A stretch of DNA of 64,000 nucleotides from an uncultured Bacteroidota bacterium (GTDB lineage Bacteria > Bacteroidota > Bacteroidia > Chitinophagales > LD1), in the NCBI GenBank assembly GCA_903919075.1, contig CAIXGR010000036.1, positions 1-64,000 of the forward strand, written 5' to 3'. Position numbers and translations under genes: made by a program. Below, piece by piece: positions 1 to 64,000 of the stretch; the first letter of the stretch is position 1, and each line of letters starts with the position of its first letter. The notes under the pieces were generated by a model. It saw only the letters and a program-made list of their open reading frames with translations, was not told the origin of the DNA and made no database searches.

Positions 1-279
1 CAAAGCCGCATTGGCAACGAAATAATAGTAACCGCCGAGTTTAAACAAAAAGTTGACCGCTCGTTACTATCTTCTATAAGAGGAATAAAATCTATCGAAC
101 AATTAAAAGACGGCAAATGGAATTTTGTATCGCAAGCCAATAATGATATTCGCGAAGACATCTTCAACTTTGCCAAAGAAAAAAACCTTACGCTGCTGCA
201 TCTTAATAAGGAGGAATACTCGCTAGAGGAGGTATTTAAGCAACTAACAGCCCCTTCCGCGCCCTTCCCGACGAAATAG
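1..279 (+). CDS. gldA: GldA, C-terminal end (gliding motility ABC transporter ATPase), partial
   Basis: Open from the window edge in frame 1 to a TAG at 277-279 (92 codons visible). The visible part is the C-terminal accessory region of an ABC ATPase of the GldA type; it ends with the usual SLEEVFKQLT-like block followed by about eight extra residues. The Walker and signature motifs lie upstream of the window. GldA is known as the ATP-binding partner of the GldF/GldG membrane proteins, which follow directly, so the context supports the name. The last residues and the stop lie inside an inverted repeat (266-285), so the native C-terminus may have been altered by a repeat insertion. Identification is inference from the short tail plus gene order. 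Confidence 0.75.
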   Translation, partial: QSRIGNEIIVTAEFKQKVDRSLLSSIRGIKSIEQLKDGKWNFVSQANNDIREDIFNFAKEKNLTLLHLNKEEYSLEEVFKQLTAPSAPFPTK

Positions 280-475
280 TCGGGATGAAACAAAAGGGGG
301 AACCAAAGCCAAATACAAACAGCCCACCACCCCGTCCGCCGAAAAGGCGGACACCCCTCCTTAAAAAAGGAGGGGAGCCTAAAACTGCTGCCTTAAATTT
401 TTTGAATTTGATTTCCCTCCTTGATTAAGGAGGGGCGATTTTCATCGCGGATGAAAATCGGGGTGGTGGCGCCCG
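266..475. repeat. Cluster of hairpin repeats between gldA and gldF
   Basis: The gap 280-598 holds no gene, only stacked palindromes. These are 266-285 (TCCGAC-type arms around GAAATA, overlapping the gldA stop), 334-352 (GTCCGCC/GGCGGAC around GAAAA), 354-375 (CCCCTCCTT/AAGGAGGGG), 415-434 (CCCTCCTT/AAGGAGGG) and 436-460 (an 11-bp stem CGATTTTCATC/GATGAAAATCG), followed by the tail GGGTGGTGG at 461-469. They belong to the modular hairpin family seen at other gene ends in this window. They may also act as terminators or mRNA 3' stabilisers for gldA, but no clear U-run follows. Confidence 0.8.
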
Positions 476-541
476 GTAACAGAAGCAGCAAAAATTATAT
501 CCCCCGTTTTCCTAATATACTCAAAATGACACGCCCATGAC

Positions 542-571
542 TTTGTTTCGAGGCGGAATCGTTTATTTTTG
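542..571 (+). promoter_or_regulatory. Candidate Bacteroidota promoter for gldF
   Basis: TTTG at 542-545 and TATTTTTG at 564-571 match the Bacteroidota -33 (TTTG) and -7 (TAnnTTTG) elements with an 18-bp spacer. The gldF start follows 27 bp after the -7 box. No Shine-Dalgarno sequence is visible, as is normal for the phylum. The repeat cluster between gldA and gldF makes an own promoter for gldFG plausible. Confidence 0.5.
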
Positions 572-598
572 CCCGTAATAAATTAATTACCAAGCATC

Positions 599-1330
599 TT
601 GTTCACCATATACAAAAAAGAAATCCGGCAGTTTTTCAGTTCGCTGATAGGGTATATTGCCATTATCGTGTTTCTGTTGGTGCTAGGCTTATTTATTTGG
701 ATATTTCCGGATACCAACGTTTTAGATTTTGGTTATGCCACGCTTGATTCTTTTTTCGGTATAGCCCCTTACGTTTTTATTTTTCTGATACCGGCCATTA
801 CTATGCGTTCGTTTGCTGAGGAAATTAATACCGGCACTATTGAATTGCTCGCCACTCGGCCGCTTACCGAACTGCAAATTATTTTAGGAAAATATTTCGC
901 AGCGCTAACATTGGTGCTTATTGCCATTTTACCCACGCTAATTTATTTCTATACCCTTTACAATTTAGCTACACCGGTAGGCAATGTTGATATGGGCGGT
1001 ATTATGGGTTCGTATTTTGGTTTGTTTTTTTTAGGTGGGGTTTTTGTGGCCATCGGTATTTTTTGTTCAGCAGTTACTTCTAACCAAATTGTGGCATTTA
1101 TTATTGGTGTGTTTCTGTGTTTCTTTTTATATCTGGCGTTTGGCTACATGTCGCAGTTTGCGGCGGTGGTAGGTAAGTTCGATTATTTAATTGAATCATT
1201 CGGGCTTAGTGCGCATTACGATGCTATGGGCAAAGGCGTAATTGATACCCGCGATGTAATTTATTTTCTAAGTATTATTTCCATGTTCATTTTATTCACC
1301 CGAACCGCAATATCTGCAAGAAGATGGTAA
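599..1330 (+). CDS. gldF: GldF, ABC-2 type permease of the gliding machinery
   Basis: A 243-residue integral membrane protein with about six hydrophobic helices (near 15-36, 49-70, 95-118, 135-160, 163-185, 220-237). The cytoplasmic segment SFAEEINTGTIELLATRPL after helix 2 is the signature of ABC-2 permeases of the GldF type. GldF works with GldA (ATPase) and GldG in the inner membrane; the transporter is required for gliding in Flavobacterium johnsoniae, with unknown substrate. I take the TTG at 599 as start because family members begin with the same M-(F/x)-xIYKKE block; no ATG lies near it. The 3' end overlaps gldG by 7 bp, which suggests coupled translation. Confidence 0.9.
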   Translation: MFTIYKKEIRQFFSSLIGYIAIIVFLLVLGLFIWIFPDTNVLDFGYATLDSFFGIAPYVFIFLIPAITMRSFAEEINTGTIELLATRPLTELQIILGKYFAALTLVLIAILPTLIYFYTLYNLATPVGNVDMGGIMGSYFGLFFLGGVFVAIGIFCSAVTSNQIVAFIIGVFLCFFLYLAFGYMSQFAAVVGKFDYLIESFGLSAHYDAMGKGVIDTRDVIYFLSIISMFILFTRTAISARRW

Positions 1331-3042
1331 AACCGAACACATCACTTAATCGTCGCGATGCCATGATACGGTTAGTACTAGCCGTGCTGATATTGCTATT
1401 GCTGAATGTGGTGGCCGGCCTTTACTACTACCGGTTAGACTTAACATCAGAAAAACGCTACTCTATTTCAACGCCTACTAAAAACATGGTGCGCGATTTG
1501 AAAGATGAAGTAACCGTTAAAGTATATTTAGGCGGCGACCTTAACGCCGGTTTTACCCGTTTAAAAGAATCGACCCGTAATTTATTGAAAGAATTTCGCG
1601 CCTACGGTGGAAGAAACATTGAGTACGAATTTATAGACCCAATGGCTATTCAAAACCTTGACGAGCGCAAGGCTTTAATAACCGACCTGATACAAAAAGG
1701 ATTGGCACCTACCAACCTTACCACAAAAAGTAAAACCGGTAGCAACCAGCAACTTATTTTTCCCGGTGCCATAATAACGTATTTGGGCCGCGAAATGCCG
1801 GTGCAGCTGCTCGAAAACCAAATAGGATACAGCCCGCAGGAAATTTTAAACAACTCGGAAGTACAACTGGAATACAAATTTGCCAACACCATTAAAAAAT
1901 TAATGGCCAACGGCCCACCGCGTATTGCTTTTATACACGGCCACAACGAGCTGCCAGAAATTGAAACTGCAGATTTGCGCGAAACGCTTCAAAAACTACA
2001 ATACGAAATAAAGGATATTAACCTTTCAAAAGAATATTTTATACCGGGTAGTTTCGATGCTATTATTATTGCCAAACCCCGCATTGCATTCGGCGAAAAA
2101 GATAAATACAAGATTGACCAGTACATTATGCATGGCGGAAAAACGATGTGGCTGGTTGATGGAACTGATGCTGCACTTGATAGCCTGAAAGGAAACCCTA
2201 CCGGCCAATTTGTTGTAGCTAACGAGCTTAACTTAAGCGATATGCTGTTTAAATACGGCGTGCGCATTAATTCTGATTTGGTGCAGGATATAAGCTTGTG
2301 CAATCCTATTCCGTTAGTAGTAGGGCAAATGGGCAGTGCGCCACAAACCGAATTGTTTCCCTGGTATTATTTCCCTTTGTTGCAATCCGATAACAATCAC
2401 GCCATTATTAAAAACATTGATCCGGTAGAAAGTTTTTTTCCAAGTTCTATTGATACTGTAAGAAACCCCGGTATTAAAAAAACTATCCTGCTTCATTCAT
2501 CAGATAATGCAAAAGCCCAATTGGCACCTACCCGTGTGCATTTTGGTATTCTTCAAAGCAAACCTAATCCTGCATATTTTAATCAGGCGCGCATACCGGT
2601 GGCTGTTTTACTGGAGGGCCCGTTTGAATCGGTTTTCAAAAACAGGCTTGCCCCGGAGTTTCTGGCAGCTAGCGACACTATTAAAAATTTAAAGTTTGTT
2701 GATAATAGCAAGCCCAATAAAATGATTGTTATTTCGAACGGCGATATTATTCGTAATCAGTTGCGTAGCGATAGCTCGTGGTACCCTTTGGGCTATTACA
2801 TGTTTACCAAACAGCAATTTGCCAATAAAGATTTTATTTTGAATGGCCTTGAATATCTGATTGACAACACTGGTATATTAGAGACAAGAAACAAAGAAGT
2901 AAAACTACGGCTACTTGATAAAGTAAAAGTTGAAAACGAAAAGCTGAAATGGCAAATTATTAATATAGTGGTGCCTATAAGCATTATAATAATTGTAGGG
3001 CTAATATTTAATTATTACCGGAAAAGAAAATACGCGAGGTAG
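1324..3042 (+). CDS. gldG: GldG, gliding-associated ABC transporter substrate-binding-like protein
   Basis: A 572-residue protein with an N-terminal membrane anchor (about 14-36), a long extracytoplasmic domain of the ABC_transp_aux/DUF4350-like fold, and a C-terminal helix (about 541-562) followed by a basic tail. This layout, and its position overlapping gldF, are those of GldG, the auxiliary subunit of the GldAFG transporter. The ATG at 1324 lies inside the last codons of gldF. The length agrees with the family (about 550-570). No anomalies are seen; the reading frame is intact. Confidence 0.9.
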   Translation: MVKPNTSLNRRDAMIRLVLAVLILLLLNVVAGLYYYRLDLTSEKRYSISTPTKNMVRDLKDEVTVKVYLGGDLNAGFTRLKESTRNLLKEFRAYGGRNIEYEFIDPMAIQNLDERKALITDLIQKGLAPTNLTTKSKTGSNQQLIFPGAIITYLGREMPVQLLENQIGYSPQEILNNSEVQLEYKFANTIKKLMANGPPRIAFIHGHNELPEIETADLRETLQKLQYEIKDINLSKEYFIPGSFDAIIIAKPRIAFGEKDKYKIDQYIMHGGKTMWLVDGTDAALDSLKGNPTGQFVVANELNLSDMLFKYGVRINSDLVQDISLCNPIPLVVGQMGSAPQTELFPWYYFPLLQSDNNHAIIKNIDPVESFFPSSIDTVRNPGIKKTILLHSSDNAKAQLAPTRVHFGILQSKPNPAYFNQARIPVAVLLEGPFESVFKNRLAPEFLAASDTIKNLKFVDNSKPNKMIVISNGDIIRNQLRSDSSWYPLGYYMFTKQQFANKDFILNGLEYLIDNTGILETRNKEVKLRLLDKVKVENEKLKWQIINIVVPISIIIIVGLIFNYYRKRKYAR

Positions 3043-3132
3043 TAATTCAGCCTACCGGTATAGCGGAGCTAAATGAACGGATAACATTAGTTACGAAAGC
3101 TTATCACAAATAAATATTTTCAACGCCAACCT

Positions 3133-4170
3133 ATGAAAAAATATCTTTCCTACATCATCATCATTCTAATATTAGGTGGCGCTGCAACATGGCTAATTAT
3201 TAATAAAACAACCGGCACCAGCCAGTTAACCGAAAAAGCGTTTGCTATTGAAAACACCAAAGACATTACCAAAATAATTTTAACCGATACCGATAAAAAG
3301 CGAATTGAACTGAAAGACAGCAACGGTAATTGGATAGTTAATGGCCGCTACCCTGCGCGCCAGGAATTAATGGAAAGTTTGTTTGAAGAATTTAAACGTG
3401 CCACTGTGCTTAGCCCGGTACCCCGCGCCGCGCATGATAATGTAATAAGGCAAATGATGGCGCAAAACATAAAAGTTGAAGTATACAACGGCAAAGAGCA
3501 AGAACCGGTAAAAGTTTTTTACGTGGGCGGCCCTACGCCTGATCAAACCGGTACCTATATGTTGCTTGAAGTTGATGAAAAAATTTCTGAGCGCCCCTAC
3601 ATTGTTTATATACCCGGCTTGCGTGCTTATTTAACGCCACGCTTTGGCACCATTGAAGAAAACTGGCGCAGCCGCGTATTATTTAGTTATAACCCTGCTG
3701 ATATTAAATCGGTAAGCATTGAGTACCCGGGCGATGAAAAAAAATCATTCTTTTTAAATCGCCTAACAAAAGATTCATTTGAAGTACGGGCCAAAGAAGA
3801 AAAATTTGCTATCAACCAACATTACGAACAAAAATATATTCAGCAATATCTTAGTTTTTATTCATCGGTTTCTATCGAGGCATTTGATAACAGTTATGCG
3901 CTTAAAGATTCGGTAATGCAAACCATACCTTATTGCATGATAACTGTTACTACTAACGATAGCGCTACTAACCGGACAAAGATTTTTTATATGCCCGCCA
4001 GTAAGCGTAGTAAAACGCAATACGATATTAAAGGCAACCCCATGGTTTACGATGTTGACCACTACCACGCGGCTATTAACGACAATAAAGATTTTGCCGT
4101 TATTCAATACTACGTATTCGGTAAACTGCTAAGAAGTTATCAGGATTTCTTTTTTAAGCCGGGTGCTTAA
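3133..4170 (+). CDS. DUF4340 domain protein next to gldFG
   Basis: A 345-residue protein with one N-terminal membrane helix (about 5-25) and a long soluble part, outside the cytoplasm by the usual rule. The pattern DIxKIxLTDxDKKRIELKDSNGNWIVN near residues 43-70 is typical of DUF4340, a domain of repeated beta hairpins. DUF4340 proteins commonly sit downstream of GldG/ABC_transp_aux genes, as here (90-bp gap), so a role together with the GldAFG transporter is a reasonable inference; the molecular function is not known. The start ATG at 3133 gives a normal membrane anchor. Confidence 0.8.
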   Translation: MKKYLSYIIIILILGGAATWLIINKTTGTSQLTEKAFAIENTKDITKIILTDTDKKRIELKDSNGNWIVNGRYPARQELMESLFEEFKRATVLSPVPRAAHDNVIRQMMAQNIKVEVYNGKEQEPVKVFYVGGPTPDQTGTYMLLEVDEKISERPYIVYIPGLRAYLTPRFGTIEENWRSRVLFSYNPADIKSVSIEYPGDEKKSFFLNRLTKDSFEVRAKEEKFAINQHYEQKYIQQYLSFYSSVSIEAFDNSYALKDSVMQTIPYCMITVTTNDSATNRTKIFYMPASKRSKTQYDIKGNPMVYDVDHYHAAINDNKDFAVIQYYVFGKLLRSYQDFFFKPGA

Positions 4171-4189
4171 TTTACAAGTTAGAAAGGGA

Positions 4190-4639
4190 ATGGAAAATAT
4201 AATAATTGAAATAAAACCAGTTTCATTTATGCAGAGATATTTTAAAACATTTCTATTTATAATAGTTATGGTTTTGATAATACACGTGTTTGCTTTTTCA
4301 GGAGAGAAAAATGATTTTCCCTGCTATATTATATCCTTAGCGGTAGGACTTTTTTTAACCCTCAGAGCTTTTTTAGACCACAAAAATTACATTACTGAAA
4401 TAAAAGTAATGGACGGTTCTGCAGAAATTACACGATTGGAATTTAATACAGTCAAAAAATATTCTTTACCCCTAAAAGGAATTAGAGTGGTAATCACTAA
4501 GCAATTTGTAAAAGGAGACGCTTATAAGCTGGTAATAATAAGTCTGGAAAATAAAAAAATTGTTCAATGCGAGAATGGGGAATGGACCAAAGAGAATATG
4601 GAAATCACGCACAGGGCATTAATTAACTGTATACCTTAG
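4190..4639 (+). CDS. Small two-helix membrane protein, PH-like tail
   Basis: About 149 residues. Two hydrophobic helices (about 18-40 and 49-66) are followed by a roughly 80-residue beta-rich soluble tail, which resembles the membrane-anchored bacterial PH-like (YcxB) layout. I recognise no specific family. A longer reading from GTG 4163 would overlap the DUF4340 gene, but the ATG at 4190, preceded by GAAAGGG, starts a more natural protein. Base composition is more AT-rich than that of the neighbours, and no ACCGGT word occurs between 3553 and 6623. Two other small proteins in the window (49738 and 62063) share the helices-plus-PH-like architecture. Confidence 0.6.
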   Translation: MENIIIEIKPVSFMQRYFKTFLFIIVMVLIIHVFAFSGEKNDFPCYIISLAVGLFLTLRAFLDHKNYITEIKVMDGSAEITRLEFNTVKKYSLPLKGIRVVITKQFVKGDAYKLVIISLENKKIVQCENGEWTKENMEITHRALINCIP

Positions 4640-4690
4640 TTTTTTTATTTCTAGGATTGTGTCTACCTGTCTTTCCTTATCTCTGCATCA

Positions 4691-5563
4691 CTATTGCATA
4701 AAATTATACTCTCTGCTCACCGTGCCGTTTTTCACCAGTCGTACAGTATAGTGCGTATCAGTCAGCTTCTGCGGAAACGGGTTGTATCTTATACTATGGG
4801 TGCCACTTTTAAATAACTTATCCGTAAAAATGGCCTTTATCAGCTTACCCTGCTCATCGTAAAAGCCTACCGAAACTATTGCAGTATCTTTTACCATAAA
4901 AACTATGTTCCGGTCTAATTTGCAGCCGTTAAATTCTATCAGTTTGCCTCCTTTGCGTTTATCATATTCGGCAAGCAGTGCATCAAGATTTAATTTTTTA
5001 ATGTCGGCGGCCTTTTTCTGCAACTCTGTTTGAATAGCAGGGCTTTTATCTACAATAGAAACTATTGGCGCGTCATCCGACAAACTCCAAACGGCTTCCT
5101 GCGCACCGTGTATCCAATATTTTTTTGCAGCTATAAATTTTGCCATTTCAAGTAGTGCGGGGTTTGCCAAATCGGCTACTTTATAATGCAGCGATGCGTT
5201 GGGCCCGCTTTTAGTAACCTCGGTACACATGGCGTATAAATAGTTGTGCTGCTTTTCGCCGGGTTTAAGTTTCAGGTCAACAAATTGGGTTAGCAACATG
5301 GCTTGGTAGCCGGGCTCATCAGCCTGCAGCATATAGCCGGGGTCAAGCTCAAGGTTAATAGGCCCGTTGCTAAGGTTCGAAACTGTGAGTTGCATTTCGG
5401 GTATAAAGCCGTTCGAACGTAGTTCAACAGGTATGCTATCGTAAGTTGAGCCGCTTAGCTGCACCGCAACTTGCTTATTAGCAATGGCATCTTTTAAATT
5501 TACAGGGAAAACTTGCAGGCTGGAAAAAACAAATACAAGCAATAGTAGATATGTGCTTTTCAT
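4691..5563 (-). CDS. Secreted protein of unknown function
   Basis: 290 residues with a clear signal peptide (1-20, hydrophobic core LLLLVFVFSSLQVF). The N-terminal third looks like an immunoglobulin-like beta domain (short strands with N/G turns). The middle is helical and lysine-rich (about 185-215). The last 70 residues (FYDEQGKLIKAIF to YTVRLVKNGTVSREY) resemble the small beta domains at the C-terminus of envelope proteins. There is no T9SS sorting motif and no lipobox, so it is probably periplasmic. It converges on the gene ending at 4639. I do not recognise a family. Confidence 0.7.
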   Translation of the reverse strand: MKSTYLLLLVFVFSSLQVFPVNLKDAIANKQVAVQLSGSTYDSIPVELRSNGFIPEMQLTVSNLSNGPINLELDPGYMLQADEPGYQAMLLTQFVDLKLKPGEKQHNYLYAMCTEVTKSGPNASLHYKVADLANPALLEMAKFIAAKKYWIHGAQEAVWSLSDDAPIVSIVDKSPAIQTELQKKAADIKKLNLDALLAEYDKRKGGKLIEFNGCKLDRNIVFMVKDTAIVSVGFYDEQGKLIKAIFTDKLFKSGTHSIRYNPFPQKLTDTHYTVRLVKNGTVSREYNFMQ

Positions 5564-5834
5564 AGTTTAGCGAGGATTGATTAGGATTATAACGAAAACC
5601 GCTCCCATCATATTGTACTGCCAGGTATTTATTTCATTTGTAATATGAAAATTTTGGGCAGAGGACGCTAAAAAAATCTAATGTCACAATACACTACTTT
5701 AATGTTTCTTTTTCCACAAAATTAAAGTTGGGCAAAAACGGAAAGAAATATTTTACAAAAACATGACAGAGTTTGCTTCTTAACCGGCTGGTAAATTAAT
5801 TTAAAAACATATTTTCATATTACAATTACTACTT

Positions 5835-6734
5835 ATGAAACTTATATGTTTACTTATTACGCTCGGCTTTTGCAATATAGTAATCGCACAAAACACTACA
5901 CCAAGCACCGTACGCCAAATTTTTAGTTTAGAAAAAGGCGACAGCCTTGAATACCACACTTGGACCGCCACTTTGCCAGGCGGCTGCGGGCTTATTTGTA
6001 ATTTATACCGGCTGAATATAGTTGACAGCACCTATTACAATAACGCGCACGACACTTTAACTATAACTTTCAGCACGCAAACTATTTATACCGATACTTT
6101 GCAACTGCCTGCAAATTATTGTGGTTATTGCGTTTCTCATTTTCAAGACCAGGATTATTTTTCTTTAGTTACAGGCAAATGGGTGTTAACCAATTTAGAT
6201 AGCACCATTAAGTATTTGACGGACACTATATATGGCACTACCCATGCTTTTAGTTATGATTCAACATATATTAATGCAGAACAATATAATAGCAGTAAGC
6301 AAAGCCGGTACGATTATGGCTCGTGGATAATGAGCAGTTTTACCGAGATATATGCCGACTCGTTAGGGCTGGTATACAAAACCGAAAGCCTGGAAACTTC
6401 ACCCTATTATAGCGAACAACTTATTTATTATCACAAACACAACGGCAGCACATGGGGCACACCTTTTGTGTATACCGGCATACAAAATGTAGCCAATGAA
6501 TACCCGGTATGAGTTTACCCAAACCCGGCTGAGGATAGATTTGTGGTGCAAGCCGATAACTACCAGGGTTTACGTTTTCAGCTTTATGATGTGCTGGCAA
6601 GGCAGGTTATTAATTTGAAACTTACCGGTGAAGCAATGGAAGTAAATAGAAATAATCTTTCAGGTGGTATTTACTGCTGGCAAATAAATGATGGAATGAA
6701 TGTATTGAAGGCGGGGAAATTGATTTTGAAGTGA
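5835..6734 (+). pseudogene. T9SS cargo gene interrupted by an in-frame TGA before its sorting domain
   Basis: Residues 1-225 form a secreted protein with signal peptide (MKLICLLITLGFCNIVIAQ) and a threonine- and tyrosine-rich body of no recognised family. At 6510-6512 a TGA stops the frame. The same frame then continues directly with VYPNPAEDRFVVQADN and another 60 codons to TGA 6732-6734, which is a complete T9SS type A sorting domain ending in GGIYCWQINDGMNVLKAGKLILK-like strands. The break therefore falls one residue before the canonical VYPNP motif. One base change (for example TCA to TGA) would explain it. The truncated product could still be made and exported to the periplasm but would lack the signal for the T9SS. 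A sequencing error is the main alternative. Confidence 0.8.
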
Positions 6735-6738
6735 ACAT

Positions 6739-8709
6739 TTAGTACCCCACCAACTCCCTCAGCTTCTCCTTAAATCTTTCTTTGGGTAAAAAGCTTTGCT
6801 CTAAAGGTATGGCAAATGGCACCGGTGTGTCTAATGAGGCTACGCGCATTACCGGTGCGTCTAGGTATTCAAATAATTCTTCGGTAATGTAGGCGGAAAT
6901 TTCGGCGCCTATGCCACCGGTTAGGGTGTCTTCGTGTAAAATAAGGGCTTTACCGGTTTTCTTTACGGTAGCAGCAATTGCTTCTTTATCAAAAGGCAAA
7001 AGCGTTCTTAAATCTAAAATATCGGCTGAAATATCTTGCGCGGTTTCTAAAGCCCAATGCACACCGGCACCGTAGGTAATAATTGAAACATCATCGCCTT
7101 CGGCAACCAAATTTGCTTTGCCTATTTCAATGGTATAATAATCTTCGGGCACATCGCCTTCAACGCTTCGGTAAAGTGCTTTGTGCTCAAAATACATTAC
7201 GGGGTTAGGGTCTTCAATAGCGGCGGCAAGCAAACCTTTTGCATCGGCGGGGAAAGCCGGGTACACTATTTTTAACCCCGGCACATGAAAAAACCAGGCC
7301 TCATTGCTTTGCGAGTGAAACGGCCCCGCACCTACACCGGCACCGGTGGGCATACGCACCACTACATCGGCATTTTGACCCCAGCGCCAATATGATTTTG
7401 CCAAATTATTTACTACTGCATTAAAACCGGTAGATACAAAATCGGCAAACTGCATTTCAACCACACTCTTTATTCCCTTCACGCTCATACCCAGTGCGGC
7501 GCTTAAAATTCCTGATTCGCATAAAGGGGTGTTGCGCACTCTTTCTTTTCCAAATTGTTTTACAAAGCCTTCGGTTATTTTAAATACGCCACCATACTCT
7601 GCCACATCCTGACCCATAATTATCAGGTTGTTGAATTTTTCCATGCTTTGTTTCAATCCTTCGGAAATGGCATCTACTAAACGTTTTTTTGTTGCAGGTT
7701 GCAGGTTGAAAGTTGCAGGTTGAAATTCAAATGGCGCGTATATTTCTCTTTTCTCTTTTTCAGGGTTGGGTATTACATCCGGTTGCTTATCGGCGGCATC
7801 AAAGGCTTTGCGCACTTCGGCATCCATTTCCTCTTTTAGCATGTGCGGAAAATCGGGCGAGATGATTCCTTCTTCAATCAGCCAGTCTTCGTAATTTTTT
7901 ACGGGGTCTTTGGTTTCCCATTCTTCCAATAATTTTTTCGGAACATATTTTGTCCCGCTTGCTTCCTCATGTCCGCGCATTCTAAAAGTCATACACTCCA
8001 GTAGCACCGGATGCGGTTTTTCGCGCATTTCATCGGCCAGCTTTTTTACGGTGTGGTAAACTTCTAAAATATTATTGCCGTCAATGGTCAATCCTTTCAT
8101 GCCATAGCCAATAGCGCGCTCGGCTAAATATTTACATTTAAACTGTTCGTTAACCGGTGTGCTAAGCCCGTAGCCGTTGTTTTCAATTAAAATAATTACC
8201 GGTAGGTCCCACACGGCGGCTATGTTGCATGCTTCGTGAAAATCGCCTTCGCTTGTTCCGCCATCACCGGTAAAGGCAACGGTTATTTTCTTTTCTTTTT
8301 TAAGCTTGCTGGCCAGTGCAATGCCATCGCCCACACAAAGCTGCGGGCCCAGGTGCGAAATCATTCCTACTATGTGATGTTCGTTTGTGCCAAAATGAAA
8401 ACTTCTTTCGCGCCCCTGCGAAAAACCATTTTGCTTACCCTGAAATTGTTCGAAAAGCTGTTGCAAATCGCAGTTGCGCGTGGTAAACACGCCCAGGTTG
8501 CGGTGCAGCGGGCACACATATTCATCAGTATGCAGCGCAGCGGTTACACCAACGGATATGGCCTCTTGCCCAATGCCCGAAAACCATTTGCTTACGCGCC
8601 CCTGCCGCAATAACTTTAGCATCCGCTCCTCAATTACCCGCGGGCGAAGGATGAGTTTGTAAAGGTTAATCAGCTCGGTATTAGTAAGTTTTTTGCGCTC
8701 GAATTTCAC
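6739..8709 (-). CDS. Fused E1 alpha-beta subunit of a branched-chain/2-oxoacid dehydrogenase
   Basis: About 656 residues. The N-terminal half is E1 alpha: GIGQEAISVG, then the thiamine diphosphate motif GDGGTSEGDFHEA (near 147) ending in ENNGYG (near 175). The C-terminal half is E1 beta: GQDVAEYGGVFKITEGF, ESGILSAALGMS, FHSQSNEAWF. Such alpha-beta fusions are known in Bacteroidota; the enzyme decarboxylates branched 2-oxoacids or related substrates and passes the acyl group to lipoyl-E2. A longer frame starts at ATG 8769, but that ATG lies in an intergenic repeat; relatives begin with MKFER, so I place the start at GTG 8709 (VKFERKK). The linker between the halves contains a heptamer repeat array (7692-7726). 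E2 and E3 genes are not in the window. Confidence 0.88.
   Translation of the reverse strand: MKFERKKLTNTELINLYKLILRPRVIEERMLKLLRQGRVSKWFSGIGQEAISVGVTAALHTDEYVCPLHRNLGVFTTRNCDLQQLFEQFQGKQNGFSQGRERSFHFGTNEHHIVGMISHLGPQLCVGDGIALASKLKKEKKITVAFTGDGGTSEGDFHEACNIAAVWDLPVIILIENNGYGLSTPVNEQFKCKYLAERAIGYGMKGLTIDGNNILEVYHTVKKLADEMREKPHPVLLECMTFRMRGHEEASGTKYVPKKLLEEWETKDPVKNYEDWLIEEGIISPDFPHMLKEEMDAEVRKAFDAADKQPDVIPNPEKEKREIYAPFEFQPATFNLQPATKKRLVDAISEGLKQSMEKFNNLIIMGQDVAEYGGVFKITEGFVKQFGKERVRNTPLCESGILSAALGMSVKGIKSVVEMQFADFVSTGFNAVVNNLAKSYWRWGQNADVVVRMPTGAGVGAGPFHSQSNEAWFFHVPGLKIVYPAFPADAKGLLAAAIEDPNPVMYFEHKALYRSVEGDVPEDYYTIEIGKANLVAEGDDVSIITYGAGVHWALETAQDISADILDLRTLLPFDKEAIAATVKKTGKALILHEDTLTGGIGAEISAYITEELFEYLDAPVMRVASLDTPVPFAIPLEQSFLPKERFKEKLRELVGY
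7692..7726. repeat. Five tandem heptamers TTGNNNN inside the E1 linker
   Basis: Five consecutive 7-bp units, all beginning TTG (three are TTGCAGG, two TTGAAAG/TTGAAAT on the plus strand). They are translated on the minus strand as the linker peptide around FNLQPAT between the E1 alpha and E1 beta halves (about residues 328-340). Period 7 is not a multiple of 3, so gain or loss of one unit would break the fusion frame. Confidence 0.85.
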
Positions 8710-8762
8710 GCAGCTAATGTAGTAAAAACTGAAAGAGTTATGAGTGGGAGCAGTTTCCCTTT

Positions 8763-8815
8763 GCCTCATCCCGTCTCGCTTCGCTCGCCGCCCTTCTCCA
8801 CCTTGTGGAGAAGGG
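8763..8815 (-). repeat. Hairpin repeat, GCTTCGCTCGCC type
   Basis: Contains GCCTCATCCCG, then TCTCGCTTCGCTCGCC, then a perfect 11-bp stem CCCTTCTCCAC/GTGGAGAAGGG (791-801 and 805-815). It is one of at least six copies of the same element in the window (32203, 32286, 37181, 38194, 45611). It lies upstream of the E1 gene and supplies a spurious upstream ATG (8769). Confidence 0.85.
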
Positions 8816-8832
8816 AATGCAAAAAATAAAGG

Positions 8833-8863
8833 TAGCCTAAACAGATTTTAGCTGTTTAGGCTA
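8833..8863 (-). terminator. 12-bp stem hairpin followed by a U-rich tract on the minus strand
   Basis: Perfect arms TAGCCTAAACAG (8833-8844) and CTGTTTAGGCTA (8852-8863) around ATTTTAG. Read on the minus strand the hairpin is followed by CCTTTATTTTTT, a good intrinsic terminator shape. It sits between divergent genes, upstream of E1 (minus) and of the glycosyltransferase (plus), so no annotated minus-strand gene ends here. It may block antisense readthrough or act as a leader attenuator for E1. Confidence 0.5.
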
Positions 8864-8983
8864 ATGTTTAACAATTCTAAAGAGGCCATATTATTACATT
8901 CATATAACGAACAATCATTTTTTTGTAAAAAAGATCTATCAATAAATTTATTATAGGAAAAATACCCCATATTTATTGTTGAA

Positions 8984-10540
8984 ATGAACGTGCCTGCAAT
9001 ATTTTCTGACAAAAATCTTGCCTGGAACAAGTGCTTTGCTATAGTTGCTTTGTATTTTGTTGTAGTGTTTAGTGGTATTTTGCACCATGAAATATGGATG
9101 GATGAAGCGCACCACTTTTTAATGGCGCTTAGCAGCAACTCCATTTCCGACCTGTTATACAACGCCCGGCACGAGGGCCATCCTTTTTGGAACGCCATTC
9201 TTTTTTCGTTAACCAGGTTTACACCCAATCCGTTTTACATGCAGGTGTTTAACGTGTTGCTTTCGTGTACTATGGTGTTTGTCTTTTTGCGAAAAGCGCC
9301 ATTTTCGTTGCCGTTTAAGCTGTTGTTTATAGCGGGTTATTTTATTGTTTTCGAATACGGCATGATAAGCCGCAATTATGCATTAAGCTGCATGCTAATT
9401 TTTGCTATGCTTGCCCTATACCCGGTGCGCGCGCAACACCGGATTATATATGCCATTGGCATTGCGTTGCTGCACAACATACATTTATTTGCCACGCCTA
9501 TTGCTATTTTGTTGTTGGCACAAATGCTGTGGGAGTATTTTCACGATTATAAAGAAGGCAAAAAAATAAACTACCTGCCGGTAGTAATTGGCTTGAGCGG
9601 ATTAATGCTTGCCATTTTTATGACCATACCCCCACCGGCCGACAGGTTTTTATATGTGCGCCTGGCGCCACCGGTAAGTGTTGAGCTGCCACAAATTTAT
9701 TCGATGCCTTTTCGCGGCATATTTTTTCTGCCCGATATAAGTATTTACCACTGCTGGAACACCAACTTTTTTACGAATCATTATTGGAACATTAGCCGGT
9801 TGTTTTTTCCGCTACCGGCTTTGCTGGGTGTGGCTATGTTTTGGCGCAAACCGTTTTCGCTTTTCTTTTTTCTGGTTACCGGTACGGCTATGATGGTGAT
9901 TGGGTTTTTTGCATTGGGCTATGCCAGCCGCCACTGCGGATTTATATACATGGCGCTTATAACGGCACTTTGGATAAGCTACTACGAAAAAGAGAAAATT
10001 TGGAACGGCAAATTTGATATTGCACGAGACCGCGATTCAGTATTTAATAAGTTAGAGGGACTGCAAAGCAACACGCTGCCACAACAATTGGGCACCATAT
10101 TAATTTGGGGTATATTAATACTACAAGTAGTAAGCGGCGTAATAATGTATGTAAAAGATTTTAAGCTGCCCTTTAGCGAAAGCAAAGAAGTATCGGCGTA
10201 TTTGCGGAAAGAAGCGCTGGCGAATAAATTTATTATGGTGAGTAACCAAAACATTGGGCCATCGGTAAGTGCATATTTAAACCGGAAATTATACCACGCT
10301 GAAAACGGATGGGAAGGCACTTTTAGATACTGGAACGCTAAACCCAATTTTGTGAACGACAGCGCCTTATTAGTTAGTGTAAACGCACAATTAAGCGCGC
10401 ACGACACTGTAGTGCTGCTGCTTGACCACCAACTAAACAGCACCGGTAACACCACCTCGCAAATAACACCGCTCAAATCCTTCGACCGGGCCATACTTAA
10501 ATCGGAGAACTATTTTGTTTATTTGATTAAGAGAATCTAG
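8984..10540 (+). CDS. Polytopic glycosyltransferase, PMT/GT39-like
   Basis: 518 residues, about ten membrane helices in the first 320 residues and a soluble C-terminal part. The motif HHEIWMDEAHHF (about 31-42), with the acidic D-E pair after helix 1, followed by HEGHP, is characteristic of lipid-phosphate-sugar-dependent glycosyltransferases of the GT39/GT83 (PMT_2, ArnT-like) type. Those enzymes transfer a sugar from a polyprenyl phosphate carrier to a lipid or protein on the outer face of the inner membrane; the donor and acceptor here are unknown. It stands alone between repeats. Its last codons are part of a heptamer array (10532-10566). Confidence 0.8.
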   Translation: MNVPAIFSDKNLAWNKCFAIVALYFVVVFSGILHHEIWMDEAHHFLMALSSNSISDLLYNARHEGHPFWNAILFSLTRFTPNPFYMQVFNVLLSCTMVFVFLRKAPFSLPFKLLFIAGYFIVFEYGMISRNYALSCMLIFAMLALYPVRAQHRIIYAIGIALLHNIHLFATPIAILLLAQMLWEYFHDYKEGKKINYLPVVIGLSGLMLAIFMTIPPPADRFLYVRLAPPVSVELPQIYSMPFRGIFFLPDISIYHCWNTNFFTNHYWNISRLFFPLPALLGVAMFWRKPFSLFFFLVTGTAMMVIGFFALGYASRHCGFIYMALITALWISYYEKEKIWNGKFDIARDRDSVFNKLEGLQSNTLPQQLGTILIWGILILQVVSGVIMYVKDFKLPFSESKEVSAYLRKEALANKFIMVSNQNIGPSVSAYLNRKLYHAENGWEGTFRYWNAKPNFVNDSALLVSVNAQLSAHDTVVLLLDHQLNSTGNTTSQITPLKSFDRAILKSENYFVYLIKRI

Positions 10541-10566
10541 ATTTTAGAATTAAGAAGTAAGAAGCG
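10532..10566. repeat. Five tandem heptamers AGANNNN at the glycosyltransferase stop
   Basis: Five consecutive units beginning AGA, starting in the last codons of the glycosyltransferase gene (stop TAG 10538-10540) and running into the spacer. The other four bases of each unit differ. The same AGA(N4)x5 layout recurs at 22066-22100. Confidence 0.8.
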
Positions 10567-10648
10567 CAAAAAAATAAAAGTATAAAAGCTAGCTAATTTT
10601 GTTATATTTGCAATAAAGTGTAATACAAATCCGCCTACCGGAGGGTAT

Positions 10649-10727
10649 GGGTTACATGGGGTTACACTTTTATTTAATAGTATGTTGATTGCCAATTATT
10701 TAATTTTTAGGGTGTAACCTGTAACCC
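10649..10727. repeat. Imperfect inverted repeat GGGTTACA...TGTAACCC
   Basis: Left arm 10649-10667 (GGGTTACATGGGGTTACAC) pairs with the right arm 10710-10727 (GGTGTAACCTGTAACCC region), apart from a 3-base bulge; the loop is about 42 bases and AT-rich. It lies 33 bp before the next gene. It could be a leader hairpin or a small transposon-like repeat. A TATATTTG box at 10603-10610 lies just upstream, so the hairpin would be in the 5' leader if that promoter is used. Confidence 0.6.
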
Positions 10728-10759
10728 GTGACTAACCCCTAATTAAGTATATTTAAAAT

Positions 10760-12334
10760 ATGAAGATGGTTTTAAAAAGCTACCGGTGGCTTATTATTTT
10801 ATTGGGTGGGTTTATTTTGTGCTGGCCTAAGGTTAGTGAGGGGCAGAAGAATGATTATGTGTGGGTATCGGGCTATGACAGCTGGGCTCCTAACGATTCT
10901 GCAACTTACGGCTTTCGATTCGGAAATGATAAAATGGATTTCAATTACGAACCGGTAAACATTATGGCAGATTCTTTATCGATGAATTTCGATTTCACTA
11001 ATACAAGCTTTTGTGACAATGATGGAAAGCTGTTGTTATACACAAACGGTATTTACGTTGCTAATTCAAACGATGGTTTAATTGAGAATGGAGATAGTTT
11101 GAATGCAGGATGGCTTCAGTATGTTTGGGATACCAATATTACTGACATGGGATACCGAAATCACCAAGGTATTATTGCACTTCAGGATATTTCAAATCAG
11201 AATCGTGTTTATCTTATTTATTCTTTTTCTGATTCTTTACCGGGGTCGGACCAAACGATAGTATACACATCTAAAATACTCACTGCACTTGTAGATATGT
11301 CAGAAAATAATGGAAAGGGGAAAGTAATATATAAAAACAATGTCTTGGTAGAGGGCAATCTTGGTTCTGAACTTACTGCAACTAAATCTTCCAATGGAAT
11401 AGATTGGTGGCTGCTGGTACAAATACGAAATACTAATTGTTACTATCGGGTTCTAGTTGATTCGTCGGGCCCACATGTATTGCCAGATTCAATTTGCTTG
11501 GGAAGTTCGGTTTCTTATAATAATTCTGCATCAGTTGCCTTTTCACCTGATGGAAGTAAGTTTGCTCATTTTTCAATAATAGAAGGGCTGAATATTTATG
11601 ATTTTAATAGATGTTCAGGGCAGCTAAGTAATCCAGTATATATTCCAATGAATATTTGGGCTGCGTCATACTGGCTGGGCAATGGAGTTGCATTTTCTCC
11701 TAATAGCAGGTTTTTGTATTTATCTGCAACAGAAATGTTATTGCAATATGATATGCAAGCCAGCGACATTCCTTCCTCTGTAGATACTGTCGGTATTTAT
11801 GATGGATGGTATTTACCGAATAATCCAATTTTTGGAAGTCGCTTCGCAACTGCGCAATTAGCCCCAGATGGAAAAATATATATTAGTTGCGGAACTTCAT
11901 TGCCTGTTTATAATGTAATTAATAACCCTGATGAAAAAGGTAATGGATGCAATTTTATGCAACATAGCATAGCTTTGCCAAGGCTTTCAAATGGTGTGCC
12001 TAATTTTCCTAATTATCGTTTGGGTCCATCGCAATGTGATTCACTTTCTGCATTAAGCGATGACCTTCTTGCCGCTAAAGAAAAAATCTTAAAAGTATTT
12101 CCCAACCCCGCAATAGATTATGCCGTGATAGATTACGGCTTTACCGATTGGAACAAAGGCAAAATAAGTTTGCAGATAAGTAACGAGTTGGGGCAAGTAG
12201 TTTATACGCAGGCATTGCCTATGTATTCGGGTTTTCAAAAAATAAATGTGGCGCAATTCGCTGGCGGTGTGTATACGGTTTCTATTATTCGGGGCACCGG
12301 TGTGGTGGCTACCGGTAAGTTGGTGAGGGAGTGA
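10760..12334 (+). CDS. Secreted beta-propeller-like protein with T9SS type A sorting domain
   Basis: 524 residues. A signal peptide (about 1-29, core WLIILLGGFILCW, cleavage near SEGQ) is followed by repeated short blocks of the type VAFSPDGSKFAHFS and VAFSPNSRFLYLS, which suggest a WD40/PD40-like propeller. The last 85 residues begin KVFPNPAIDYAV and end TGKLVRE, a T9SS type A C-terminal domain (CTD) that directs export across the outer membrane and attachment to the surface. Proteins of this type with the N-terminal phrase WVSGYDSW are common hypothetical T9SS cargo; the function is unknown. ACCGGT is missing from the central 1.3 kb, unlike its neighbours. Confidence 0.85.
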   Translation: MKMVLKSYRWLIILLGGFILCWPKVSEGQKNDYVWVSGYDSWAPNDSATYGFRFGNDKMDFNYEPVNIMADSLSMNFDFTNTSFCDNDGKLLLYTNGIYVANSNDGLIENGDSLNAGWLQYVWDTNITDMGYRNHQGIIALQDISNQNRVYLIYSFSDSLPGSDQTIVYTSKILTALVDMSENNGKGKVIYKNNVLVEGNLGSELTATKSSNGIDWWLLVQIRNTNCYYRVLVDSSGPHVLPDSICLGSSVSYNNSASVAFSPDGSKFAHFSIIEGLNIYDFNRCSGQLSNPVYIPMNIWAASYWLGNGVAFSPNSRFLYLSATEMLLQYDMQASDIPSSVDTVGIYDGWYLPNNPIFGSRFATAQLAPDGKIYISCGTSLPVYNVINNPDEKGNGCNFMQHSIALPRLSNGVPNFPNYRLGPSQCDSLSALSDDLLAAKEKILKVFPNPAIDYAVIDYGFTDWNKGKISLQISNELGQVVYTQALPMYSGFQKINVAQFAGGVYTVSIIRGTGVVATGKLVRE

Positions 12335-12340
12335 GATGCT

Positions 12341-12422
12341 CCCCGCACCCTCTAACTCCCTAAAGGGAGAACCGGCTCTGCGCTAAAAAAACTGTAAGGT
12401 GTCCTCCGCCGGCGGAGGACAC
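12341..12422. repeat. Hairpin repeats between convergent genes
   Basis: Two elements. At 12341-12374 lies an inverted copy of the GGTTCTCCCTTTAGGGAGTT-type repeat (other copies at 19904 and 50394). At 12399-12422 lies a perfect 24-bp GC-rich palindrome with arms GTGTCCTCCGCC/GGCGGAGGACAC. They fill the gap between a plus and a minus gene and could serve as a bidirectional terminator, although no U-run follows. Confidence 0.85.
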
Positions 12423-12437
12423 AAATACATTTACTAA

Positions 12438-13271
12438 TTACTTCAACCGCTCTTTCAAATAAGCTACTGCTTTAACGTGTGCTTCATCGGCAAAGGGCTT
12501 ATTGTATTTGGGGTTGCTGGGGTTGGCGAAGGCGTGGTCGGCATCGTAATTATGCACGGCTAGTTTTTTATCGGCCTTCTGCATGTTCTCCTGAAAAGTT
12601 TTTACCACCACCGGATTAATAAATTTATCCTGCGTGCCAAAAACTCCAAACACATCGCAGTTCAAAGTTTTTAATTTCTTAATATCTTTTTCGGGCATGC
12701 CGTAATACATTACACAAGCCACCGCCTGCTTGCCCTCAGCCAGCGCCGCCTGCAGCGACCACGCACCGCCCATACACCAACCAATGGAAGCAATGCTAAC
12801 TTTTTTGCCCACCAAATCTACCGCCCCTTTTATAATTGCCATGCTGCGTACTTCTTTCATTTCGCCCATATACTTTTGTGCTTCGGTTACGGTGGTGGCT
12901 ACGTTGCCATCGTAAAGGTCAAGCGCGTAAACATCAACATCGCCCAGTTCGGCTTGCAGCTTGTCGGCTTCTTCTTTCATGTAATCATTCAAGCCCCACC
13001 ATTCATGAAAAACAAACAACACTTTGGTAGCGGGCTTTTCGCTTTTTACCACATACGCGTGGGCTGGCTTTCCATCGGCAGTTTTAAACGGCACCATGTT
13101 TCCTTTAGGATTTTGCAAAGTAAAAGGCACCGGTGGCAAGTGTGTTTTAGCAAATGATTCGTTCATGGCCAGTAAATTATTTTCATCGTTCATCGAAATT
13201 TTACAACACGAATTATTTTGCGCCGAAAGGCTGCTATACGCAACAGCCAATAATAGTAGTAGCTTTTTCAT
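12438..13271 (-). CDS. Exported dienelactone hydrolase family protein
   Basis: 277 residues with an N-terminal signal peptide (MKKLLLLLAVAYSSLSAQ). The alpha/beta hydrolase core shows the DLH family traits: FVFHEWWGLNDYMKEEADKLA-like block, the nucleophile elbow GWCMGG with a cysteine (near 165), GTQDKFI with the acidic residue (near 218), and the histidine in DADHAF (near 247). Known relatives hydrolyse dienelactones in aromatic degradation, but many are general esterases; export to the periplasm here argues for an unknown ester substrate. It is a single-gene unit. The two cysteines CC just after the signal peptide are unusual but do not form a clear lipobox. Confidence 0.85.
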   Translation of the reverse strand: MKKLLLLLAVAYSSLSAQNNSCCKISMNDENNLLAMNESFAKTHLPPVPFTLQNPKGNMVPFKTADGKPAHAYVVKSEKPATKVLFVFHEWWGLNDYMKEEADKLQAELGDVDVYALDLYDGNVATTVTEAQKYMGEMKEVRSMAIIKGAVDLVGKKVSIASIGWCMGGAWSLQAALAEGKQAVACVMYYGMPEKDIKKLKTLNCDVFGVFGTQDKFINPVVVKTFQENMQKADKKLAVHNYDADHAFANPSNPKYNKPFADEAHVKAVAYLKERLK

Positions 13272-13428
13272 ATTAATAATTTTTAAAATAATTTTGCAAT
13301 ACGCTGAGAAACACCCAGCTAAAGTTACAATGTTTGGCTTTTATGTTGTAAAAAAACGGATATTTCTTTTTTTACCAAACCATGTTTTAATACCCCGAAC
13401 AAAAACATTGCACGGTAATAAAAATTAC

Positions 13429-13436
13429 TATCTTTG
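13429..13436 (+). promoter_or_regulatory. -7 box TATCTTTG upstream of the DUF2442 gene
   Basis: TATCTTTG fits TAnnTTTG; ATTG at 13407-13410 could serve as a weak -33 element (18-bp spacer). A transcript would start near 13443. Confidence 0.45.
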
Positions 13437-13471
13437 TTACAACAATGCTACGGTACTCAGCCGAACATTAT

Positions 13472-13723
13472 ATGGACACATTATTGACCTTAAGTAATAA
13501 CACGGTAAAGCTATCTCCCATGGTGGGCGCTATTCGTTTCGAAGGAAACAAAATGGTGATTGCCTTTTTGGATGGCGAAGAGTTGCCAGTGCCTTTGGCC
13601 TGGTACCCTAAGTTATATTATGCTACGCCGTTACAGCTTTCGCAATGGCATATAGTGGGCACCGGTAACATACGCTGGCCCGAGTTAGACGAATACATTT
13701 CGGTTACCGACCTGATTAGCTAG
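13472..13723 (+). CDS. DUF2442 family protein
   Basis: 83 residues from ATG 13472 (92 if ATG 13445 is used). The core RFEGNKMVIAFLDG...PLAWYPKLYYATPLQLSQW...IRWPELDEYIS matches the small DUF2442 fold (PF10387), often found beside DUF4160 genes in toxin-antitoxin-like pairs; no such partner is visible here. The -7 box 13429-13436 predicts transcription from about 13443, which leaves only a couple of bases before 13445, so 13472 is preferred but not proven. Function unknown. Confidence 0.75.
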   Translation: MDTLLTLSNNTVKLSPMVGAIRFEGNKMVIAFLDGEELPVPLAWYPKLYYATPLQLSQWHIVGTGNIRWPELDEYISVTDLIS

Positions 13724-13828
13724 TCGGGTATTTATTCTTTCCTCTTTTGTAGTTCATAATCTTTATTTAAACTTTTCTAAAGCCAAAACTAAACGCATCT
13801 TTGTGCTGAATTTTAAAGCAGAAGAAAA

Positions 13829-14977
13829 ATGAATTTCAACCAAGTTGTTCAATTTAATTTTCCGGCCATCATCAGGTTCGGCGCAGGGGCGGTTAACGAG
13901 TTGCCCGCTTATCTCGAAAAAAATAATCTTAAAAAACCACTGGTAGTTACCGACCCTACCATTGCCGAACTTGGTTTTTTTAAAGTGATAATTGGCTTAC
14001 TTAAAACCAAAGGCTTTTCGCCCGAAGTGTTTTCAAACATTCACAAAAACCCGGTAAAAAGCGATGTATACAAAGGCACCGAAATGTGGGATGCCACCGG
14101 TAGCGATTGCATTATAGGCATTGGCGGCGGCGCAGCGTTGGATGTGGCGCGTGCCATAGTGCTGCGCGTAAACCACCGCGAAGATTTATTTAAATACGAT
14201 GATTTAATTGGCGGCGATATATATGTTACCAATGATGTGCCGCACTTTATTACCATACCCACCACCAGCGGCACCGGTAGCGAGGTGGGCCGCAGCGCCA
14301 TTATTGCCGATGATGAAACACACCAAAAGAAAATTCTGTTTTCGCCTAAGCTGTTGGCTAAAATTGTTTTTGCCGACCCGTTGCTAACTATGGAGCTGCC
14401 TCCGTTTATAACAGCCGCCACCGGTATGGATGCGCTAACGCACAACATGGAAGCGTTCCTCGCAAAGAATTATCACCCCATTTGCGATGGCATTGCGTTA
14501 GAAGGAATGAGATTGATTTCGCACTCGTTAGATAAAGCCGTTAACCATCCCGATTTGGAATCTCGGGCGCAAATGTTGCTGGCATCAATGATGGGTGCAA
14601 TTGCTTTTCAAAAAGGTTTGGGTGTGGTGCATTCGCTGGCTCACCCACTTTCAAGCTTGTTAGATACGCATCATGGTTTGGCCAATGCTGTAAACATTCC
14701 GTACGGAATGAGATACAACATTGCGGGATTTGAAGATAAATTTCGCCGCATGGCGCGCGCGCTGGAATTGAAAGATGAAAGCGGCGATGGCGTGGTAAAT
14801 TATCTTTTCGATTTGAACACTAAAGTTCATATTCCGCACCGGTTGCGCGAGATACACGTAAAAGAAGAACACCTGGAAACGCTGGCCGATTTGGCCTTTG
14901 CCGATTTTGCGCACCCTAACAACCCTAAGCCCGTAAGCCGTGCTGACTTTAGAAAATTATATGGCGAGGCACTGTAA
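13829..14977 (+). CDS. Iron-containing alcohol dehydrogenase
   Basis: 382 residues, full length for the group III ADH family. Visible motifs are the nucleotide-binding GIGGGAALDVARA (near 95-107), TTSGTGSEVG (about 148-157), and the metal-binding aspartate and histidines in GMDALTHNMEAF and HSLAHPLSSLLDTHHGLANA (about 272-292). The family oxidises or reduces short alcohols, aldehydes or hydroxy acids with NAD(P); the exact substrate cannot be read from the sequence. The next gene begins 41 bp downstream on the same strand, and the two may be co-transcribed. There is a weak -7-like CATCTTTG upstream (about 13797-13804). Confidence 0.88.
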   Translation: MNFNQVVQFNFPAIIRFGAGAVNELPAYLEKNNLKKPLVVTDPTIAELGFFKVIIGLLKTKGFSPEVFSNIHKNPVKSDVYKGTEMWDATGSDCIIGIGGGAALDVARAIVLRVNHREDLFKYDDLIGGDIYVTNDVPHFITIPTTSGTGSEVGRSAIIADDETHQKKILFSPKLLAKIVFADPLLTMELPPFITAATGMDALTHNMEAFLAKNYHPICDGIALEGMRLISHSLDKAVNHPDLESRAQMLLASMMGAIAFQKGLGVVHSLAHPLSSLLDTHHGLANAVNIPYGMRYNIAGFEDKFRRMARALELKDESGDGVVNYLFDLNTKVHIPHRLREIHVKEEHLETLADLAFADFAHPNNPKPVSRADFRKLYGEAL

Positions 14978-15018
14978 TAACATTTATTAAATTTGAACAG
15001 CAACCAAATTTATTATTC

Positions 15019-15723
15019 TTGAAAACCAAAATAACAATAGGCGTTACAGTTACCGAAGTGCGACACGAAAACTATCCGGCATGGATAAAAGGCGGTGATG
15101 AAAACATTGAAATAATTGAGCTTTCGTGGACCGAACAAAATTGGGATGAGATAGAAGATTGCGATGGCATTGTGCTAACCGGTGGTGTTGATGTGCACCC
15201 TGAGTTTTACGATAGCACCCGCACTAACTACCCCAACGCCCCCGAAGAATTTATTAAAAACCGCGATGAATTTGAAATGCACGTGTTTGAAACCGCGCTA
15301 AATTTAGACCACCCGGTGCTAGCCATTTGCCGCGGCATGCAATTAATAAATGTAGCCCTGGGCGGCACACTGGTGCAGGATATTGAAGAAAACGGCGGTA
15401 AAGACCACCAACGCCATAATGAAATAGATGCAGTGCATGAATTAGATATTGTAAAAGATACTTTGCTTGCAGATATTGCACGCGTAGAAAAAGGATCTAT
15501 TAATAGCGCACACCATCAGGCAATAAACGAAGTTGCCGAAGAACTAATCCCCAACTGCTACTCGCCCGATAAAATAATTGAAGGCGTAGAGTGGAGAGAC
15601 AAATCCGGCAAATCATTCCTCCTCGCCGTTGAATGGCACCCTGAAAGAATGGAAGATAAAGACATCAACCCTCTATCAAAAAATATAAGAGAAAGATTTT
15701 TAGAGGAGGTGAGGAAGGGATAA
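15019..15723 (+). CDS. Class I glutamine amidotransferase-like hydrolase (peptidase C26)
   Basis: 234 residues from a TTG start. The pattern is that of gamma-glutamyl-gamma-aminobutyrate hydrolases (PuuD-like, C26): GIVLTGGVDVHPEFY (about 50-65), nucleophile in AICRGMQLINVALGG (Cys near 105), and the histidine/glutamate pair in VEWHPERM (near 211). The family releases glutamate from gamma-glutamyl amides. The TTG is taken because KTKITIGVT directly follows, matching how the family begins; no ATG is near. The upstream alcohol dehydrogenase could act on a related amine- or aldehyde-type substrate, but this is speculation. It is convergent with the next gene, leaving only 9 bp. Confidence 0.85.
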   Translation: MKTKITIGVTVTEVRHENYPAWIKGGDENIEIIELSWTEQNWDEIEDCDGIVLTGGVDVHPEFYDSTRTNYPNAPEEFIKNRDEFEMHVFETALNLDHPVLAICRGMQLINVALGGTLVQDIEENGGKDHQRHNEIDAVHELDIVKDTLLADIARVEKGSINSAHHQAINEVAEELIPNCYSPDKIIEGVEWRDKSGKSFLLAVEWHPERMEDKDINPLSKNIRERFLEEVRKG

Positions 15724-15732
15724 TTTAATCGC

Positions 15733-17718
15733 TTACCTCACCACCACAAACCTCTTACTCACTACCCCTTCTTGCGAAACTATGCGGCAGAAATAATTTC
15801 CGGCAGCAAACCCCGAAACATCTATACCGGTGCGAATGGCGTTAGCATTAAAAGTTTCCGAGCTTATTTGTTCGCCTATCACGTTAAAAATTTCAATCGA
15901 AAAATTTTGTGCTTTTTCAAAAGTTAGGTCCACAGTTAATACATCGCTTGCAGGTATGGGGTGCAGATTGAAATTTATTTTACCCGAAGCAAGCAATGTT
16001 ATGCCGGTTGATAATTCAACAGTGTCGCGCACATTTATAGTATCTGCAATTCCTTCGCTAAGGTTATAGTATGTGCCGCTGGGTGTATTTTCCAAACGCA
16101 ATGCCCGCACCATGTAGTATTTTAATCCCGGGCCCGCATTTGCATCGGTAAAAGTGGTATCGGCAATAGTTGAAGGATTCACGCGCGTATAAATTCCAAA
16201 TTCAGTTTCGCTCCGGTAAACATAATAGCCCAAAACGTTATCGGTTGAAGAAGTCCACTTAATAGTTGCGGTTTCGTTAGTATCGCTTAGTGTAGTTATT
16301 ATAGGCGGTGCAATAATATGCTCGCGCAAAGTAAGGTCGCCCATTAAGGCTACATGCACAAAATCGGCGCCGTAATTAGTGCCATAAAGCGAACCGCTTT
16401 CGTTTTGCGTAAGGTGGGCACTATAGCCAATGTTTTCGCCAAGCGCCATGTGATGAAACATCCAGTGTGGCCTGCCCGCCCAGCACGATGTAAGTGCCGG
16501 TTCCGGTGCGCAAAGTGGTGCGCGTAAAAAATTATTGGCAACATTCCAATCTCCAAAATAACTGCCAAACAGCATAGTAAAAATGCTCTTTACATTATGG
16601 TTAACAAAATCCGAAGTTGAACCAATGCCACCGGCACCGCTATAATTTCCGCCGCCGCAGCCGTAGCTCCATTGGTATGCAGCGGTATCAAGTGTTGTTA
16701 TAAAATCTAAGGCAAAAATATTTGTATCGCCCAATAGCGGAGCAAAATTGCGCCAGCCGTTAATTGCAAATGCCTCTCCACCAAAAGCACCAAAGTTATC
16801 ATCAACCAACCCTCGGGCAATAGTGGTTATGTGTTTCATCCGGTAAGCATGGTCTTTATTTAAATAGCTTTTTAAAAGCTGTGTTTCGCTTTTATTAAAA
16901 GCGCTCATATTACTCAGGTCAATCCGGCTTACCTCAAGTTCCGATTCACTTCCGTACATAGCGCTGGGGTCCCATTTGCCATCACCGGGCGCATTGCGGT
17001 TTTGGGCCCGCGATGCTAAAGTATCGTTAACCGTAGCATCAGTAAAATGAAGATGCATATTGGCGTAATAAACATCGGCAGGCCAGGCCCCCAAATGGTC
17101 AGGGTGGCCATCGGGGTTAATATCGCCCGAATACGGTACGGCTATATGCCCCACCAGCATTACTGCTTTTACATTTGCCGTATCTGCAAAGTACTCGCTA
17201 CTTATAAGCGACTTAATAAAATAGTCAGGGTCGGCAGTATCAACATCAATTCTTTTTACAGCCCAGCCATCGCCCGAGATATCTTTCATCAACCGGTGCA
17301 GTTCAAACGATAGAGAATCATTCAGGAGGCTGTCTACTATCAACAATAATTTACCCCGGTATTCAATTACCGGTGCTTTAATGCCCGCATAAACATAGCT
17401 ATAACCCGAAGGAATTCCGTTTTTGTAAACCCTGTATTCATAGGCAGAATCAACAGTAACCATTGTATCGGTAAAAGAAATGGCTGTTTGCGGCAGCGGA
17501 CTAAAATAGAATGTCCAGAAGGGTGCCGATAAAGCTTTGCGCGCTACGCTGTAAGAATTTACACCGGTAGTATCAAACGGCCAATGCAAAGTTATTTGCG
17601 CCGGGTTTTCCTGAACGGTAGCGGTAACCTGTACGCAATACTCAGCTGTGCTTTGTGCCGATGAGTTTATAATGAAGGAAAGAAAAAGTATAACAGGTAG
17701 TAATTTACGCATAAGCAT
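15733..17718 (-). CDS. T9SS cargo with a caspase/gingipain-like domain and FN3 domain
   Basis: 661 residues. Signal peptide (about 1-21). An N-terminal beta domain is followed by a region (about 110-420) with alternating strands and helices: KLLLIVDSLL, VKAVMLVGHIAVPY, AWPADVYYA and SIFTMLFGSYFGDW. This order resembles the C25 (gingipain) caspase-like fold, but where C25 has its catalytic cysteine the strand reads FGSYFGDW, so activity is doubtful. A fibronectin type III-like segment (about 470-560) and a type A sorting domain (NLHPIPASD to VVSKRFVVVR) follow. The start may be ATG 17718 or 17712. The fold assignment is inference; the T9SS domain is clear. Confidence 0.75.
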   Translation of the reverse strand: MLMRKLLPVILFLSFIINSSAQSTAEYCVQVTATVQENPAQITLHWPFDTTGVNSYSVARKALSAPFWTFYFSPLPQTAISFTDTMVTVDSAYEYRVYKNGIPSGYSYVYAGIKAPVIEYRGKLLLIVDSLLNDSLSFELHRLMKDISGDGWAVKRIDVDTADPDYFIKSLISSEYFADTANVKAVMLVGHIAVPYSGDINPDGHPDHLGAWPADVYYANMHLHFTDATVNDTLASRAQNRNAPGDGKWDPSAMYGSESELEVSRIDLSNMSAFNKSETQLLKSYLNKDHAYRMKHITTIARGLVDDNFGAFGGEAFAINGWRNFAPLLGDTNIFALDFITTLDTAAYQWSYGCGGGNYSGAGGIGSTSDFVNHNVKSIFTMLFGSYFGDWNVANNFLRAPLCAPEPALTSCWAGRPHWMFHHMALGENIGYSAHLTQNESGSLYGTNYGADFVHVALMGDLTLREHIIAPPIITTLSDTNETATIKWTSSTDNVLGYYVYRSETEFGIYTRVNPSTIADTTFTDANAGPGLKYYMVRALRLENTPSGTYYNLSEGIADTINVRDTVELSTGITLLASGKINFNLHPIPASDVLTVDLTFEKAQNFSIEIFNVIGEQISSETFNANAIRTGIDVSGFAAGNYFCRIVSQEGVVSKRFVVVR

Positions 17719-17752
17719 ATTTTTATGAAAGATAGCGGAAATTTTACGTAGA

Positions 17753-18631
17753 CTAAGATTCTAATTTTACCAGGCCTGTTTGTATTTGCTCCAACATCTC
17801 CCCGAGCGACAACACCGGTTCCTTCAACCCCCAAAAACTACTCAAAAACAAATAAAATTTCTCCGGCTTATCGCCGCTTTCGCGCCACGATTTTATTGAA
17901 ACACTACCGGCAGATTTTGAAAGCTTTTCGCCCTGCTCGTTTTTTAATAACCGGTGATGGTAAAAAGTGGTTTCAGCAAAGCTGTTTTGATTTAGTAAAC
18001 CCGATAAATATAGTTGCGCTGCCGTGCTGCTTATTAAATCTTCGCCGCGCACAATTAAATTAATATCAAAATCAATATCATCAACCACCGATGCCACCTG
18101 GTAAGCCGCAATGCCATCGCGCCGACGTATTACAAAATCGCGCATTTCGTTATATAAATTCACTTCAGTTTTTCCGCGCTTAATATCGTTTACAACAAAA
18201 ATGGCATCTACCGGTGTATAAATTCGCAATGCGGCATCAGGTGTATTCAGCGGAAGATTTTTTTGGCGGCAATTACAAACATGCAACTCCTCTATTTGCT
18301 TGCGCGAACAAGTGCAGGCAAATACACGGTTGGTTTCAATCAGCTTTGCTATCCACTCATCATATCTGTCTTTTCGGCGTTTTTGCGAGTATTGTAGTTC
18401 CTGCTCAGCCGCCGATTGTGGCCCTTCATCCCAATCAAGGCCCAGCCATTTAAGGGTATTAAAAATATCCTCAATATATTCTGGTTTGGCGCGCTGGGTG
18501 TCTAAATCATCAATACGCAGGCGCAAATGGCCCTTGTTTTGACGCACCCATAGCCAGGTAATGGCAAAATTTACAACGTTGCCTATGTGCAGGTAGCCGC
18601 TAGGCGTAGGTGCTATACGTGCGCGTATCAT
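17753..18631 (-). CDS. gluQ: Glutamyl-Q tRNA(Asp) synthetase (GluQ-RS)
   Basis: 292 residues, the length of GluQ-RS rather than full GluRS (about 470-500). It has APTPSGYLHIGN (HIGH-type motif at about 16-19), LRIDDLDTQRAKPEY, a cysteine cluster CTCSRKQ...CNC (about 101-121) in the zinc-binding position typical of GluQ-RS, and KLSKS (about 233-237). The family lacks an anticodon-binding domain and attaches glutamate to queuosine in tRNA(Asp). queA, a queuosine biosynthesis gene, lies at the right end of this window, so the substrate modification is probably made by this organism. The start ATG at 18631 fits. Confidence 0.88.
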   Translation of the reverse strand: MIRARIAPTPSGYLHIGNVVNFAITWLWVRQNKGHLRLRIDDLDTQRAKPEYIEDIFNTLKWLGLDWDEGPQSAAEQELQYSQKRRKDRYDEWIAKLIETNRVFACTCSRKQIEELHVCNCRQKNLPLNTPDAALRIYTPVDAIFVVNDIKRGKTEVNLYNEMRDFVIRRRDGIAAYQVASVVDDIDFDINLIVRGEDLISSTAAQLYLSGLLNQNSFAETTFYHHRLLKNEQGEKLSKSAGSVSIKSWRESGDKPEKFYLFLSSFWGLKEPVLSLGEMLEQIQTGLVKLES

Positions 18632-18786
18632 GTGTTAAAAGTAGAGAAAAGATTTATGGTGTAAAACCACGCTGCATGGCTCACGGATAGCATAATAGGT
18701 CTACTACAAACAACTAACTGTGTGCCTTCATATTAGGAAGTCCCATTCCCTTTAAATACATTTACTACCCAAATTAAAACCACCCA

Positions 18787-19857
18787 ATGGCAGATGCACC
18801 TCGTTTCCCGGCTTCCGGGCGCTCGTTTCAGCTTGAACTTAAAAAAAGGGTAGACGCTTATTTTAAAGATAAGGATATAAAGATGACCGGTAACTGGACG
18901 CTGTATCTTAAAACAGTAATTATCGGATTAACTTTTATAGGCATATATACTTGGTTAGTATTTTTTACGCCGCATGTAATTATTGCATTGGCGCTTTGCA
19001 TGTTGCTTGGCTTAAATGTTGCCGCTATAGGTTTTAATGTAATGCATGATGGCGCACACGGCAGCTATGCTAAAAGTGGTTTTATCAATCAACTGGCAGC
19101 ATCAACTTTCGATGCGCTTGGTGCCAGCTCGTTTATGTGGAAGGTAAAGCACAATGTAATTCACCACACCTATACTAATATTGAAGGCTTTGATGATGAT
19201 ATTGATATTAAGCCGTGGATGAGAATGACCCTATCGCAGAAAAAACATTTCTTCCATCGCTTTCAGCACATCTATTTTATTTTGTTGTATGCCCTGCTGT
19301 TTGTGTTTTGGATTGGCTTTCAGGATTTCAAAAAATATTTTAGCGGCAAAGTAGGCACTATGCAAATTAAACAAATGACCTGGAAAGAACATGTTGCATT
19401 CTGGGCAAGTAAAGTTTCGTTTCTGTTCCTTTTTGTTTTAATACCTATTTACACCACCGGGTTTCTTACTTATTTAATTGGCTTTTTAGTTTTCTCAAGC
19501 ACTACGGGTATTATTATCAGCATTGTATTTCAGTTAGCGCATACTGTTGAAGAAGTTGATTTCCCTGAGCCTGATTTATTAAATAAAATGGAAGACGAGT
19601 GGGCCATACATCAGGTAAAAACCACGTCAAACTTTGCTACAAAAAACAAAATTATAACATGGTTTGCCGGTGGGCTTAATTTTCAAATCGAGCACCATCT
19701 TTTTCCTCGTATCAGCCACATTCACTACCCCGCGCTAAGCAAAATAGTAAGAACAACCAGCGAGGAGTTTGGCATTAAATACAACGAGTTTCCTAAAATG
19801 CGCCAGGCCATTTTCGCCCACATTCTGCTATTGCGCAAAATGGGAATGGCGCAGTAG
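18787..19857 (+). CDS. Membrane fatty acid desaturase (acyl-CoA/acyl-lipid type)
   Basis: 356 residues with four to five membrane helices. The three histidine boxes of membrane desaturases are present: HDGAH (about 88-92), HNVIHH (about 122-127) and QIEHHLFP (about 300-307). The Q-x-x-HH form of the third box is typical of front-end (delta-6-like) desaturases and of related bacterial enzymes. It would introduce a double bond into membrane acyl chains. The upstream region 18632-18786 holds a near-match to a -7 box (TACATTTA) but nothing else. The gene stands alone. Confidence 0.85.
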   Translation: MADAPRFPASGRSFQLELKKRVDAYFKDKDIKMTGNWTLYLKTVIIGLTFIGIYTWLVFFTPHVIIALALCMLLGLNVAAIGFNVMHDGAHGSYAKSGFINQLAASTFDALGASSFMWKVKHNVIHHTYTNIEGFDDDIDIKPWMRMTLSQKKHFFHRFQHIYFILLYALLFVFWIGFQDFKKYFSGKVGTMQIKQMTWKEHVAFWASKVSFLFLFVLIPIYTTGFLTYLIGFLVFSSTTGIIISIVFQLAHTVEEVDFPEPDLLNKMEDEWAIHQVKTTSNFATKNKIITWFAGGLNFQIEHHLFPRISHIHYPALSKIVRTTSEEFGIKYNEFPKMRQAIFAHILLLRKMGMAQ

Positions 19858-19903
19858 CTTACCCACTTCAAAATTACTATCAGAATCTTCCGCACAAAAA
19901 GTT

Positions 19904-19943
19904 GCGGGGAGCGGTTCTCCCTTTAGGGAGTTAGAGGGAGCGG
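19904..19943 (+). repeat. Hairpin repeat, CTCCCTTTAGGGAG type
   Basis: GCGGGGAGC, then stem CTCCC/GGGAG around TTTA, then TTAGAGGG. Same family as 12341-12374 (inverted), 50394-50432 and, degenerate, 54491-54560 and 62962-62990. It follows the desaturase stop by 46 bp. Confidence 0.85.
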
Positions 19944-20023
19944 AGAGCCAAATCTCCTCCCAAAATTTAACACCCCACCCCAAACGTTAACAAAATTTTG
20001 AATTTAACAATTGGCGCCTGCGT

Positions 20024-20031
20024 TACATTTG
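20024..20031 (+). promoter_or_regulatory. -7 box TACATTTG upstream of moxR
   Basis: TACATTTG fits TAnnTTTG, 25 bp before the moxR ATG. TTTG at 19997-20000 is the nearest -33 candidate, but its 23-bp spacer is longer than usual. Confidence 0.45.
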
Positions 20032-20056
20032 CTACCCTCATAAAAACATAAGGATT

Positions 20057-21067
20057 ATGGAAATAATATCAGGTAATACCACCGTGGACATTGCGGCGCT
20101 TAACGAGCGCATTAACCGCGAAAGCGCTTTTGTTGATGTGCTAAACCTTGAATTAGGCAAAGCTATTATTGGGCAAAAGTATATGGTTGAGCGATTAATG
20201 CTGGCCATGCTGGCCAACGGGCACATTTTGTTGGAAGGTGTACCGGGCCTTGCAAAAACCTTAGCCATTAAATCTTTGGCTTCGGCAATACACGCAAAAT
20301 TTTCGCGCATACAATTTACGCCCGATTTGCTGCCCGGCGACCTTACTGGCACCATGATTTTCAACCAAAAGGAAAATAATTTTACAGTAAAGAAAGGGCC
20401 CATCTTCGCCAACCTTATATTGGCCGATGAAATTAACCGGGCACCGGCAAAAGTGCAATCGGCTTTGTTAGAAGCCATGCAGGAAAAACAAGTTACCATT
20501 GGCGAAAACTCGTATAAACTAGAAGAGCCATTTTTAGTGCTTGCCACACAAAACCCTATTGAGCAGGAGGGAACCTACCCACTACCCGAAGCACAGGTTG
20601 ACCGCTTTATGTTGAAAGTGGTAGTTACCTATCCTAAAAAAGAAGAAGAGCGAATGATTATTCGCCAGAATATGCAACTGGCCGGACAAACAATTAACCC
20701 GGTAGTAAGACAGGAAGATATTTTGAACGCCCGCAAAACGGTGCGCGAAGTTTACATGGACGAAAAAATTGAAAGATATATTCTTGATATTGTTTTCGCC
20801 ACCCGTAACCCCGAAGATTACAAACTGAATAAAATAAAATCGTTTATCAATTACGGCGCATCGCCGCGTGCAAGTATCAATCTTGCACTGGCATCAAAAG
20901 CATACGCATTTATTAAACGCCGCGGCTACGTAATACCCGAAGACGTGCGCGCCATTTGCTTTGACGTAATGCGCCACCGCATTGGCCTAACCTACGAAGC
21001 CGAAGCCGAAAACATAAACAGCGAAGAAATTATCAGCGAAATATTAAACGCTGTTGAAGTTCCTTAG
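20057..21067 (+). CDS. MoxR family AAA+ ATPase
   Basis: 336 residues. Walker A GVPGLAKT (about 59-66), Walker B LILADEINRAPAKVQ (about 118-132), then the AAA lid. MoxR ATPases act with DUF58 and von Willebrand A proteins as a chaperone-like system linked to envelope stress or metal insertion. It is the first gene of a six-gene same-strand set: moxR, DUF58 protein, membrane protein, batA, batB, batC. The 58-bp gap to the next gene has no terminator, so co-transcription is likely. Confidence 0.92.
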   Translation: MEIISGNTTVDIAALNERINRESAFVDVLNLELGKAIIGQKYMVERLMLAMLANGHILLEGVPGLAKTLAIKSLASAIHAKFSRIQFTPDLLPGDLTGTMIFNQKENNFTVKKGPIFANLILADEINRAPAKVQSALLEAMQEKQVTIGENSYKLEEPFLVLATQNPIEQEGTYPLPEAQVDRFMLKVVVTYPKKEEERMIIRQNMQLAGQTINPVVRQEDILNARKTVREVYMDEKIERYILDIVFATRNPEDYKLNKIKSFINYGASPRASINLALASKAYAFIKRRGYVIPEDVRAICFDVMRHRIGLTYEAEAENINSEEIISEILNAVEVP

Positions 21068-21125
21068 ATACATAGGGACGAGAGCGAGGGACGAGATCAG
21101 ATAAAATCAAAATCTTATTTAAGTA

Positions 21126-22067
21126 ATGAAGGCTAGCAGTGAAAATAAAACCACCAGTTCTAAACCCACATCAAAAGATGATGGCGTAATTACTGCTGCT
21201 GCTGAAAAAAGAAAAAAGCTTCGCCGCATTGCCATTAAAACCCGTAAACTTAGCAGCCAGATTTTTTCCGGTAGCTACCATTCGGCATTTAAAGGGCGTG
21301 GAATTTCGTTTAGCGAAGTGCGCGAATACCAATACGGCGATGACATACGCAGTATTGATTGGAACGTAACTGCCCGCCACGATAAACCCTACATTAAAGT
21401 TTACGAAGAAGAGCGCGAGCTAACTATGGTGTTGCTGATTGACGTAAGCCAGTCATCATTTTTCGGAACACAAAATGAATTTAAAAACCACATTATTGCC
21501 GAGATAAGCGGCGTGTTAGCGTTTTCGGCCATTACCAATAACGATAAAGTAGGTGTGATTTTTTTTAGCGATAAGATTGAAAAATTTATCCCGCCTAAAA
21601 AAGGTAAAACACATATCCTTCGTATTATTTCCGAGATATACGATTTTCATCCCACGCACACCGGCACCAGCATTACCGAGGCGCTTAAATATTTCAACAA
21701 CGTAATAAAGAAAAAAAGTATTGCGTTTTTAGTATCCGACTTTATGAATACCGGTTTTGATGATGCCTTGAAAATTGCCGGGAAAAGACACGATTTGATT
21801 GGCTTACATGTTTACGACGAGCGCGAAGCTGTATTACCCGATATGGGATTGGCTAAAATAACCGATGCCGAAACCTTGAAAGAAATGTGGATTGACACAT
21901 CCGACAGAAGAGTGCGCGATAACTACGCCAAATGGTTTTACGAAAACCAAAAACAATTAAAAACCCTCTTCGGCAAAAGCGGCAGCGATTTAGTTTCTAT
22001 AAGAACCGACGAATCATATATTATAGCGCTTATGAATATGTTTAAGCGAAGAGAAATGAAAAGATAG
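21126..22067 (+). CDS. DUF58 domain protein of the MoxR/Bat operon
   Basis: 313 residues, soluble, with the DUF58 hallmark FSEVREYQYGDDIRSIDWNVTARHD (core around residues 60-82) followed by a VWA-like domain (VLLIDVSQSSFFG, a MIDAS-type D-x-S-x-S). The first 35 residues are polar and low complexity. DUF58 proteins pair with MoxR, and in Bacteroidota they stand at the head of the bat (aerotolerance) cluster. The stop codon TAG at 22065-22067 lies at the start of a heptamer array. Function: probable partner of the ATPase in the MoxR-VWA system. Confidence 0.88.
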   Translation: MKASSENKTTSSKPTSKDDGVITAAAEKRKKLRRIAIKTRKLSSQIFSGSYHSAFKGRGISFSEVREYQYGDDIRSIDWNVTARHDKPYIKVYEEERELTMVLLIDVSQSSFFGTQNEFKNHIIAEISGVLAFSAITNNDKVGVIFFSDKIEKFIPPKKGKTHILRIISEIYDFHPTHTGTSITEALKYFNNVIKKKSIAFLVSDFMNTGFDDALKIAGKRHDLIGLHVYDEREAVLPDMGLAKITDAETLKEMWIDTSDRRVRDNYAKWFYENQKQLKTLFGKSGSDLVSIRTDESYIIALMNMFKRREMKR

Positions 22068-22138
22068 ACGAGAGATGATAGACATGAGAATAGAGATAAA
22101 TGAAATGCGGAATGCGGAATGCAGAATACGGAATGAAA
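22066..22138. repeat. Two adjacent heptamer arrays at the DUF58/BatD-like junction
   Basis: 22066-22100 consists of five tandem units beginning AGA, and 22104-22138 of five tandem units beginning AAT (AATGCGG twice, then variants). Together they cover the end of the DUF58 gene, the spacer and the first codons of the next gene. Several of the second set contain ATG, each in a different frame because the period is 7 (ATG at 22105, 22112, 22119, 22133). Confidence 0.85.
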
Positions 22139-23088
22139 ACAATCGTTCAGGTTGGTTGTCATTATCATGCCTCCTGGTGTTCTCTTTATTCATTCTGTTT
22201 GCCTCTGCCCAAAACTCAGTCATAGCCACCCTCACCGCCGATTCAACTCGAATTACCATTGGCGACCATTTAAATGTAAGGCTGGCGGTTAAGCACTCCA
22301 AGAGTATAAAAATTTTAATGCCCACGCCAAAAGATAGCGTAGGCAATATGGACTTTATTTCATCTTCAAAGATTGATACCATTGAGCAGGCAACCGATGT
22401 GGTGTTTGCTCAAAAATATACCCTCTCGGCTTACGACTCCGGTGTGTTTCATGCCGGCCCGGTAGCTGTGCTGTATAAAAACTCAGCCGGTGGGGTTGAT
22501 ACGGCTTTCTCTAACGATATTGCCATAACAGTTTCTACCGTAGCAGTTGATACCACGCACCCGTTCAAGCCAATCAAAGCACCGTTAGATGTGCCTTACT
22601 CATGGAAGGAGTTTACTCCTTACATCGGCGGGTCGGTTGGGTTGCTTATTCTTGCAGTCATAGGTATCATACTTTGGAGAAAATACAGGATGCAGAAACC
22701 TGTTGTGCAGGCCCGCCCTAAACCTAAAGACCCTCCACACATTTGGGCGCGCAAAGAATTGAAAAAGCTGGAAGACGAAAAGTTGTGGCAGAAAGACGAA
22801 GTAAAAATGTACTACAGCCGCCTAACCGAAACACTGCGTTTATATCTCGAATTCCGCTACCAATGGTTGGCGCTTGAATCAACCACCGAGGAAATTGAAG
22901 AACAGATTGGCAGCTATAACCTTAAAGAAAAGGCAAAAGAAAGCCTGCTGCAAACATTGCGCACCGCCGACTTAGTAAAATTTGCAAAAATGCTTCCATC
23001 GCCCGATGTAAATATGAAGGCTATGGAAAACGCATATAAGTTTATTGATTTTACCGAGCCGAAAGAGGAAGAGAAAAAGCAAAATTGA
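22075..23088 (+). CDS. BatD/DUF4381-like membrane protein of the Bat operon
   Basis: About 337 residues. After a repeat-encoded leader there is a signal-like hydrophobic segment (LSLSCLLVFSLFILFASAQ), an extracytoplasmic beta domain (about 45-165), one membrane helix (PYIGGSVGLLILAVIGIILW, about 182-201) and a cytoplasmic helical tail with KMYYSRLTETLRLYLEFRY, typical of the DUF4381/BatD-type C-terminus. It is shorter than full BatD (usually over 500 residues). In-frame starts exist at ATG 22075, 22084 and 22105; the heptamer array makes the real one uncertain. Its position between the DUF58 gene and batA supports a role in the same envelope complex. Confidence 0.75.
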   Translation: MIDMRIEINEMRNAECRIRNENNRSGWLSLSCLLVFSLFILFASAQNSVIATLTADSTRITIGDHLNVRLAVKHSKSIKILMPTPKDSVGNMDFISSSKIDTIEQATDVVFAQKYTLSAYDSGVFHAGPVAVLYKNSAGGVDTAFSNDIAITVSTVAVDTTHPFKPIKAPLDVPYSWKEFTPYIGGSVGLLILAVIGIILWRKYRMQKPVVQARPKPKDPPHIWARKELKKLEDEKLWQKDEVKMYYSRLTETLRLYLEFRYQWLALESTTEEIEEQIGSYNLKEKAKESLLQTLRTADLVKFAKMLPSPDVNMKAMENAYKFIDFTEPKEEEKKQN

Positions 23089-23106
23089 AATTTGAAACTG
23101 TTTTGA

Positions 23107-24120
23107 ATGTTTAAAAATCTGTCGCATATCACGTTCGCCGATAAATGGGTGCTGTGGCTAATACCGGTAGTGTTGGTGTTGGCTGTGCTGTGGTGGTATT
23201 TCCGTTCCAAGAAAAATTATCCTTCGCTTAAGCTATCATCTACCGCCGCATTTGCCGGTGTTAAAGAACCTGCACGCGCCTGGCTAAAAAGATTTCTGCC
23301 TTTGTTGCGTGTATTAGCTATGATTTTTTTATTGGTAGCCATAGCCCGCCCGCAAACATCTTACGATGAAGAAAAAATAACTACCGAAGGTATTGATATT
23401 GTTTTAGCTATAGACGTATCAGGCTCTATGCTCTCGAAAGATTTTACCCCTAACCGGATTGAAGCTGCCAAAAGCGAAGCCATGCAATTTATTGATGGCC
23501 GCCAGCACGACCGCATTGGTCTCGTAATATTTTCAGGCGAAAGCTTTACGCAATGTCCGGTAACTATCGATCATGGTATTTTAAAAAATCAGGTAAAAGA
23601 AGTTAGAAACGGCATGATGGAAGACGGCACTGCTATTGGCATGGGCCTTGCCACCGCTGTGCAACGATTGAAAGAAGGCACCGCAAAAAGTAAAGTTGTA
23701 ATATTAATGACCGACGGCGTAAACAACCGCGGCTTAATTGACCCGCTAACCGCTACCGATATTGCTTTGCAGTTTGGCGTGCGCGTTTACACCATTGGTA
23801 TAGGCACTAACGGCAAAGCTATGACACCGGTTGGCATGGGCCCCGATGGAAAGTTGGTTTTCGATTATGCCCCGGTTGAAATTGATGAGCAATTGCTGAA
23901 AGATATAGCCAAAAAAACCGGTGGCCAGTATTTTCGCGCTACCGATAATAAAACATTGAAAGAGATTTATACACAAATTGATAAACTTGAAAAAACAAAA
24001 ATTGAAGTATCGGCATTTCAACGTAAAACCGAAAAGTTTTATGCCTTTGCCCTTATTGCAGGCTTGTTTTTACTGTTAGAAATATTGATGCGCTATTTAG
24101 TAGTGCGCGCAATACCGTAA
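23107..24120 (+). CDS. batA: BatA, von Willebrand factor A membrane protein
   Basis: 337 residues. Membrane helices near 13-30 and 58-78, a VWA domain with intact MIDAS (AIDVSGSMLS, Asp near 102, plus TDGVNNRG), and a C-terminal helix (about 311-331). This is the BatA layout: VWA domain on the periplasmic side, anchored at both ends. Bat proteins were named for Bacteroides aerotolerance. It follows the previous gene by 18 bp and precedes batB by 9 bp. The paralogue batB is next. Confidence 0.88.
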   Translation: MFKNLSHITFADKWVLWLIPVVLVLAVLWWYFRSKKNYPSLKLSSTAAFAGVKEPARAWLKRFLPLLRVLAMIFLLVAIARPQTSYDEEKITTEGIDIVLAIDVSGSMLSKDFTPNRIEAAKSEAMQFIDGRQHDRIGLVIFSGESFTQCPVTIDHGILKNQVKEVRNGMMEDGTAIGMGLATAVQRLKEGTAKSKVVILMTDGVNNRGLIDPLTATDIALQFGVRVYTIGIGTNGKAMTPVGMGPDGKLVFDYAPVEIDEQLLKDIAKKTGGQYFRATDNKTLKEIYTQIDKLEKTKIEVSAFQRKTEKFYAFALIAGLFLLLEILMRYLVVRAIP

Positions 24121-24129
24121 ATAAAAATT

Positions 24130-25215
24130 ATGTCGCGTTCAAAACCTGTACATTATGCCTGGCTGTTGGTGCTTTTAGTGCCGGCACTTGCCGTATTTGT
24201 ATTGCTGCGCGAAACGGCATTTCGTTTTTCGCATAAAGAATTTTTATGGGGCATGTGCATACTGGCACCGGCAATTGTGTTGTTTACATTTTTCCAGGTG
24301 TGGCGCGAAAGAAATTTAGAACTATTCGCCCGCCCATCACTTATCGACCAACTAATACCCGATTCATCTTTCGATAAACACATTGTAAAATTTATTTTAC
24401 TCTCACTGGCTTTCGAATTTGTAATGATTGGTTTTGCCGGTCCGCAAATAGGCACCAAGCAGGAAAAAGTTAAGCGCCAGGGCATTGATGTAATGGTTGC
24501 GCTCGATGTTTCAAACTCAATGCTAAGCGAAGATGTAAAACCAAGCCGATTGGGAAGAGCGAAAAATTTTATCTCGAATTTTATTGACTCATTGCAGAAC
24601 GACCGGTTGGGCATGATTGTGTTTGCAGGCCGCGCCTATACACAAATGCCGCTTACGGTGGATTACAGTGCCGCAAGAATGTATTTAAAAACACTTGGCC
24701 CCAATATGGTCCCCACACAAGGCACCAACATTGCCGAAGCTATTGATATGGCGCGCAAAGGTTTTGTGCAGGAAGATAATTCGCACAAAGCATTAATTAT
24801 TATTTCGGATGGCGAGGATAATGAAGGTGGCGTTGATGATGCAATTGCACAAGCTACCAAAGAGGGCGTTAAAATTTTTACCATCGGTGTGGGCTCCGGT
24901 AACGGTTCACCCATTCCGCAAGGTGCCGATTATAAGCGCGATGAAAATGGGAACATCGTTTTGTCAAAATTAAATCAGGAAATGATGCAGGACATTGCAT
25001 CAAAAGGTAATGGAAAATATTTTTTACTCGGTTCGGGTAAAGATGAAATTGCATCTATTTTTAATGAATTAGGAAGAATAAACACCCGCGCCTACGAAGA
25101 TTTAGCCTTTACCGATTTTGACGACCAATACCAATGGTGCTTAACCATTGCAGCCGTTTTGTTGTTAATAGAATGGTGGATTAGCGAACGAAAATTTAAA
25201 TGGAGCACGCTATGA
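24130..25215 (+). CDS. batB: BatB, von Willebrand factor A membrane protein
   Basis: 361 residues with the same plan as BatA: N-terminal helices (about 9-26, 35-56, 88-104), a VWA domain with MIDAS motif ALDVSNSMLSED (near 124) and the following SDGEDNEGG, and a C-terminal helix (about 337-353). Its stop codon overlaps the batC start (ATGA at 25212-25215), so the two are translationally coupled. Confidence 0.88.
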   Translation: MSRSKPVHYAWLLVLLVPALAVFVLLRETAFRFSHKEFLWGMCILAPAIVLFTFFQVWRERNLELFARPSLIDQLIPDSSFDKHIVKFILLSLAFEFVMIGFAGPQIGTKQEKVKRQGIDVMVALDVSNSMLSEDVKPSRLGRAKNFISNFIDSLQNDRLGMIVFAGRAYTQMPLTVDYSAARMYLKTLGPNMVPTQGTNIAEAIDMARKGFVQEDNSHKALIIISDGEDNEGGVDDAIAQATKEGVKIFTIGVGSGNGSPIPQGADYKRDENGNIVLSKLNQEMMQDIASKGNGKYFLLGSGKDEIASIFNELGRINTRAYEDLAFTDFDDQYQWCLTIAAVLLLIEWWISERKFKWSTL

Positions 25216-25979
25216 GTAATAAAATTTCAAGTTTAAAATTGCTCTTATTAGCAGGCAGCACAATGGCATGTGTATATAGTAACGCGCAGCTTTCAAATCT
25301 TTCTACGGCCAAAGAAAAAGCCGATACCCGTACCGGTAACAAGCAATTCGAAAAAGATAATTATGCCGATGCTGAAGCGAATTACAAAAAAGCGCTCGAC
25401 AAAAAGAACAACATGCCAGAAGCCACCTTTAATTTAGGCGATGCAGTTTACGAACAAAAACGGTACGATGAGGCCATCAAGCAATTTCAGCTTTCGGCAC
25501 AAACTAATCCCGATGTTAATGTAAAGGCAAAGGCATTTCATAATTTGGGCAATACTTATTTGGAGCAGAAAAAATATGCGGAAGCAGTGAAATCATACAA
25601 GGAAGCGCTGCGGTTGAATGCAAAAGACAACGACACAAAATATAATCTGGCATACGCCAATGCTATGATTCAAAAAGAAAAGCAAAACCAGCAGAATAAA
25701 GACAAGGATAAAAAAGATAAGAAAGACGACAAGAACAAGGATAATAAAGACAACAAAAAAGAGCAGGACAAGAAAAATCAATCGCCCGACCAAAAACAAG
25801 ATGGCGACCAGCAAAGCAAAAACGACCAGCAAAAGAAACCCGGCGCACAACCCAAGCTATCGAAAGCAGATGCCGAAAAGCTTTTGCAGGCATTAAACAA
25901 CGAAGAGCAAAAGACCAACCAAAAAGTACAGCAAAAAGAAATGAAAGCTGTAAACGTAAAAATTCAGAAAGACTGGTAA
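25212..25979 (+). CDS. batC: BatC, TPR protein with charged low-complexity tail
   Basis: 255 residues from ATG 25212, which overlaps the batB stop; an ATG at 25200 in the same frame is less likely. Signal peptide (LLLLAGSTMACVYSNAQ), three TPR units (about 35-135: DNYADAEANYKKAL, KRYDEAIKQF, KKYAEAVKSYKEAL), then a tail of about 70 residues made almost only of K, D, N, Q and E. BatC is the TPR member of the Bat complex. No complete batD or batE follows; the operon ends at a hairpin. Confidence 0.85.
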   Translation: MSNKISSLKLLLLAGSTMACVYSNAQLSNLSTAKEKADTRTGNKQFEKDNYADAEANYKKALDKKNNMPEATFNLGDAVYEQKRYDEAIKQFQLSAQTNPDVNVKAKAFHNLGNTYLEQKKYAEAVKSYKEALRLNAKDNDTKYNLAYANAMIQKEKQNQQNKDKDKKDKKDDKNKDNKDNKKEQDKKNQSPDQKQDGDQQSKNDQQKKPGAQPKLSKADAEKLLQALNNEEQKTNQKVQQKEMKAVNVKIQKDW

Positions 25980-25995
25980 AGTTACAAAAAAACGA

Positions 25996-26040
25996 CCGGG
26001 TTTTTAGCCCGGCCGCGCACTCTGATCAGAGAGGTTTTTT
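25996..26040 (+). terminator. Terminator after the moxR-bat operon
   Basis: Two hairpins in a row: CCGGG/CCCGG around TTTTTAG (25996-26012), then a perfect 12-bp palindrome CTCTGATCAGAG (26020-26031) followed by AGG and TTTTTT (26035-26040). The second has the U-run of an intrinsic terminator. The rest of the gap to 26310 contains a possible gene remnant (see 26051-26236) and a hairpin at 26143-26170. Confidence 0.65.
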
Positions 26041-26050
26041 GCATACATAG

Positions 26051-26236
26051 TTATAACGCCACATTAGTTGTGCTCCCCGCTTCAACATTTATATTCGAAA
26101 CGGTGTACGAACCGGTTAATGATAGCATTGCTGTTATTAACAGCGAATACTGTTGGTGACAACTATTCGCGCTAAATGTTTCACAAAGTAAGAACGCGGT
26201 CTTGTAAAAAATTATTGTGCAAAAAGTGTAGCCCAT
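26051..26236 (-). pseudogene. Possible remnant of the C-terminal end of a secreted protein
   Basis: A 61-codon minus-strand frame. Its last 30 codons (ending SNINVEAGSTTNVAL) look like the end of a beta-sandwich regulatory domain and use host-like codons including ACCGGT. The first half does not look like a protein start, and no signal peptide is present. It could be chance. It lies just downstream of the minus-strand kelch gene. Confidence 0.25.
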
Positions 26237-26310
26237 TATTGTGGCAATAGAATTGTGTTAAATGCAACGATAATGTTGAAAAAGCAGATGTAAATTAAGT
26301 GTTATACTTA

Positions 26311-27237
26311 TTAGTAGGTTGCTACTTGCAAGCCAGATAAGCTGCTATTCATTGCTGCGGTTTGGTTTCCACCCATAATGTATAGCTTTCCTTTTACAAC
26401 CGCTGCTGCTGCGTGCCTTCTGCCCACCATGTTTGTTGGTTGTATTTCAGTGTAGGTATTAGTATTAACATCATAGCAAGCCGCGTGGGTTAATGTATTA
26501 TAATCTCCAATAATATATATTTTCGAACCGTAAACAGCAGTAGCATGCCCTGACACACCCGCCGGCATAGTATACACTTTCGACCATTTACCGGTACTAA
26601 TATCATATTTATCAATTCTTTTACATTGCCCCCCATTATAACCTCCTATTACATATAATTCACCGTTTATAATTTCGCCTTTTGTTTCTATACGCTTCGG
26701 CATATTTTCAAGCCGTGTCCATTCTTTAGTTGTAGGGTTAAAGCTGTATAATTTGTCTGAGTATGAAAGGTCACCCACTTCATTTTTATATGAACCTCCA
26801 AAAACATAAATAATTCCGTTCCATACGGCAGCGCCCCCGCCTTTAGTGGGGAAAGGATTATCGGTAGAAAAAGTTACTTCACCGGTGTTTAAATTTACAA
26901 CCTCCATTTTATTGTTTGGTTTACCGCCCAGGCTATTGCCGTTAAAAAGATATAGGTTGCCGCCAGTTATAACCGATGAAGAAAAATTTTTGGCTACCAG
27001 CGATTTAGTAAAAACAGACCACTGGTTTTTATTAATGTCGTATTTCTCAATTTCTGTAGTAAAACCCGTGGTGGTAGAATACCCGTTTGAAACATAAATA
27101 AAATTACTGTCCGCTGCGCTTGAAATTGCGGCACGAGATAAGTTCATGCTATTTAAATTTTCGAAGTTTAATGTTTGCGCTTTTGTAAATAAGCTAAGCG
27201 TAAATATGAACGAAAAGAAAAGAAACATTTTTTTCAT
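26311..27237 (-). CDS. Exported kelch-repeat protein
   Basis: 308 residues from ATG 27237. Signal peptide (MKKMFLFFSFIFTLSLFTKAQ), then five to six kelch units of about 48 residues, each with GG...YVFGG-type doublets (GGNLYLFNG, GIIYVFGGSY, GELYVIGGYN, SKIYIIGDYN, GKLYIMGGNQ). This builds a beta-propeller. Kelch propellers of this kind in Bacteroidota include N-acetylneuraminate epimerase relatives, but many are of unknown function. A longer reading from TTG 27258 is rejected because it would start inside the -7 box at 27256-27263. There is no sorting domain, so it is probably periplasmic. Confidence 0.85.
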   Translation of the reverse strand: MKKMFLFFSFIFTLSLFTKAQTLNFENLNSMNLSRAAISSAADSNFIYVSNGYSTTTGFTTEIEKYDINKNQWSVFTKSLVAKNFSSSVITGGNLYLFNGNSLGGKPNNKMEVVNLNTGEVTFSTDNPFPTKGGGAAVWNGIIYVFGGSYKNEVGDLSYSDKLYSFNPTTKEWTRLENMPKRIETKGEIINGELYVIGGYNGGQCKRIDKYDISTGKWSKVYTMPAGVSGHATAVYGSKIYIIGDYNTLTHAACYDVNTNTYTEIQPTNMVGRRHAAAAVVKGKLYIMGGNQTAAMNSSLSGLQVATY

Positions 27238-27255
27238 AAAAATTTGATTGAAATT

Positions 27256-27263
27256 CAAATCTA
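27256..27263 (-). promoter_or_regulatory. -7 box TAGATTTG for the kelch gene
   Basis: On the minus strand TAGATTTG fits TAnnTTTG, 18 bp before the ATG at 27237. No good -33 element is visible. It decides the start codon against an upstream TTG. Confidence 0.5.
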
Positions 27264-27320
27264 TAAAATTATAATAGTTAAATGTTTTTTGTTTTTGTGA
27301 AGGATATAAGTGTTAAGAAG

Positions 27321-30137
27321 CTACCTCGAAAGATACATCGACTTCTTCTTAAATAAATCTCGGAAATACGGGTCGTATAAATCTTTTATAAAGCGAATGG
27401 CCTCACCGGTACTTTTCATTTCAGGCCCCAACTCGTGCGATACGCCTGGGAATTTATCGAAGCTGAATACCGGTTCTTTAATAGCGTAACCTAGCAGGCG
27501 TTTGTAGTAAGTAAAATCTTTCAGCTTGTTTACGCCCAGCATTACTTTGGTAGCATAATTTAGGTACGGAATATTGTAGGCCTTGCAAATAAACGGCGTG
27601 GTGCGCGATGCACGCGGGTTGGCTTCAATAACATAAACCTTTCCGTTCTTAATGGCGAATTGAATATTAATAAGCCCGCGAATTTGCAGCGCGCGCGCAA
27701 TTTTATCGGCATACTCGCGCATTTGCGCCAGCACCGGTTCCGGTAGGTTGTAGGGTGGCAGCACAGCGTTCGAATCGCCGCTATGTATACCGGCGGGTTC
27801 AATGTGCTCCATAATACCCATAATCTCCACCTGCTCGCCATCAAATATGGCATCTATCTCGGCTTCCTCTGCCCGGTCTAAAAAATGGTCAATCAAAATA
27901 TTATTATCGGGGAAGAATTTTAAAATCTTCACTACGCTTTGCGTCAAATCTTCATCGTTAATTACAATGCGCATACGCTGGCCACCTAATACATACGATG
28001 GGCGAACCAATACCGGATAGCCTACGCGGCGCGCTACTTCAATGGCCTCGGCAGCATTTTTTGCTGCACCGTAATTTGGGTAAGGTATATTCAACTGCTT
28101 TAATAAATCTGAAAATCGCTCGCGGTCCTCAGCAATATCCATATTATCGAAACTGGTGCCGATAATTTTTATTCCCTTCTCGTGTAAATTTTTTGAAAGC
28201 TTTAAAGCCGTTTGTCCGCCCAGCTGCACAATAACACCTTCGGGTTTTTCGTAGTCAATCAATTCGCGCAAGTGCTCCCAAAACACCGGTTCGAAATAAA
28301 GCTTATCGGCAATATCCGGGTCGGTTGAAACTGTTTCGGGGTTGCAGTTCATCATTATGGCTTCGTAGCCCGCTTCGCGAAGCGCCAGTACGCCATGCAC
28401 ACAACAATAATCAAACTCAATGCCCTGGCCAATTCTGTTGGGGCCGCTGCCCAGTACAATTATTTTTTTCTTATCGCTCACCACACTTTCGCTACCGGTA
28501 TCAAAAGTTGAATAATAGTAAGGTGTCTTCGCTTCAAACTCACCGGCACAGGTATCAACCAATTTATATACGCGCTTTATATTTAATATTTTGGTCCGGT
28601 AGTCATAAACTTCGTCTTCGGTGCTTTGGGTCATCCAGGCTATTTGCAAATCGCTGTAGCCTTTCTCTTTTATTTCCTGCATTAGCGCAGCATCAACATT
28701 GTTCAACTCCAGCTTGCGCACCTTTCGTTCGGTTTCCACCAACTCCATAATCTGGTTTAAAAACCACGGGTCTATTCGGGTTATGTCCTGTATGGTTTTT
28801 AAAGGCACACCTAATTTCAGCGCATCATAAATTCTAAACACTCGGTCCCACGAAGGCACTTTAATGCCCTGCAACATATCATCGGTGCTTACCCATGTTT
28901 TGCCATCGGCGCCCAAGCCTATCCGGTTGTTCTCTAACGATTGACAGGCTTTCTGTAATGCTTCCGGAAAACTTCTACCTATCCCCATCACCTCGCCAAC
29001 CGATTTCATTTGCAAGCCCAGTGTATCATCGCAACCCTGAAGCTTATCAAAATTCCAGCGCGGAATTTTTACAATTACATAATCTAACGCAGGTTCGAAA
29101 AACGCAGAAGTGGTTTTTGTAATTTGATTTTTTAATTCATCTAGCGTATAGCCAATCGCCAGCTTCGCCGCAATTTTAGCAATAGGGTAACCGGTAGCTT
29201 TGGAGGCCAGTGCCGATGAGCGCGACACGCGTGGATTCATTTCAACCGAAATAATATCCTCGGTAACCGGGTCGATAGCAAACTGTACGTTGCAGCCACC
29301 GGCAAAGGTTCCAATCTTGCAAATCATTTGCTTGGCATACTCGCGCATGCGCTGAAAAGCGGTATCGCTCAAAGTCATGGCCGGTGCTACGGTAATCGAA
29401 TCACCGGTGTGTATGCCCATCGGGTCGAAGTTCTCCACCGTGCATATCACTACAAAATTATCCTTCACATCGCGCATTACTTCCAGCTCAAATTCCTTCC
29501 AGCCCATTACTGCTTTTTCAATCAACACCTCGTGCGTTGGCGATGCTGCCATGCCACGCTGCAGTTTTTCATCAAACTCTTCTTTGGTATGAACAAAACT
29601 GCCACCGGTGCCACCTAATGTATATGATGGACGAATTACCAACGGAAAACCAATTTTCTGCGCCGCCTCTTTTCCTTCTAAAAATGAATTGGCGATAAAC
29701 GATGGCGCTACCTGTATGCCTAACTCAAGCATAAAATTTCTGAACGATTCGCGGTTCTCGGTAGTTTCAATAGCCTTAAAATCGGCGCCTATAACTTTTA
29801 CATTAAATTTTTCCCATATACCTAAATCGTAGGCTTCCATGCAAAGGTTTAATGCGGTTTGTCCGCCCATGGTGGGTAGCACGGCATCAATTTTTCGTTC
29901 CTCCAAAATTTTTATCAGCGAATCAATAGTAATGGGCAGCAGGTAAACAAAATCGGCAACTAATGGGTCTGTCATTATAGTTGCCGGATTCGAGTTGAGG
30001 AGCGTTACTTCAATGCCTTCTTCGCGCAAACTTCGCGCCGCCTGCGAACCGGCATAATCAAACTCGCAAGCCTGCCCTATAATAATAGGCCCGCTGCCGA
30101 TGATGAGGATGGAGTTGATGGAGTTATCGCGAGGCAT
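27321..30137 (-). CDS. carB: Carbamoyl-phosphate synthase large chain, short form
   Basis: 938 residues. Two homologous halves, each with a preATP-grasp (GSGPIIIGQACEFDYAGSQA and GSGPNRIGQGIEFDYC) and an ATP-grasp domain. CarB makes carbamoyl phosphate from bicarbonate, ATP and ammonia supplied by CarA, for arginine and pyrimidine synthesis. The protein stops directly after the second synthetase unit (ending KKSMYLSR); the about 130-residue MGS-like allosteric domain of E. coli CarB (total about 1073) is absent, as in other Bacteroidota. A TATCTTCG box on the minus strand at 30193-30200 could be its promoter. carA is not in the window. Confidence 0.95.
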   Translation of the reverse strand: MPRDNSINSILIIGSGPIIIGQACEFDYAGSQAARSLREEGIEVTLLNSNPATIMTDPLVADFVYLLPITIDSLIKILEERKIDAVLPTMGGQTALNLCMEAYDLGIWEKFNVKVIGADFKAIETTENRESFRNFMLELGIQVAPSFIANSFLEGKEAAQKIGFPLVIRPSYTLGGTGGSFVHTKEEFDEKLQRGMAASPTHEVLIEKAVMGWKEFELEVMRDVKDNFVVICTVENFDPMGIHTGDSITVAPAMTLSDTAFQRMREYAKQMICKIGTFAGGCNVQFAIDPVTEDIISVEMNPRVSRSSALASKATGYPIAKIAAKLAIGYTLDELKNQITKTTSAFFEPALDYVIVKIPRWNFDKLQGCDDTLGLQMKSVGEVMGIGRSFPEALQKACQSLENNRIGLGADGKTWVSTDDMLQGIKVPSWDRVFRIYDALKLGVPLKTIQDITRIDPWFLNQIMELVETERKVRKLELNNVDAALMQEIKEKGYSDLQIAWMTQSTEDEVYDYRTKILNIKRVYKLVDTCAGEFEAKTPYYYSTFDTGSESVVSDKKKIIVLGSGPNRIGQGIEFDYCCVHGVLALREAGYEAIMMNCNPETVSTDPDIADKLYFEPVFWEHLRELIDYEKPEGVIVQLGGQTALKLSKNLHEKGIKIIGTSFDNMDIAEDRERFSDLLKQLNIPYPNYGAAKNAAEAIEVARRVGYPVLVRPSYVLGGQRMRIVINDEDLTQSVVKILKFFPDNNILIDHFLDRAEEAEIDAIFDGEQVEIMGIMEHIEPAGIHSGDSNAVLPPYNLPEPVLAQMREYADKIARALQIRGLINIQFAIKNGKVYVIEANPRASRTTPFICKAYNIPYLNYATKVMLGVNKLKDFTYYKRLLGYAIKEPVFSFDKFPGVSHELGPEMKSTGEAIRFIKDLYDPYFRDLFKKKSMYLSR

Positions 30138-30243
30138 GATGCTAATTTAGAATGCGGAACTGAATACAAAATTCGCATTATCGGTTGGAAAGCGAAGATA
30201 AGAAAGCGGGAGTGTTGAACAACAGGATTGTTACCAACATCTG

Positions 30244-31407
30244 CTATTTTTCCAACTTTTTACCATCGGCATATTTTTCTGTTTTAACTAAAATGCCCTG
30301 GTCGTTGTAATAATTCCATTGGCCTTCCATTAGCGATGGTGTGCGACTTTGCACCACCATCGTTTCGTCAAGTGTCACGGGATCTGTAGTCATAACCGTA
30401 TCTCTATATATTGTAGTTGCACTGGGTTTTATGCTTCCTTCCAATCTTTTTTTTCCATCGGGGTAATATAACGTAATGGGGCCGCTCAATGCCCCGTGCG
30501 AATAGCTAATATCTGCCAGCAATTTGTCCTTATCATACCATTTAAGGTTAAAAGAATCATTAGCAAAAAACCGGTAGCGCTCTGAAAGTGACATTTTTTT
30601 ATCAGAGCGGTAAAATACATCCAGGCTACAGGTATCGCAATATGCATTACAAGTAGTTTTTATTTCCTTATCTTTTGCAAGCGCATCATAATAGTCCTGC
30701 CTTGAAATTTGCAATAAGCTATCAAAGCTTATGAAATAAGCATCCAATTGCACATAGGGCAAGCCTCCATAGATTTCAAATGTCATCGGTGTTAAGCGAA
30801 AGAGGGTGGAAGGCAAACCGGAACTTGTTTTAAATTCAGCTTCAATTTCGGTAAATTCAATCCGGTCGTGGGGGCGCAGCTTTTTAATTGCCGCACGTAA
30901 TTCAGGCGAAAACATAGGGCCATCGCACTTAATGCTAAAGGTTTCATTACCGGAATGAATTACAGCAGTATATGCGTTTACATAAACGCGCACTTCAAAA
31001 TTAAAATTTTCAACAAGCGCTACCAGGCCGGTAGAAGCAAGCAACCAGCCTTTTTGCATTCCTCCACCTTTTATCTTCCCGTTTAAAGTAATTGCGGGCA
31101 CCGGGATAGAATGAAACATAATCCGCTTAAAGTAAATAGTGTCGCCTTGCATGTTTTGAAGACATAGAAAGCGATAACCGCCCGCGTTTAATATAAGCGC
31201 CGTATCTGTTTTATGGCAGGTACCATTTTCAATGCTGGCTTCATATTCATCAGGCCGAAGCACTTTGCCATTATAAATTACCTGAACCGGGTTATCGAGC
31301 CCATAATACAAATTACCTTTTTCAGCATATATAAAGGTTTTGTTTTGCCCCTCTGCTGAAAGAGTAATTACGAGACTGAAAATTGCAAGGATAAACTTAT
31401 AGGACAT
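30244..31407 (-). CDS. Exported protein with GldM C-terminal-like domains and MORN-like repeats
   Basis: 387 residues, signal peptide 1-20. Residues about 25-225 follow the order of the last two periplasmic domains of GldM: GNLYYGLDNPVQVIYNG (GldM: a similar NxxYxGVxNP), IPVPAITLNGKIKGGGMQKGWLLASTGLVALVENFNFEVRV (core positions), then FSPELRAAIKKLRPHDRIEFTEIEA. Residues about 300-387 contain MORN-like units (GALSGPITLYYPDGKKRLEG, EGQWNYYNDQGILVKTEKY). There is no GldM membrane helix or stalk. GldM is the T9SS motor stator that reaches the outer-membrane ring; a free copy of its tip could bind the same ring. That role is inference; the alignment is by eye. Confidence 0.7.
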   Translation of the reverse strand: MSYKFILAIFSLVITLSAEGQNKTFIYAEKGNLYYGLDNPVQVIYNGKVLRPDEYEASIENGTCHKTDTALILNAGGYRFLCLQNMQGDTIYFKRIMFHSIPVPAITLNGKIKGGGMQKGWLLASTGLVALVENFNFEVRVYVNAYTAVIHSGNETFSIKCDGPMFSPELRAAIKKLRPHDRIEFTEIEAEFKTSSGLPSTLFRLTPMTFEIYGGLPYVQLDAYFISFDSLLQISRQDYYDALAKDKEIKTTCNAYCDTCSLDVFYRSDKKMSLSERYRFFANDSFNLKWYDKDKLLADISYSHGALSGPITLYYPDGKKRLEGSIKPSATTIYRDTVMTTDPVTLDETMVVQSRTPSLMEGQWNYYNDQGILVKTEKYADGKKLEK

Positions 31408-31474
31408 TTTTAATAAGATAATAGTTTAAAAAAAAACAATTACTCAATATAATTAATAAATGTAAGAACAGTAA

Positions 31475-31558
31475 CTAGCAATAACACCAGGCTTCTTTGA
31501 ATTCTTCATCAAAATGCCCACCTACTATTGATGTGTCAATGTAAATTCGTTGCTTCAT
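31475..31558 (-). pseudogene. Remnant of a PIN-domain toxin gene
   Basis: An ATG at 31558 begins a 27-codon frame reading KQRIYIDTSIVGGHFDEEFKEA and then stopping at 31475. The pattern M-K-x-x-I-Y-I-D-T-S-x-x-G-G is the typical start of Bacteroidota PIN (VapC-like) toxins, with the first catalytic aspartate. The remaining about 110 residues are gone. Immediately upstream another short minus frame ends in an ATGA overlap with this ATG, as antitoxin-toxin pairs do, and may be the antitoxin end. Confidence 0.5.
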
Positions 31559-31605
31559 TGATTGCTATCTTCTTCCGAAGTTATAAAAAGAGCAGCAGGT
31601 AACTC

Positions 31606-31613
31606 TATATTCG
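31606..31613 (+). promoter_or_regulatory. -7 box TATATTCG directly before the PabA/TrpG start
   Basis: TATATTCG fits the TAnnTTCG variant and ends 4 bp before the ATG at 31618, so transcription would begin at or very near the start codon (leaderless message). Confidence 0.4.
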
Positions 31614-31617
31614 CCAC

Positions 31618-32187
31618 ATGGTTCTGCTGATTGATAACTACGATTCGTTTACCTACAACCTTTACGACTACATCCTGCAACTGGGTGTAACCTGCCGCGT
31701 AGTGCGTAACGATGAGTTAACATTAAATGAAATTGCAGCCATTAAATTTTCGTCGGCTATTATTTCACCGGGGCCAAAAATTCCGGCGCAGGCGGGTATT
31801 ACTATGGATTTTATTAAACAGTTCCATGCCACTAAACCTATTTTGGGTATCTGTTTAGGGCATCAGGCTATTGGACAATTTTTTGGGGCACAATTAATAA
31901 ACGCCAAAGCACCGGTGCATGGCAAAACTTCGGTTATCAGCCACACCAATCATTTTCTTTTCAAAAATTTGCCCGAAAAGTTTGAAGTAATGCGCTACCA
32001 CTCGCTGGTTATTGATAAGCTTGAAAAAACAGGCTTGCAAATAACCGCCACTACTGCCGATGGCGAAATAATGGCCGTTGCCCACCAGCAATATAAAATA
32101 GCCGGCGTGCAGTTTCATCCTGAATCGATACTTACACAGCATGGTTTGCAGCTAATGAAGAATTGGTTTGAGGAGGTACGGGATTGA
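31618..32187 (+). CDS. Anthranilate/aminodeoxychorismate synthase glutaminase subunit
   Basis: 189 residues, full length for TrpG/PabA. It begins LLIDNYDSFTYNLYDY, has the oxyanion region SPGPKIPAQAG, the nucleophile in GICLGHQAIGQFFGA (Cys near 79) and the pair in GVQFHPESILT (His near 167). It supplies ammonia from glutamine to TrpE or PabB. With no trp genes around, an aminodeoxychorismate (folate) role or a shared subunit is as likely as a tryptophan role. The start is secure from the family pattern. Confidence 0.9.
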   Translation: MVLLIDNYDSFTYNLYDYILQLGVTCRVVRNDELTLNEIAAIKFSSAIISPGPKIPAQAGITMDFIKQFHATKPILGICLGHQAIGQFFGAQLINAKAPVHGKTSVISHTNHFLFKNLPEKFEVMRYHSLVIDKLEKTGLQITATTADGEIMAVAHQQYKIAGVQFHPESILTQHGLQLMKNWFEEVRD

Positions 32188-32202
32188 GGTAATACTACCG
32201 GT

Positions 32203-32338
32203 GCCTCACCCCGTCTCGCTTCGCTCGCCACCCCTCTCCACACTATGCATAGAGAGGGGGAATACAAAAAAATATTTTGGCTGTTTCCTTCTCCATCCAA
32301 TGGAGAGGGTGACCGAGCGAAGCAAGGTCGGGTGAGGC
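32203..32338. repeat. Inverted pair of hairpin repeats (MITE-like unit)
   Basis: 32203-32260 is a copy of the GCTTCGCTCGCC repeat in minus orientation and 32286-32338 one in plus orientation. The ends match over about 38 bases with a few differences, starting GCCTCACCC on the left and ending GGGTGAGGC on the right. Each half also has its own small hairpin (CCCTCTC/GAGAGGG and CTCCA/TGGAG). The whole is a 136-bp unit with terminal inverted repeats and no coding capacity. Confidence 0.8.
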
Positions 32339-32403
32339 TGGCAACTGCTTACTGCGCCATACAAAGCATTCGCAATGTTTATATTACAATACGTGAGTAA
32401 AAT

Positions 32404-32432
32404 TTTGTTTTCGGGTTAAAAAATTACTTTTG
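32404..32432 (+). promoter_or_regulatory. Candidate promoter of the alpha/beta hydrolase gene
   Basis: TTTG at 32404-32407 and TACTTTTG at 32425-32432 with a 17-bp spacer; the ATG at 32445 follows 12 bp later. Confidence 0.5.
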
Positions 32433-32444
32433 ATTTGAGCCAAT

Positions 32445-33212
32445 ATGGATTCCATGCAATTTGAAATAAAACAGGAACAACAATTCAAATATTCTGAAGA
32501 GGGCACGGGTGTAGCCGTTGTTTTGTTGCATGGTTTGTTTGGCACGCTCAGCAATTTCAACCAACTTATAAAGCATTTTTCGGCAAAGTACAGGGTGGCT
32601 ATTCCACTTTTGCCTTTGTACGAACTGCCGGTTACCAAAACCACTATTGATGGAATGGTTGATTATGTGGATGAGTTTATTCAATACAAAAATTTCGACC
32701 AGGTTCATTTAATAGGCAACTCGCTGGGTGGGCATATAGCACAACTATACGCTTTGCGCCGCCCCGAAAAAGTAAAAACCATGACCCTTACCGGCAGCTC
32801 AGGCCTGTTCGAAAACTCGCTGGGCGATACTTACCCACGCAAAGGAAACTACGATTACGTAAAGCAAAAAGCCGAATCAACCTTTTACGATACCCGCCTG
32901 GCCACAAAAGAATTGGTTGACGATGTTTTTGAAACAGTAAATAACCGCAGCAAAGCCATACGCATTATTACTATAGCCAAATCGGCCATTCGGCATAATT
33001 TACGTAACTTGCTACCGTCAATGCGGCTGCCTGTTTGCCTTATTTGGGGTAAGCAGGATTCTATAACCCCTGGCTTTGTTGGGGAAGAATTTCATAAATT
33101 ACTGCCTGATTCTGAGCTAAATGTGATTGAAAATTGCGGCCATGCGGCCATGATGGAGAAACCTGATGAGTTCAACAAAATTTTGGAACGCTTTTTGGAT
33201 AAACATCTGTAG
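32445..33212 (+). CDS. Alpha/beta hydrolase
   Basis: 255 residues, cytoplasmic (no signal). Catalytic triad visible: Ser in GNSLGGH (near 92), Asp in GKQDSITP (near 204), His in NCGHAAMMEKPDEF (near 231); oxyanion region LLHGLFGT (about 28-35). It is of the MhpC/BioH general type, and the substrate is unknown. The gene has its own promoter-like sequence and stands between a repeat unit and the CBS protein gene. Confidence 0.88.
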   Translation: MDSMQFEIKQEQQFKYSEEGTGVAVVLLHGLFGTLSNFNQLIKHFSAKYRVAIPLLPLYELPVTKTTIDGMVDYVDEFIQYKNFDQVHLIGNSLGGHIAQLYALRRPEKVKTMTLTGSSGLFENSLGDTYPRKGNYDYVKQKAESTFYDTRLATKELVDDVFETVNNRSKAIRIITIAKSAIRHNLRNLLPSMRLPVCLIWGKQDSITPGFVGEEFHKLLPDSELNVIENCGHAAMMEKPDEFNKILERFLDKHL

Positions 33213-33369
33213 TTCGAATAACGGCGTATATGTATATGTATGAAAGACTTTTGATCGTTAAATAAGTAGAGAAAAAGCTAAAACAAAGTTTTACAAAATT
33301 ATGACCAACTTTTTTAAGCCTTTTACGTCTAATAATACAAAGGGCAACAAGTAAACAACAAAAACAAAA

Positions 33370-34035
33370 ATGATAGCTCCCGAACTGATATCAGACACCA
33401 TCCCCCCTCTTCATCTTGATGATAGCGGCGAACATGCGCTGATGCTGATGCAGGAGTACAACGTAAGCCAGTTGCCTGTGCTTGATGGTGCCAATAAATA
33501 CTCAGGGTTTATTACTATGGAAGAAATCATCCATATTAAACACCTCAGCAATTCGCTTAAAACTTTCCAAATACAATGGCGCGCACCTTTTGTGCTAAAC
33601 ACCGCCCATATTTTTGATGTAATGCGTGCCGCGGTAGATTTTAATATTAAAATAGTACCAGTAGTAGATGAGAACTCGGAATATATAGGTGTAGTATCGG
33701 CCGAAAGCTGCCTTAGGGCCTTTGCGCTTTTAAACTCGGTAAAAGATGCCGGTGCAACTATTGAGGTTGAAATACCCCTGCAAGATTATACCCTTTCCGA
33801 AGTAGCACGAATTGCCGAAGATAACAACGCCAACATACTTTGCCTTTATACCAACATAAAGCAGGAAACTGCCACTGTTGAACTTACCATTAAACTAAAC
33901 ACTACCGATGTAGCCGGTATGGTTGCCTCGTTCGAACGCTTTGAATATGTAGTAAAAGGCGTTTACAACGATGTAAAATTTACCGAAGAACTGAAAGACC
34001 GGTATGATGCTTTGATGCGGTACCTTAATGTTTAG
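33370..34035 (+). CDS. CBS-pair protein with ACT-like C-terminus
   Basis: 221 residues, cytoplasmic. Two CBS motifs (about 5-60: LMLMQEYNVSQLPVLDGANKY; about 70-125: DVMRAAVDFNIKIVPVVDENSE) and a C-terminal region (about 135-205: GATIEVEIPLQDYTLSEVARIAEDNNANI) with ACT-like alternation. CBS pairs bind adenine nucleotides and act as energy sensors; this kind of stand-alone CBS-ACT protein is common in Bacteroidota. The partner is unknown. ATG 33370 is the natural start; an A-rich leader precedes it. Confidence 0.85.
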   Translation: MIAPELISDTIPPLHLDDSGEHALMLMQEYNVSQLPVLDGANKYSGFITMEEIIHIKHLSNSLKTFQIQWRAPFVLNTAHIFDVMRAAVDFNIKIVPVVDENSEYIGVVSAESCLRAFALLNSVKDAGATIEVEIPLQDYTLSEVARIAEDNNANILCLYTNIKQETATVELTIKLNTTDVAGMVASFERFEYVVKGVYNDVKFTEELKDRYDALMRYLNV

Positions 34036-34044
34036 GTAATTTTT

Positions 34045-34107
34045 GTCCTCCTTCGAAGGCGGACGACTGGATTTTCCGCAGGAAAAGACAGTCAGGGGGA
34101 TGACGAG
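34045..34107. repeat. Double-hairpin repeat with G-rich tail
   Basis: Hairpin 1 is GTCCTCCTTCGAAGGCGGAC (34045-34064). Hairpin 2 has arms GACTG/CAGTC and TTTTCC/GGAAAA around GCA (34065-34093). The tail AGGGGGATGACGAG follows. It has the same two-hairpin-plus-G-tail plan as 415-469 and 36801-36850, with different arm sequences. Confidence 0.8.
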
Positions 34108-34216
34108 CCCCCCAAACCCACAGCAACCACCCCAAACCCCGCCATTCTGTCCCCTTAACCCAACAAAAAAATATAGTTTCGTCTCAAACGTTCATATCTC
34201 ACGTGCGTAATTATTA

Positions 34217-34224
34217 TATTTTTG
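34217..34224 (+). promoter_or_regulatory. -7 box TATTTTTG before the DUF5686 gene
   Basis: TATTTTTG fits TAnnTTTG and lies 13 bp before the ATG at 34238; it argues against the upstream TTG 34232 as start. No clear -33 element. Confidence 0.45.
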
Positions 34225-34237
34225 GCGCACTTTGCCC

Positions 34238-36787
34238 ATGGTTATGTTTCGTCCCCTAGTTTTAGTTATTATACTACTTTCCCTGTTTTCGGTAAAATCC
34301 GAAGCCCAAACCTCGCTTACTACCGAGGTTCACGGCCGGGTTATTGATGCTATTACCAAAGAGCCTATTTCCGAAGCTAATATCCGCTTTCCGCATACCA
34401 TTACCAGCACCGTGTCCGACCCTAAAGGCATGTATCACATTAAATCTATCGAAAGAGGGGCCGATTCTATTTCGTTTTCGTACTTAGGGTATAGAACTCG
34501 TACTGTAGCTATTACGCGCGGTAAATCGCAGGAGCTGGATATTACTCTGGGGTCGGAGGATATACCCATGATAGAAATGACCGTTAAGCCCAAAAAGCGG
34601 CAAAAACCACCCAAGCATGTTATCGATACTGCGGCCCTGTATGTTTTTCATCACGTGGTTGAAAACAAATCAAAAAACACTAGCGCCGGCATTAACGATT
34701 ATAAATACGAGTATTACGATAAGCTGCAAATTGCCCTGCTTAACCCTTCGCAAAAATTCATGAACTTCTTTTTATTTAAGCCGTTCAGGTTTGTATTTAA
34801 AAATGTTGATACAACCGCCGATGGCGATGTTTTTATTCCCGGTATTTTAAAAGAATCGGTCGGCCAGGCTTACCACCGCGAAAAGCCACGTGCCAATAAA
34901 AAATATGTAAGCGCCGATATTATTTCCGGTATCGAAAACCCATCAATAGGCAACCTGGCCAATTACCAGTTTGCCGAAATAAATATTTACGATAATTTAT
35001 ATGTTATTGCTAACTCGTCATTTATAGCCCCGTTTGCATCTGCTGCAAATATAACATATAATTATTATATGATGGACACCTCGAAGGTTGAGGGAAGAAC
35101 CACCTACCACCTTGCCTTTACCGGTGTAGTAAAAGAAGACCTTGCTCTGCAGGGTCAGGTTTGGGTCGATTCGGCTACATGGGGTATTCGCAGTATTACC
35201 TTTAGGCCCAACCGTAAATCAAATATCAATTTCCTAACGGATTATACCGTTCATCAGGATTACAGCTACGTTAATAACAAATACTGGATTATGAACCGCG
35301 AAGAGCTGCACACGGTAGGCTCTTTGTTTAAGAAAAAACATGAAACCAGTTTGCTGGTTACCAAAATACATAACTGTCGAAACATTGTAACTGATCTTGA
35401 TTTACCCGATTCGCTTTTTAAAGCTGCCGACCAGCAAATACTTTTAGATAGTGCCCGCGAAAGGTCGCCGAAATATTGGGACACCGCCCGTTTCGAACCT
35501 TTAACCAAGCAGGAAAAAGAAGTATATCATATAGTTGATACCATTAAGCTGCTTAAAGTATGGAAAACATACGAAGGCGTCGCACGCTTTGCCACCGCTG
35601 CATTTATTGATGTAGGGCCTATTAGTATAGGGCGGGTATTAAATTTTGCAAGTAAAAACAATGTTGAAGGCTGGCGCTTGCGCTTAGGTTTCGAAACCAA
35701 TCCGCGTTTTCAGCACACCGGTACACCGGCCAATACATTTCTCAAAAAATTCTATTTCTCGGCCTATGGGGCATATGGTTTGAAAGACCACGTATACCAG
35801 TACCAGGGGCTAATGAAAATTAACCTGCCCCATAAAAACGACCACTGGCAGGGCCTTAGCGTTATGTACCGGTACGATATGCGTCTACCCGGGCAAGATG
35901 AAGCACAAAGTGTACTAACTTTCGATAATATATTTTCGCTGGTAGGCGGCACCACGTTTAGCAAAATTATGCGCCTGCGCGAGTTCAGGATTGATTATGA
36001 AAAAGAATGGGTAAAAGGATTTTCAACCATTTTTACCGCCAACCAGCAAACGTATTACGCGGTTGATAGCGTGCTTAGATTTGTGCGCCCCGAGCATGGC
36101 GTTAATATCTCCATCCCCCATTTCAGCGTTACCGAGTTTATGTTAGATAGCCGTTATTCTTATAACGATTTATATTTTATCAGCAACTTTTATCGCTTCT
36201 TCCTGGTATCAAAATATCCGGTATTTACTTTTCGCTACATAGCGGGTATAGTTAATATGCAAAGGGAATATTCAGCCTACCACAACTTTCAAATTTCAAT
36301 TAAGCAACGTTTGTCATCGCCGCTGGGCCATACTAATTACTTAATACGAGCAGGCAAAATTTTGGGTGCAGCACCTTTTACAACCTGGTATTTTGCACAA
36401 GGCAACTTAGGTTACCTGTTAGATAAATTCAACTACAACCTAATAACCGAGTTCGAATTTGCTACCGATCAATACGCTTCCGTTTGGATTGAACACCACT
36501 TCGATGGATTCTTCTTTAACCGTATACCGCTACTCAACAAACTAAAACTGCGCGAAGTAGTTTACATTAAAAGTTTAATAGGAAACTACAGCCAAAAAAA
36601 TGCCGATATCCTTCAAATCCCGTCAACCCTAATGTCACCGGCACCCATACCATATATGGAAGGCGGCTTTGCCATCGAAAACATTGCCAGCATTATTCGG
36701 GTCGATTTTCTGTGGCGCCTAACCTACCGCAACCGCCCCGGCGAACCCAACTTTGGGGTTAAGTTTGCCATCACACCTAGCTTTTAA
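34238..36787 (+). CDS. DUF5686 outer-membrane protein with carboxypeptidase-like N-domain
   Basis: About 849 residues. Signal peptide (LVLVIILLSLFSVKSEAQ), then a carboxypeptidase regulatory-like domain (about 28-110: HGRVIDAITKEPISEANI, the form found before TonB-type barrels), a middle domain, and a long alternating-strand region to the end that looks like an outer-membrane beta-barrel. This is the DUF5686/carboxypeptidase-like regulatory family of Bacteroidota. There is no TonB box or plug, so it is not a classical TonB receptor. The last residues GVKFAITPSF, ending in an aromatic, fit a barrel C-terminus. Function unknown. Confidence 0.85.
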   Translation: MVMFRPLVLVIILLSLFSVKSEAQTSLTTEVHGRVIDAITKEPISEANIRFPHTITSTVSDPKGMYHIKSIERGADSISFSYLGYRTRTVAITRGKSQELDITLGSEDIPMIEMTVKPKKRQKPPKHVIDTAALYVFHHVVENKSKNTSAGINDYKYEYYDKLQIALLNPSQKFMNFFLFKPFRFVFKNVDTTADGDVFIPGILKESVGQAYHREKPRANKKYVSADIISGIENPSIGNLANYQFAEINIYDNLYVIANSSFIAPFASAANITYNYYMMDTSKVEGRTTYHLAFTGVVKEDLALQGQVWVDSATWGIRSITFRPNRKSNINFLTDYTVHQDYSYVNNKYWIMNREELHTVGSLFKKKHETSLLVTKIHNCRNIVTDLDLPDSLFKAADQQILLDSARERSPKYWDTARFEPLTKQEKEVYHIVDTIKLLKVWKTYEGVARFATAAFIDVGPISIGRVLNFASKNNVEGWRLRLGFETNPRFQHTGTPANTFLKKFYFSAYGAYGLKDHVYQYQGLMKINLPHKNDHWQGLSVMYRYDMRLPGQDEAQSVLTFDNIFSLVGGTTFSKIMRLREFRIDYEKEWVKGFSTIFTANQQTYYAVDSVLRFVRPEHGVNISIPHFSVTEFMLDSRYSYNDLYFISNFYRFFLVSKYPVFTFRYIAGIVNMQREYSAYHNFQISIKQRLSSPLGHTNYLIRAGKILGAAPFTTWYFAQGNLGYLLDKFNYNLITEFEFATDQYASVWIEHHFDGFFFNRIPLLNKLKLREVVYIKSLIGNYSQKNADILQIPSTLMSPAPIPYMEGGFAIENIASIIRVDFLWRLTYRNRPGEPNFGVKFAITPSF

Positions 36788-36800
36788 AAAAGAATGATGT

Positions 36801-36850
36801 CCCCCGCTGGCGGGGGAGTGCGAAGGCCTGAGAGTAAGCAGGGGGTGGAG
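36801..36850. repeat. Hairpin repeat with tail GGGGGTGGAG
   Basis: Stem CCCCCGC/GCGGGGG (36801-36816) with a two-base loop, a weaker CCTG/CAGG pairing (36827-36842), then the G-rich tail. Located 13 bp after the DUF5686 stop, so it may also protect or end that transcript. Confidence 0.75.
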
Positions 36851-36891
36851 AGTACTTGATCCAACCATCGCAAATAAAAAAGAAACTGACT

Positions 36892-37098
36892 TTATAAATG
36901 GTAATAAATCGTTTTAAGAATTATGTGAACACCGCCATAGATGCAAGCACAACAAATAGCATAGGATTGCCAACGATATAACGAGCGAGGACCATATGAG
37001 TTATACAATAATAAAAAATCGGCGTGAGTTCGGATATACCAAAGATATAATGAGCCAAACAATATAAACCCAAAAGCATATAACAAATCTTTAATCAT
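36892..37098 (-). CDS. Small two-helix membrane protein (paralogue of 50447-50632)
   Basis: 68 residues. Helix 1 (about 6-22, LYAFGFILFGSLYLWYI), a polar loop, helix 2 (about 46-64). The N-terminal pattern (L/I)-L-(x)3-G-F-(I/L)-L-F-G-x-x-Y-x-W-x-x-(R)-x-H is shared with the 61-residue protein at 50447-50632, including spacing. Two paralogues 13 kb apart support that both are real genes. No family recognised. A palindrome (37106-37122) and a near-match promoter (TAAATATG) lie just upstream on the minus strand. Confidence 0.6.
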   Translation of the reverse strand: MIKDLLYAFGFILFGSLYLWYIRTHADFLLLYNSYGPRSLYRWQSYAICCACIYGGVHIILKTIYYHL

Positions 37099-37105
37099 TT
37101 TTTGG

Positions 37106-37122
37106 TGGTCAATCTTTGACCA
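37106..37122 (-). promoter_or_regulatory. Palindrome TGGTCAA-TCT-TTGACCA before the small membrane protein gene
   Basis: A perfect 7-bp inverted repeat with 3-bp centre, 7 bp upstream of the ATG at 37098. Size and position suit a dimeric repressor operator. No regulator gene adjoins it. Confidence 0.4.
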
Positions 37123-37180
37123 TATTTACCCAACATAAAAATAATCAAATCACATGCTTAAACAACGCACCTTGGCTGTT

Positions 37181-37233
37181 CCCTTCTCCATGCCACGCAG
37201 AGGGGTGGCGAGCGAAGCAAGCCGGAGTGAGGC
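37181..37233 (+). repeat. Hairpin repeat, GCTTCGCTCGCC family (left of pair)
   Basis: CCCTTCTCC...AGAGGGGTGGCGAGCGAAGC...GAGTGAGGC. Nearly identical, same orientation, to 38194-38246; the two flank the gene 37249-38061. Confidence 0.85.
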
Positions 37234-37248
37234 CCGGTGGAAACAAAA

Positions 37249-38061
37249 TTAATCACACAAATATTTATAACTGAACCGGTTTGTCCAGGTGCGGTATTCA
37301 GATTTATTAAGGCCCCATTCTTCAATCTTCGTGCTCATTTGCGTTACTTTATTTTCGCTATCCAACTTATACGTATAACTTTTTTTCACGCTGTTCGATT
37401 CACTGCTTTTAAGCAGGTTTTTACTGAATACCTGCACATTCAAAAAGCCAATTCCTCCATCTAATGTATAGCACAAAGCCAGCCGTTTATCGGTTGGTTT
37501 AAGCTCATGTGCGTATAATTTATTGGCAAAATAGGTGCAGTAAGTAGTGGCTTTTATTCCGCGGGGCGCATCATCGGTACGGTAAGCAATAATGTTTCCG
37601 TTTAAATAAATAATGCTATCCATTTTGCACAAACCGTTATGCTTAGCACCGTTTTTATCTACCCATTCTTCCGAACGCTCAACTTTATCAAGCGCTCCGG
37701 CAGCATTATAAAAAGCCCTGTATTCAATACCGTACTTTTGCGTATTGCTCAGTGGTAGGCCATTAACAGGGTTAACTTTAATAACCATATATCTGCTGTA
37801 AGGCCCGGTGCCAATAATCGAATCTCCCCGGTATTCGTAATGTTCTGTGCGGGCCGGGGTAGCCGCCAAGGTATCTGGGGCATTTATTGAATCAATAATC
37901 AGCCTGCCTTGCGAGTCATAAATCCAAAATTCAGTTATTGTTCTTTCATTGCTGCGTCCGGCAAGCAGCGTGGTACTACACTGCACAGTCCTGCAATGAT
38001 GTCGGCTTGGCGCAAGCATCAACGCGCTTAGCATTACAATAAGTAGCACCCTTAAGTTCAT
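37249..38061 (-). CDS. Exported protein of unknown function (DUF4595-like strands)
   Basis: 270 residues from ATG 38061. A hydrophobic N-terminus (LLIVMLSALMLAP) suggests export; there is no clear lipobox. The body is a series of short beta units with Y-x-Y/F-x-x-(D)-x-x-G-x-(L/V) character (ITEFWIYDSQGRLI, YRAFYNAAGALDKVE, YTYKLDSENKVTQM), like the DUF4595/YD-type beta sheets of Bacteroidota surface proteins, but I cannot name the family. A longer frame from 38109 is rejected because it would begin inside the -7 box (38098-38105). The gene is bracketed by two nearly identical direct repeats. Confidence 0.65.
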   Translation of the reverse strand: MNLRVLLIVMLSALMLAPSRHHCRTVQCSTTLLAGRSNERTITEFWIYDSQGRLIIDSINAPDTLAATPARTEHYEYRGDSIIGTGPYSRYMVIKVNPVNGLPLSNTQKYGIEYRAFYNAAGALDKVERSEEWVDKNGAKHNGLCKMDSIIYLNGNIIAYRTDDAPRGIKATTYCTYFANKLYAHELKPTDKRLALCYTLDGGIGFLNVQVFSKNLLKSSESNSVKKSYTYKLDSENKVTQMSTKIEEWGLNKSEYRTWTNRFSYKYLCD

Positions 38062-38097
38062 GATCAGTCGCTTATTTAGTATAATATCTAAATTAAA

Positions 38098-38105
38098 CAA
38101 AAGTA
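38098..38105 (-). promoter_or_regulatory. -7 box TACTTTTG for the 37249-38061 gene
   Basis: Minus-strand TACTTTTG fits TAnnTTTG, 36 bp upstream of the chosen ATG. Confidence 0.4.
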
Positions 38106-38193
38106 ACACCGCTCGTGTAATTTAATTTTCTAACCGGTATTACTTACAAGCCTGGGCCAATACTTGTGTCAACCTAAAAATGCTATAGCTGTT

Positions 38194-38246
38194 CCCCTCT
38201 CCATGCCACGCAGAGGGGTGGCGAGCGAAGCAATCCGGGGTGAGGC
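38194..38246 (+). repeat. Hairpin repeat, GCTTCGCTCGCC family (right of pair)
   Basis: Same sequence and orientation as 37181-37233 with only a few differences (CCCCTCTCC, CAATCCGGGG). Confidence 0.85.
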
Positions 38247-38320
38247 TATGCCCAAAATTCCCAATACTTTAATATCTTTCCATTCCAAACTAAAAGGCGA
38301 TACCCTTGTCTGCATAATGT

Positions 38321-40102
38321 ATGAGCGAAGAAATTGAAAACCTGCTGGAAAAAAGTAAAACGCACCGCGAAAAAAATAGTGCTGAGGGTTCAGCCTATGC
38401 CGACGAAGCCTACCGCAAAGCACAACATTCTAAAAACATACCGCTGGCTATTGCTGCGCTTAAAGAGCGTATAACTTATGCCATGCAGCACCACTCCAAT
38501 TTTGCCGAAGGCGATAAACTGGCCGCCGAGTTGTTGGAGATATTAGATATACCCCAAAACCCCGAAGAGGCTGCAACCACCTACAATATTCGGGGTGTTT
38601 GTAACGATGTAACCGGTAATTATCTGCAGTCGCGCAGCTACTATTTACAAACAGTTGAGCTTTTAGAAAACAACAACCTAACCAACACCGGCAAAATAAT
38701 TTTGGGCAATGCTTATTACAACATAGTAAAGCTATACACCCAAATAGAAGTTGACGAAGACAGAAGTATTTATTTAGAACAGGCGCTCCGAACTTTTCAA
38801 GCCGCCGAAAACGCCGATGGACTTGCACGCGTATGGAATTTAAAAGCAAGTATACTGCCTGAAGATGCACCCGTGCAGGACCGCTTGGCACTTTTCGAAA
38901 AAGCACTATCTTATTTCGAAAAAGGCACCGATATAAAAGGCCGCATTGTTTGTATGGCTAACATTGGCTTATGCTACTGCCACCTCAAGCAATTCGAAAA
39001 AGGTATTGCAATATTAAACGATGCAATTAGCCAAATAAAACAAACTAATCATTCACCGCTTATTGGCTTTACCTTGTTTCAAATGGCCGAGGCCCTGCGC
39101 CTAAAAGGCGACCACCAGGCTGCAGTAAACTACTTACATCAGGCTGAAGAAATAATGCTTAAGGCCAATGCCAAAGTGCACTTAAATGTAGTTTATCATG
39201 AATGGGCCACCAACCTGGCCGCCCTTGGCGATTATCATCAAGCCTACGATAAACTTTTAAAATATACCGAGCAGGTTTCGCACCGGTTATCGTTCGATCG
39301 CCAATCGGCAGTTGAAGAAGCGCGCTTAAAATTTGAGTTGGAAAAAAAGGAGAAGGAATCGGAACTGCTGCGCAAAAAAAATGAAGAAATTGAAATAACT
39401 AATAAAAAGCTGAACGAATCTATTGCCGAGTTGAACCAGTTTGCCTACGTAGCATCGCACGATTTAAAAGAGCCGCTGCGCATGATAAACAACTACATGC
39501 ACCTGCTGCAAAGAAGTATGGAAGGCCAGCTAAACGACGAACAGGCATCGTACATCCGATATGCTTCCGATGGGGCTGTACATATGTTTGGGCTTATCAA
39601 CTCACTCCTCGATTTTTCGAGAGCTGTTGTTGACCCTAATCTTAAAGAAGTTGATTTAAATACCATAGTTAATGAAGTGCTGCATATTGTTTTATCGGGC
39701 GCCGAACATAAAGTACAAATAACCCGCGATAAGTTGCCCTCGCTAACTGTTGACCATAACCAAATGATACAACTATTTCAAAATATCATTTCGAATGCCA
39801 TTAAATACAACGATAAGGAAATGGTGCAAATCAATATTTCATATCAGGAAAAACCATGGGCGCACATTATTTCAATTTCCGATAACGGTATTGGTATTGA
39901 GCCCCGCTACCGCAAACAAATATTCGATATTTTTCAACGCCTGCACCACCGCAATGAATATTCAGGCACCGGTATAGGTCTTGCTATCTGCCAAAAAATA
40001 ATCAATAATCTTAACGGAAAAATTTGGGTTGAAGACAGCAAAACAGGCGGCACAGCCTTCGTATTCAGCATACCCAAAGAAATGGTTTTACAGCAGCAGT
40101 AG
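38321..40102 (+). CDS. Soluble TPR-histidine kinase
   Basis: 593 residues, no membrane segment. Residues about 1-320 are helical TPR-like repeats (ATTYNIRGVCNDVTGNYLQS, IVCMANIGLCYCHLKQFEKG and similar); 325-370 is a charged coiled coil; then the HisKA dimerisation helix with FAYVASHDLKEPLR (phospho-His near 379). The HATPase domain follows with N-box FQNIISNAIKYND, G1 DNGIGIEP and G2 GTGIGLAICQKI. The SHDLKEPLR form is typical of phytochrome-related kinases. No response regulator is adjacent. It probably senses a cytoplasmic cue through its TPR domain. A weak promoter-like TACCCTTG lies at 38301-38308. Confidence 0.88.
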   Translation: MSEEIENLLEKSKTHREKNSAEGSAYADEAYRKAQHSKNIPLAIAALKERITYAMQHHSNFAEGDKLAAELLEILDIPQNPEEAATTYNIRGVCNDVTGNYLQSRSYYLQTVELLENNNLTNTGKIILGNAYYNIVKLYTQIEVDEDRSIYLEQALRTFQAAENADGLARVWNLKASILPEDAPVQDRLALFEKALSYFEKGTDIKGRIVCMANIGLCYCHLKQFEKGIAILNDAISQIKQTNHSPLIGFTLFQMAEALRLKGDHQAAVNYLHQAEEIMLKANAKVHLNVVYHEWATNLAALGDYHQAYDKLLKYTEQVSHRLSFDRQSAVEEARLKFELEKKEKESELLRKKNEEIEITNKKLNESIAELNQFAYVASHDLKEPLRMINNYMHLLQRSMEGQLNDEQASYIRYASDGAVHMFGLINSLLDFSRAVVDPNLKEVDLNTIVNEVLHIVLSGAEHKVQITRDKLPSLTVDHNQMIQLFQNIISNAIKYNDKEMVQINISYQEKPWAHIISISDNGIGIEPRYRKQIFDIFQRLHHRNEYSGTGIGLAICQKIINNLNGKIWVEDSKTGGTAFVFSIPKEMVLQQQ

Positions 40103-40110
40103 GCTAGGCA

Positions 40111-43100
40111 CTACTGCCCAAAAATTATTTCCCGCACAGCCTTATTCTCTCCCTGCCTTAATTCAATCAAATAAACACCATCAGCGTAGTTCGAAATATC
40201 AACAGTAGTACGGTTAGCCGTAACCGGCATGGCAACAAGCGTTTGGCCCAAAACATTTTTCAGGCTTAGCATGGTTTCTTTACCGGTGTTATCAAAATCA
40301 ATCGTCATTTCCCCTTTTGCCGGATTAGGATAAATACTAAATGCAAGATTACCCGAAATAGAACCAATGCCCGTAACATTACTTACAGTAAAGCTTGCTG
40401 TTTCTTTACAACCGGAATGATCTTTTACAGTAACCGAATAATTTCCTGCTGCCAAATAAGTAGCCGTATCCGTTCCCTGCCCGTTCGACCATCCTATAAC
40501 CTGATAAGGCGCAGTGCCACCGGTAATACTATCAATAATTGCCGAGCCATTATTTTGCCCGTTGGTTGCGTTTATAACAGTAATAGCAATTTGCATAGCC
40601 GGCGGCGCACTAAGTGTAACTCCTCCAGTTGCCGAGCAGCCACGAGAATCAACTACAGTAACGGTATAGCTGCCTTCAATAAGCGAATCAATGCCTGCTG
40701 TGGCAGAACCATTCGACCAGAAGTAAAAGTAATTCGGTGTGCCACCGGTAGCGCTTGCACTGGCCGTGCCACTGTTTCCATCGGCGCAGATGGAGTTAGT
40801 AAATCCCGTGGCAAGCGAAATTTGCGATGGCTGGTTAATGGCTATAGTATTTATTTGCTGGCAATGCGAGCCATCGGTAATAGTAAGTGTATAATTACCT
40901 GCACTCAAATTGCTGAGCGATGTTGTGGTATCATTATTGTTCCATACGTATGTATAAGGCGCAGTACCGCTAAGCACTTGCACTGAAATATTGCCATCTG
41001 TTGCACCATAGCAACTTGCGTTACCCACGGTATAATTAGCCACCAGCGATGATGTGCTTATAATATTGGCACCCCCGGTAGCCATACAATGATGTGCATC
41101 CATAACAGTTACATTATAAACCCCGGCGCCAATGTTATTAATAGTAGCAGTAGTATCGTTATTATTCCACAAATACGAATAAGAAGTTGTGCCGCCACTG
41201 GCACTTGCAGTAGCGCTGCCATTCGAAATTCCGCAACCGGCATTAACCGGTGTTACCGAAATAATCAACGAGTCAGGTTGCAATACCGATTGCGATATCG
41301 CAGCCGAGCAACCCGCCACATCGCTGGCGGTAACCGTATATAAACCCGCTGCAATATTGGTAATACTTGCACCGGTATCGCCATTCGACCAAATGTAATG
41401 CACTACATTAGTATCACCGGTAACCACAGCTCCCGCACTACCGGTAGCCGTGCCAAAACATTTTGCCTGGCTGGTGGAAACACTTAAACTAAGCGAGCCA
41501 GAATTACTGATAGCTGCTGTATCAACACTGGTGCAGGTATGCTGATCGGTAACCGTAACAATATAAAGCCCGCCGGTAAGCCCCGAAAGGGCCGATGAGG
41601 TGGTATTATTATTCCATAAATAAATATAGCCGGGTGTGCCGCCCAAAACATGCACTGCTGCACTACCGGTAGCCGAACTGCCGCAGCCCGCATTGGTAGT
41701 GGTAATAGAAACATGCATAGCTGTGGGTTGCGTTACCGTATCAATGCTTGTTATTGTGCAGGTGTGTGCGTCGGTAACCGTAAGTGTGTAAATGCCCGCC
41801 GTTAAATTATTTCGATTTTTGGTAGTAATACCACCACCCCAGTTGTATGTATACCCCTGTGTACCACCGGTAATGTTGTTTACAATAGCGCCATTACTTT
41901 GTCCATTGCACTTTACATTGGTAATTGTGGGTGTAATCTTTATTGAGTCAGGCTGGGTAACCACCGCCGATGCACTAGCCGAACAGCCACCGGCATCGGT
42001 AACGGTAACGCTATAGTTGCCCGCCTGCAAATGTATAGCCGTGTCGGCATTTTGCGAATTATTCCAGCTGTACGAATATGGAGCTGAGCCACCGGTGGCT
42101 GTAATACTAACACTACCGGTAGCACTGCCAAAGCAGGTAGCAGCAGCAGCGGTTACAGCTAAGCCAACATTGCCGGTGCTTACGGTAGCCGTAACAGCCT
42201 TGCGCCCCGATATACATGCAGGCCCTTTTATTTTCCAGTTGTAGAAATAATAATAGTAACCCAATCCCGCATCGCTGCTTTTAAGCGAAACAATGCCCGG
42301 TATAGTAAACGGATAATTAATATTAGCTGCACCATTGGTTGAACCCGGATTATTCCGGTATAAATTTGATGTGCCATTAACGCCCAATTGCAGGCTGGTA
42401 CCTGCCGGTACGTTAAAATTAAGTGTTACTACGTTTTGCCCGTTATTCAAATTTGGCGATACACTTTGTATGGTATTTCCATTGGCATCACGCAAAGCAA
42501 TAGTTCTTACTCCGCCGTTTTGCGCGTACACTACTACACTTTGCAAAGTAAAAGGCGCTAAAGCATCAAAAATTAAATACCGGTCGGTACTATTCGAAAA
42601 ATAACCGCCGTATGCATTCGCATTGTTATTTAATAACCCAAGGCTATCTACTACACCTGGCACAGTATCAATAACCCAATATATAGTAGTATGATTAAGC
42701 TGCGGTGTTACAAACGGATTTGAAGTAGATACTACAGCACCGGTAGAATCAAACCATGCAACATGGTTGCTTGTTGAAGCCGAAAGCGAAAAAGTTGAAG
42801 CACCGCAATGCGCTACGTTGGCTGCGTTAGGCGGTGCAGGCAGGTTAATGGTTATATAATTGGTATCGGCAAGGGTACCGCTGCCATAAGTATTGGTAGC
42901 TTTAAGTATAACAGTATAAACCCCGTTAGTAACATATTCATGCGAAGGGTTTTGTTGGGTAGATGTGCCCCCATCACCAAAATTCCACAACCACGATGTA
43001 GGTAAGTTAGATGAAAGGTCGGTAAACTGAATTACGCCCGAGCAGTTATTGCTAACTTCATTACTGCTAAAATTAGCAACCGGTGGATTTTGCGGTGGTA

Positions 43101-44739
43101 CCGATGCGCTAACGTGTGCAATTACAGTTCCCCAGTTATTACCGGTTTGTGCCCATTGGCCAAAATTCCAGAAGGAGTTATCATTCGGGTCAACTGCTGT
43201 ACCTGTATAGTCGCCCCAGCGGTTTCTGCCGCCACCAAAATCTTTAAAGTATGCAGCCTGCCCCGGTTTATAAATATACCGCGATTGCATGGTGTTCGGA
43301 GCATCAGCCGCGGCATGAAACGAATACGCCGCGCTGGCATAAAAACTATCTATCGATGAAACACAATACCCCAACAAAGCATCGCCATTCGAATTTACAT
43401 TCAGCGACGGGTAATAATAAAATGCCTTACCGGCAGGGTCGGCCACACGTCCAAATTGCGTTACCGCCATACTTGCCGGATTTACCTGCAACCAATCAAC
43501 ACCTGAATAGGTGGGGTTGCCCGCTGGTAAAAAAACATTATGTGTAAACCAAAGCGAGTTATTAATGTATGCCACACCGTTCATTACCCGCGTATCTCCA
43601 TTTTCAATAGTGTTACCGGTGCTGCCCGCCTGTGTTGCGCTTACCGAATTTTCATCCCACGGCTGGTTAACCCCAATAGTACTACCTGAATTATAGACCG
43701 GTGCATTAACAGTGCCGGTTATCGTTCCTATCTGCATATAACCACTGCCGCCCGAGTTGCCATTTGCATCCTGCACTAAATATTCTGTAGCTTGGTTAAT
43801 ATCATATGTTTGTGCGGGCACTAAAGTATATGCATTGTTATCTGTAAAATTAGTTACGGTACCCAGCGTTCCACTGTAAAGGCTGGCGCGGTTCAGCACA
43901 TATATTTGCTCAGTAATACTATTGCCTATAAAATCATTAGCAGTAAGTACTATCCAGTTTTTATTAAATCCCATTTCGGGGTAATCCAGTAAATCATTCT
44001 GGTTGTTATCTCCGTCATCAATAGTATAAACATACCAGTTACCGGTAGGGTCGCTGGTTTGGCTTACAGCTAAAACCAAGCCCCCGTCGCCATTAGCCAA
44101 AAAGGCATCAGTACAAACAATAAACTTGCTATAGTTGGGGTCGTAAAGTATATGCGGGTCAAAATATCCCTGTGCATTGGTGGCCGAATAAAAACCATCC
44201 AAAGCTAATTGCGAAGTTAGTACACCGCTTTTGGTATAAATATTAAATTGCTGGTTAGTGGTTTCCATAATATATACAGGCCCTGCGGCGCCTTGTATAT
44301 CGGGTGGAATAGTACTTCCATCGTCCATTACACCGTTAAACGAACCAGAGGGTGCTGGTGAGTTATGTAGAGGTTGGTTTTGGTTTTCCGGGTGCATTGG
44401 TTTAGGTATATTAGTAACCGGTGCACCGGCAGGTATTTTTTTAGGAATAAACTTAAACTCTGCATCCTTATCCTCACCCTGCTCAATAAAGCGAGCGTGT
44501 TTTACTGTTGGGTGCGCTGCTTCATAATCGGCCAGCTCTTTAAAGTTTACAACCTTAGGCGGGGCTATGGTAATTGCATTACTTGTTATTTTTTGTTTGG
44601 GCCATTTGTTCGGTACTTTATGCTCCTTCTCTTCTTTTTCGCTTTTATGTTGTCCATTCTCGCAATAAACCGGACTTGCAAAAATCATTCCGGCAAAAAG
44701 CAAAATTGCAGCCGGGAAAGCGCTACACAAATGTTTCAT
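40111..44739 (-). CDS. Giant T9SS surface protein with PKD domain and eight SprB repeats
   Basis: 1542 residues from ATG 44739 (signal peptide CSAFPAAILLFAGMIFASPVYC); the upstream ATG 44766 is unlikely. A large N-terminal domain (about 130-540) is followed by a PKD domain (FTDLSSNLPTSWLWNFGDGG), a lectin-like part, then eight SprB-type units of about 70 residues, each with C-(x)n-G-x-(I/A), GGTxPYxYxW(N/S) and (L)xAGxYxVTVTDxxGC. A type A sorting domain (FSIYPNPAKGEMTI to VREIIFGQ) ends it. SprB repeats were named after the gliding adhesin SprB, so this is a candidate surface adhesin moved or displayed by the Gld/T9SS apparatus. It converges with the kinase gene, 8 bp apart. Confidence 0.88.
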   Translation of the reverse strand: MKHLCSAFPAAILLFAGMIFASPVYCENGQHKSEKEEKEHKVPNKWPKQKITSNAITIAPPKVVNFKELADYEAAHPTVKHARFIEQGEDKDAEFKFIPKKIPAGAPVTNIPKPMHPENQNQPLHNSPAPSGSFNGVMDDGSTIPPDIQGAAGPVYIMETTNQQFNIYTKSGVLTSQLALDGFYSATNAQGYFDPHILYDPNYSKFIVCTDAFLANGDGGLVLAVSQTSDPTGNWYVYTIDDGDNNQNDLLDYPEMGFNKNWIVLTANDFIGNSITEQIYVLNRASLYSGTLGTVTNFTDNNAYTLVPAQTYDINQATEYLVQDANGNSGGSGYMQIGTITGTVNAPVYNSGSTIGVNQPWDENSVSATQAGSTGNTIENGDTRVMNGVAYINNSLWFTHNVFLPAGNPTYSGVDWLQVNPASMAVTQFGRVADPAGKAFYYYPSLNVNSNGDALLGYCVSSIDSFYASAAYSFHAAADAPNTMQSRYIYKPGQAAYFKDFGGGRNRWGDYTGTAVDPNDNSFWNFGQWAQTGNNWGTVIAHVSASVPPQNPPVANFSSNEVSNNCSGVIQFTDLSSNLPTSWLWNFGDGGTSTQQNPSHEYVTNGVYTVILKATNTYGSGTLADTNYITINLPAPPNAANVAHCGASTFSLSASTSNHVAWFDSTGAVVSTSNPFVTPQLNHTTIYWVIDTVPGVVDSLGLLNNNANAYGGYFSNSTDRYLIFDALAPFTLQSVVVYAQNGGVRTIALRDANGNTIQSVSPNLNNGQNVVTLNFNVPAGTSLQLGVNGTSNLYRNNPGSTNGAANINYPFTIPGIVSLKSSDAGLGYYYYFYNWKIKGPACISGRKAVTATVSTGNVGLAVTAAAATCFGSATGSVSITATGGSAPYSYSWNNSQNADTAIHLQAGNYSVTVTDAGGCSASASAVVTQPDSIKITPTITNVKCNGQSNGAIVNNITGGTQGYTYNWGGGITTKNRNNLTAGIYTLTVTDAHTCTITSIDTVTQPTAMHVSITTTNAGCGSSATGSAAVHVLGGTPGYIYLWNNNTTSSALSGLTGGLYIVTVTDQHTCTSVDTAAISNSGSLSLSVSTSQAKCFGTATGSAGAVVTGDTNVVHYIWSNGDTGASITNIAAGLYTVTASDVAGCSAAISQSVLQPDSLIISVTPVNAGCGISNGSATASASGGTTSYSYLWNNNDTTATINNIGAGVYNVTVMDAHHCMATGGANIISTSSLVANYTVGNASCYGATDGNISVQVLSGTAPYTYVWNNNDTTTSLSNLSAGNYTLTITDGSHCQQINTIAINQPSQISLATGFTNSICADGNSGTASASATGGTPNYFYFWSNGSATAGIDSLIEGSYTVTVVDSRGCSATGGVTLSAPPAMQIAITVINATNGQNNGSAIIDSITGGTAPYQVIGWSNGQGTDTATYLAAGNYSVTVKDHSGCKETASFTVSNVTGIGSISGNLAFSIYPNPAKGEMTIDFDNTGKETMLSLKNVLGQTLVAMPVTANRTTVDISNYADGVYLIELRQGENKAVREIIFGQ

Positions 44740-44934
44740 AGATAGGAGGTATTTATATGTTCTCAAAGTTATCTTATTATACTTTAAAACGCTGGTTATA
44801 CTACGTCAGTTTATTGTAATAATATTGCACTCGAAATAAGATACATTTTAACTGGCCGAACCCAGTATTTAACAAATAACGGTTTATATCAGTTCAGCTT
44901 TTGCAGTTTTTTCGCAGGTATAAACCCCAAGGCA

Positions 44935-45501
44935 TTATTTAAGCACCAAAGCCGATAACTCGCTGGTGCTGGCCTGGCCCACGGTAATAACACTTTGCAC
45001 TGGCCCAATACCCGGGGCATAAAAAGTAACTTTTACATTGTTGTTATCTAACGAATCTTGCAACGCCAGGCAATTGGTGTAAAGGCAATAGTTAGTAAGC
45101 ACACTTTCATGAAGGCTGAGCACTTTCATATGGTAGGTTTTGCCATTATTATCACCGTAATTCCATACCTGGTCAACCTGCGGCGAACCCGGCACCAACA
45201 AAAACTGCGATGGGTAATAATTGTTTTTATCATACACATCTCCATTACCGGTAACCATTAAAGTGTCATGTAATAGCGATGGGCTCGATTCTTCATAAAA
45301 ATACTGGCCCGATTGCCCTGTTATTAATGTTGAAGTTTGAATGCCGTTAGTACTAAACTGCCGACTATCGCCAACCGCCAGAGGAAAATACGAACCGGTG
45401 CTATTGCCGGTGCAAATAACACCATCATTATTAGCGCTCTTTTTACAGGCAGGCAATACAAAAAACAAAAGCAAAATAATTATGGCTGAAGATATTTTCA
45501 T
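44935..45501 (-). CDS. Lipoprotein of unknown function
   Basis: 188 residues. Signal sequence with lipobox VLPAC (Cys19) followed by KKSANNDG. The body reads as a small beta protein with motifs YFPLAVGDSRQFS and DQVWNYGDNNGKTYHMKVLS, similar in style to several Bacteroidota lipoproteins of unknown function. No sorting signal. It is separated from the giant T9SS gene downstream by 195 bp without clear features. Confidence 0.7.
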   Translation of the reverse strand: MKISSAIIILLLFFVLPACKKSANNDGVICTGNSTGSYFPLAVGDSRQFSTNGIQTSTLITGQSGQYFYEESSPSLLHDTLMVTGNGDVYDKNNYYPSQFLLVPGSPQVDQVWNYGDNNGKTYHMKVLSLHESVLTNYCLYTNCLALQDSLDNNNVKVTFYAPGIGPVQSVITVGQASTSELSALVLK

Positions 45502-45568
45502 GAAATAGATTTAGATACTTTAAAGATAAGCTTCTTTAATAGTGCGGGCAAGCCGAACTAACTTTGTT

Positions 45569-45610
45569 ATTCAACATTCGTTATTCGGTGTTCTATATTC
45601 TGGATTTGCT
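45569..45610. repeat. Six tandem heptamers of the ATTNNNN type
   Basis: Six units of 7 bp, five beginning ATT and one GTT, in the spacer between the lipoprotein start and the MFS gene end. On the other strand the shared part is GAAT, as in the array at 22104-22138. Confidence 0.75.
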
Positions 45611-45664
45611 TCCCTTCTCCATGAAAGGGAGAGGGGTGGCGAGCATAGCAAGACGGGGTGAGGC
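45611..45664 (+). repeat. Hairpin repeat, GCTTCGCTCGCC family
   Basis: CCCTTCTCC/GGGAGAGGGG hairpin, GGCGAGCATAGCAAGACGGGGTGAGGC tail split at its usual points. It directly abuts the heptamer array. Confidence 0.8.
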
Positions 45665-45694
45665 GATGGGCACCCGAAAAGCAAGCTAATCTTT

Positions 45695-47011
45695 TCATTC
45701 CTTCCCGGCATACTCCTTATAATCGGCAGTTATTTTCTTTTGTTGGGTAAAAACATATAAGCTGAAAAGAAGAACAATAATTGCTCCAATCCGCATCGAA
45801 ACACCGGTGCCAAATCTTTCCGAAACCCACCCGGCCTCAAAACTGCCCAGCGGCGAAAGCCCCACAAACATAAACACATAAATACTCATTACCCGCCCTC
45901 TAAATTCGCTTTTTACCAGGCTTTGTATGCGCGTATTCATCATAGCAAATTGCGACAGCAAACCCAGGCCCGATAAAAATAACAACGGCATAGCCAGGTG
46001 TAGCGACTTAGTAAAACTGAACAGTATAATACTTACTGCAAATAGCACGCTGCCCCCAACAATATACACCGGTGGTGAAACTTTTTTCGAAAACAAAGCA
46101 ATTAAAAAGGTAGCCAGCAAAGCACCGGCACCGGTAGCAGCGTATAAATAACCCAAACCGGCTGCGCCCAAATGAAATTCGTTTTGCGCAATTACCGGCA
46201 TCATAGCCGTATACGACCACCCGAAAACCGAAGACACCGCAGTAAAAATTATCAATATCCTTATAACCGGGTGCGAGAACGAATACTTAAACCCCTCGCG
46301 TATAGCCACCAGCGTTTCACTTTTTTTACCACTGTGTGTGCTTTTAACCTGCATGGCCAGCAGCGCTAATAAAACCGCTATATAACTAAGGCCGTTTAAA
46401 ATAAAAGCGCCACCGGTACCCACCAGTGCTATTAAAAGCCCGGCCACACCCGGCCCCGCTACCCGAGCCGTATTAAATATGGCCGAGTTAAGCGCAATAG
46501 CCGATGCCAGCTGCTCGCGGTTTACCATTTCGGGTACAAAGGCTTGCCGCGCCGGTGCATCAATAGCATTTACTGCGCCCAGCAAAAAAGCAAGAACGCC
46601 TATTTGCCAAACTTGTATTACGTGTGTTACGGTAAGCGCACCTAAAATAAAAGCCAGCACCATAGCCGCCGACTGCGTAAAAATTAAAATTTTCTTTTTC
46701 TCGAACCGGTCAACAATTACGCCGCCGTACAATGTAAATAGTAGCGATGGTAGTGTACTAAGCGCAGTAATTAAACCTATTAAAAATGCCGAGTTGGTTA
46801 GCTTTAGCACCAGCCAACCTTGCGCCACCACTTGCAGCCAAGTACCGGTAAGCGAAATTAATTGGCCCCCAAAATACAACCGGTAATTTTTATTCTCAAA
46901 AGCCGGAAAAGCCGAGGTAATATTGTTTACCCACGCAGTGCTTTCGCCCACACTTATCTCGGGGCTTTCATCAATAATATGCGTTTCCTCTTCTTTAAAT
47001 TTATCAGGCAT
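45695..47011 (-). CDS. MFS transporter, EntS/DUF894-like
   Basis: 438 residues with about 12 membrane helices after a 35-residue polar N-terminus. FENKNYRLYFGGQLISLTGTWLQVVAQGWLVL at the first helices and the loop RFEKKKILIFTQ (A-like motif) match the MFS_3 (PF05977) group, which includes enterobactin exporter EntS and many uncharacterised exporters. It likely exports a small molecule by proton antiport; the substrate is unknown. No siderophore genes are nearby. Confidence 0.85.
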   Translation of the reverse strand: MPDKFKEEETHIIDESPEISVGESTAWVNNITSAFPAFENKNYRLYFGGQLISLTGTWLQVVAQGWLVLKLTNSAFLIGLITALSTLPSLLFTLYGGVIVDRFEKKKILIFTQSAAMVLAFILGALTVTHVIQVWQIGVLAFLLGAVNAIDAPARQAFVPEMVNREQLASAIALNSAIFNTARVAGPGVAGLLIALVGTGGAFILNGLSYIAVLLALLAMQVKSTHSGKKSETLVAIREGFKYSFSHPVIRILIIFTAVSSVFGWSYTAMMPVIAQNEFHLGAAGLGYLYAATGAGALLATFLIALFSKKVSPPVYIVGGSVLFAVSIILFSFTKSLHLAMPLLFLSGLGLLSQFAMMNTRIQSLVKSEFRGRVMSIYVFMFVGLSPLGSFEAGWVSERFGTGVSMRIGAIIVLLFSLYVFTQQKKITADYKEYAGKE

Positions 47012-47087
47012 AAGTCCTAATCAAAAATAAGCAAAAGACAGGTAGGTAATTGAAGACGCGTAATTGTTGGCAATTTTTAATACAGAT

Positions 47088-47420
47088 TTACGGGCATTCG
47101 CCGCCTGAATCTGGCCGTTGCGCATGGCACTCAGCGCCGCTTTGTATGGCATAATCAGTATTCTGTTTTCCGCAAATAGAGGTTATGCTCATATTAGTAG
47201 TACTAAGTCCTTGCTGAAAGCCCATGCCTATGTAATAGTTTACAGTGTCGTAATATTTTTTTAAGCTGGTATTGGTCAAAACGCTTATTACCGTATCATT
47301 GTTTTTAGTAAATGAAATGGTGCCATTGGTAATTTGCCCGCAACACATACACTTTTTGCATCCAAATTCTGCAACAAGCACCAGGGTTATAAAGATGAAT
47401 AAAAGAGCTTTGCTTTTCAT
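47088..47420 (-). CDS. Small cysteine-rich lipoprotein
   Basis: 110 residues. Hydrophobic signal (ALLFIFITLVLVAEFGC) with a probable lipid-anchored Cys21, followed by CKKCMCCG-type cysteines and three more near the C-terminus (ICGKQ, ECHAQ, ECP). The cysteines could form disulfides or bind metal. No family recognised. Confidence 0.6.
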   Translation of the reverse strand: MKSKALLFIFITLVLVAEFGCKKCMCCGQITNGTISFTKNNDTVISVLTNTSLKKYYDTVNYYIGMGFQQGLSTTNMSITSICGKQNTDYAIQSGAECHAQRPDSGGECP

Positions 47421-47485
47421 ATAAGGAAAGTTAAGCGGACTCTACAAATTTAAAATAAATTAATTAGTTAGCCGCAATAATTCGT

Positions 47486-47493
47486 TAAATTTG
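47486..47493 (+). promoter_or_regulatory. -7 box TAAATTTG before the GNAT triplet
   Basis: TAAATTTG fits TAnnTTTG, 33 bp before the first acetyltransferase ATG. The -33 element is weak (TTAG about 19 bp upstream). Confidence 0.45.
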
Positions 47494-47526
47494 GAGAGCA
47501 TGTAGCCATATAATTAAACCAACACC

Positions 47527-48090
47527 ATGCAGATAACAACCGAAAGATTAATTTTAAGGAAAGCGAAAAAAACCGATTGGCAAGATATTCTTGAAGGCTT
47601 TAGCGAATATGATGTAGTTAAAATGACCGGAGCCCCCCATCCTTACAAAAAGAAGGATGCCGACTTGTATATTAGTAACGCCATTGCAAAATGGGGAAAA
47701 AGAAGTTATTACTTCTTCATTCAATTAAAAGCCGAGAAAAAAGTAATAGGTGTAGTTGAGCTTACCGGAATAAGTAGTTTTGATGGCACCGCCAGTACAG
47801 CTTCTTGGATTAATAAAAAATACTGGCGGCAGGGTTATGTTGCTGAAGCGAAAATTGCCATAAATGATTTTGCTTTTTACAAACTTAAATTAAGACGGTT
47901 AGGTTCCGGTGTGTTTGCCACCAACAAAGCATCAAATGCCACGCAACAAAAAATGGGATATGTTTTAGAAGGCGTTAAAAGAAGGTGCCTTAAGAATAGA
48001 ACCACTGGTAAAATTCATGATGTAAACATGTACGGCCTGCTAAAGGAAAATTGGAAAAAAGCCCGAATTAAATTATTAAAGAAAGAGTAA
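47527..48090 (+). CDS. GNAT acetyltransferase, first of three tandem copies
   Basis: 187 residues, RimJ/RimL-like (Acetyltransf_3). It begins TTERLILRKAKKTDW, with SWINKKYWRQGYVAEAKIAINDFAF as the acetyl-CoA-binding strand-helix (R-Q-G-Y-x-A-E-A) and NKASNATQQKMGY towards the end. The family acetylates N-terminal or side-chain amino groups. It is followed after 9 bp by a paralogue and then a third, so the triplet looks like a tandem duplication in one operon. The shared C-terminal block TGKIHDVNMYGLLKENWKKAR is strongly conserved among the three. Substrate unknown. Confidence 0.88.
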   Translation: MQITTERLILRKAKKTDWQDILEGFSEYDVVKMTGAPHPYKKKDADLYISNAIAKWGKRSYYFFIQLKAEKKVIGVVELTGISSFDGTASTASWINKKYWRQGYVAEAKIAINDFAFYKLKLRRLGSGVFATNKASNATQQKMGYVLEGVKRRCLKNRTTGKIHDVNMYGLLKENWKKARIKLLKKE

Positions 48091-48099
48091 TCGGCCCCC

Positions 48100-48681
48100 A
48101 TGAGAGTTATACAACTAACAACCGAAAGGTTAATTTTAAGAAAGCCTAAAAAAAGCGACTGGAAAGATATTGTAGAAGGCGCAGGTGAATATGATTTGGC
48201 TAAAACATACAACATACTTCCGCACCCCTACAAAAAAAGCGATGCCGAAGCTTTCATTACTAATTCCATCAAAAATTTTGGTAAAGACAGATACACCTTT
48301 GTGGTTGAACTAAAAGCCGAAAAAAAGGTAATTGGTGTTTTGGGGCTTCGGAACATTAACCAGGTTAACAATACAGCAAATACCGATTCGTGGATTAATA
48401 AAAAGTATTGGCGGCAAGGCTACATCACCGAAGCTAAAATTGCACTGAACGATTTTGCTTTCAGCAAACTTAAATTGCGCCGGTTAGATTCTTCGGTTTA
48501 TACTACTAACAAAGCATCAAACGCAGCGCAGAAAAAAATGGGATACCGGTTAGAGGGAACTAAAAGAAAAGCTCAACGCAATGTAAGCACCGGAAAAATT
48601 CACGATGTAAATATTTATGGCCTGCTAAAGGAAGACTGGAAAAAGGCAAAGATTAAACTATTAAAAAAACAAATCGCGTAA
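48100..48681 (+). CDS. GNAT acetyltransferase, second tandem copy
   Basis: 193 residues with the same plan as its neighbours (QLTTERLILRKPKKSDW; SWINKKYWRQGYITEAKIALNDFAF; TGKIHDVNIYGLLKEDWKKAK). Against copy one it differs most in residues about 30-75, which form the acceptor side in GNATs: the HP-Y region reads ILPHPYKKSDAEAF here and APHPYKKKDADLY in copy one. That pattern suggests the copies act on different acceptors, which is inference. It ends 4 bp before the third copy. Confidence 0.88.
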   Translation: MRVIQLTTERLILRKPKKSDWKDIVEGAGEYDLAKTYNILPHPYKKSDAEAFITNSIKNFGKDRYTFVVELKAEKKVIGVLGLRNINQVNNTANTDSWINKKYWRQGYITEAKIALNDFAFSKLKLRRLDSSVYTTNKASNAAQKKMGYRLEGTKRKAQRNVSTGKIHDVNIYGLLKEDWKKAKIKLLKKQIA

Positions 48682-48685
48682 TACC

Positions 48686-49258
48686 ATGAAACTGGAAACC
48701 GAAAGATTAATTTTAAGAAAACCTAAAAGGAGCGATTGGAAGGATGTAGTTGAGGGCGCCGGCGATTACGACGTGGCTAAAATGACCAGCCATATACCCC
48801 ATCCTTATGCAAAAAAAGATGCCGAATGGTTCATTGATAATTCTATTAAAAACTGGGGCAAGGTTGTATACACTTTTTTCATTGAATTAAAATCAGAGAA
48901 AAAAATAATTGGCGCTATCGGGCTTAGGCAAATTGATACGTTTAATGGCACGGCAAGCACCGGTTCATGGATAAACAAAAAGTACTGGCGACAGGGCTAT
49001 ATGACCGAAGCCAAAATTGCAGCGAATGATTTTGCTTTTACTAAATTGAAATTAAGGCGGCTTAACTCAACCGTGTACACTCATAATAAAGCCTCAAACG
49101 CAACACAACGCAAAGTAGGGTATAGGTTTGAAGGCTGTAGAAAAAAGAGCCTTCGAAGCATGGCAACCGGCAAAATTTATGATGAGAATATGTACGGCCT
49201 GTTAAAAGAAGACTGGAAAAAGGCAAGAGTTAAACTACTAAAGCAAAAATTAAAGTAA
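48686..49258 (+). CDS. GNAT acetyltransferase, third tandem copy
   Basis: 190 residues, same family: KLETERLILRKPKRSDW, SWINKKYWRQGYMTEAKIAANDFAF, TGKIYDENMYGLLKEDWKKAR. All three copies keep the CoA-binding loop, so all are probably active. The spacing (9 and 4 bp) and strand indicate one transcript. There is no terminator hairpin after the stop. Confidence 0.88.
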   Translation: MKLETERLILRKPKRSDWKDVVEGAGDYDVAKMTSHIPHPYAKKDAEWFIDNSIKNWGKVVYTFFIELKSEKKIIGAIGLRQIDTFNGTASTGSWINKKYWRQGYMTEAKIAANDFAFTKLKLRRLNSTVYTHNKASNATQRKVGYRFEGCRKKSLRSMATGKIYDENMYGLLKEDWKKARVKLLKQKLK

Positions 49259-49284
49259 TCGGGTTTTGGTATTTTATAAAAAAA

Positions 49285-49638
49285 TTATCGACCCCAAAAG
49301 CCACGCTTTCCATAAAAATTACTAATATCAAAATAAACAAGCACATCCTTTCCCTCGCTCGTTTTAATCTTTATTTCGTCGTACGGAACCTCTTCATACA
49401 TACTTAAAAAATGGACTTGGGGCTTGTAGCCCTTATAATGCAGGTTTAGCCATTCGTATTCGGCCTCAACACCCCTCACTTCAGTTCTTTTCTCTATAAT
49501 AATTGCCTTACTGTACGAAGTGCCATCTTTGTCAGGGGTGTTTTTTTTGTAATGCTTATTAGCCTTTGTTATACTATTGCTATGCTGGCAGAATGCCATA
49601 AATGGCAAAAAGAGAATAAACAGTAATAGCTTTTTCAT
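49285..49638 (-). CDS. Small exported protein of unknown function
   Basis: 117 residues with a standard signal peptide (KKLLLFILFLPFMAFCQ). The mature part is basic and beta-rich (AIIIEKRTEVRGVEAEYEWLNLHYKGY, YDEIKIKTSEGKDVLVYFDIS). No family recognised; probably periplasmic. Confidence 0.65.
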   Translation of the reverse strand: MKKLLLFILFLPFMAFCQHSNSITKANKHYKKNTPDKDGTSYSKAIIIEKRTEVRGVEAEYEWLNLHYKGYKPQVHFLSMYEEVPYDEIKIKTSEGKDVLVYFDISNFYGKRGFWGR

Positions 49639-49692
49639 AATAGACTTTATAATTACAAAAATAAAAATATGTTACATAAGTGAATATAAAAT

Positions 49693-49700
49693 TAACTTTG
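49693..49700 (+). promoter_or_regulatory. -7 box TAACTTTG before the PH-like gene
   Basis: TAACTTTG fits TAnnTTTG, 37 bp before ATG 49738. No good -33 element seen. Confidence 0.4.
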
Positions 49701-49737
49701 CCACGCAAAAATTATTCAATGCGCTAATAAAAATAAT

Positions 49738-50256
49738 ATGCAATACAAGGCCTCTCTCGATAACTCAACCAAAGCAATAACCGCACTGGTGCTTATTCTT
49801 ATTGTAGCGGTAGTGTCTTACCGTATTAAACTCCAAATAGGCTTTACGCCCGATATTTCAACGGCACTGGCACACTCCGGCATAATTATATTGCTTGGCG
49901 CTGTAGTTATTGGCTCGTACCTGTATGCACCTACGGCATACCGGGTTGATGATGATTTTTTAACCATAGTGCGCCCCGTATACAACAAAAAAATAAAAAT
50001 GCACGACATTATAGCCCTGCGCGAAATGACCGACACCGAGGTGTTTGGTGCCATTCGCGCATTAGGCAATGGCGGTCTGTTTGGATATTACGGCAAGTAT
50101 TATGTTCCCAAATTAGGCTGGGCCACCTTTTACGCCACCCAACGCCGAAACCGCATTTTAATAACCACCCAACAAGGCAAAAAAATAATGCTCACCCCCG
50201 ATGACCTTGCTATGTTGGATGAAATGAAAGCCAAACTTTCTGCAAATAAAGTTTAA
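49738..50256 (+). CDS. Membrane-anchored bacterial PH domain protein
   Basis: 172 residues. Two membrane helices (about 12-30 and 45-65) are followed by a PH-like domain (about 68-165: YRVDDDFLTIVRPVYNKKIKMHDIIALREM, then WATFYATQRRNRILITTQQGKKIMLTPDD), matching the bPH_5 type. The domain faces the cytoplasm in known relatives. Function unknown. Its helices-plus-PH plan parallels the proteins at 4190 and 62063. Confidence 0.78.
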   Translation: MQYKASLDNSTKAITALVLILIVAVVSYRIKLQIGFTPDISTALAHSGIIILLGAVVIGSYLYAPTAYRVDDDFLTIVRPVYNKKIKMHDIIALREMTDTEVFGAIRALGNGGLFGYYGKYYVPKLGWATFYATQRRNRILITTQQGKKIMLTPDDLAMLDEMKAKLSANKV

Positions 50257-50286
50257 TAAGGTTGCCCTCCGCTAACCGCTCCGGGC

Positions 50287-50361
50287 CGGGCTTTCCGCTC
50301 CAAGTCCTCGCCAACGCCACCGGCTGCACACGCTGCGGGCTTTCCACTTCAATCCCTAACC
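50287..50361. repeat. GC-rich direct repeat CGGGCTTTCC
   Basis: Two copies of about 26 bp (50287-50312 and 50336-50361), both beginning CGGGCTTTCC and followed by CT(C/T)CAA, 49 bp apart. They are in a GC-rich patch that differs from the flanks; no gene is present in 50257-50446. Confidence 0.6.
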
Positions 50362-50393
50362 CAAATAAAAAACATTTATTTTTTTGCAGGCAA

Positions 50394-50432
50394 GCCGGTT
50401 CTCCCTTTAGGGAGTTAGAGGGTGCGGGCGAG
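50394..50432 (+). repeat. Hairpin repeat, CTCCCTTTAGGGAG type
   Basis: GCCGG, then TTCTCCCTTTAGGGAG, then TTAGAGGGTGCGGGCGAGG. Third clear copy of the family (12341 inverted, 19904). Confidence 0.85.
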
Positions 50433-50446
50433 GTAAAAAATTAATA

Positions 50447-50632
50447 CTAATGTTTTATAAAAAAATATTTCACTAAAATAGCTATCCCCATAATAGCAGA
50501 GCTAAAGCCTATTATATACCCCTCCATATTTAATTTGAGAATATCCCTCCCCTTAATTCCATGTTTTCGAGTATGCCAGATATAGAATATACCAAATAGT
50601 AAGAACCCCAATCCCCATAATATTTCCCTCAT
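50447..50632 (-). CDS. Small two-helix membrane protein (paralogue of 36892-37098)
   Basis: 61 residues. Helix 1 (about 4-20, LWGLGFLLFGIFYIWHT), polar loop with RKHGIKGRD, helix 2 (about 38-57). The shared N-terminal pattern with the 68-residue protein at 36892-37098 supports a real gene family. No recognised domain and no neighbours on the same strand nearby except the lipoprotein gene 40 bp upstream. Confidence 0.55.
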   Translation of the reverse strand: MREILWGLGFLLFGIFYIWHTRKHGIKGRDILKLNMEGYIIGFSSAIMGIAILVKYFFIKH

Positions 50633-50672
50633 ATTTTTGCTTTATAGTTTCTGCCCCTATCTAGTCTTCCCC

Positions 50673-51281
50673 TCAATTACAATGATGCACAGTATCCTCA
50701 ATAAAATTTTCGTGGTTGGGTAGCTGCGGGTTAAAATTACTACCGCTCCATTGCGAGTTAAAAAAACAGCTATCGCATTTTACAAGCACCTGGCGGGTGC
50801 CACGTACACCGGCAGTATCGTTGCCAAAAAAATAACGCAACAAACTTACCGTACCGGTTAAATTAAATGAGGTGCCAAAAAGTGTAGTGCCTCTTACCTG
50901 CAATAAATAACATTTCTCAGCCGCCTTAGTGTTCAAATAATTACCGTTCCAAACTTTGTGGCTGTTAAAGCCTGTGCCAGCAAAATTATGCAGGTCGTAA
51001 GCAATAATGTTATTTGCGCTATCGGTAATAGTTACAATGGCTTGCGCAATGTTGCGCTCAAATTCAACCAGGCTATCGTTAGGGCTGGTGCTGTCGCCGG
51101 GCGCAAAGCAATTGGGTATCCAGTACATAGCCGAGTCATTATCGCGGCTTACAACATACACCGGGTTGCCGGTAGGGCATAAGCGCTGCACCGTAGTATC
51201 GGGCGTAGGCAGTTTAATGCACGATGAAATTACAACCACCGCAAAAACCGTAAATAAAAGGATATGCTTTTTTAACACCAT
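50673..51281 (-). CDS. Lipoprotein with a CHU_C-like (type B sorting-like) domain
   Basis: About 202 residues from ATG 51281, lipobox VVISSC. Residues about 55-145 have the order of the gliding motility-associated C-terminal (CHU_C) domain: YWIPNCFAPGDSTSPNDSL for the usual IPNAFTPNGDGINDVF, IVTITDSANNIIAYDLHN, VWNGNY...KCYLLQV. In true type B cargo this domain is the very C-terminus; here about 60 further residues follow and the protein is lipid-anchored. It may be an adapted, non-secreted relative. Assignment is by eye. Confidence 0.65.
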   Translation of the reverse strand: MVLKKHILLFTVFAVVVISSCIKLPTPDTTVQRLCPTGNPVYVVSRDNDSAMYWIPNCFAPGDSTSPNDSLVEFERNIAQAIVTITDSANNIIAYDLHNFAGTGFNSHKVWNGNYLNTKAAEKCYLLQVRGTTLFGTSFNLTGTVSLLRYFFGNDTAGVRGTRQVLVKCDSCFFNSQWSGSNFNPQLPNHENFIEDTVHHCN

Positions 51282-51384
51282 TATTTGTAGCGCCAAAATA
51301 ACATCATTTTATTGGAACTAATTTTAACTACAACTTATTTAATCACCATATTTGAAGCCTGCTATAAAAAGCAATTAAATAGCA

Positions 51385-51392
51385 TAGTTTTG
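51385..51392 (+). promoter_or_regulatory. -7 box TAGTTTTG before the DUF4397 gene
   Basis: TAGTTTTG fits TAnnTTTG, 19 bp upstream of ATG 51412. No -33 TTTG at the right distance. Confidence 0.4.
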
Positions 51393-51411
51393 AAACTGTG
51401 ATAATTACAAA

Positions 51412-53142
51412 ATGAAAATCAACTTTCTTAAATCTCTCATCTTAACCTTATCGCTTCTGGCAGGTTACGGTTCCTTCTCGCAAGGCACTGCCTACCTGCA
51501 AATCATCAACACCACCGCCGACCCTTCGCTCGATACTATTGATATTTATATTAACGGCAATGTTTACGATACCACCAATGTTGTTTTTCACTCGGTAATT
51601 GGCTTTTATAGTATTACGCCCGATACTAATATTACACTTACCATTGCGCATCATCACTCTACCAGCAGCGCCAATGGCATCAAGTCCTTTTACCTCGGCT
51701 CCCTTACCGATAATAAAAGTTATGCATTAATGTTAGCCGGTGTAAATACTACCGGCTTTGAACCTAATCCCAATGGCCGCGATACAAGTTTTACTCTTTA
51801 TGAAATATCGCAGATTGATTCTACATCGCCGGACACTGCTGCTTTAGACTTTAAATTTTTTCAAGGCTCCACCGATTTGCCTTCCATGAAAATAGTTGAG
51901 CGCACAAGCCACCAACTAATAGTGCCCGATGTTTTGTATGGCGATACTACACCATACATACAACTACATCATCGCCTTTACGAATTTCAATTAATCAGTT
52001 CCGACTCCACTCAAAATTTCGGCACCTACATTGCCGACCTTTCAAACTATGCAGGCCAGGTGGGCATTATTTTTACAGCTGGGTTTTTAAACCCGCTGCA
52101 AAACGATAGCGGACCTTCGCTGGGCTTATACATGGCACTCTCCGGTGGTACAGTAGTGCAGTTTACTTTAGAAACCTCCGCCTTTCAGCTAATACACAAC
52201 TGTGCCGATACTGCTGCCGATTCGGTAGACGTTTACCTTAACGGCGAAATGATTTACCAGAATTTTGCTTTCAGAAATGCTACACCGGCGCTTATTTTAT
52301 TTGCGCACGCACCGTACGATATTGCTTTGGCACACAAAAATTCAACCTCGGTAAACGACACCTTCTGGCACAACCGGTTTGTGTTTCAACCCGATACTTT
52401 TTATATAGCTACTATGTCGGGCCTTATCAATCCCGGCAACTACGCCGCAAACCCCGATGGGAAAAATACATCCTTCGATGTTTTAATGAAAACTCCTGCC
52501 CAGTATACTTCATCCAGCAACGTTAATTTCGATTTCTTCTTAATTCACGGGGCTACCGATGCGCCGGCGGTTGATTTAACGCCCGAAGGCGGCCCAACAG
52601 TTATTACCGGTGCCCATTATGGTGATGAAACAAACTACATTTCATTCCCTCCCGATTTTTACACTTTCAATTTGAATGATACTACCGGTAACTTTTTAGG
52701 TGGTTACTTTGCTAATTTCCCGGCATATGCGGGGCAAAGTGGTGTGCTGCTTGTTTCAGGCTTTCTAAATCCGGCGGCAAATAATAATGGTCCGGGTTTA
52801 GGCTTATATATGGTGCCCATTGCAGGCGGGCCTTTTGTTCCTTTGTTTTTAACCACCGGTATCAATCATGTTTCTGAAAATAAGAAGGTAGAAATTTTCC
52901 CTAACCCGGCAACTAATCAGTTATTCATTCACCTTAATGTATCGGGAACAAAAAATGCAAGCCTCGCTATTACCAATCTAACCGGGCAAACCGTAGCCAG
53001 CCTTTTAAACAATGCTTCCATAACTGGCGAGCACATTCTTGCGGCGGATGTAAGTAATTTAAGCGCGGGACTTTATTTTTTAAGGCTTACAACTTATGAT
53101 GGGGTTAGCAATTATAAATTTGTAATTGCCCGTGGTTTTTAG
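51412..53142 (+). CDS. T9SS cargo with two DUF4397 modules
   Basis: 576 residues: signal peptide (LKSLILTLSLLAGYGSFSQ); first module about 25-245 starting YLQIINTTADPSLDTIDIYIN; second about 255-485 starting FQLIHNCADTAADSVDVYLN. Both have the DUF4397 pattern (D-x-V/I-D-(I/V)-Y-(I/L)-N-G) and end with YAGQ(V/S)G(I/V)LxxxGFLNP, so the module is an internal duplication. A type A sorting domain follows (VEIFPNPATNQLFIH to NYKFVIARGF). Probably surface-exposed; function unknown. Confidence 0.85.
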   Translation: MKINFLKSLILTLSLLAGYGSFSQGTAYLQIINTTADPSLDTIDIYINGNVYDTTNVVFHSVIGFYSITPDTNITLTIAHHHSTSSANGIKSFYLGSLTDNKSYALMLAGVNTTGFEPNPNGRDTSFTLYEISQIDSTSPDTAALDFKFFQGSTDLPSMKIVERTSHQLIVPDVLYGDTTPYIQLHHRLYEFQLISSDSTQNFGTYIADLSNYAGQVGIIFTAGFLNPLQNDSGPSLGLYMALSGGTVVQFTLETSAFQLIHNCADTAADSVDVYLNGEMIYQNFAFRNATPALILFAHAPYDIALAHKNSTSVNDTFWHNRFVFQPDTFYIATMSGLINPGNYAANPDGKNTSFDVLMKTPAQYTSSSNVNFDFFLIHGATDAPAVDLTPEGGPTVITGAHYGDETNYISFPPDFYTFNLNDTTGNFLGGYFANFPAYAGQSGVLLVSGFLNPAANNNGPGLGLYMVPIAGGPFVPLFLTTGINHVSENKKVEIFPNPATNQLFIHLNVSGTKNASLAITNLTGQTVASLLNNASITGEHILAADVSNLSAGLYFLRLTTYDGVSNYKFVIARGF

Positions 53143-53164
53143 AAGTAGCACCAAACAATATCAG

Positions 53165-53755
53165 TTAAGGTATTTTGTTTCCAGCTAAATATAAATCGAA
53201 AGATACATTACAGGATGAGCCCTCACCATAAATATAGATAGAATCTTTGCTGCTTTTAGGAAAGAGGATGTTTAGTTGCCTATGGTATGTGCCGTTGGCA
53301 AACGAATAATATTTGCTGATATTTTTGTTAAGTGAGCTGTAATAACCAGGAAGGCTATCGGTGTATTTGCAAGCTTCGTTTATAAAATTTGAATTCTGAT
53401 GAAAGTTATTAATAGTATAAACAATTGAGGAGTCGCCAGTTTTAATTATAAAAATCGTATCCGCAGGATAATCCGAACGGCCGCCGCCATCATAGGTAAT
53501 CCCATATCCCGAAATCAGGTACTTACCACAAAAGGCATCGGCAAAAACATTGCTATGCTCGTTCAGCAAGTTGCCAGTAGTGCCAAGCGGCACGGCGGTA
53601 TATGTTATTGGAACCGGTGTTGTGGTTGGTATGGGAGACGATTTTGTTGCCACCTCTTCTTTTTTACAGCCCGAACAAAATGCCAGTAATAAAAGCAAGG
53701 GTATAAAATATAAGCCAGATTTTCTTTTTATAAGTGTGTGGGGCTTTATCAGCAT
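53165..53755 (-). CDS. Lipoprotein of unknown function
   Basis: 196 residues. Signal region LYFIPLLLLLAFCSGC with Cys30 the likely lipid site. A Ser/Thr/Pro-rich linker (SSPIPTTTPVPIT) precedes the beta-rich body (KYLISGYGITYDGGG, IFIIKTGDSSIVYTI). It faces outward from the DUF4397 gene, convergent at 53142/53165. No family recognised. Confidence 0.65.
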   Translation of the reverse strand: MLIKPHTLIKRKSGLYFIPLLLLLAFCSGCKKEEVATKSSPIPTTTPVPITYTAVPLGTTGNLLNEHSNVFADAFCGKYLISGYGITYDGGGRSDYPADTIFIIKTGDSSIVYTINNFHQNSNFINEACKYTDSLPGYYSSLNKNISKYYSFANGTYHRQLNILFPKSSKDSIYIYGEGSSCNVSFDLYLAGNKIP

Positions 53756-53827
53756 AGCTTTTGTATTACTTACTGTGTTTTAATGTTTTATGTATTACGC
53801 CAACTTTTAGCAGAACAGATAAACGCA

Positions 53828-53860
53828 ATATAATACTTTATGTTGTATAAAGTATTATAT
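53828..53860. promoter_or_regulatory. Perfect 13-bp inverted repeat in a divergent spacer
   Basis: Arms ATATAATACTTTA (53828-53840) and TAAAGTATTATAT (53848-53860) around TGTTGTA. It lies between the lipoprotein gene (minus, start 53755) and the SRPBCC gene (plus, start 54052). No terminator U-run. It could be a regulator-binding site or an RNA hairpin for either strand. The remainder of 53756-54051 shows nothing else. Confidence 0.5.
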
Positions 53861-54051
53861 AATTTGTTTAAATCTAATATTGCCAGGCGGCATACGGTTA
53901 ATATTAGCCGCCTCATGTTGCATTTTAACAATAATATTTTCTTCCCACTTTGTCCGGTTTTAATTAATTTGTTCGTCATAAGTGGGTAATGAATATTAAT
54001 TAATCGGTGAAAACCTGAAAAATTGGTGACTCACCACAAAATCAAATTATT

Positions 54052-54474
54052 ATGTCAAAAACTATTGTGCAAAAAGTAGTATTTAAAAACACTACTCCAC
54101 AACAACTTTACGAGATGTATGTGGACTCGAAAAAGCAAACCGCATCAACCGGCATGGCTACAAAAATGAGCGCCAAAGAAGGTGCCGATTTTATTGCTTG
54201 CGACGAATACGTAACCGGCAAAAACCTGCGCCTTATTAAAAACGAATTAATAGTGCAAACATGGAAAGCCGCCAACTGGGATAAAAGCGATATTGAATCA
54301 ATTTTCATTATCAAGTTTGAACCCAAAGGCAACGATACCGTGCTGCACGTAACGCACGCCAACCTGCCCGATGCGCACGCTGCAGATACCGATTCTGGCT
54401 GGCACACCTATTACTGGGAGCCCTGGAAAAAATACCTTGCCGGTAAGCCTGTTGGCAAACCACAAAGCATGTAA
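54052..54474 (+). CDS. SRPBCC/AHSA1-like protein
   Basis: 140 residues, cytoplasmic. It opens with IVQKVVFKNTTPQQLYEMYVDSKKQ and ends with SGWHTYYWEPWKKYLAGK, the normal start and end of AHSA1-type START-like folds, with the middle VQTWKAANWDKSDIESIFIIKFEPKGNDT. Such proteins bind hydrophobic ligands or act as Hsp90 activators; in bacteria most are uncharacterised. Confidence 0.82.
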   Translation: MSKTIVQKVVFKNTTPQQLYEMYVDSKKQTASTGMATKMSAKEGADFIACDEYVTGKNLRLIKNELIVQTWKAANWDKSDIESIFIIKFEPKGNDTVLHVTHANLPDAHAADTDSGWHTYYWEPWKKYLAGKPVGKPQSM

Positions 54475-54490
54475 TAGTATTCTTTTTGTC

Positions 54491-54560
54491 GGGGAGCGGT
54501 TCTCCCTTTTGTCTCATCCCGATTTTTATCGGGATGGGAGTTAAATGGTGAGTGGAGCGA
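54491..54560. repeat. Degenerate hairpin repeat interrupted by a second hairpin
   Basis: CGGGGAGCGGTTCTCCC starts as in the CTCCCTTTAGGGAG family, then a separate perfect 9-bp hairpin CATCCCGAT/ATCGGGATG (54515-54536) with a TTTT loop takes the place of the usual tail. It may be one element inserted into another. Confidence 0.65.
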
Positions 54561-54610
54561 TAAAATGGTAATCCTGCAAACAAAAAGACGCAATAATTGT
54601 TTTATAAAAG

Positions 54611-55924
54611 ATGCAACAACGTTTACCAATTAGCGTTTTTTGGTTTAGGCGAGATTTACGGTTAGAAGATAATGCGGGATTGCACCATGCGCTTAAAGAA
54701 GGCGCACCGGTGCTCCCGCTTTTTATTTTTGATACGCAAATACTAAACAGGCTTGATGATAAAACCGATAAGCGCGTATTGTTTATTCATCAGCAGTTGC
54801 AGCATTTAAATTTAGAGCTGAAAAAGCACGGCTCTTCTCTGCTTATAAAAACCGGCAAGCCGGTAGAGGTGTGGAAGCAACTGCTAACCGAATATTCCAT
54901 AAAAAGCGTTTTTACCAACCACGATTACGAGCCCTATGCTATTCAGCGCGATAAAGCAGTGGCCGATTTATTAAAGCAACACCGCATCTCGTTCTTTAAT
55001 TATAAGGACCACGTAATATTCGAAAAATACGAGGTAATAAAAGACGATGGTAAGCCATATACCATATTTACACCATACAGTAAAAAATGGCTTACCAAAC
55101 TGGTGCCCTATTACTACCAATCGTATCCGGTTTTAAAATATGCTCGAAGCTTTTTTAAAGCCGAAGGACTGCCTTTCCCAACTTTAAAGTCAATAGGCTT
55201 TGTTGAAACCGATTTTCAGTTTCCCGAAAAAATCATTTCAGGCAATACCATAAAAAACTATACCGAGACCCGCAACTATCCTGCGGTAGACAAGGGTACT
55301 TCTAAGCTGGGTATACATTTACGTTTTGGCACTTTAAGTATAAGGCAACTGCTGGCTTTTGCCATTAAAAAAAATGCAACGTATGTAAACGAATTAATAT
55401 GGCGCGATTTTTACCAAATGATTTTGTTCCATTTTCCGCAAGTGGTGCAGCAGGCATTTAAACCTGCCTACAATAATATATTGTGGGAGAATGACGAGCA
55501 AAAATTTGCCGCCTGGTGCGAAGGCCGCACCGGTTACCCGCTGGTTGATGCCGGCATGCGCGAGCTAAATGCCACCGGTTATATGCACAACCGGGTACGT
55601 ATGGTAGTAGCCAGTTTTTTAACCAAACATTTGCTGATTGACTGGCGCTGGGGCGAAGCATATTTTGCCGAAAAGTTGTTAGATTTTGATTTGGCCTCAA
55701 ACAATGGCGGCTGGCAATGGGCCAGCGGTAGTGGTACCGATGCCGCACCCTATTTCCGCGTATTCAATCCGCAATTGCAGTTAGAAAAATTTGACCCCGA
55801 ATTAAAATATGTAAAACAATGGGTACCTGAATATGGTACCAACGCTTACGCAAAACCAATAGTAGTGCACGCCACTTCGCGCGAAAAAATGCTGCAAACC
55901 TATAAGGCAGCGCTAGAAGAATAG
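54611..55924 (+). CDS. DNA photolyase/cryptochrome, class I
   Basis: 437 residues, full length. N-terminal antenna domain starting VFWFRRDLRLEDN; FAD-binding domain with INELIWRDFYQM-like helix, GRTGYPLVDAGMREL, HNRVRMVVASFLTKHLLIDW, and NNGGWQWASGSGTDAAPYFR. It uses blue light to split UV pyrimidine dimers, the standard role for this class; a cryptochrome-like sensory role cannot be excluded by sequence alone. Stand-alone gene. Confidence 0.9.
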   Translation: MQQRLPISVFWFRRDLRLEDNAGLHHALKEGAPVLPLFIFDTQILNRLDDKTDKRVLFIHQQLQHLNLELKKHGSSLLIKTGKPVEVWKQLLTEYSIKSVFTNHDYEPYAIQRDKAVADLLKQHRISFFNYKDHVIFEKYEVIKDDGKPYTIFTPYSKKWLTKLVPYYYQSYPVLKYARSFFKAEGLPFPTLKSIGFVETDFQFPEKIISGNTIKNYTETRNYPAVDKGTSKLGIHLRFGTLSIRQLLAFAIKKNATYVNELIWRDFYQMILFHFPQVVQQAFKPAYNNILWENDEQKFAAWCEGRTGYPLVDAGMRELNATGYMHNRVRMVVASFLTKHLLIDWRWGEAYFAEKLLDFDLASNNGGWQWASGSGTDAAPYFRVFNPQLQLEKFDPELKYVKQWVPEYGTNAYAKPIVVHATSREKMLQTYKAALEE

Positions 55925-56122
55925 CTATTAACAATCGTACGGTAGTTTTCTATCCCCCCAGTAATTTGTTTCTTGTAAATAGTTGCTTTCCAATAGCTTA
56001 CTTATTGCTTTTGTTCTGCGTAGCTTATTCCTTGCAATGTAACGCAGTTGCTTTTTACACTTGTATTACGAATAAAATATTTTAAAATGTTTTATTTATT
56101 TACATTGCACAAAATTAAATTT

Positions 56123-59100
56123 ATGAAAAACCCCCATTGCACTGCATTAGCTAAAAAGTATTTTGGATCTATCTTTTTTATACTTCTAACTATCCATGCT
56201 TTTTCGCAGGTGCCCCCAAAGCAACATACTTATTACCGCAGCCCCAATTCGCCCAAGCCATCACAAATACATCATAGTTCATCTTCCCCCTTCCGTAGCA
56301 CATGCGATACCACGCTTGTGTTAGATTACAGTACCTATAATGAAGTAGTGGCCGCAAGTTCAAACCTTAATTTTAATGGCAGTTGGAACTCCGCAAACCC
56401 AATTATCCAAGCCATGGAAATAACCCCATTTGTAGATGTAGCACATATAGGAAGTTATACCTATGCAGCTGGAATATGGGATAGCTTAGCATTTGCAAAC
56501 CTGGGCACTGGTCAAACAAGCTATTATCCACTTTCAGCCACAACCGTTTATTTAGATTCGTTAGGCATGTTTATCGGAATTTGGGGCGATACTGTTCATG
56601 CCCATAATAAAATGGCCAACGATAGTTTGGTGTTTACTGTTTACTCAGTAGCAAATAACAGCCTTTCACAAATTAAGAAAGTAGTTTTTTCGGGTTATAC
56701 CGGGTTAAGCCAATTTTTTAATAGCCCCAATATATTAGGCTTTGTGCCAATTGCCATACATCAGCAATTTAACCAAGGCGAAGGATTTGCTGTACGCTTA
56801 GATTACTTAGCCAAAGATACTTCATCGCATCTTTCATTATCATATACCTATGCCGATTCATGCGGCACAGTTTACATTAATGGCAATCCTTATCCTTCTC
56901 CGGCCTACCCTTCTCCTTTTGCGGCATGTGACCTTTATGGTAATATAGACCACAATCAGGCCGGCACAGGTGCTACAGTTTACGATGCGAATAACTCATA
57001 TGCATATATGGGGCAGGGCTTTCCTGATAATTGCAGCTTTGTTTATACTCAAAACTGGGAGTTTCTGCCTATTCTAAACCTGTGTGTAGCCTATGGGGCC
57101 CAAATTCAAGCCAGTTCTACATCATGGTGTAATGGCTCTACGGTTGAATTAGATGCTTTTGTTTATGGAACGAATAGCAGCAATATTACTTACAGGTGGT
57201 CGGCAAGTGGTGGTGGCGTTATAACTGACTCAACAAGTGCCACCACTAGTATTATTCAAAACTCCAACATTAATACTACAGTTACACTTACTGTAAACGA
57301 TGGCACAGGGCCTGTTACCAACAGCATTGTGCTTACTAGCTGTAACCTGCCATTACAGATTAGTGCTGGCGAGAACCAGACTTTTTGCTCAACTCGTACA
57401 ATAGTTTTAACGCCAACTATTATTAGCGGCAATCCGCCTTATACCTATCATTGGGGTGGCTCAGGATTAAGTTGCTACACATGCCAAAATCCAGAGGTAA
57501 CAATTAGTCAATACGAAAGTTATTATCTTACTGTTACCGATGCCCATAGTCATAGCGCTACTTCTACGGTGTCTTACTGGGTTTCTCCCGAAAATAGCTT
57601 GATGCAAATGCAAGTGGAAAACACGCCTGGTAACTGTGGCAATCAAACCGAATTTACAACCGCCATCATTATCAATGGTAATTTGCCTTATACCGTTAAC
57701 TGGGGCGATGGCGATACCAGTACCGGTGGCACGCAACAAACACATAGCTATACACAATCCGGGCCGGAAATAATACAGGTTATCGATTCACAAGGTTGTG
57801 TAACCACCACTCTTGATACTATTACATCTGTAGGCCTTGCTGTTACACTTCAACAGGCCATTCAGCCTGCATGTGCAGGCACATCTTCCGGAACAATAGT
57901 TGTTTCAGTAACAGGTGGCACACCGCCCTACAATTATTTGTGGAGCAACGCAGCAAATACCGATTCAATTACAAACCTCGCCTCAGGTTCTTATGCCGTA
58001 TCGGTAACCGATGCATCTACTTGCAATGCGTATTTTGTATATACACTCAATCCCGAATCCGATGGAAACTATTATGTGTTTCTAAACGCGGTAAACCCTA
58101 ACTGCGGCAGCCCGGGTTCGGTAACGGCAAATGTTTATGGTGGTCTTCCGCCATACAGATATTTCTGGACCACCCTCGACACAACTTCTTCCATTAACGT
58201 TACCGGCGGTGGTTTTAACTATTATGGCGTTTTTGTTACCGATTCATTAGGGTGCATGGCTAACGGCTATGTATTTATACAAAACAACTGTAGCAGTTTT
58301 ATTACCGGCACTGCTTTTGCCGATGACAATGACAATTGCGTATTTGATGGCGGCGAACAGCCACTGCAAGATGCTTTTGTAATTGCAAGCTCTTCAACCG
58401 GCGAGATGTATTATGCCATTACCGATCAAAACGGCCAATACTCCATCGAAGTTCCCGACACCGGAAATTATGGACTTACTTTATATAATGAATTTTCGAT
58501 ATGCGGCAACGTTTCTTTATGTGGTAATTCTAATCAAACAGTTTATCTGTCAACTTTAGGAGGCACTTCGGCTAATAATAATTTTGCTATAACTTCTTCT
58601 GCCGGTTTCGATTTGGGCGTATTCCCCAGCTGGACTTCAGCAAACCCGGGCTTTGAAAAAGATTATTGGATATATTATTATAACATAGCGCCACAGCCTT
58701 TTTCGGGCACCGCTACAGTTGCGTTTAAATACGATTCGAACCTTATATATATGGGTTCCGACGTGCCGCCAACCTCATACAATGCCGCTAACGATTCTAT
58801 TACATGGAACGTGAATATTACCGGCAACGATTATTTTGATGTAATTGGTGCCGTATATTTTAAAGTGCCGTTAACACTTCCGCTTACATATCAATTGCAA
58901 ACCAAGTTCTGGATTTATCCATCCGCCGGCGATTGCGATACATCAAATAATTACTTACATTTTTCTGAAATCGTTACCGGTTCGCACGACCCGAACGAAA
59001 AAGAAGTGCAGCCCGCCGGAAATATTACTGCCGATGATTCTGTACTTACCTACACTATCCACTTTCAAAACACCGGCACCGATTCTACACATTTTATTGT

Positions 59101-59671
59101 AGTAGTAGATACACTATCGCCAAGTCTCGATCCGGCTACTGTGCGTAATCTTGCTGCCAGTTATAAATACTCTGATTTTAAAGTAACAGGGCAAGGAATT
59201 CTTACCTGGACATTTAACCCATACCGATTGGTTGATAGCATCACCAATCCTTCGGGCAGCAAAGGTTTTGTTTCATTCTCGGTTAAGCAAAAAAAGAATT
59301 TGCTTCCAGGTACACCCATAAGCAACACGGCCTCTATTTATTTCGATTACAACGAACCGGTGGTTACCAATACCGTAACTGATTCTATAGCTATTCCTAC
59401 CTCTGTAACTCAGGTGAGCAACGCTTCTGGTATTATAGTTACTGCGTTTCCAAATCCGTTTAGCGCCAGCACTAATATTGTAGTGACCGGTATTAACGAA
59501 AAATACGATTTCGAATTATTCGACTTAACCGGCCGTTTGCAAAACCGCATACCGCAAATAAATACTAACCGGTTCGAAATAATGCGCAATCAACTTGCCG
59601 ATGGCGTTTATTTGTATCGCTTATTGGTTGCAGGTAAGCCTGCTGCTTATGGTAAGCTGGTGGTGCAGTAG
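56123..59671 (+). CDS. Large T9SS surface protein with SprB-like repeats and DUF7619-like end
   Basis: 1182 residues from ATG 56123 (signal peptide FGSIFFILLTIHAFSQ); a TTG at 56048 is rejected. The N-terminal part has no named family. Residues about 360-740 contain PKD/SprB-like units (GGTPPYNYLWSNAANTD, GGLPPYRYFW), then an SdrD B-like unit (GTAFADDNDNCVFDGGEQPL), then the DUF11/DUF7619-like block (SHDPNEKEVQP, YTIHFQNTGTDSTHFIVVVDTL, ISNTASIYFDYNEPVVTNT). A type A sorting domain ends it (VTAFPNPFSASTNI to AYGKLVVQ). The NT-F-D-Y-N-x-P block is a common surface-protein module of Bacteroidota. Likely adhesin-type cargo. Confidence 0.85.
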   Translation: MKNPHCTALAKKYFGSIFFILLTIHAFSQVPPKQHTYYRSPNSPKPSQIHHSSSSPFRSTCDTTLVLDYSTYNEVVAASSNLNFNGSWNSANPIIQAMEITPFVDVAHIGSYTYAAGIWDSLAFANLGTGQTSYYPLSATTVYLDSLGMFIGIWGDTVHAHNKMANDSLVFTVYSVANNSLSQIKKVVFSGYTGLSQFFNSPNILGFVPIAIHQQFNQGEGFAVRLDYLAKDTSSHLSLSYTYADSCGTVYINGNPYPSPAYPSPFAACDLYGNIDHNQAGTGATVYDANNSYAYMGQGFPDNCSFVYTQNWEFLPILNLCVAYGAQIQASSTSWCNGSTVELDAFVYGTNSSNITYRWSASGGGVITDSTSATTSIIQNSNINTTVTLTVNDGTGPVTNSIVLTSCNLPLQISAGENQTFCSTRTIVLTPTIISGNPPYTYHWGGSGLSCYTCQNPEVTISQYESYYLTVTDAHSHSATSTVSYWVSPENSLMQMQVENTPGNCGNQTEFTTAIIINGNLPYTVNWGDGDTSTGGTQQTHSYTQSGPEIIQVIDSQGCVTTTLDTITSVGLAVTLQQAIQPACAGTSSGTIVVSVTGGTPPYNYLWSNAANTDSITNLASGSYAVSVTDASTCNAYFVYTLNPESDGNYYVFLNAVNPNCGSPGSVTANVYGGLPPYRYFWTTLDTTSSINVTGGGFNYYGVFVTDSLGCMANGYVFIQNNCSSFITGTAFADDNDNCVFDGGEQPLQDAFVIASSSTGEMYYAITDQNGQYSIEVPDTGNYGLTLYNEFSICGNVSLCGNSNQTVYLSTLGGTSANNNFAITSSAGFDLGVFPSWTSANPGFEKDYWIYYYNIAPQPFSGTATVAFKYDSNLIYMGSDVPPTSYNAANDSITWNVNITGNDYFDVIGAVYFKVPLTLPLTYQLQTKFWIYPSAGDCDTSNNYLHFSEIVTGSHDPNEKEVQPAGNITADDSVLTYTIHFQNTGTDSTHFIVVVDTLSPSLDPATVRNLAASYKYSDFKVTGQGILTWTFNPYRLVDSITNPSGSKGFVSFSVKQKKNLLPGTPISNTASIYFDYNEPVVTNTVTDSIAIPTSVTQVSNASGIIVTAFPNPFSASTNIVVTGINEKYDFELFDLTGRLQNRIPQINTNRFEIMRNQLADGVYLYRLLVAGKPAAYGKLVVQ

Positions 59672-59707
59672 CTGTAGTAATTTTTGATAATCATATCTAA
59701 CTTGTTT

Positions 59708-59750
59708 AAGGCTTTCATTTTCTCCAATTAACGGAGAGGATGAAAGCCTT
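59708..59750 (+). terminator. Hairpin after the large T9SS gene
   Basis: Outer stem AAGGCTTTCAT/ATGAAAGCCTT (59708-59718, 59740-59750) and inner stem TCTCC/GGAGA (59721-59725, 59733-59737). No U-run directly after, so it may be a member of the CTCC/GGAG hairpin repeats as well as a transcript end. Confidence 0.5.
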
Positions 59751-59864
59751 TGTATTTGCACACTCATCAAGCCACAAACCTTTAATTAGCGCACCAAACA
59801 ATGCTGGCGCTGTGCTAAATCTAAAACAGCACGGCAAAAATTTCATTTTTCCCATACCAGCGGC

Positions 59865-59872
59865 TACATTCG
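59865..59872 (+). promoter_or_regulatory. -7 box TACATTCG before the PorE-like gene
   Basis: TACATTCG fits TAnnTTCG; ATG 59882 follows 9 bp later. TTTC about 20 bp upstream is a possible weak -33 element. Confidence 0.45.
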
Positions 59873-59881
59873 CCAACTAAT

Positions 59882-62038
59882 ATGAAACTAAGAACCCTGT
59901 TGCCCATACTGTGTTTTTCGTTCCTATCTGCATATAGCAGCCCTTGGGAGCAAAAAGTTGCGCGCGTAGATAGCCTTGTGAAAAAACATAATTATTCAAC
60001 AGCCGCTAAACGGTATGAAAGGCTGCTAAAACATAAAACAATTCCTGCCGATTCAACTTTTCATGCCAAAACACAATTGGCTAAATGTTACGAGCAGATG
60101 GGCAGCACCGTTAAAGCCGAAGCTATTTATGCGCAGTTAGAAAGCGACGAACGCAAGGTTGATGAGAGTGTTCGGTTTGCTTACGCGCGCATGTTACAAG
60201 CCAACGGCAAAGGTGCAAGCGCGAAAGCCATGTTTTTGAAAACCAATAACCCTGCCGCTAAAGATTTTGCCGAGGTGGCCGAAGAATCTTCAACCAATGC
60301 ATTTTGGGATCAGCAAGTAGAAATAAAAAAACTTGATTTAAATACCTCTGCACAGGATTTTGCACCGGTGATGTATAAAAAAGGCCTGGTATTTACTTCG
60401 AACAGGAAAAAGAAACACCGTAAAATAATGCTGGTAATTGCCGAAGAAGGCGATAAAGGTGAATGGCACAAAGCAAAAGCCTTCGCAAAAAAAATGCGCG
60501 GGCATAATTCGCAAACAGCTGCGTTTAATGCCGCAGGCGATGAAATATTTTTTAGCCGCAATAGTTTTAAAAGAAAATATAACGGGCAGTTATGCATTGT
60601 AAAATCAACCTACAACAGGCATTGGAGAAAACCAAAATTACTGCTATTCGAAAAGCCACAGTTTACTTATTCGCAACCAAGCCTTTCAGCCGATGGCAAG
60701 ACACTTTATTTTTCGAGCGATATGCCTGGTGGCTTTGGCGGCATGGATGTATGGATGACAGTGAGGCTAAACGATTCAACTTGGGCCACACCGGTAAACA
60801 TGGGCGCTACAGTTAACACCGGCGGCGATGAAGTATACCCTTATATAGCCGATAACGGCAATCTGTATTTTTCAAGCAATGGCCATGCAGGTATGGGTGG
60901 GCTTGATATTTTTGTGGCAAAAACAGATGGCGATAAATTTATAAGTGTTACCAACCTTGAAATGCCCATTAATTCCGATAAGGATGATTTCGGCATTTTT
61001 ATTTCGCCGGCCGATAAGTTTGGTTATTTCAGTTCGAACCGAACAAGCAATAATGATATTTATCAATTTGAAAAGAAAAAGAAACCGGCTACCAACCATC
61101 CGGTGCTTCGTGCGGTATCGCCCATAGTTTCCGAAATTAAAGGTTTGGCCGATGCACGGGCAACAATTAACCAGCCAAATGGCAAAAGCACTTTTTATAT
61201 TTCCGACCCAGAAGGATATTTTTATTTTAAACCCGATACCGGTGTGCTTTATCAGGTAATGATGACCAAGAAAGATTACGATACAGCAAGTTTTACAATA
61301 ACCGTTTCAGCACGGGAGGAAGATAACGCTACCCGACAAATTTTGCTAAAACTGCAACCGCGCACAGATACTGCCGAACCTGTTTTAAATGTAAACAATG
61401 TAAAAAAAGATACTACTGATGAATTGATAAAACCGGTATGGCATATAGTTGAGGCAGGTGAAACATTAAGCAGCATTGGTAAAAAATTCGGCTCATCAAT
61501 TGAGGATATGAAAATGTGGAACAATTTTAAAAGCGATAATTTGAAAGGCGTGAAGAGCATGATTGTGGGCTACGAATACGACAGCGAATTTAAAGACTTG
61601 CTGGCTATGAAAGAATTGGAGAAATCGGGCATAGGAAAAGGCGACCGGGCCGGCCTGCTCGAAAAAATAAGGAAATACTATTCATCGAAAATGGAGAGCG
61701 GCAAAAATACGCTTTACGGTATGTTGTATTTCGATTTTAATAGTAAGGACCTAACGCTATCGCTAACTGAATTGAATATACTTACCGGCTTTTTGAAGGA
61801 TAAAAAAGAGCTATCGGTTGAGGTTACGGGCCATACCGATAACATTGGCACATCTGAAAGTAACATGCAACTTTCAAAAGCACGCGCAAAAAGCGTTTAC
61901 GATTATTTAATTGCCAAAGGCATACCGGCCGATAGAATCAGATTTAGTTTTAAAGGCAGCACAATGCCCGTTGCAACAAATGACAATGCTGATGGGCGTG
62001 CACAAAACAGGAGAGTGGAAATTTATTTAACCCAGTAA
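59882..62038 (+). CDS. PorE-like OmpA-family protein with LysM domain
   Basis: 718 residues. Signal peptide (LLPILCFSFLSAYSS), TPR-like helices (about 20-135), WD40/PD40-like propeller (about 150-395: GLVFTSNRKKK, TLYFSSDMPGGFGGMDVW, NLYFSSNGHAGMGGLDIF, FGYFSSNRTSNNDIY), a carboxypeptidase regulatory-like domain (about 415-490), a LysM domain (about 517-560: HIVEAGETLSSIGKKFG), and the OmpA C-domain (about 612-718: LYFDFNS, VTGHTDNIG, NRRVEIYL) that grips peptidoglycan. TPR-propeller-CRD-OmpA is the plan of PorE, an outer-membrane component of the T9SS. The LysM is an addition. No lipobox is seen. Confidence 0.8.
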   Translation: MKLRTLLPILCFSFLSAYSSPWEQKVARVDSLVKKHNYSTAAKRYERLLKHKTIPADSTFHAKTQLAKCYEQMGSTVKAEAIYAQLESDERKVDESVRFAYARMLQANGKGASAKAMFLKTNNPAAKDFAEVAEESSTNAFWDQQVEIKKLDLNTSAQDFAPVMYKKGLVFTSNRKKKHRKIMLVIAEEGDKGEWHKAKAFAKKMRGHNSQTAAFNAAGDEIFFSRNSFKRKYNGQLCIVKSTYNRHWRKPKLLLFEKPQFTYSQPSLSADGKTLYFSSDMPGGFGGMDVWMTVRLNDSTWATPVNMGATVNTGGDEVYPYIADNGNLYFSSNGHAGMGGLDIFVAKTDGDKFISVTNLEMPINSDKDDFGIFISPADKFGYFSSNRTSNNDIYQFEKKKKPATNHPVLRAVSPIVSEIKGLADARATINQPNGKSTFYISDPEGYFYFKPDTGVLYQVMMTKKDYDTASFTITVSAREEDNATRQILLKLQPRTDTAEPVLNVNNVKKDTTDELIKPVWHIVEAGETLSSIGKKFGSSIEDMKMWNNFKSDNLKGVKSMIVGYEYDSEFKDLLAMKELEKSGIGKGDRAGLLEKIRKYYSSKMESGKNTLYGMLYFDFNSKDLTLSLTELNILTGFLKDKKELSVEVTGHTDNIGTSESNMQLSKARAKSVYDYLIAKGIPADRIRFSFKGSTMPVATNDNADGRAQNRRVEIYLTQ

Positions 62039-62062
62039 TTTTGTCCCCTTAGAAAAACCAGA

Positions 62063-62555
62063 ATGAAACGAAAGCTAATTTCCATAGATAACTTTTTTAG
62101 AAAAAGCTTTCAGTGTAACCATACCTGCGTTGCTCCTTTGTGGCTTTATTATAGGGGGGGTAACGCATGGATGGTCAAATTTTCATCAGAATGTGCCTGT
62201 GTTTTTGATTCTTCTTCTTTTTGCAATATTTATTGGCGACAGTTTTATGGTTAAGCATCCGGTTTATTATGATGATAATTTTTTTTATTGGAGTAGAAAA
62301 GGAAAGGAGTTAGTGGTACCTTTTTCGAATATTGTCGAAGGTTCGGTCGTAAAAAGACGAGGACCATATTTATGCACTTTTAAATACAGTGACAATGAAA
62401 ATAATATTCAAACTTTAAGATTTGTTGTATCGGGATTAGCAGTGTCATATCAGGAAATGTTAGTGCTAGTAAAGAGGATTGAGGAAGAACAACCAGATTT
62501 AAAAATTTCTATTCTTTGGACATGGATGCTATATCGAAAAAAAAACCAAAAATAA
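62063..62555 (+). pseudogene. PH-like membrane protein gene with a probable frameshift at a T6 tract
   Basis: ATG 62063 opens MKRKLISIDNFF, but the membrane helix and C-terminal domain (IPALLLCGFIIGGVTHGW, YDDNFFYWSRKGKELVVPFSNI, to 62555) lie in another frame. Frame analysis joins them at TTTTTT (62093-62098): one T fewer, or two more, would give an intact protein of about 164 residues (LEKAFSVTIPALL). In the frame of the C-terminal part there is no ATG until past the helix. A G7 run (62154-62160) follows. Possible readings: real mutation, slippage-based switching, or sequencing error. Confidence 0.55.
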
Positions 62556-62712
62556 CTTTATAACTCAATAGGCATCTTGCATTGAGCGGTGTTTGGAGTT
62601 CAGTTAAACCTTTCCAGGAAATAAGCAAAAAAGACAGCGTTTCTTTTGCCTTAAACGATTGATTATTTTTTTTCAATTACTTTGCATCGTTACATCATTT
62701 AAAAATAAGCAA

Positions 62713-62952
62713 ATGAGAATTTTGAAATACTTAGAGAAAGCCTGGATTGCAGCAGCCATCTGCGCGTTTATAGTAATGACTTACAATCTCATTACATTAC
62801 GCACATTCGATAATCACGCTTACTTTCCGCTGATATGTGCTGCATTTTGTTTGCTGATTTGGTACAACATACGCGGACAAAGAAAATTTAGAGAAAAGAT
62901 TTTTGGCGACGACCAGAAAAAAAACCAGGGCCCTGAAAATCGCACGAATTGA
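62713..62952 (+). CDS. Small two-helix membrane protein
   Basis: 79 residues from ATG 62713 (an in-frame ATT/ATG region upstream at 62659 is less likely, as it encodes a chance-looking leader). Helix 1 about 9-28 (AWIAAAICAFIVMTYNLI), helix 2 about 37-53, basic tail (GQRKFREKIFGDDQKK). Similar small proteins of unknown function are frequent in Bacteroidota. It ends 10 bp before a repeat. Confidence 0.6.
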   Translation: MRILKYLEKAWIAAAICAFIVMTYNLITLRTFDNHAYFPLICAAFCLLIWYNIRGQRKFREKIFGDDQKKNQGPENRTN

Positions 62953-62961
62953 AATTAAAAT

Positions 62962-62990
62962 CCCCCCTTTAGGGTAGATTTAGAGGGGTG
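62962..62990 (-). repeat. Degenerate hairpin repeat covering the queA stop codon
   Basis: CCCCCCTTTAGGG...AGAGGGGTGG, a variant of the CTCCCTTTAGGGAG family. The queA stop (62980-62982) and its last codons (NPPL) are inside it. Confidence 0.65.
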
Positions 62991-64000
62991 GATTGCTCCA
63001 CAACAACGAACCATCGCCATAGCTTAAAAACCTAAAATTGTGCGAAAGCGCATAATCATAAATTTCTTTCCATTTATCGCCCACCACTGCAGCAACCAAC
63101 AATAACAATGTAGAATCAGGCTGATGAAAATTTGTAATAATCGCGTCAGCAATTTCTAACCGGTAGCCGGGCGCTATCATTATCTGGGTTTTGCAAATCA
63201 TTTTTTGCAAACCATTTTTTTTCATCCAGTCTAACAGCGATTGTAATGCTTTTTCGGCAGGTACCGGTTCTTGTATATCATAAGGGTCCCACTGGTTTAC
63301 TTCAAGTTCATGTATAGAACATGCTGGATTTAAATTTGCCTTCACGCCCATCCAATACAACGATTCAATAGTGCGCAGCGAAGTAGTGCCAACGGCAATA
63401 ATTGCTTTGCCGTTATTTGAAACTGCGCTCAGCAAATGCTTGATAGTTTCAATTTTTACATCAAGCAACTCGGCGTGCATTAAATGCTCGCCAATAGTTT
63501 CGGCTTTAACCGGTTTAAAAGTTCCTGCGCCGACATGCAGTGTAACGTATTCGGTTTCTACGTGTTTAGCATTCAAGTTTTCAAAAACATTTTCAGTAAA
63601 ATGCAACCCGGCCGTGGGCGCAGCTACCGAGCCTTCGTACTGCGCATATAATGTTTGATATCGCGATTGGTCAATCTCTTCCGATGCCCTACGTAAATAT
63701 GGAGGGATGGGCATCATACCGGTGCGGTCTAATATTTCAGCGAAGGTAAAATGCTCAGGCTGCCAGTTAAATTCAACTACAAAAGCATCGGGTGTTCTTT
63801 CTACTAACTCAGCGGTTAGTGTGTAATCATCGGTTTTATATTCCAGCTTTTTTTCCTTCCACTTGCTGGCTTTGCCTATCAGGCAGTTCCACCGAGCGCT
63901 TTTAGTTTGGCTCATGGCCGATGCCATCTCAGTATTTTCGCCCGCGGGTTCTAAACAAAAAATTTCTATGGTAGCTCCATTTGCATTTTTAAACAACAAC
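62980..64000 (-). CDS. queA: QueA, tRNA preQ1 ribosyltransferase-isomerase, partial
   Basis: The frame is open to the right edge; about 339 residues are visible. Recognisable QueA parts are PIPPYLRR (about 97), GSVAAPTAGLHFTE, VTLHVGAGTFKPV, EHLMHAE, and GTTSLRTIES; FNFHQPDSTLLLLVAA-like block near the end (NFHQPDSTLLLLVAA). QueA transfers the ribose part of S-adenosylmethionine to preQ1 in tRNA to form epoxyqueuosine. The end reads SYGDGSLLW where many have GDAMLI, followed by a repeat-encoded tail. The presence of gluQ in the same window fits a working queuosine pathway. Confidence 0.9.
   Translation of the reverse strand, partial: LLFKNANGATIEIFCLEPAGENTEMASAMSQTKSARWNCLIGKASKWKEKKLEYKTDDYTLTAELVERTPDAFVVEFNWQPEHFTFAEILDRTGMMPIPPYLRRASEEIDQSRYQTLYAQYEGSVAAPTAGLHFTENVFENLNAKHVETEYVTLHVGAGTFKPVKAETIGEHLMHAELLDVKIETIKHLLSAVSNNGKAIIAVGTTSLRTIESLYWMGVKANLNPACSIHELEVNQWDPYDIQEPVPAEKALQSLLDWMKKNGLQKMICKTQIMIAPGYRLEIADAIITNFHQPDSTLLLLVAAVVGDKWKEIYDYALSHNFRFLSYGDGSLLWSNPPL

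Follow-up and report, generated by a model that had tools for sequence, protein, structure and literature searches.

A predicted exported protein joining a detached GldM tip to a MORN-type sheet, within a wider set of detached GldM tips in Bacteroidia

The motor behind gliding and secretion in Bacteroidota has GldM as its drive arm. What, then, would the tip of this arm be doing in a protein that lacks the motor parts and ends in a MORN-type tail? The question is raised by a gene of an uncultured Bacteroidota bacterium, on the 64,000-nucleotide stretch of contig CAIXGR010000036.1 that was analysed (here, the window). Its open reading frame stands exactly where a sequence-only reading had placed it (Table 1), and its codon use matches that of the neighbouring genes, which that of the other two frames does not. 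Its neighbours are carB and a trpG/pabA-like gene. The order of domains in the protein is signal sequence, D3, D4 and MORN_2-type sheet. Elsewhere in the window, three clearly related GNAT-like acetyltransferase genes stand in tandem (47527-49258).

Table 1. Features of the fusion gene and its product, with window coordinates
Feature	Residues	Coordinates	Strand	Sequence	Basis or remark
ORF, predicted exported GldM-tip/MORN fusion	387 aa	30244..31407	minus		
Predicted signal sequence, without lipobox Cys	~1-20	31348..31407	minus	MSYKFILAIFSLVITLSAEGQ	Sequence; model helix 3-19
GldM D3-like Ig domain	~24-97	31117..31338	minus		Profile, phmmer, structure; Pfam alone E=0.3
GldM D4-like domain	102-212	30772..31104	minus		PF12080 E=8.9e-10, tip profile, structure
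Low-confidence linker	~213-246	30670..30771	minus		pLDDT mostly 45-71
Cysteine cluster	253-260	30628..30651	minus	CNAYCDTC	Sequence
MORN_2/YwqK-type beta sheet	~247-381	30265..30669	minus		Sequence search and structure
Hairpin between MORN-like units	~333-357	30337..30411	minus	DTVMTTDPVTLDE	AlphaFold2 model

Several kinds of comparison bear on the identity of the first two domains. Pfam GldM_4th (PF12080) matches residues 102-212 with 39.7 bits, above its cut-off of 24.6 (E=8.9e-10), and GldM_3rd (PF21602) leaves a trace (E=0.3). A profile built from full-length GldM tips alone matches D3 and D4 together (profile positions 35-192, E=2.5e-22), and a phmmer search of the PDB places residues 33-190 in co-linear alignment with the solved PorM (E=0.0067). 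The AlphaFold2 model, computed from a 40-row alignment (mean pLDDT 82.8), lies mostly above 85 in D3 and D4, is weak in the linker, and draws the strands from 247 to 380 as one continuous meander. When this model was compared with the PDB by Foldseek, the best seven matches were PorM/GldM chains (3.0e-10 to 2.9e-8), and the first unrelated ones, Ig proteins, began at 1.3e-4. A control fold used an alignment of the five fusion proteins described below, without any GldM; its pLDDT was 59.9, and seven PorM/GldM chains were again the best matches (5.1e-9 to 3.2e-7). This control is strong, although not fully independent, because AlphaFold may have learnt PorM in training. The likeness to the last two periplasmic domains of GldM that had been seen by eye is borne out by profile and structure, over residues ~24-212 and not 25-225 as first drawn. 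The basic helix supposed to end the GldM part gives way in the model to two strands that close D4, the last helix being 168-175.

Pfam finds neither GldM_1st nor GldM_2nd in the window protein, although it finds them in the two full-length GldMs that this genome encodes. The GldM motif PRQKMINMMYLVLTA is missing from the N-terminus, where a short signal-like helix leads directly into D3; the loss of the membrane and stalk parts had been correctly noted. An NCBIfam search with the window protein gave no match at all, the GldM equivalog TIGR03517 (cut-off 180 bits) included. The gldKLMN operon lies on contig C73, separate from the contig of the window gene. We conclude that the window protein is a GldM/PorM D3-D4 tip without membrane helix, D1 and D2, and that it is not a GldM, given the missing transmembrane helix, D1 and D2, the lack of a match to the equivalog model and the position of the gene outside the operon. 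It also lacks the C-terminal CTD sorting domain of T9SS cargo: no CTD family of Pfam or NCBIfam matches, and the C-terminus is the MORN sheet. The missing membrane and stalk parts might suggest a decayed or spurious gldM paralogue fragment beside a chance MORN-like frame, but the frame of 387 residues is intact and has a signal sequence of its own, and three other genomes encode the same fusion, which makes this so improbable that it can hardly be entertained.

The tail was compared separately. The window protein has no match to Pfam MORN_2 (PF07661, cut-off 29.6 bits). Residues 228-387 alone, searched in a small local database, match standalone proteins at 1.4e-13 to 3.5e-7, and 50 shuffles of the same residues gave 0 matches there. 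These standalone relatives carry several passing MORN_2 repeats, three of the proteins passing Pfam MORN_2. When the structure was searched against viral models, MORN-repeat proteins headed the named matches, and it was the tail that carried them. The tail is a MORN-type meandering sheet related in sequence to MORN_2 proteins, and the attachment of a MORN-like part described by the sequence-only reading stands, although the window protein itself stays below the Pfam cut-off.

A hairpin insert of like type is found in the G024 fusion proteins and in the standalone MORN protein L086. At L086:4148-4864 and similar loci, exported MORN_2-like proteins have a D-T-x(4)-[DN]-P-x-T hairpin between repeat units, as in the fusion tail, and GldN too has a similar stretch. 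Because the window hairpin DTVMTTDPVTLDE resembles DTVMQINPLTMEEE of GldN, some tblastn matches crossed the gldM stop codon into gldN. A similarity of the window protein to GldN was considered and dropped, as a short look-alike in a protein with no GldN Pfam match. Near the site of the cysteine cluster, the other fusions carry CPCTC, CPCQC, CSC or spaced cysteines, with CxC in three of the five fusions.

How widespread is this architecture? Among the genomes searched, it was found complete in five proteins from four genomes: the window protein and four others, at 22-26% identity, from three further genomes (G006, G024 and G079). Since identity is only 22-26%, the fusion proteins evolve fast. 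The G006 protein (390 aa, 26% identity) aligns nearly full length with the window protein, and G024 has two tandem copies (392 and 487 aa). The G079 protein (394 aa), in a genome from another family of the same order, matched, at 9e-27 over positions 6-395, a profile built without it; it alone passes the GldM_3rd, GldM_4th and MORN_2 cut-offs, the last with 29.8 bits against 29.6. A larger class sample gave no additional fusion among the matches listed. A scan of genome contigs with the window protein as query gave no match, and with the G006 homologue as query it returned only G006 itself, an uncultured Bacteroidetes MAG. Literature searches (GldM with MORN; GldM-like C-terminal proteins; MORN_2 in Bacteroidetes) returned nothing relevant. 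The fusion is rare and patchy in its distribution. The neighbours of the fusion genes are not conserved, being uvrC in G006, ribosomal protein genes in G024, and cfa and a peptidase gene in G079. Phylogeny failed to place the fusions, whose branches are long: they are among the most divergent tips and form no single clade in a poorly resolved tree.

Strong divergence, a window gene with no gld linkage, and this rare and patchy occurrence would fit a GldM-type Ig pair reused as a generic periplasmic scaffold off the T9SS ring, with the function residing in the MORN sheet. Against such reuse, D3 and D4 are kept together, in the same order, in all five fusions, and each of the four fusion-bearing genomes encodes full-length GldM and GldN. 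We regard the scaffold as a somewhat unlikely explanation.

The fusions are not the only GldM tips found apart from the motor. Exported D3-D4 proteins of 210-290 aa without MORN are frequent across the class Bacteroidia, and we found no name for them. PF12080 was detected in short frames of 5 of 59 other genomes in a 60-genome class sample, a count that misses many tips too divergent for the model. In G383 a run on one strand reads gldL-gldM-gldN-gldM2-tip-tip-tip-gldN2 (L147, G383:C1:5458000-5470000), and in its relative G302 two free tips directly follow gldM2. At L145 (G527:C12), positions 4096-5463, two tandem lipoprotein-like GldM tips stand beside SpoIIE-type phosphatase proteins. The genome of the window protein has a second full-length gldM on C94 (L047:6392-8011); a second gldN was looked for in the same genome, which gave a single GldN match, and none was seen. 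Detached GldM tips form a widespread, overlooked set, some of which are encoded within operons of the motor or next to a sigma factor, and the window protein is a new arrangement of known modules inside this broader class.

Since the protein is not a GldM, what could its tip contribute? In Porphyromonas gingivalis, PorM D4 alone suffices for binding to PorN, while binding to PorK additionally requires D2-D3 (PMC5790014). PorM D4 has been cross-linked to PorN (PorM S460-PorN A241; PMC12421860), and models put it into the cleft between PorN copies, on a poorly conserved surface (PMC12635249). From these PorM D4-PorN data, a detached D3-D4 could dock on the ring and leave the MORN tail free for another partner. 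Ring binding by the window protein, which the sequence-only reading had proposed, is therefore partly supported and plausible by analogy, and because the modelled PorM-PorN surface is poorly conserved, sequence is unable to confirm the contact between tip and GldN. We tentatively prefer, as a reading that may well prove wrong, a soluble periplasmic accessory of the T9SS and gliding machinery. Its D4 would dock on the outer-membrane GldK/GldN ring at the GldN face, where GldM also makes contact, and its MORN sheet would bind a second partner, so that the protein might serve as a ring adaptor alongside GldM rather than as an arm of the motor.

In favour of the adaptor are the D3-D4 matches to GldM/PorM, the recurring architecture, and the presence of GldM and GldN in all four genomes. 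Related free tips lie between gldM2 and gldN2 in G383 and beside gldM2 in G302, and the G006 fusion is 7.6 kb from a gldMN pair on the same contig. Against it, the window gene has no gld neighbours, the neighbours of the fusions are unconserved, the tip is divergent, and the window D3 is without a partner D2, the domain through which PorM dimerises and swaps domains (PMC5790014). A soluble tip might instead compete with GldM for the GldN cleft and throttle the motor. Such competition is what one would expect of a D4 that has no motor parts, if it binds, and PorM D4 alone does bind PorN, but a brake of this kind leaves the conserved MORN tail unexplained; we consider it very unlikely.

The adaptor is not the sole possibility for detached tips, because their occurrence in a sigma-factor operon points to another use. 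In the genome of the window protein, a tip gene on C86 comes after genes for an ECF sigma factor and a 539-aa protein with a single transmembrane segment, which has no Pfam match. Proteins of this transmembrane type occur at E<=1e-10 in 94 of 247 genomes of the class. At the best 30 such loci a tip gene is present in 23, a sigma gene in 27 and both in 20; with a profile from full-length GldMs alone, 22 of those loci still give E<0.01. Trio loci, with a transmembrane protein of ~540 aa and all in the class Bacteroidia, are L148 (G000:C86), L149-L163, L166-L168, L170 and L172-L174. Judged by its gene order, the sigma/TM/tip trio resembles a signalling unit with a link to the T9SS ring, and its conservation is the most striking by-product of the analysis.

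The different use thus suggested for other detached tips speaks against the adaptor. The trio in the same genome and the tip genes at most of the best transmembrane-protein loci would agree with a sensor or reporter, in which the detached tip signals ring occupancy or T9SS state and the MORN sheet replaces or contacts the signalling partner. In P. gingivalis, an ECF sigma factor is known to control T9SS genes, through PorXY-SigP (PMC7712824). The window gene, however, has no adjoining sigma or transmembrane partner, and the function of the sigma operon is read from gene order alone, so that a sensor seems unlikely for the window protein. More broadly, detached tips may form a ring-reading class that plugs the GldN cleft where the motor arm would otherwise sit. 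They would relay the ring's state by way of the single-TM partner to a sigma factor or, where a MORN tail is fused, to a partner bound there, perhaps while held to GldK through the cysteine cluster in the manner of SprF/PorG. This generalisation is speculative and, in our judgement, quite unlikely to hold.

Whichever role applies, the findings touch on questions that are open in the field, namely how the ring is driven by the tip of GldM, and in what way a cell tunes or senses its motor. The GldM-GldN contact is known so far from modelling, two-hybrid tests and cross-links, and a natural tip-only protein lends itself directly to binding, competition and structural studies of this contact. Literature searches returned no description of detached GldM tips. 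The wider set, sigma-factor operon included, suggests layers of T9SS control.

The protein can be compared with several known systems. SprF/PorG tails are linked to GldK by a disulfide (PMC12635249) and have in common with the window protein a cysteine cluster, of the form CxC in three of the five fusions; the window protein itself has CxxxCxxC and not CxC, it is not an outer-membrane barrel, and any disulfide is putative. With standalone Bacteroidota MORN_2/YwqK-like proteins (L082, L086, L088) it shares a C-terminal sheet whose homology shows in the sequence (best E=1.4e-13), and with L086 the hairpin insert as well; unlike the window protein, these stand alone without a GldM tip. The free-standing D3-D4 proteins have, as it does, an exported tip apart from the motor parts, but they lack the MORN sheet, and some are lipoprotein-like or lie in gldLMN or sigma-factor operons. 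With GldM/PorM (PDB 6EY4, 6EY5, 6EY6, 7CMG), the fold and order of D3-D4 are common, at 20-22% identity in the structure alignment; in contrast to them, the window protein dispenses with the transmembrane helix and D1-D2, has a signal sequence of its own, adds a MORN sheet and is encoded outside the gldKLMN operon.
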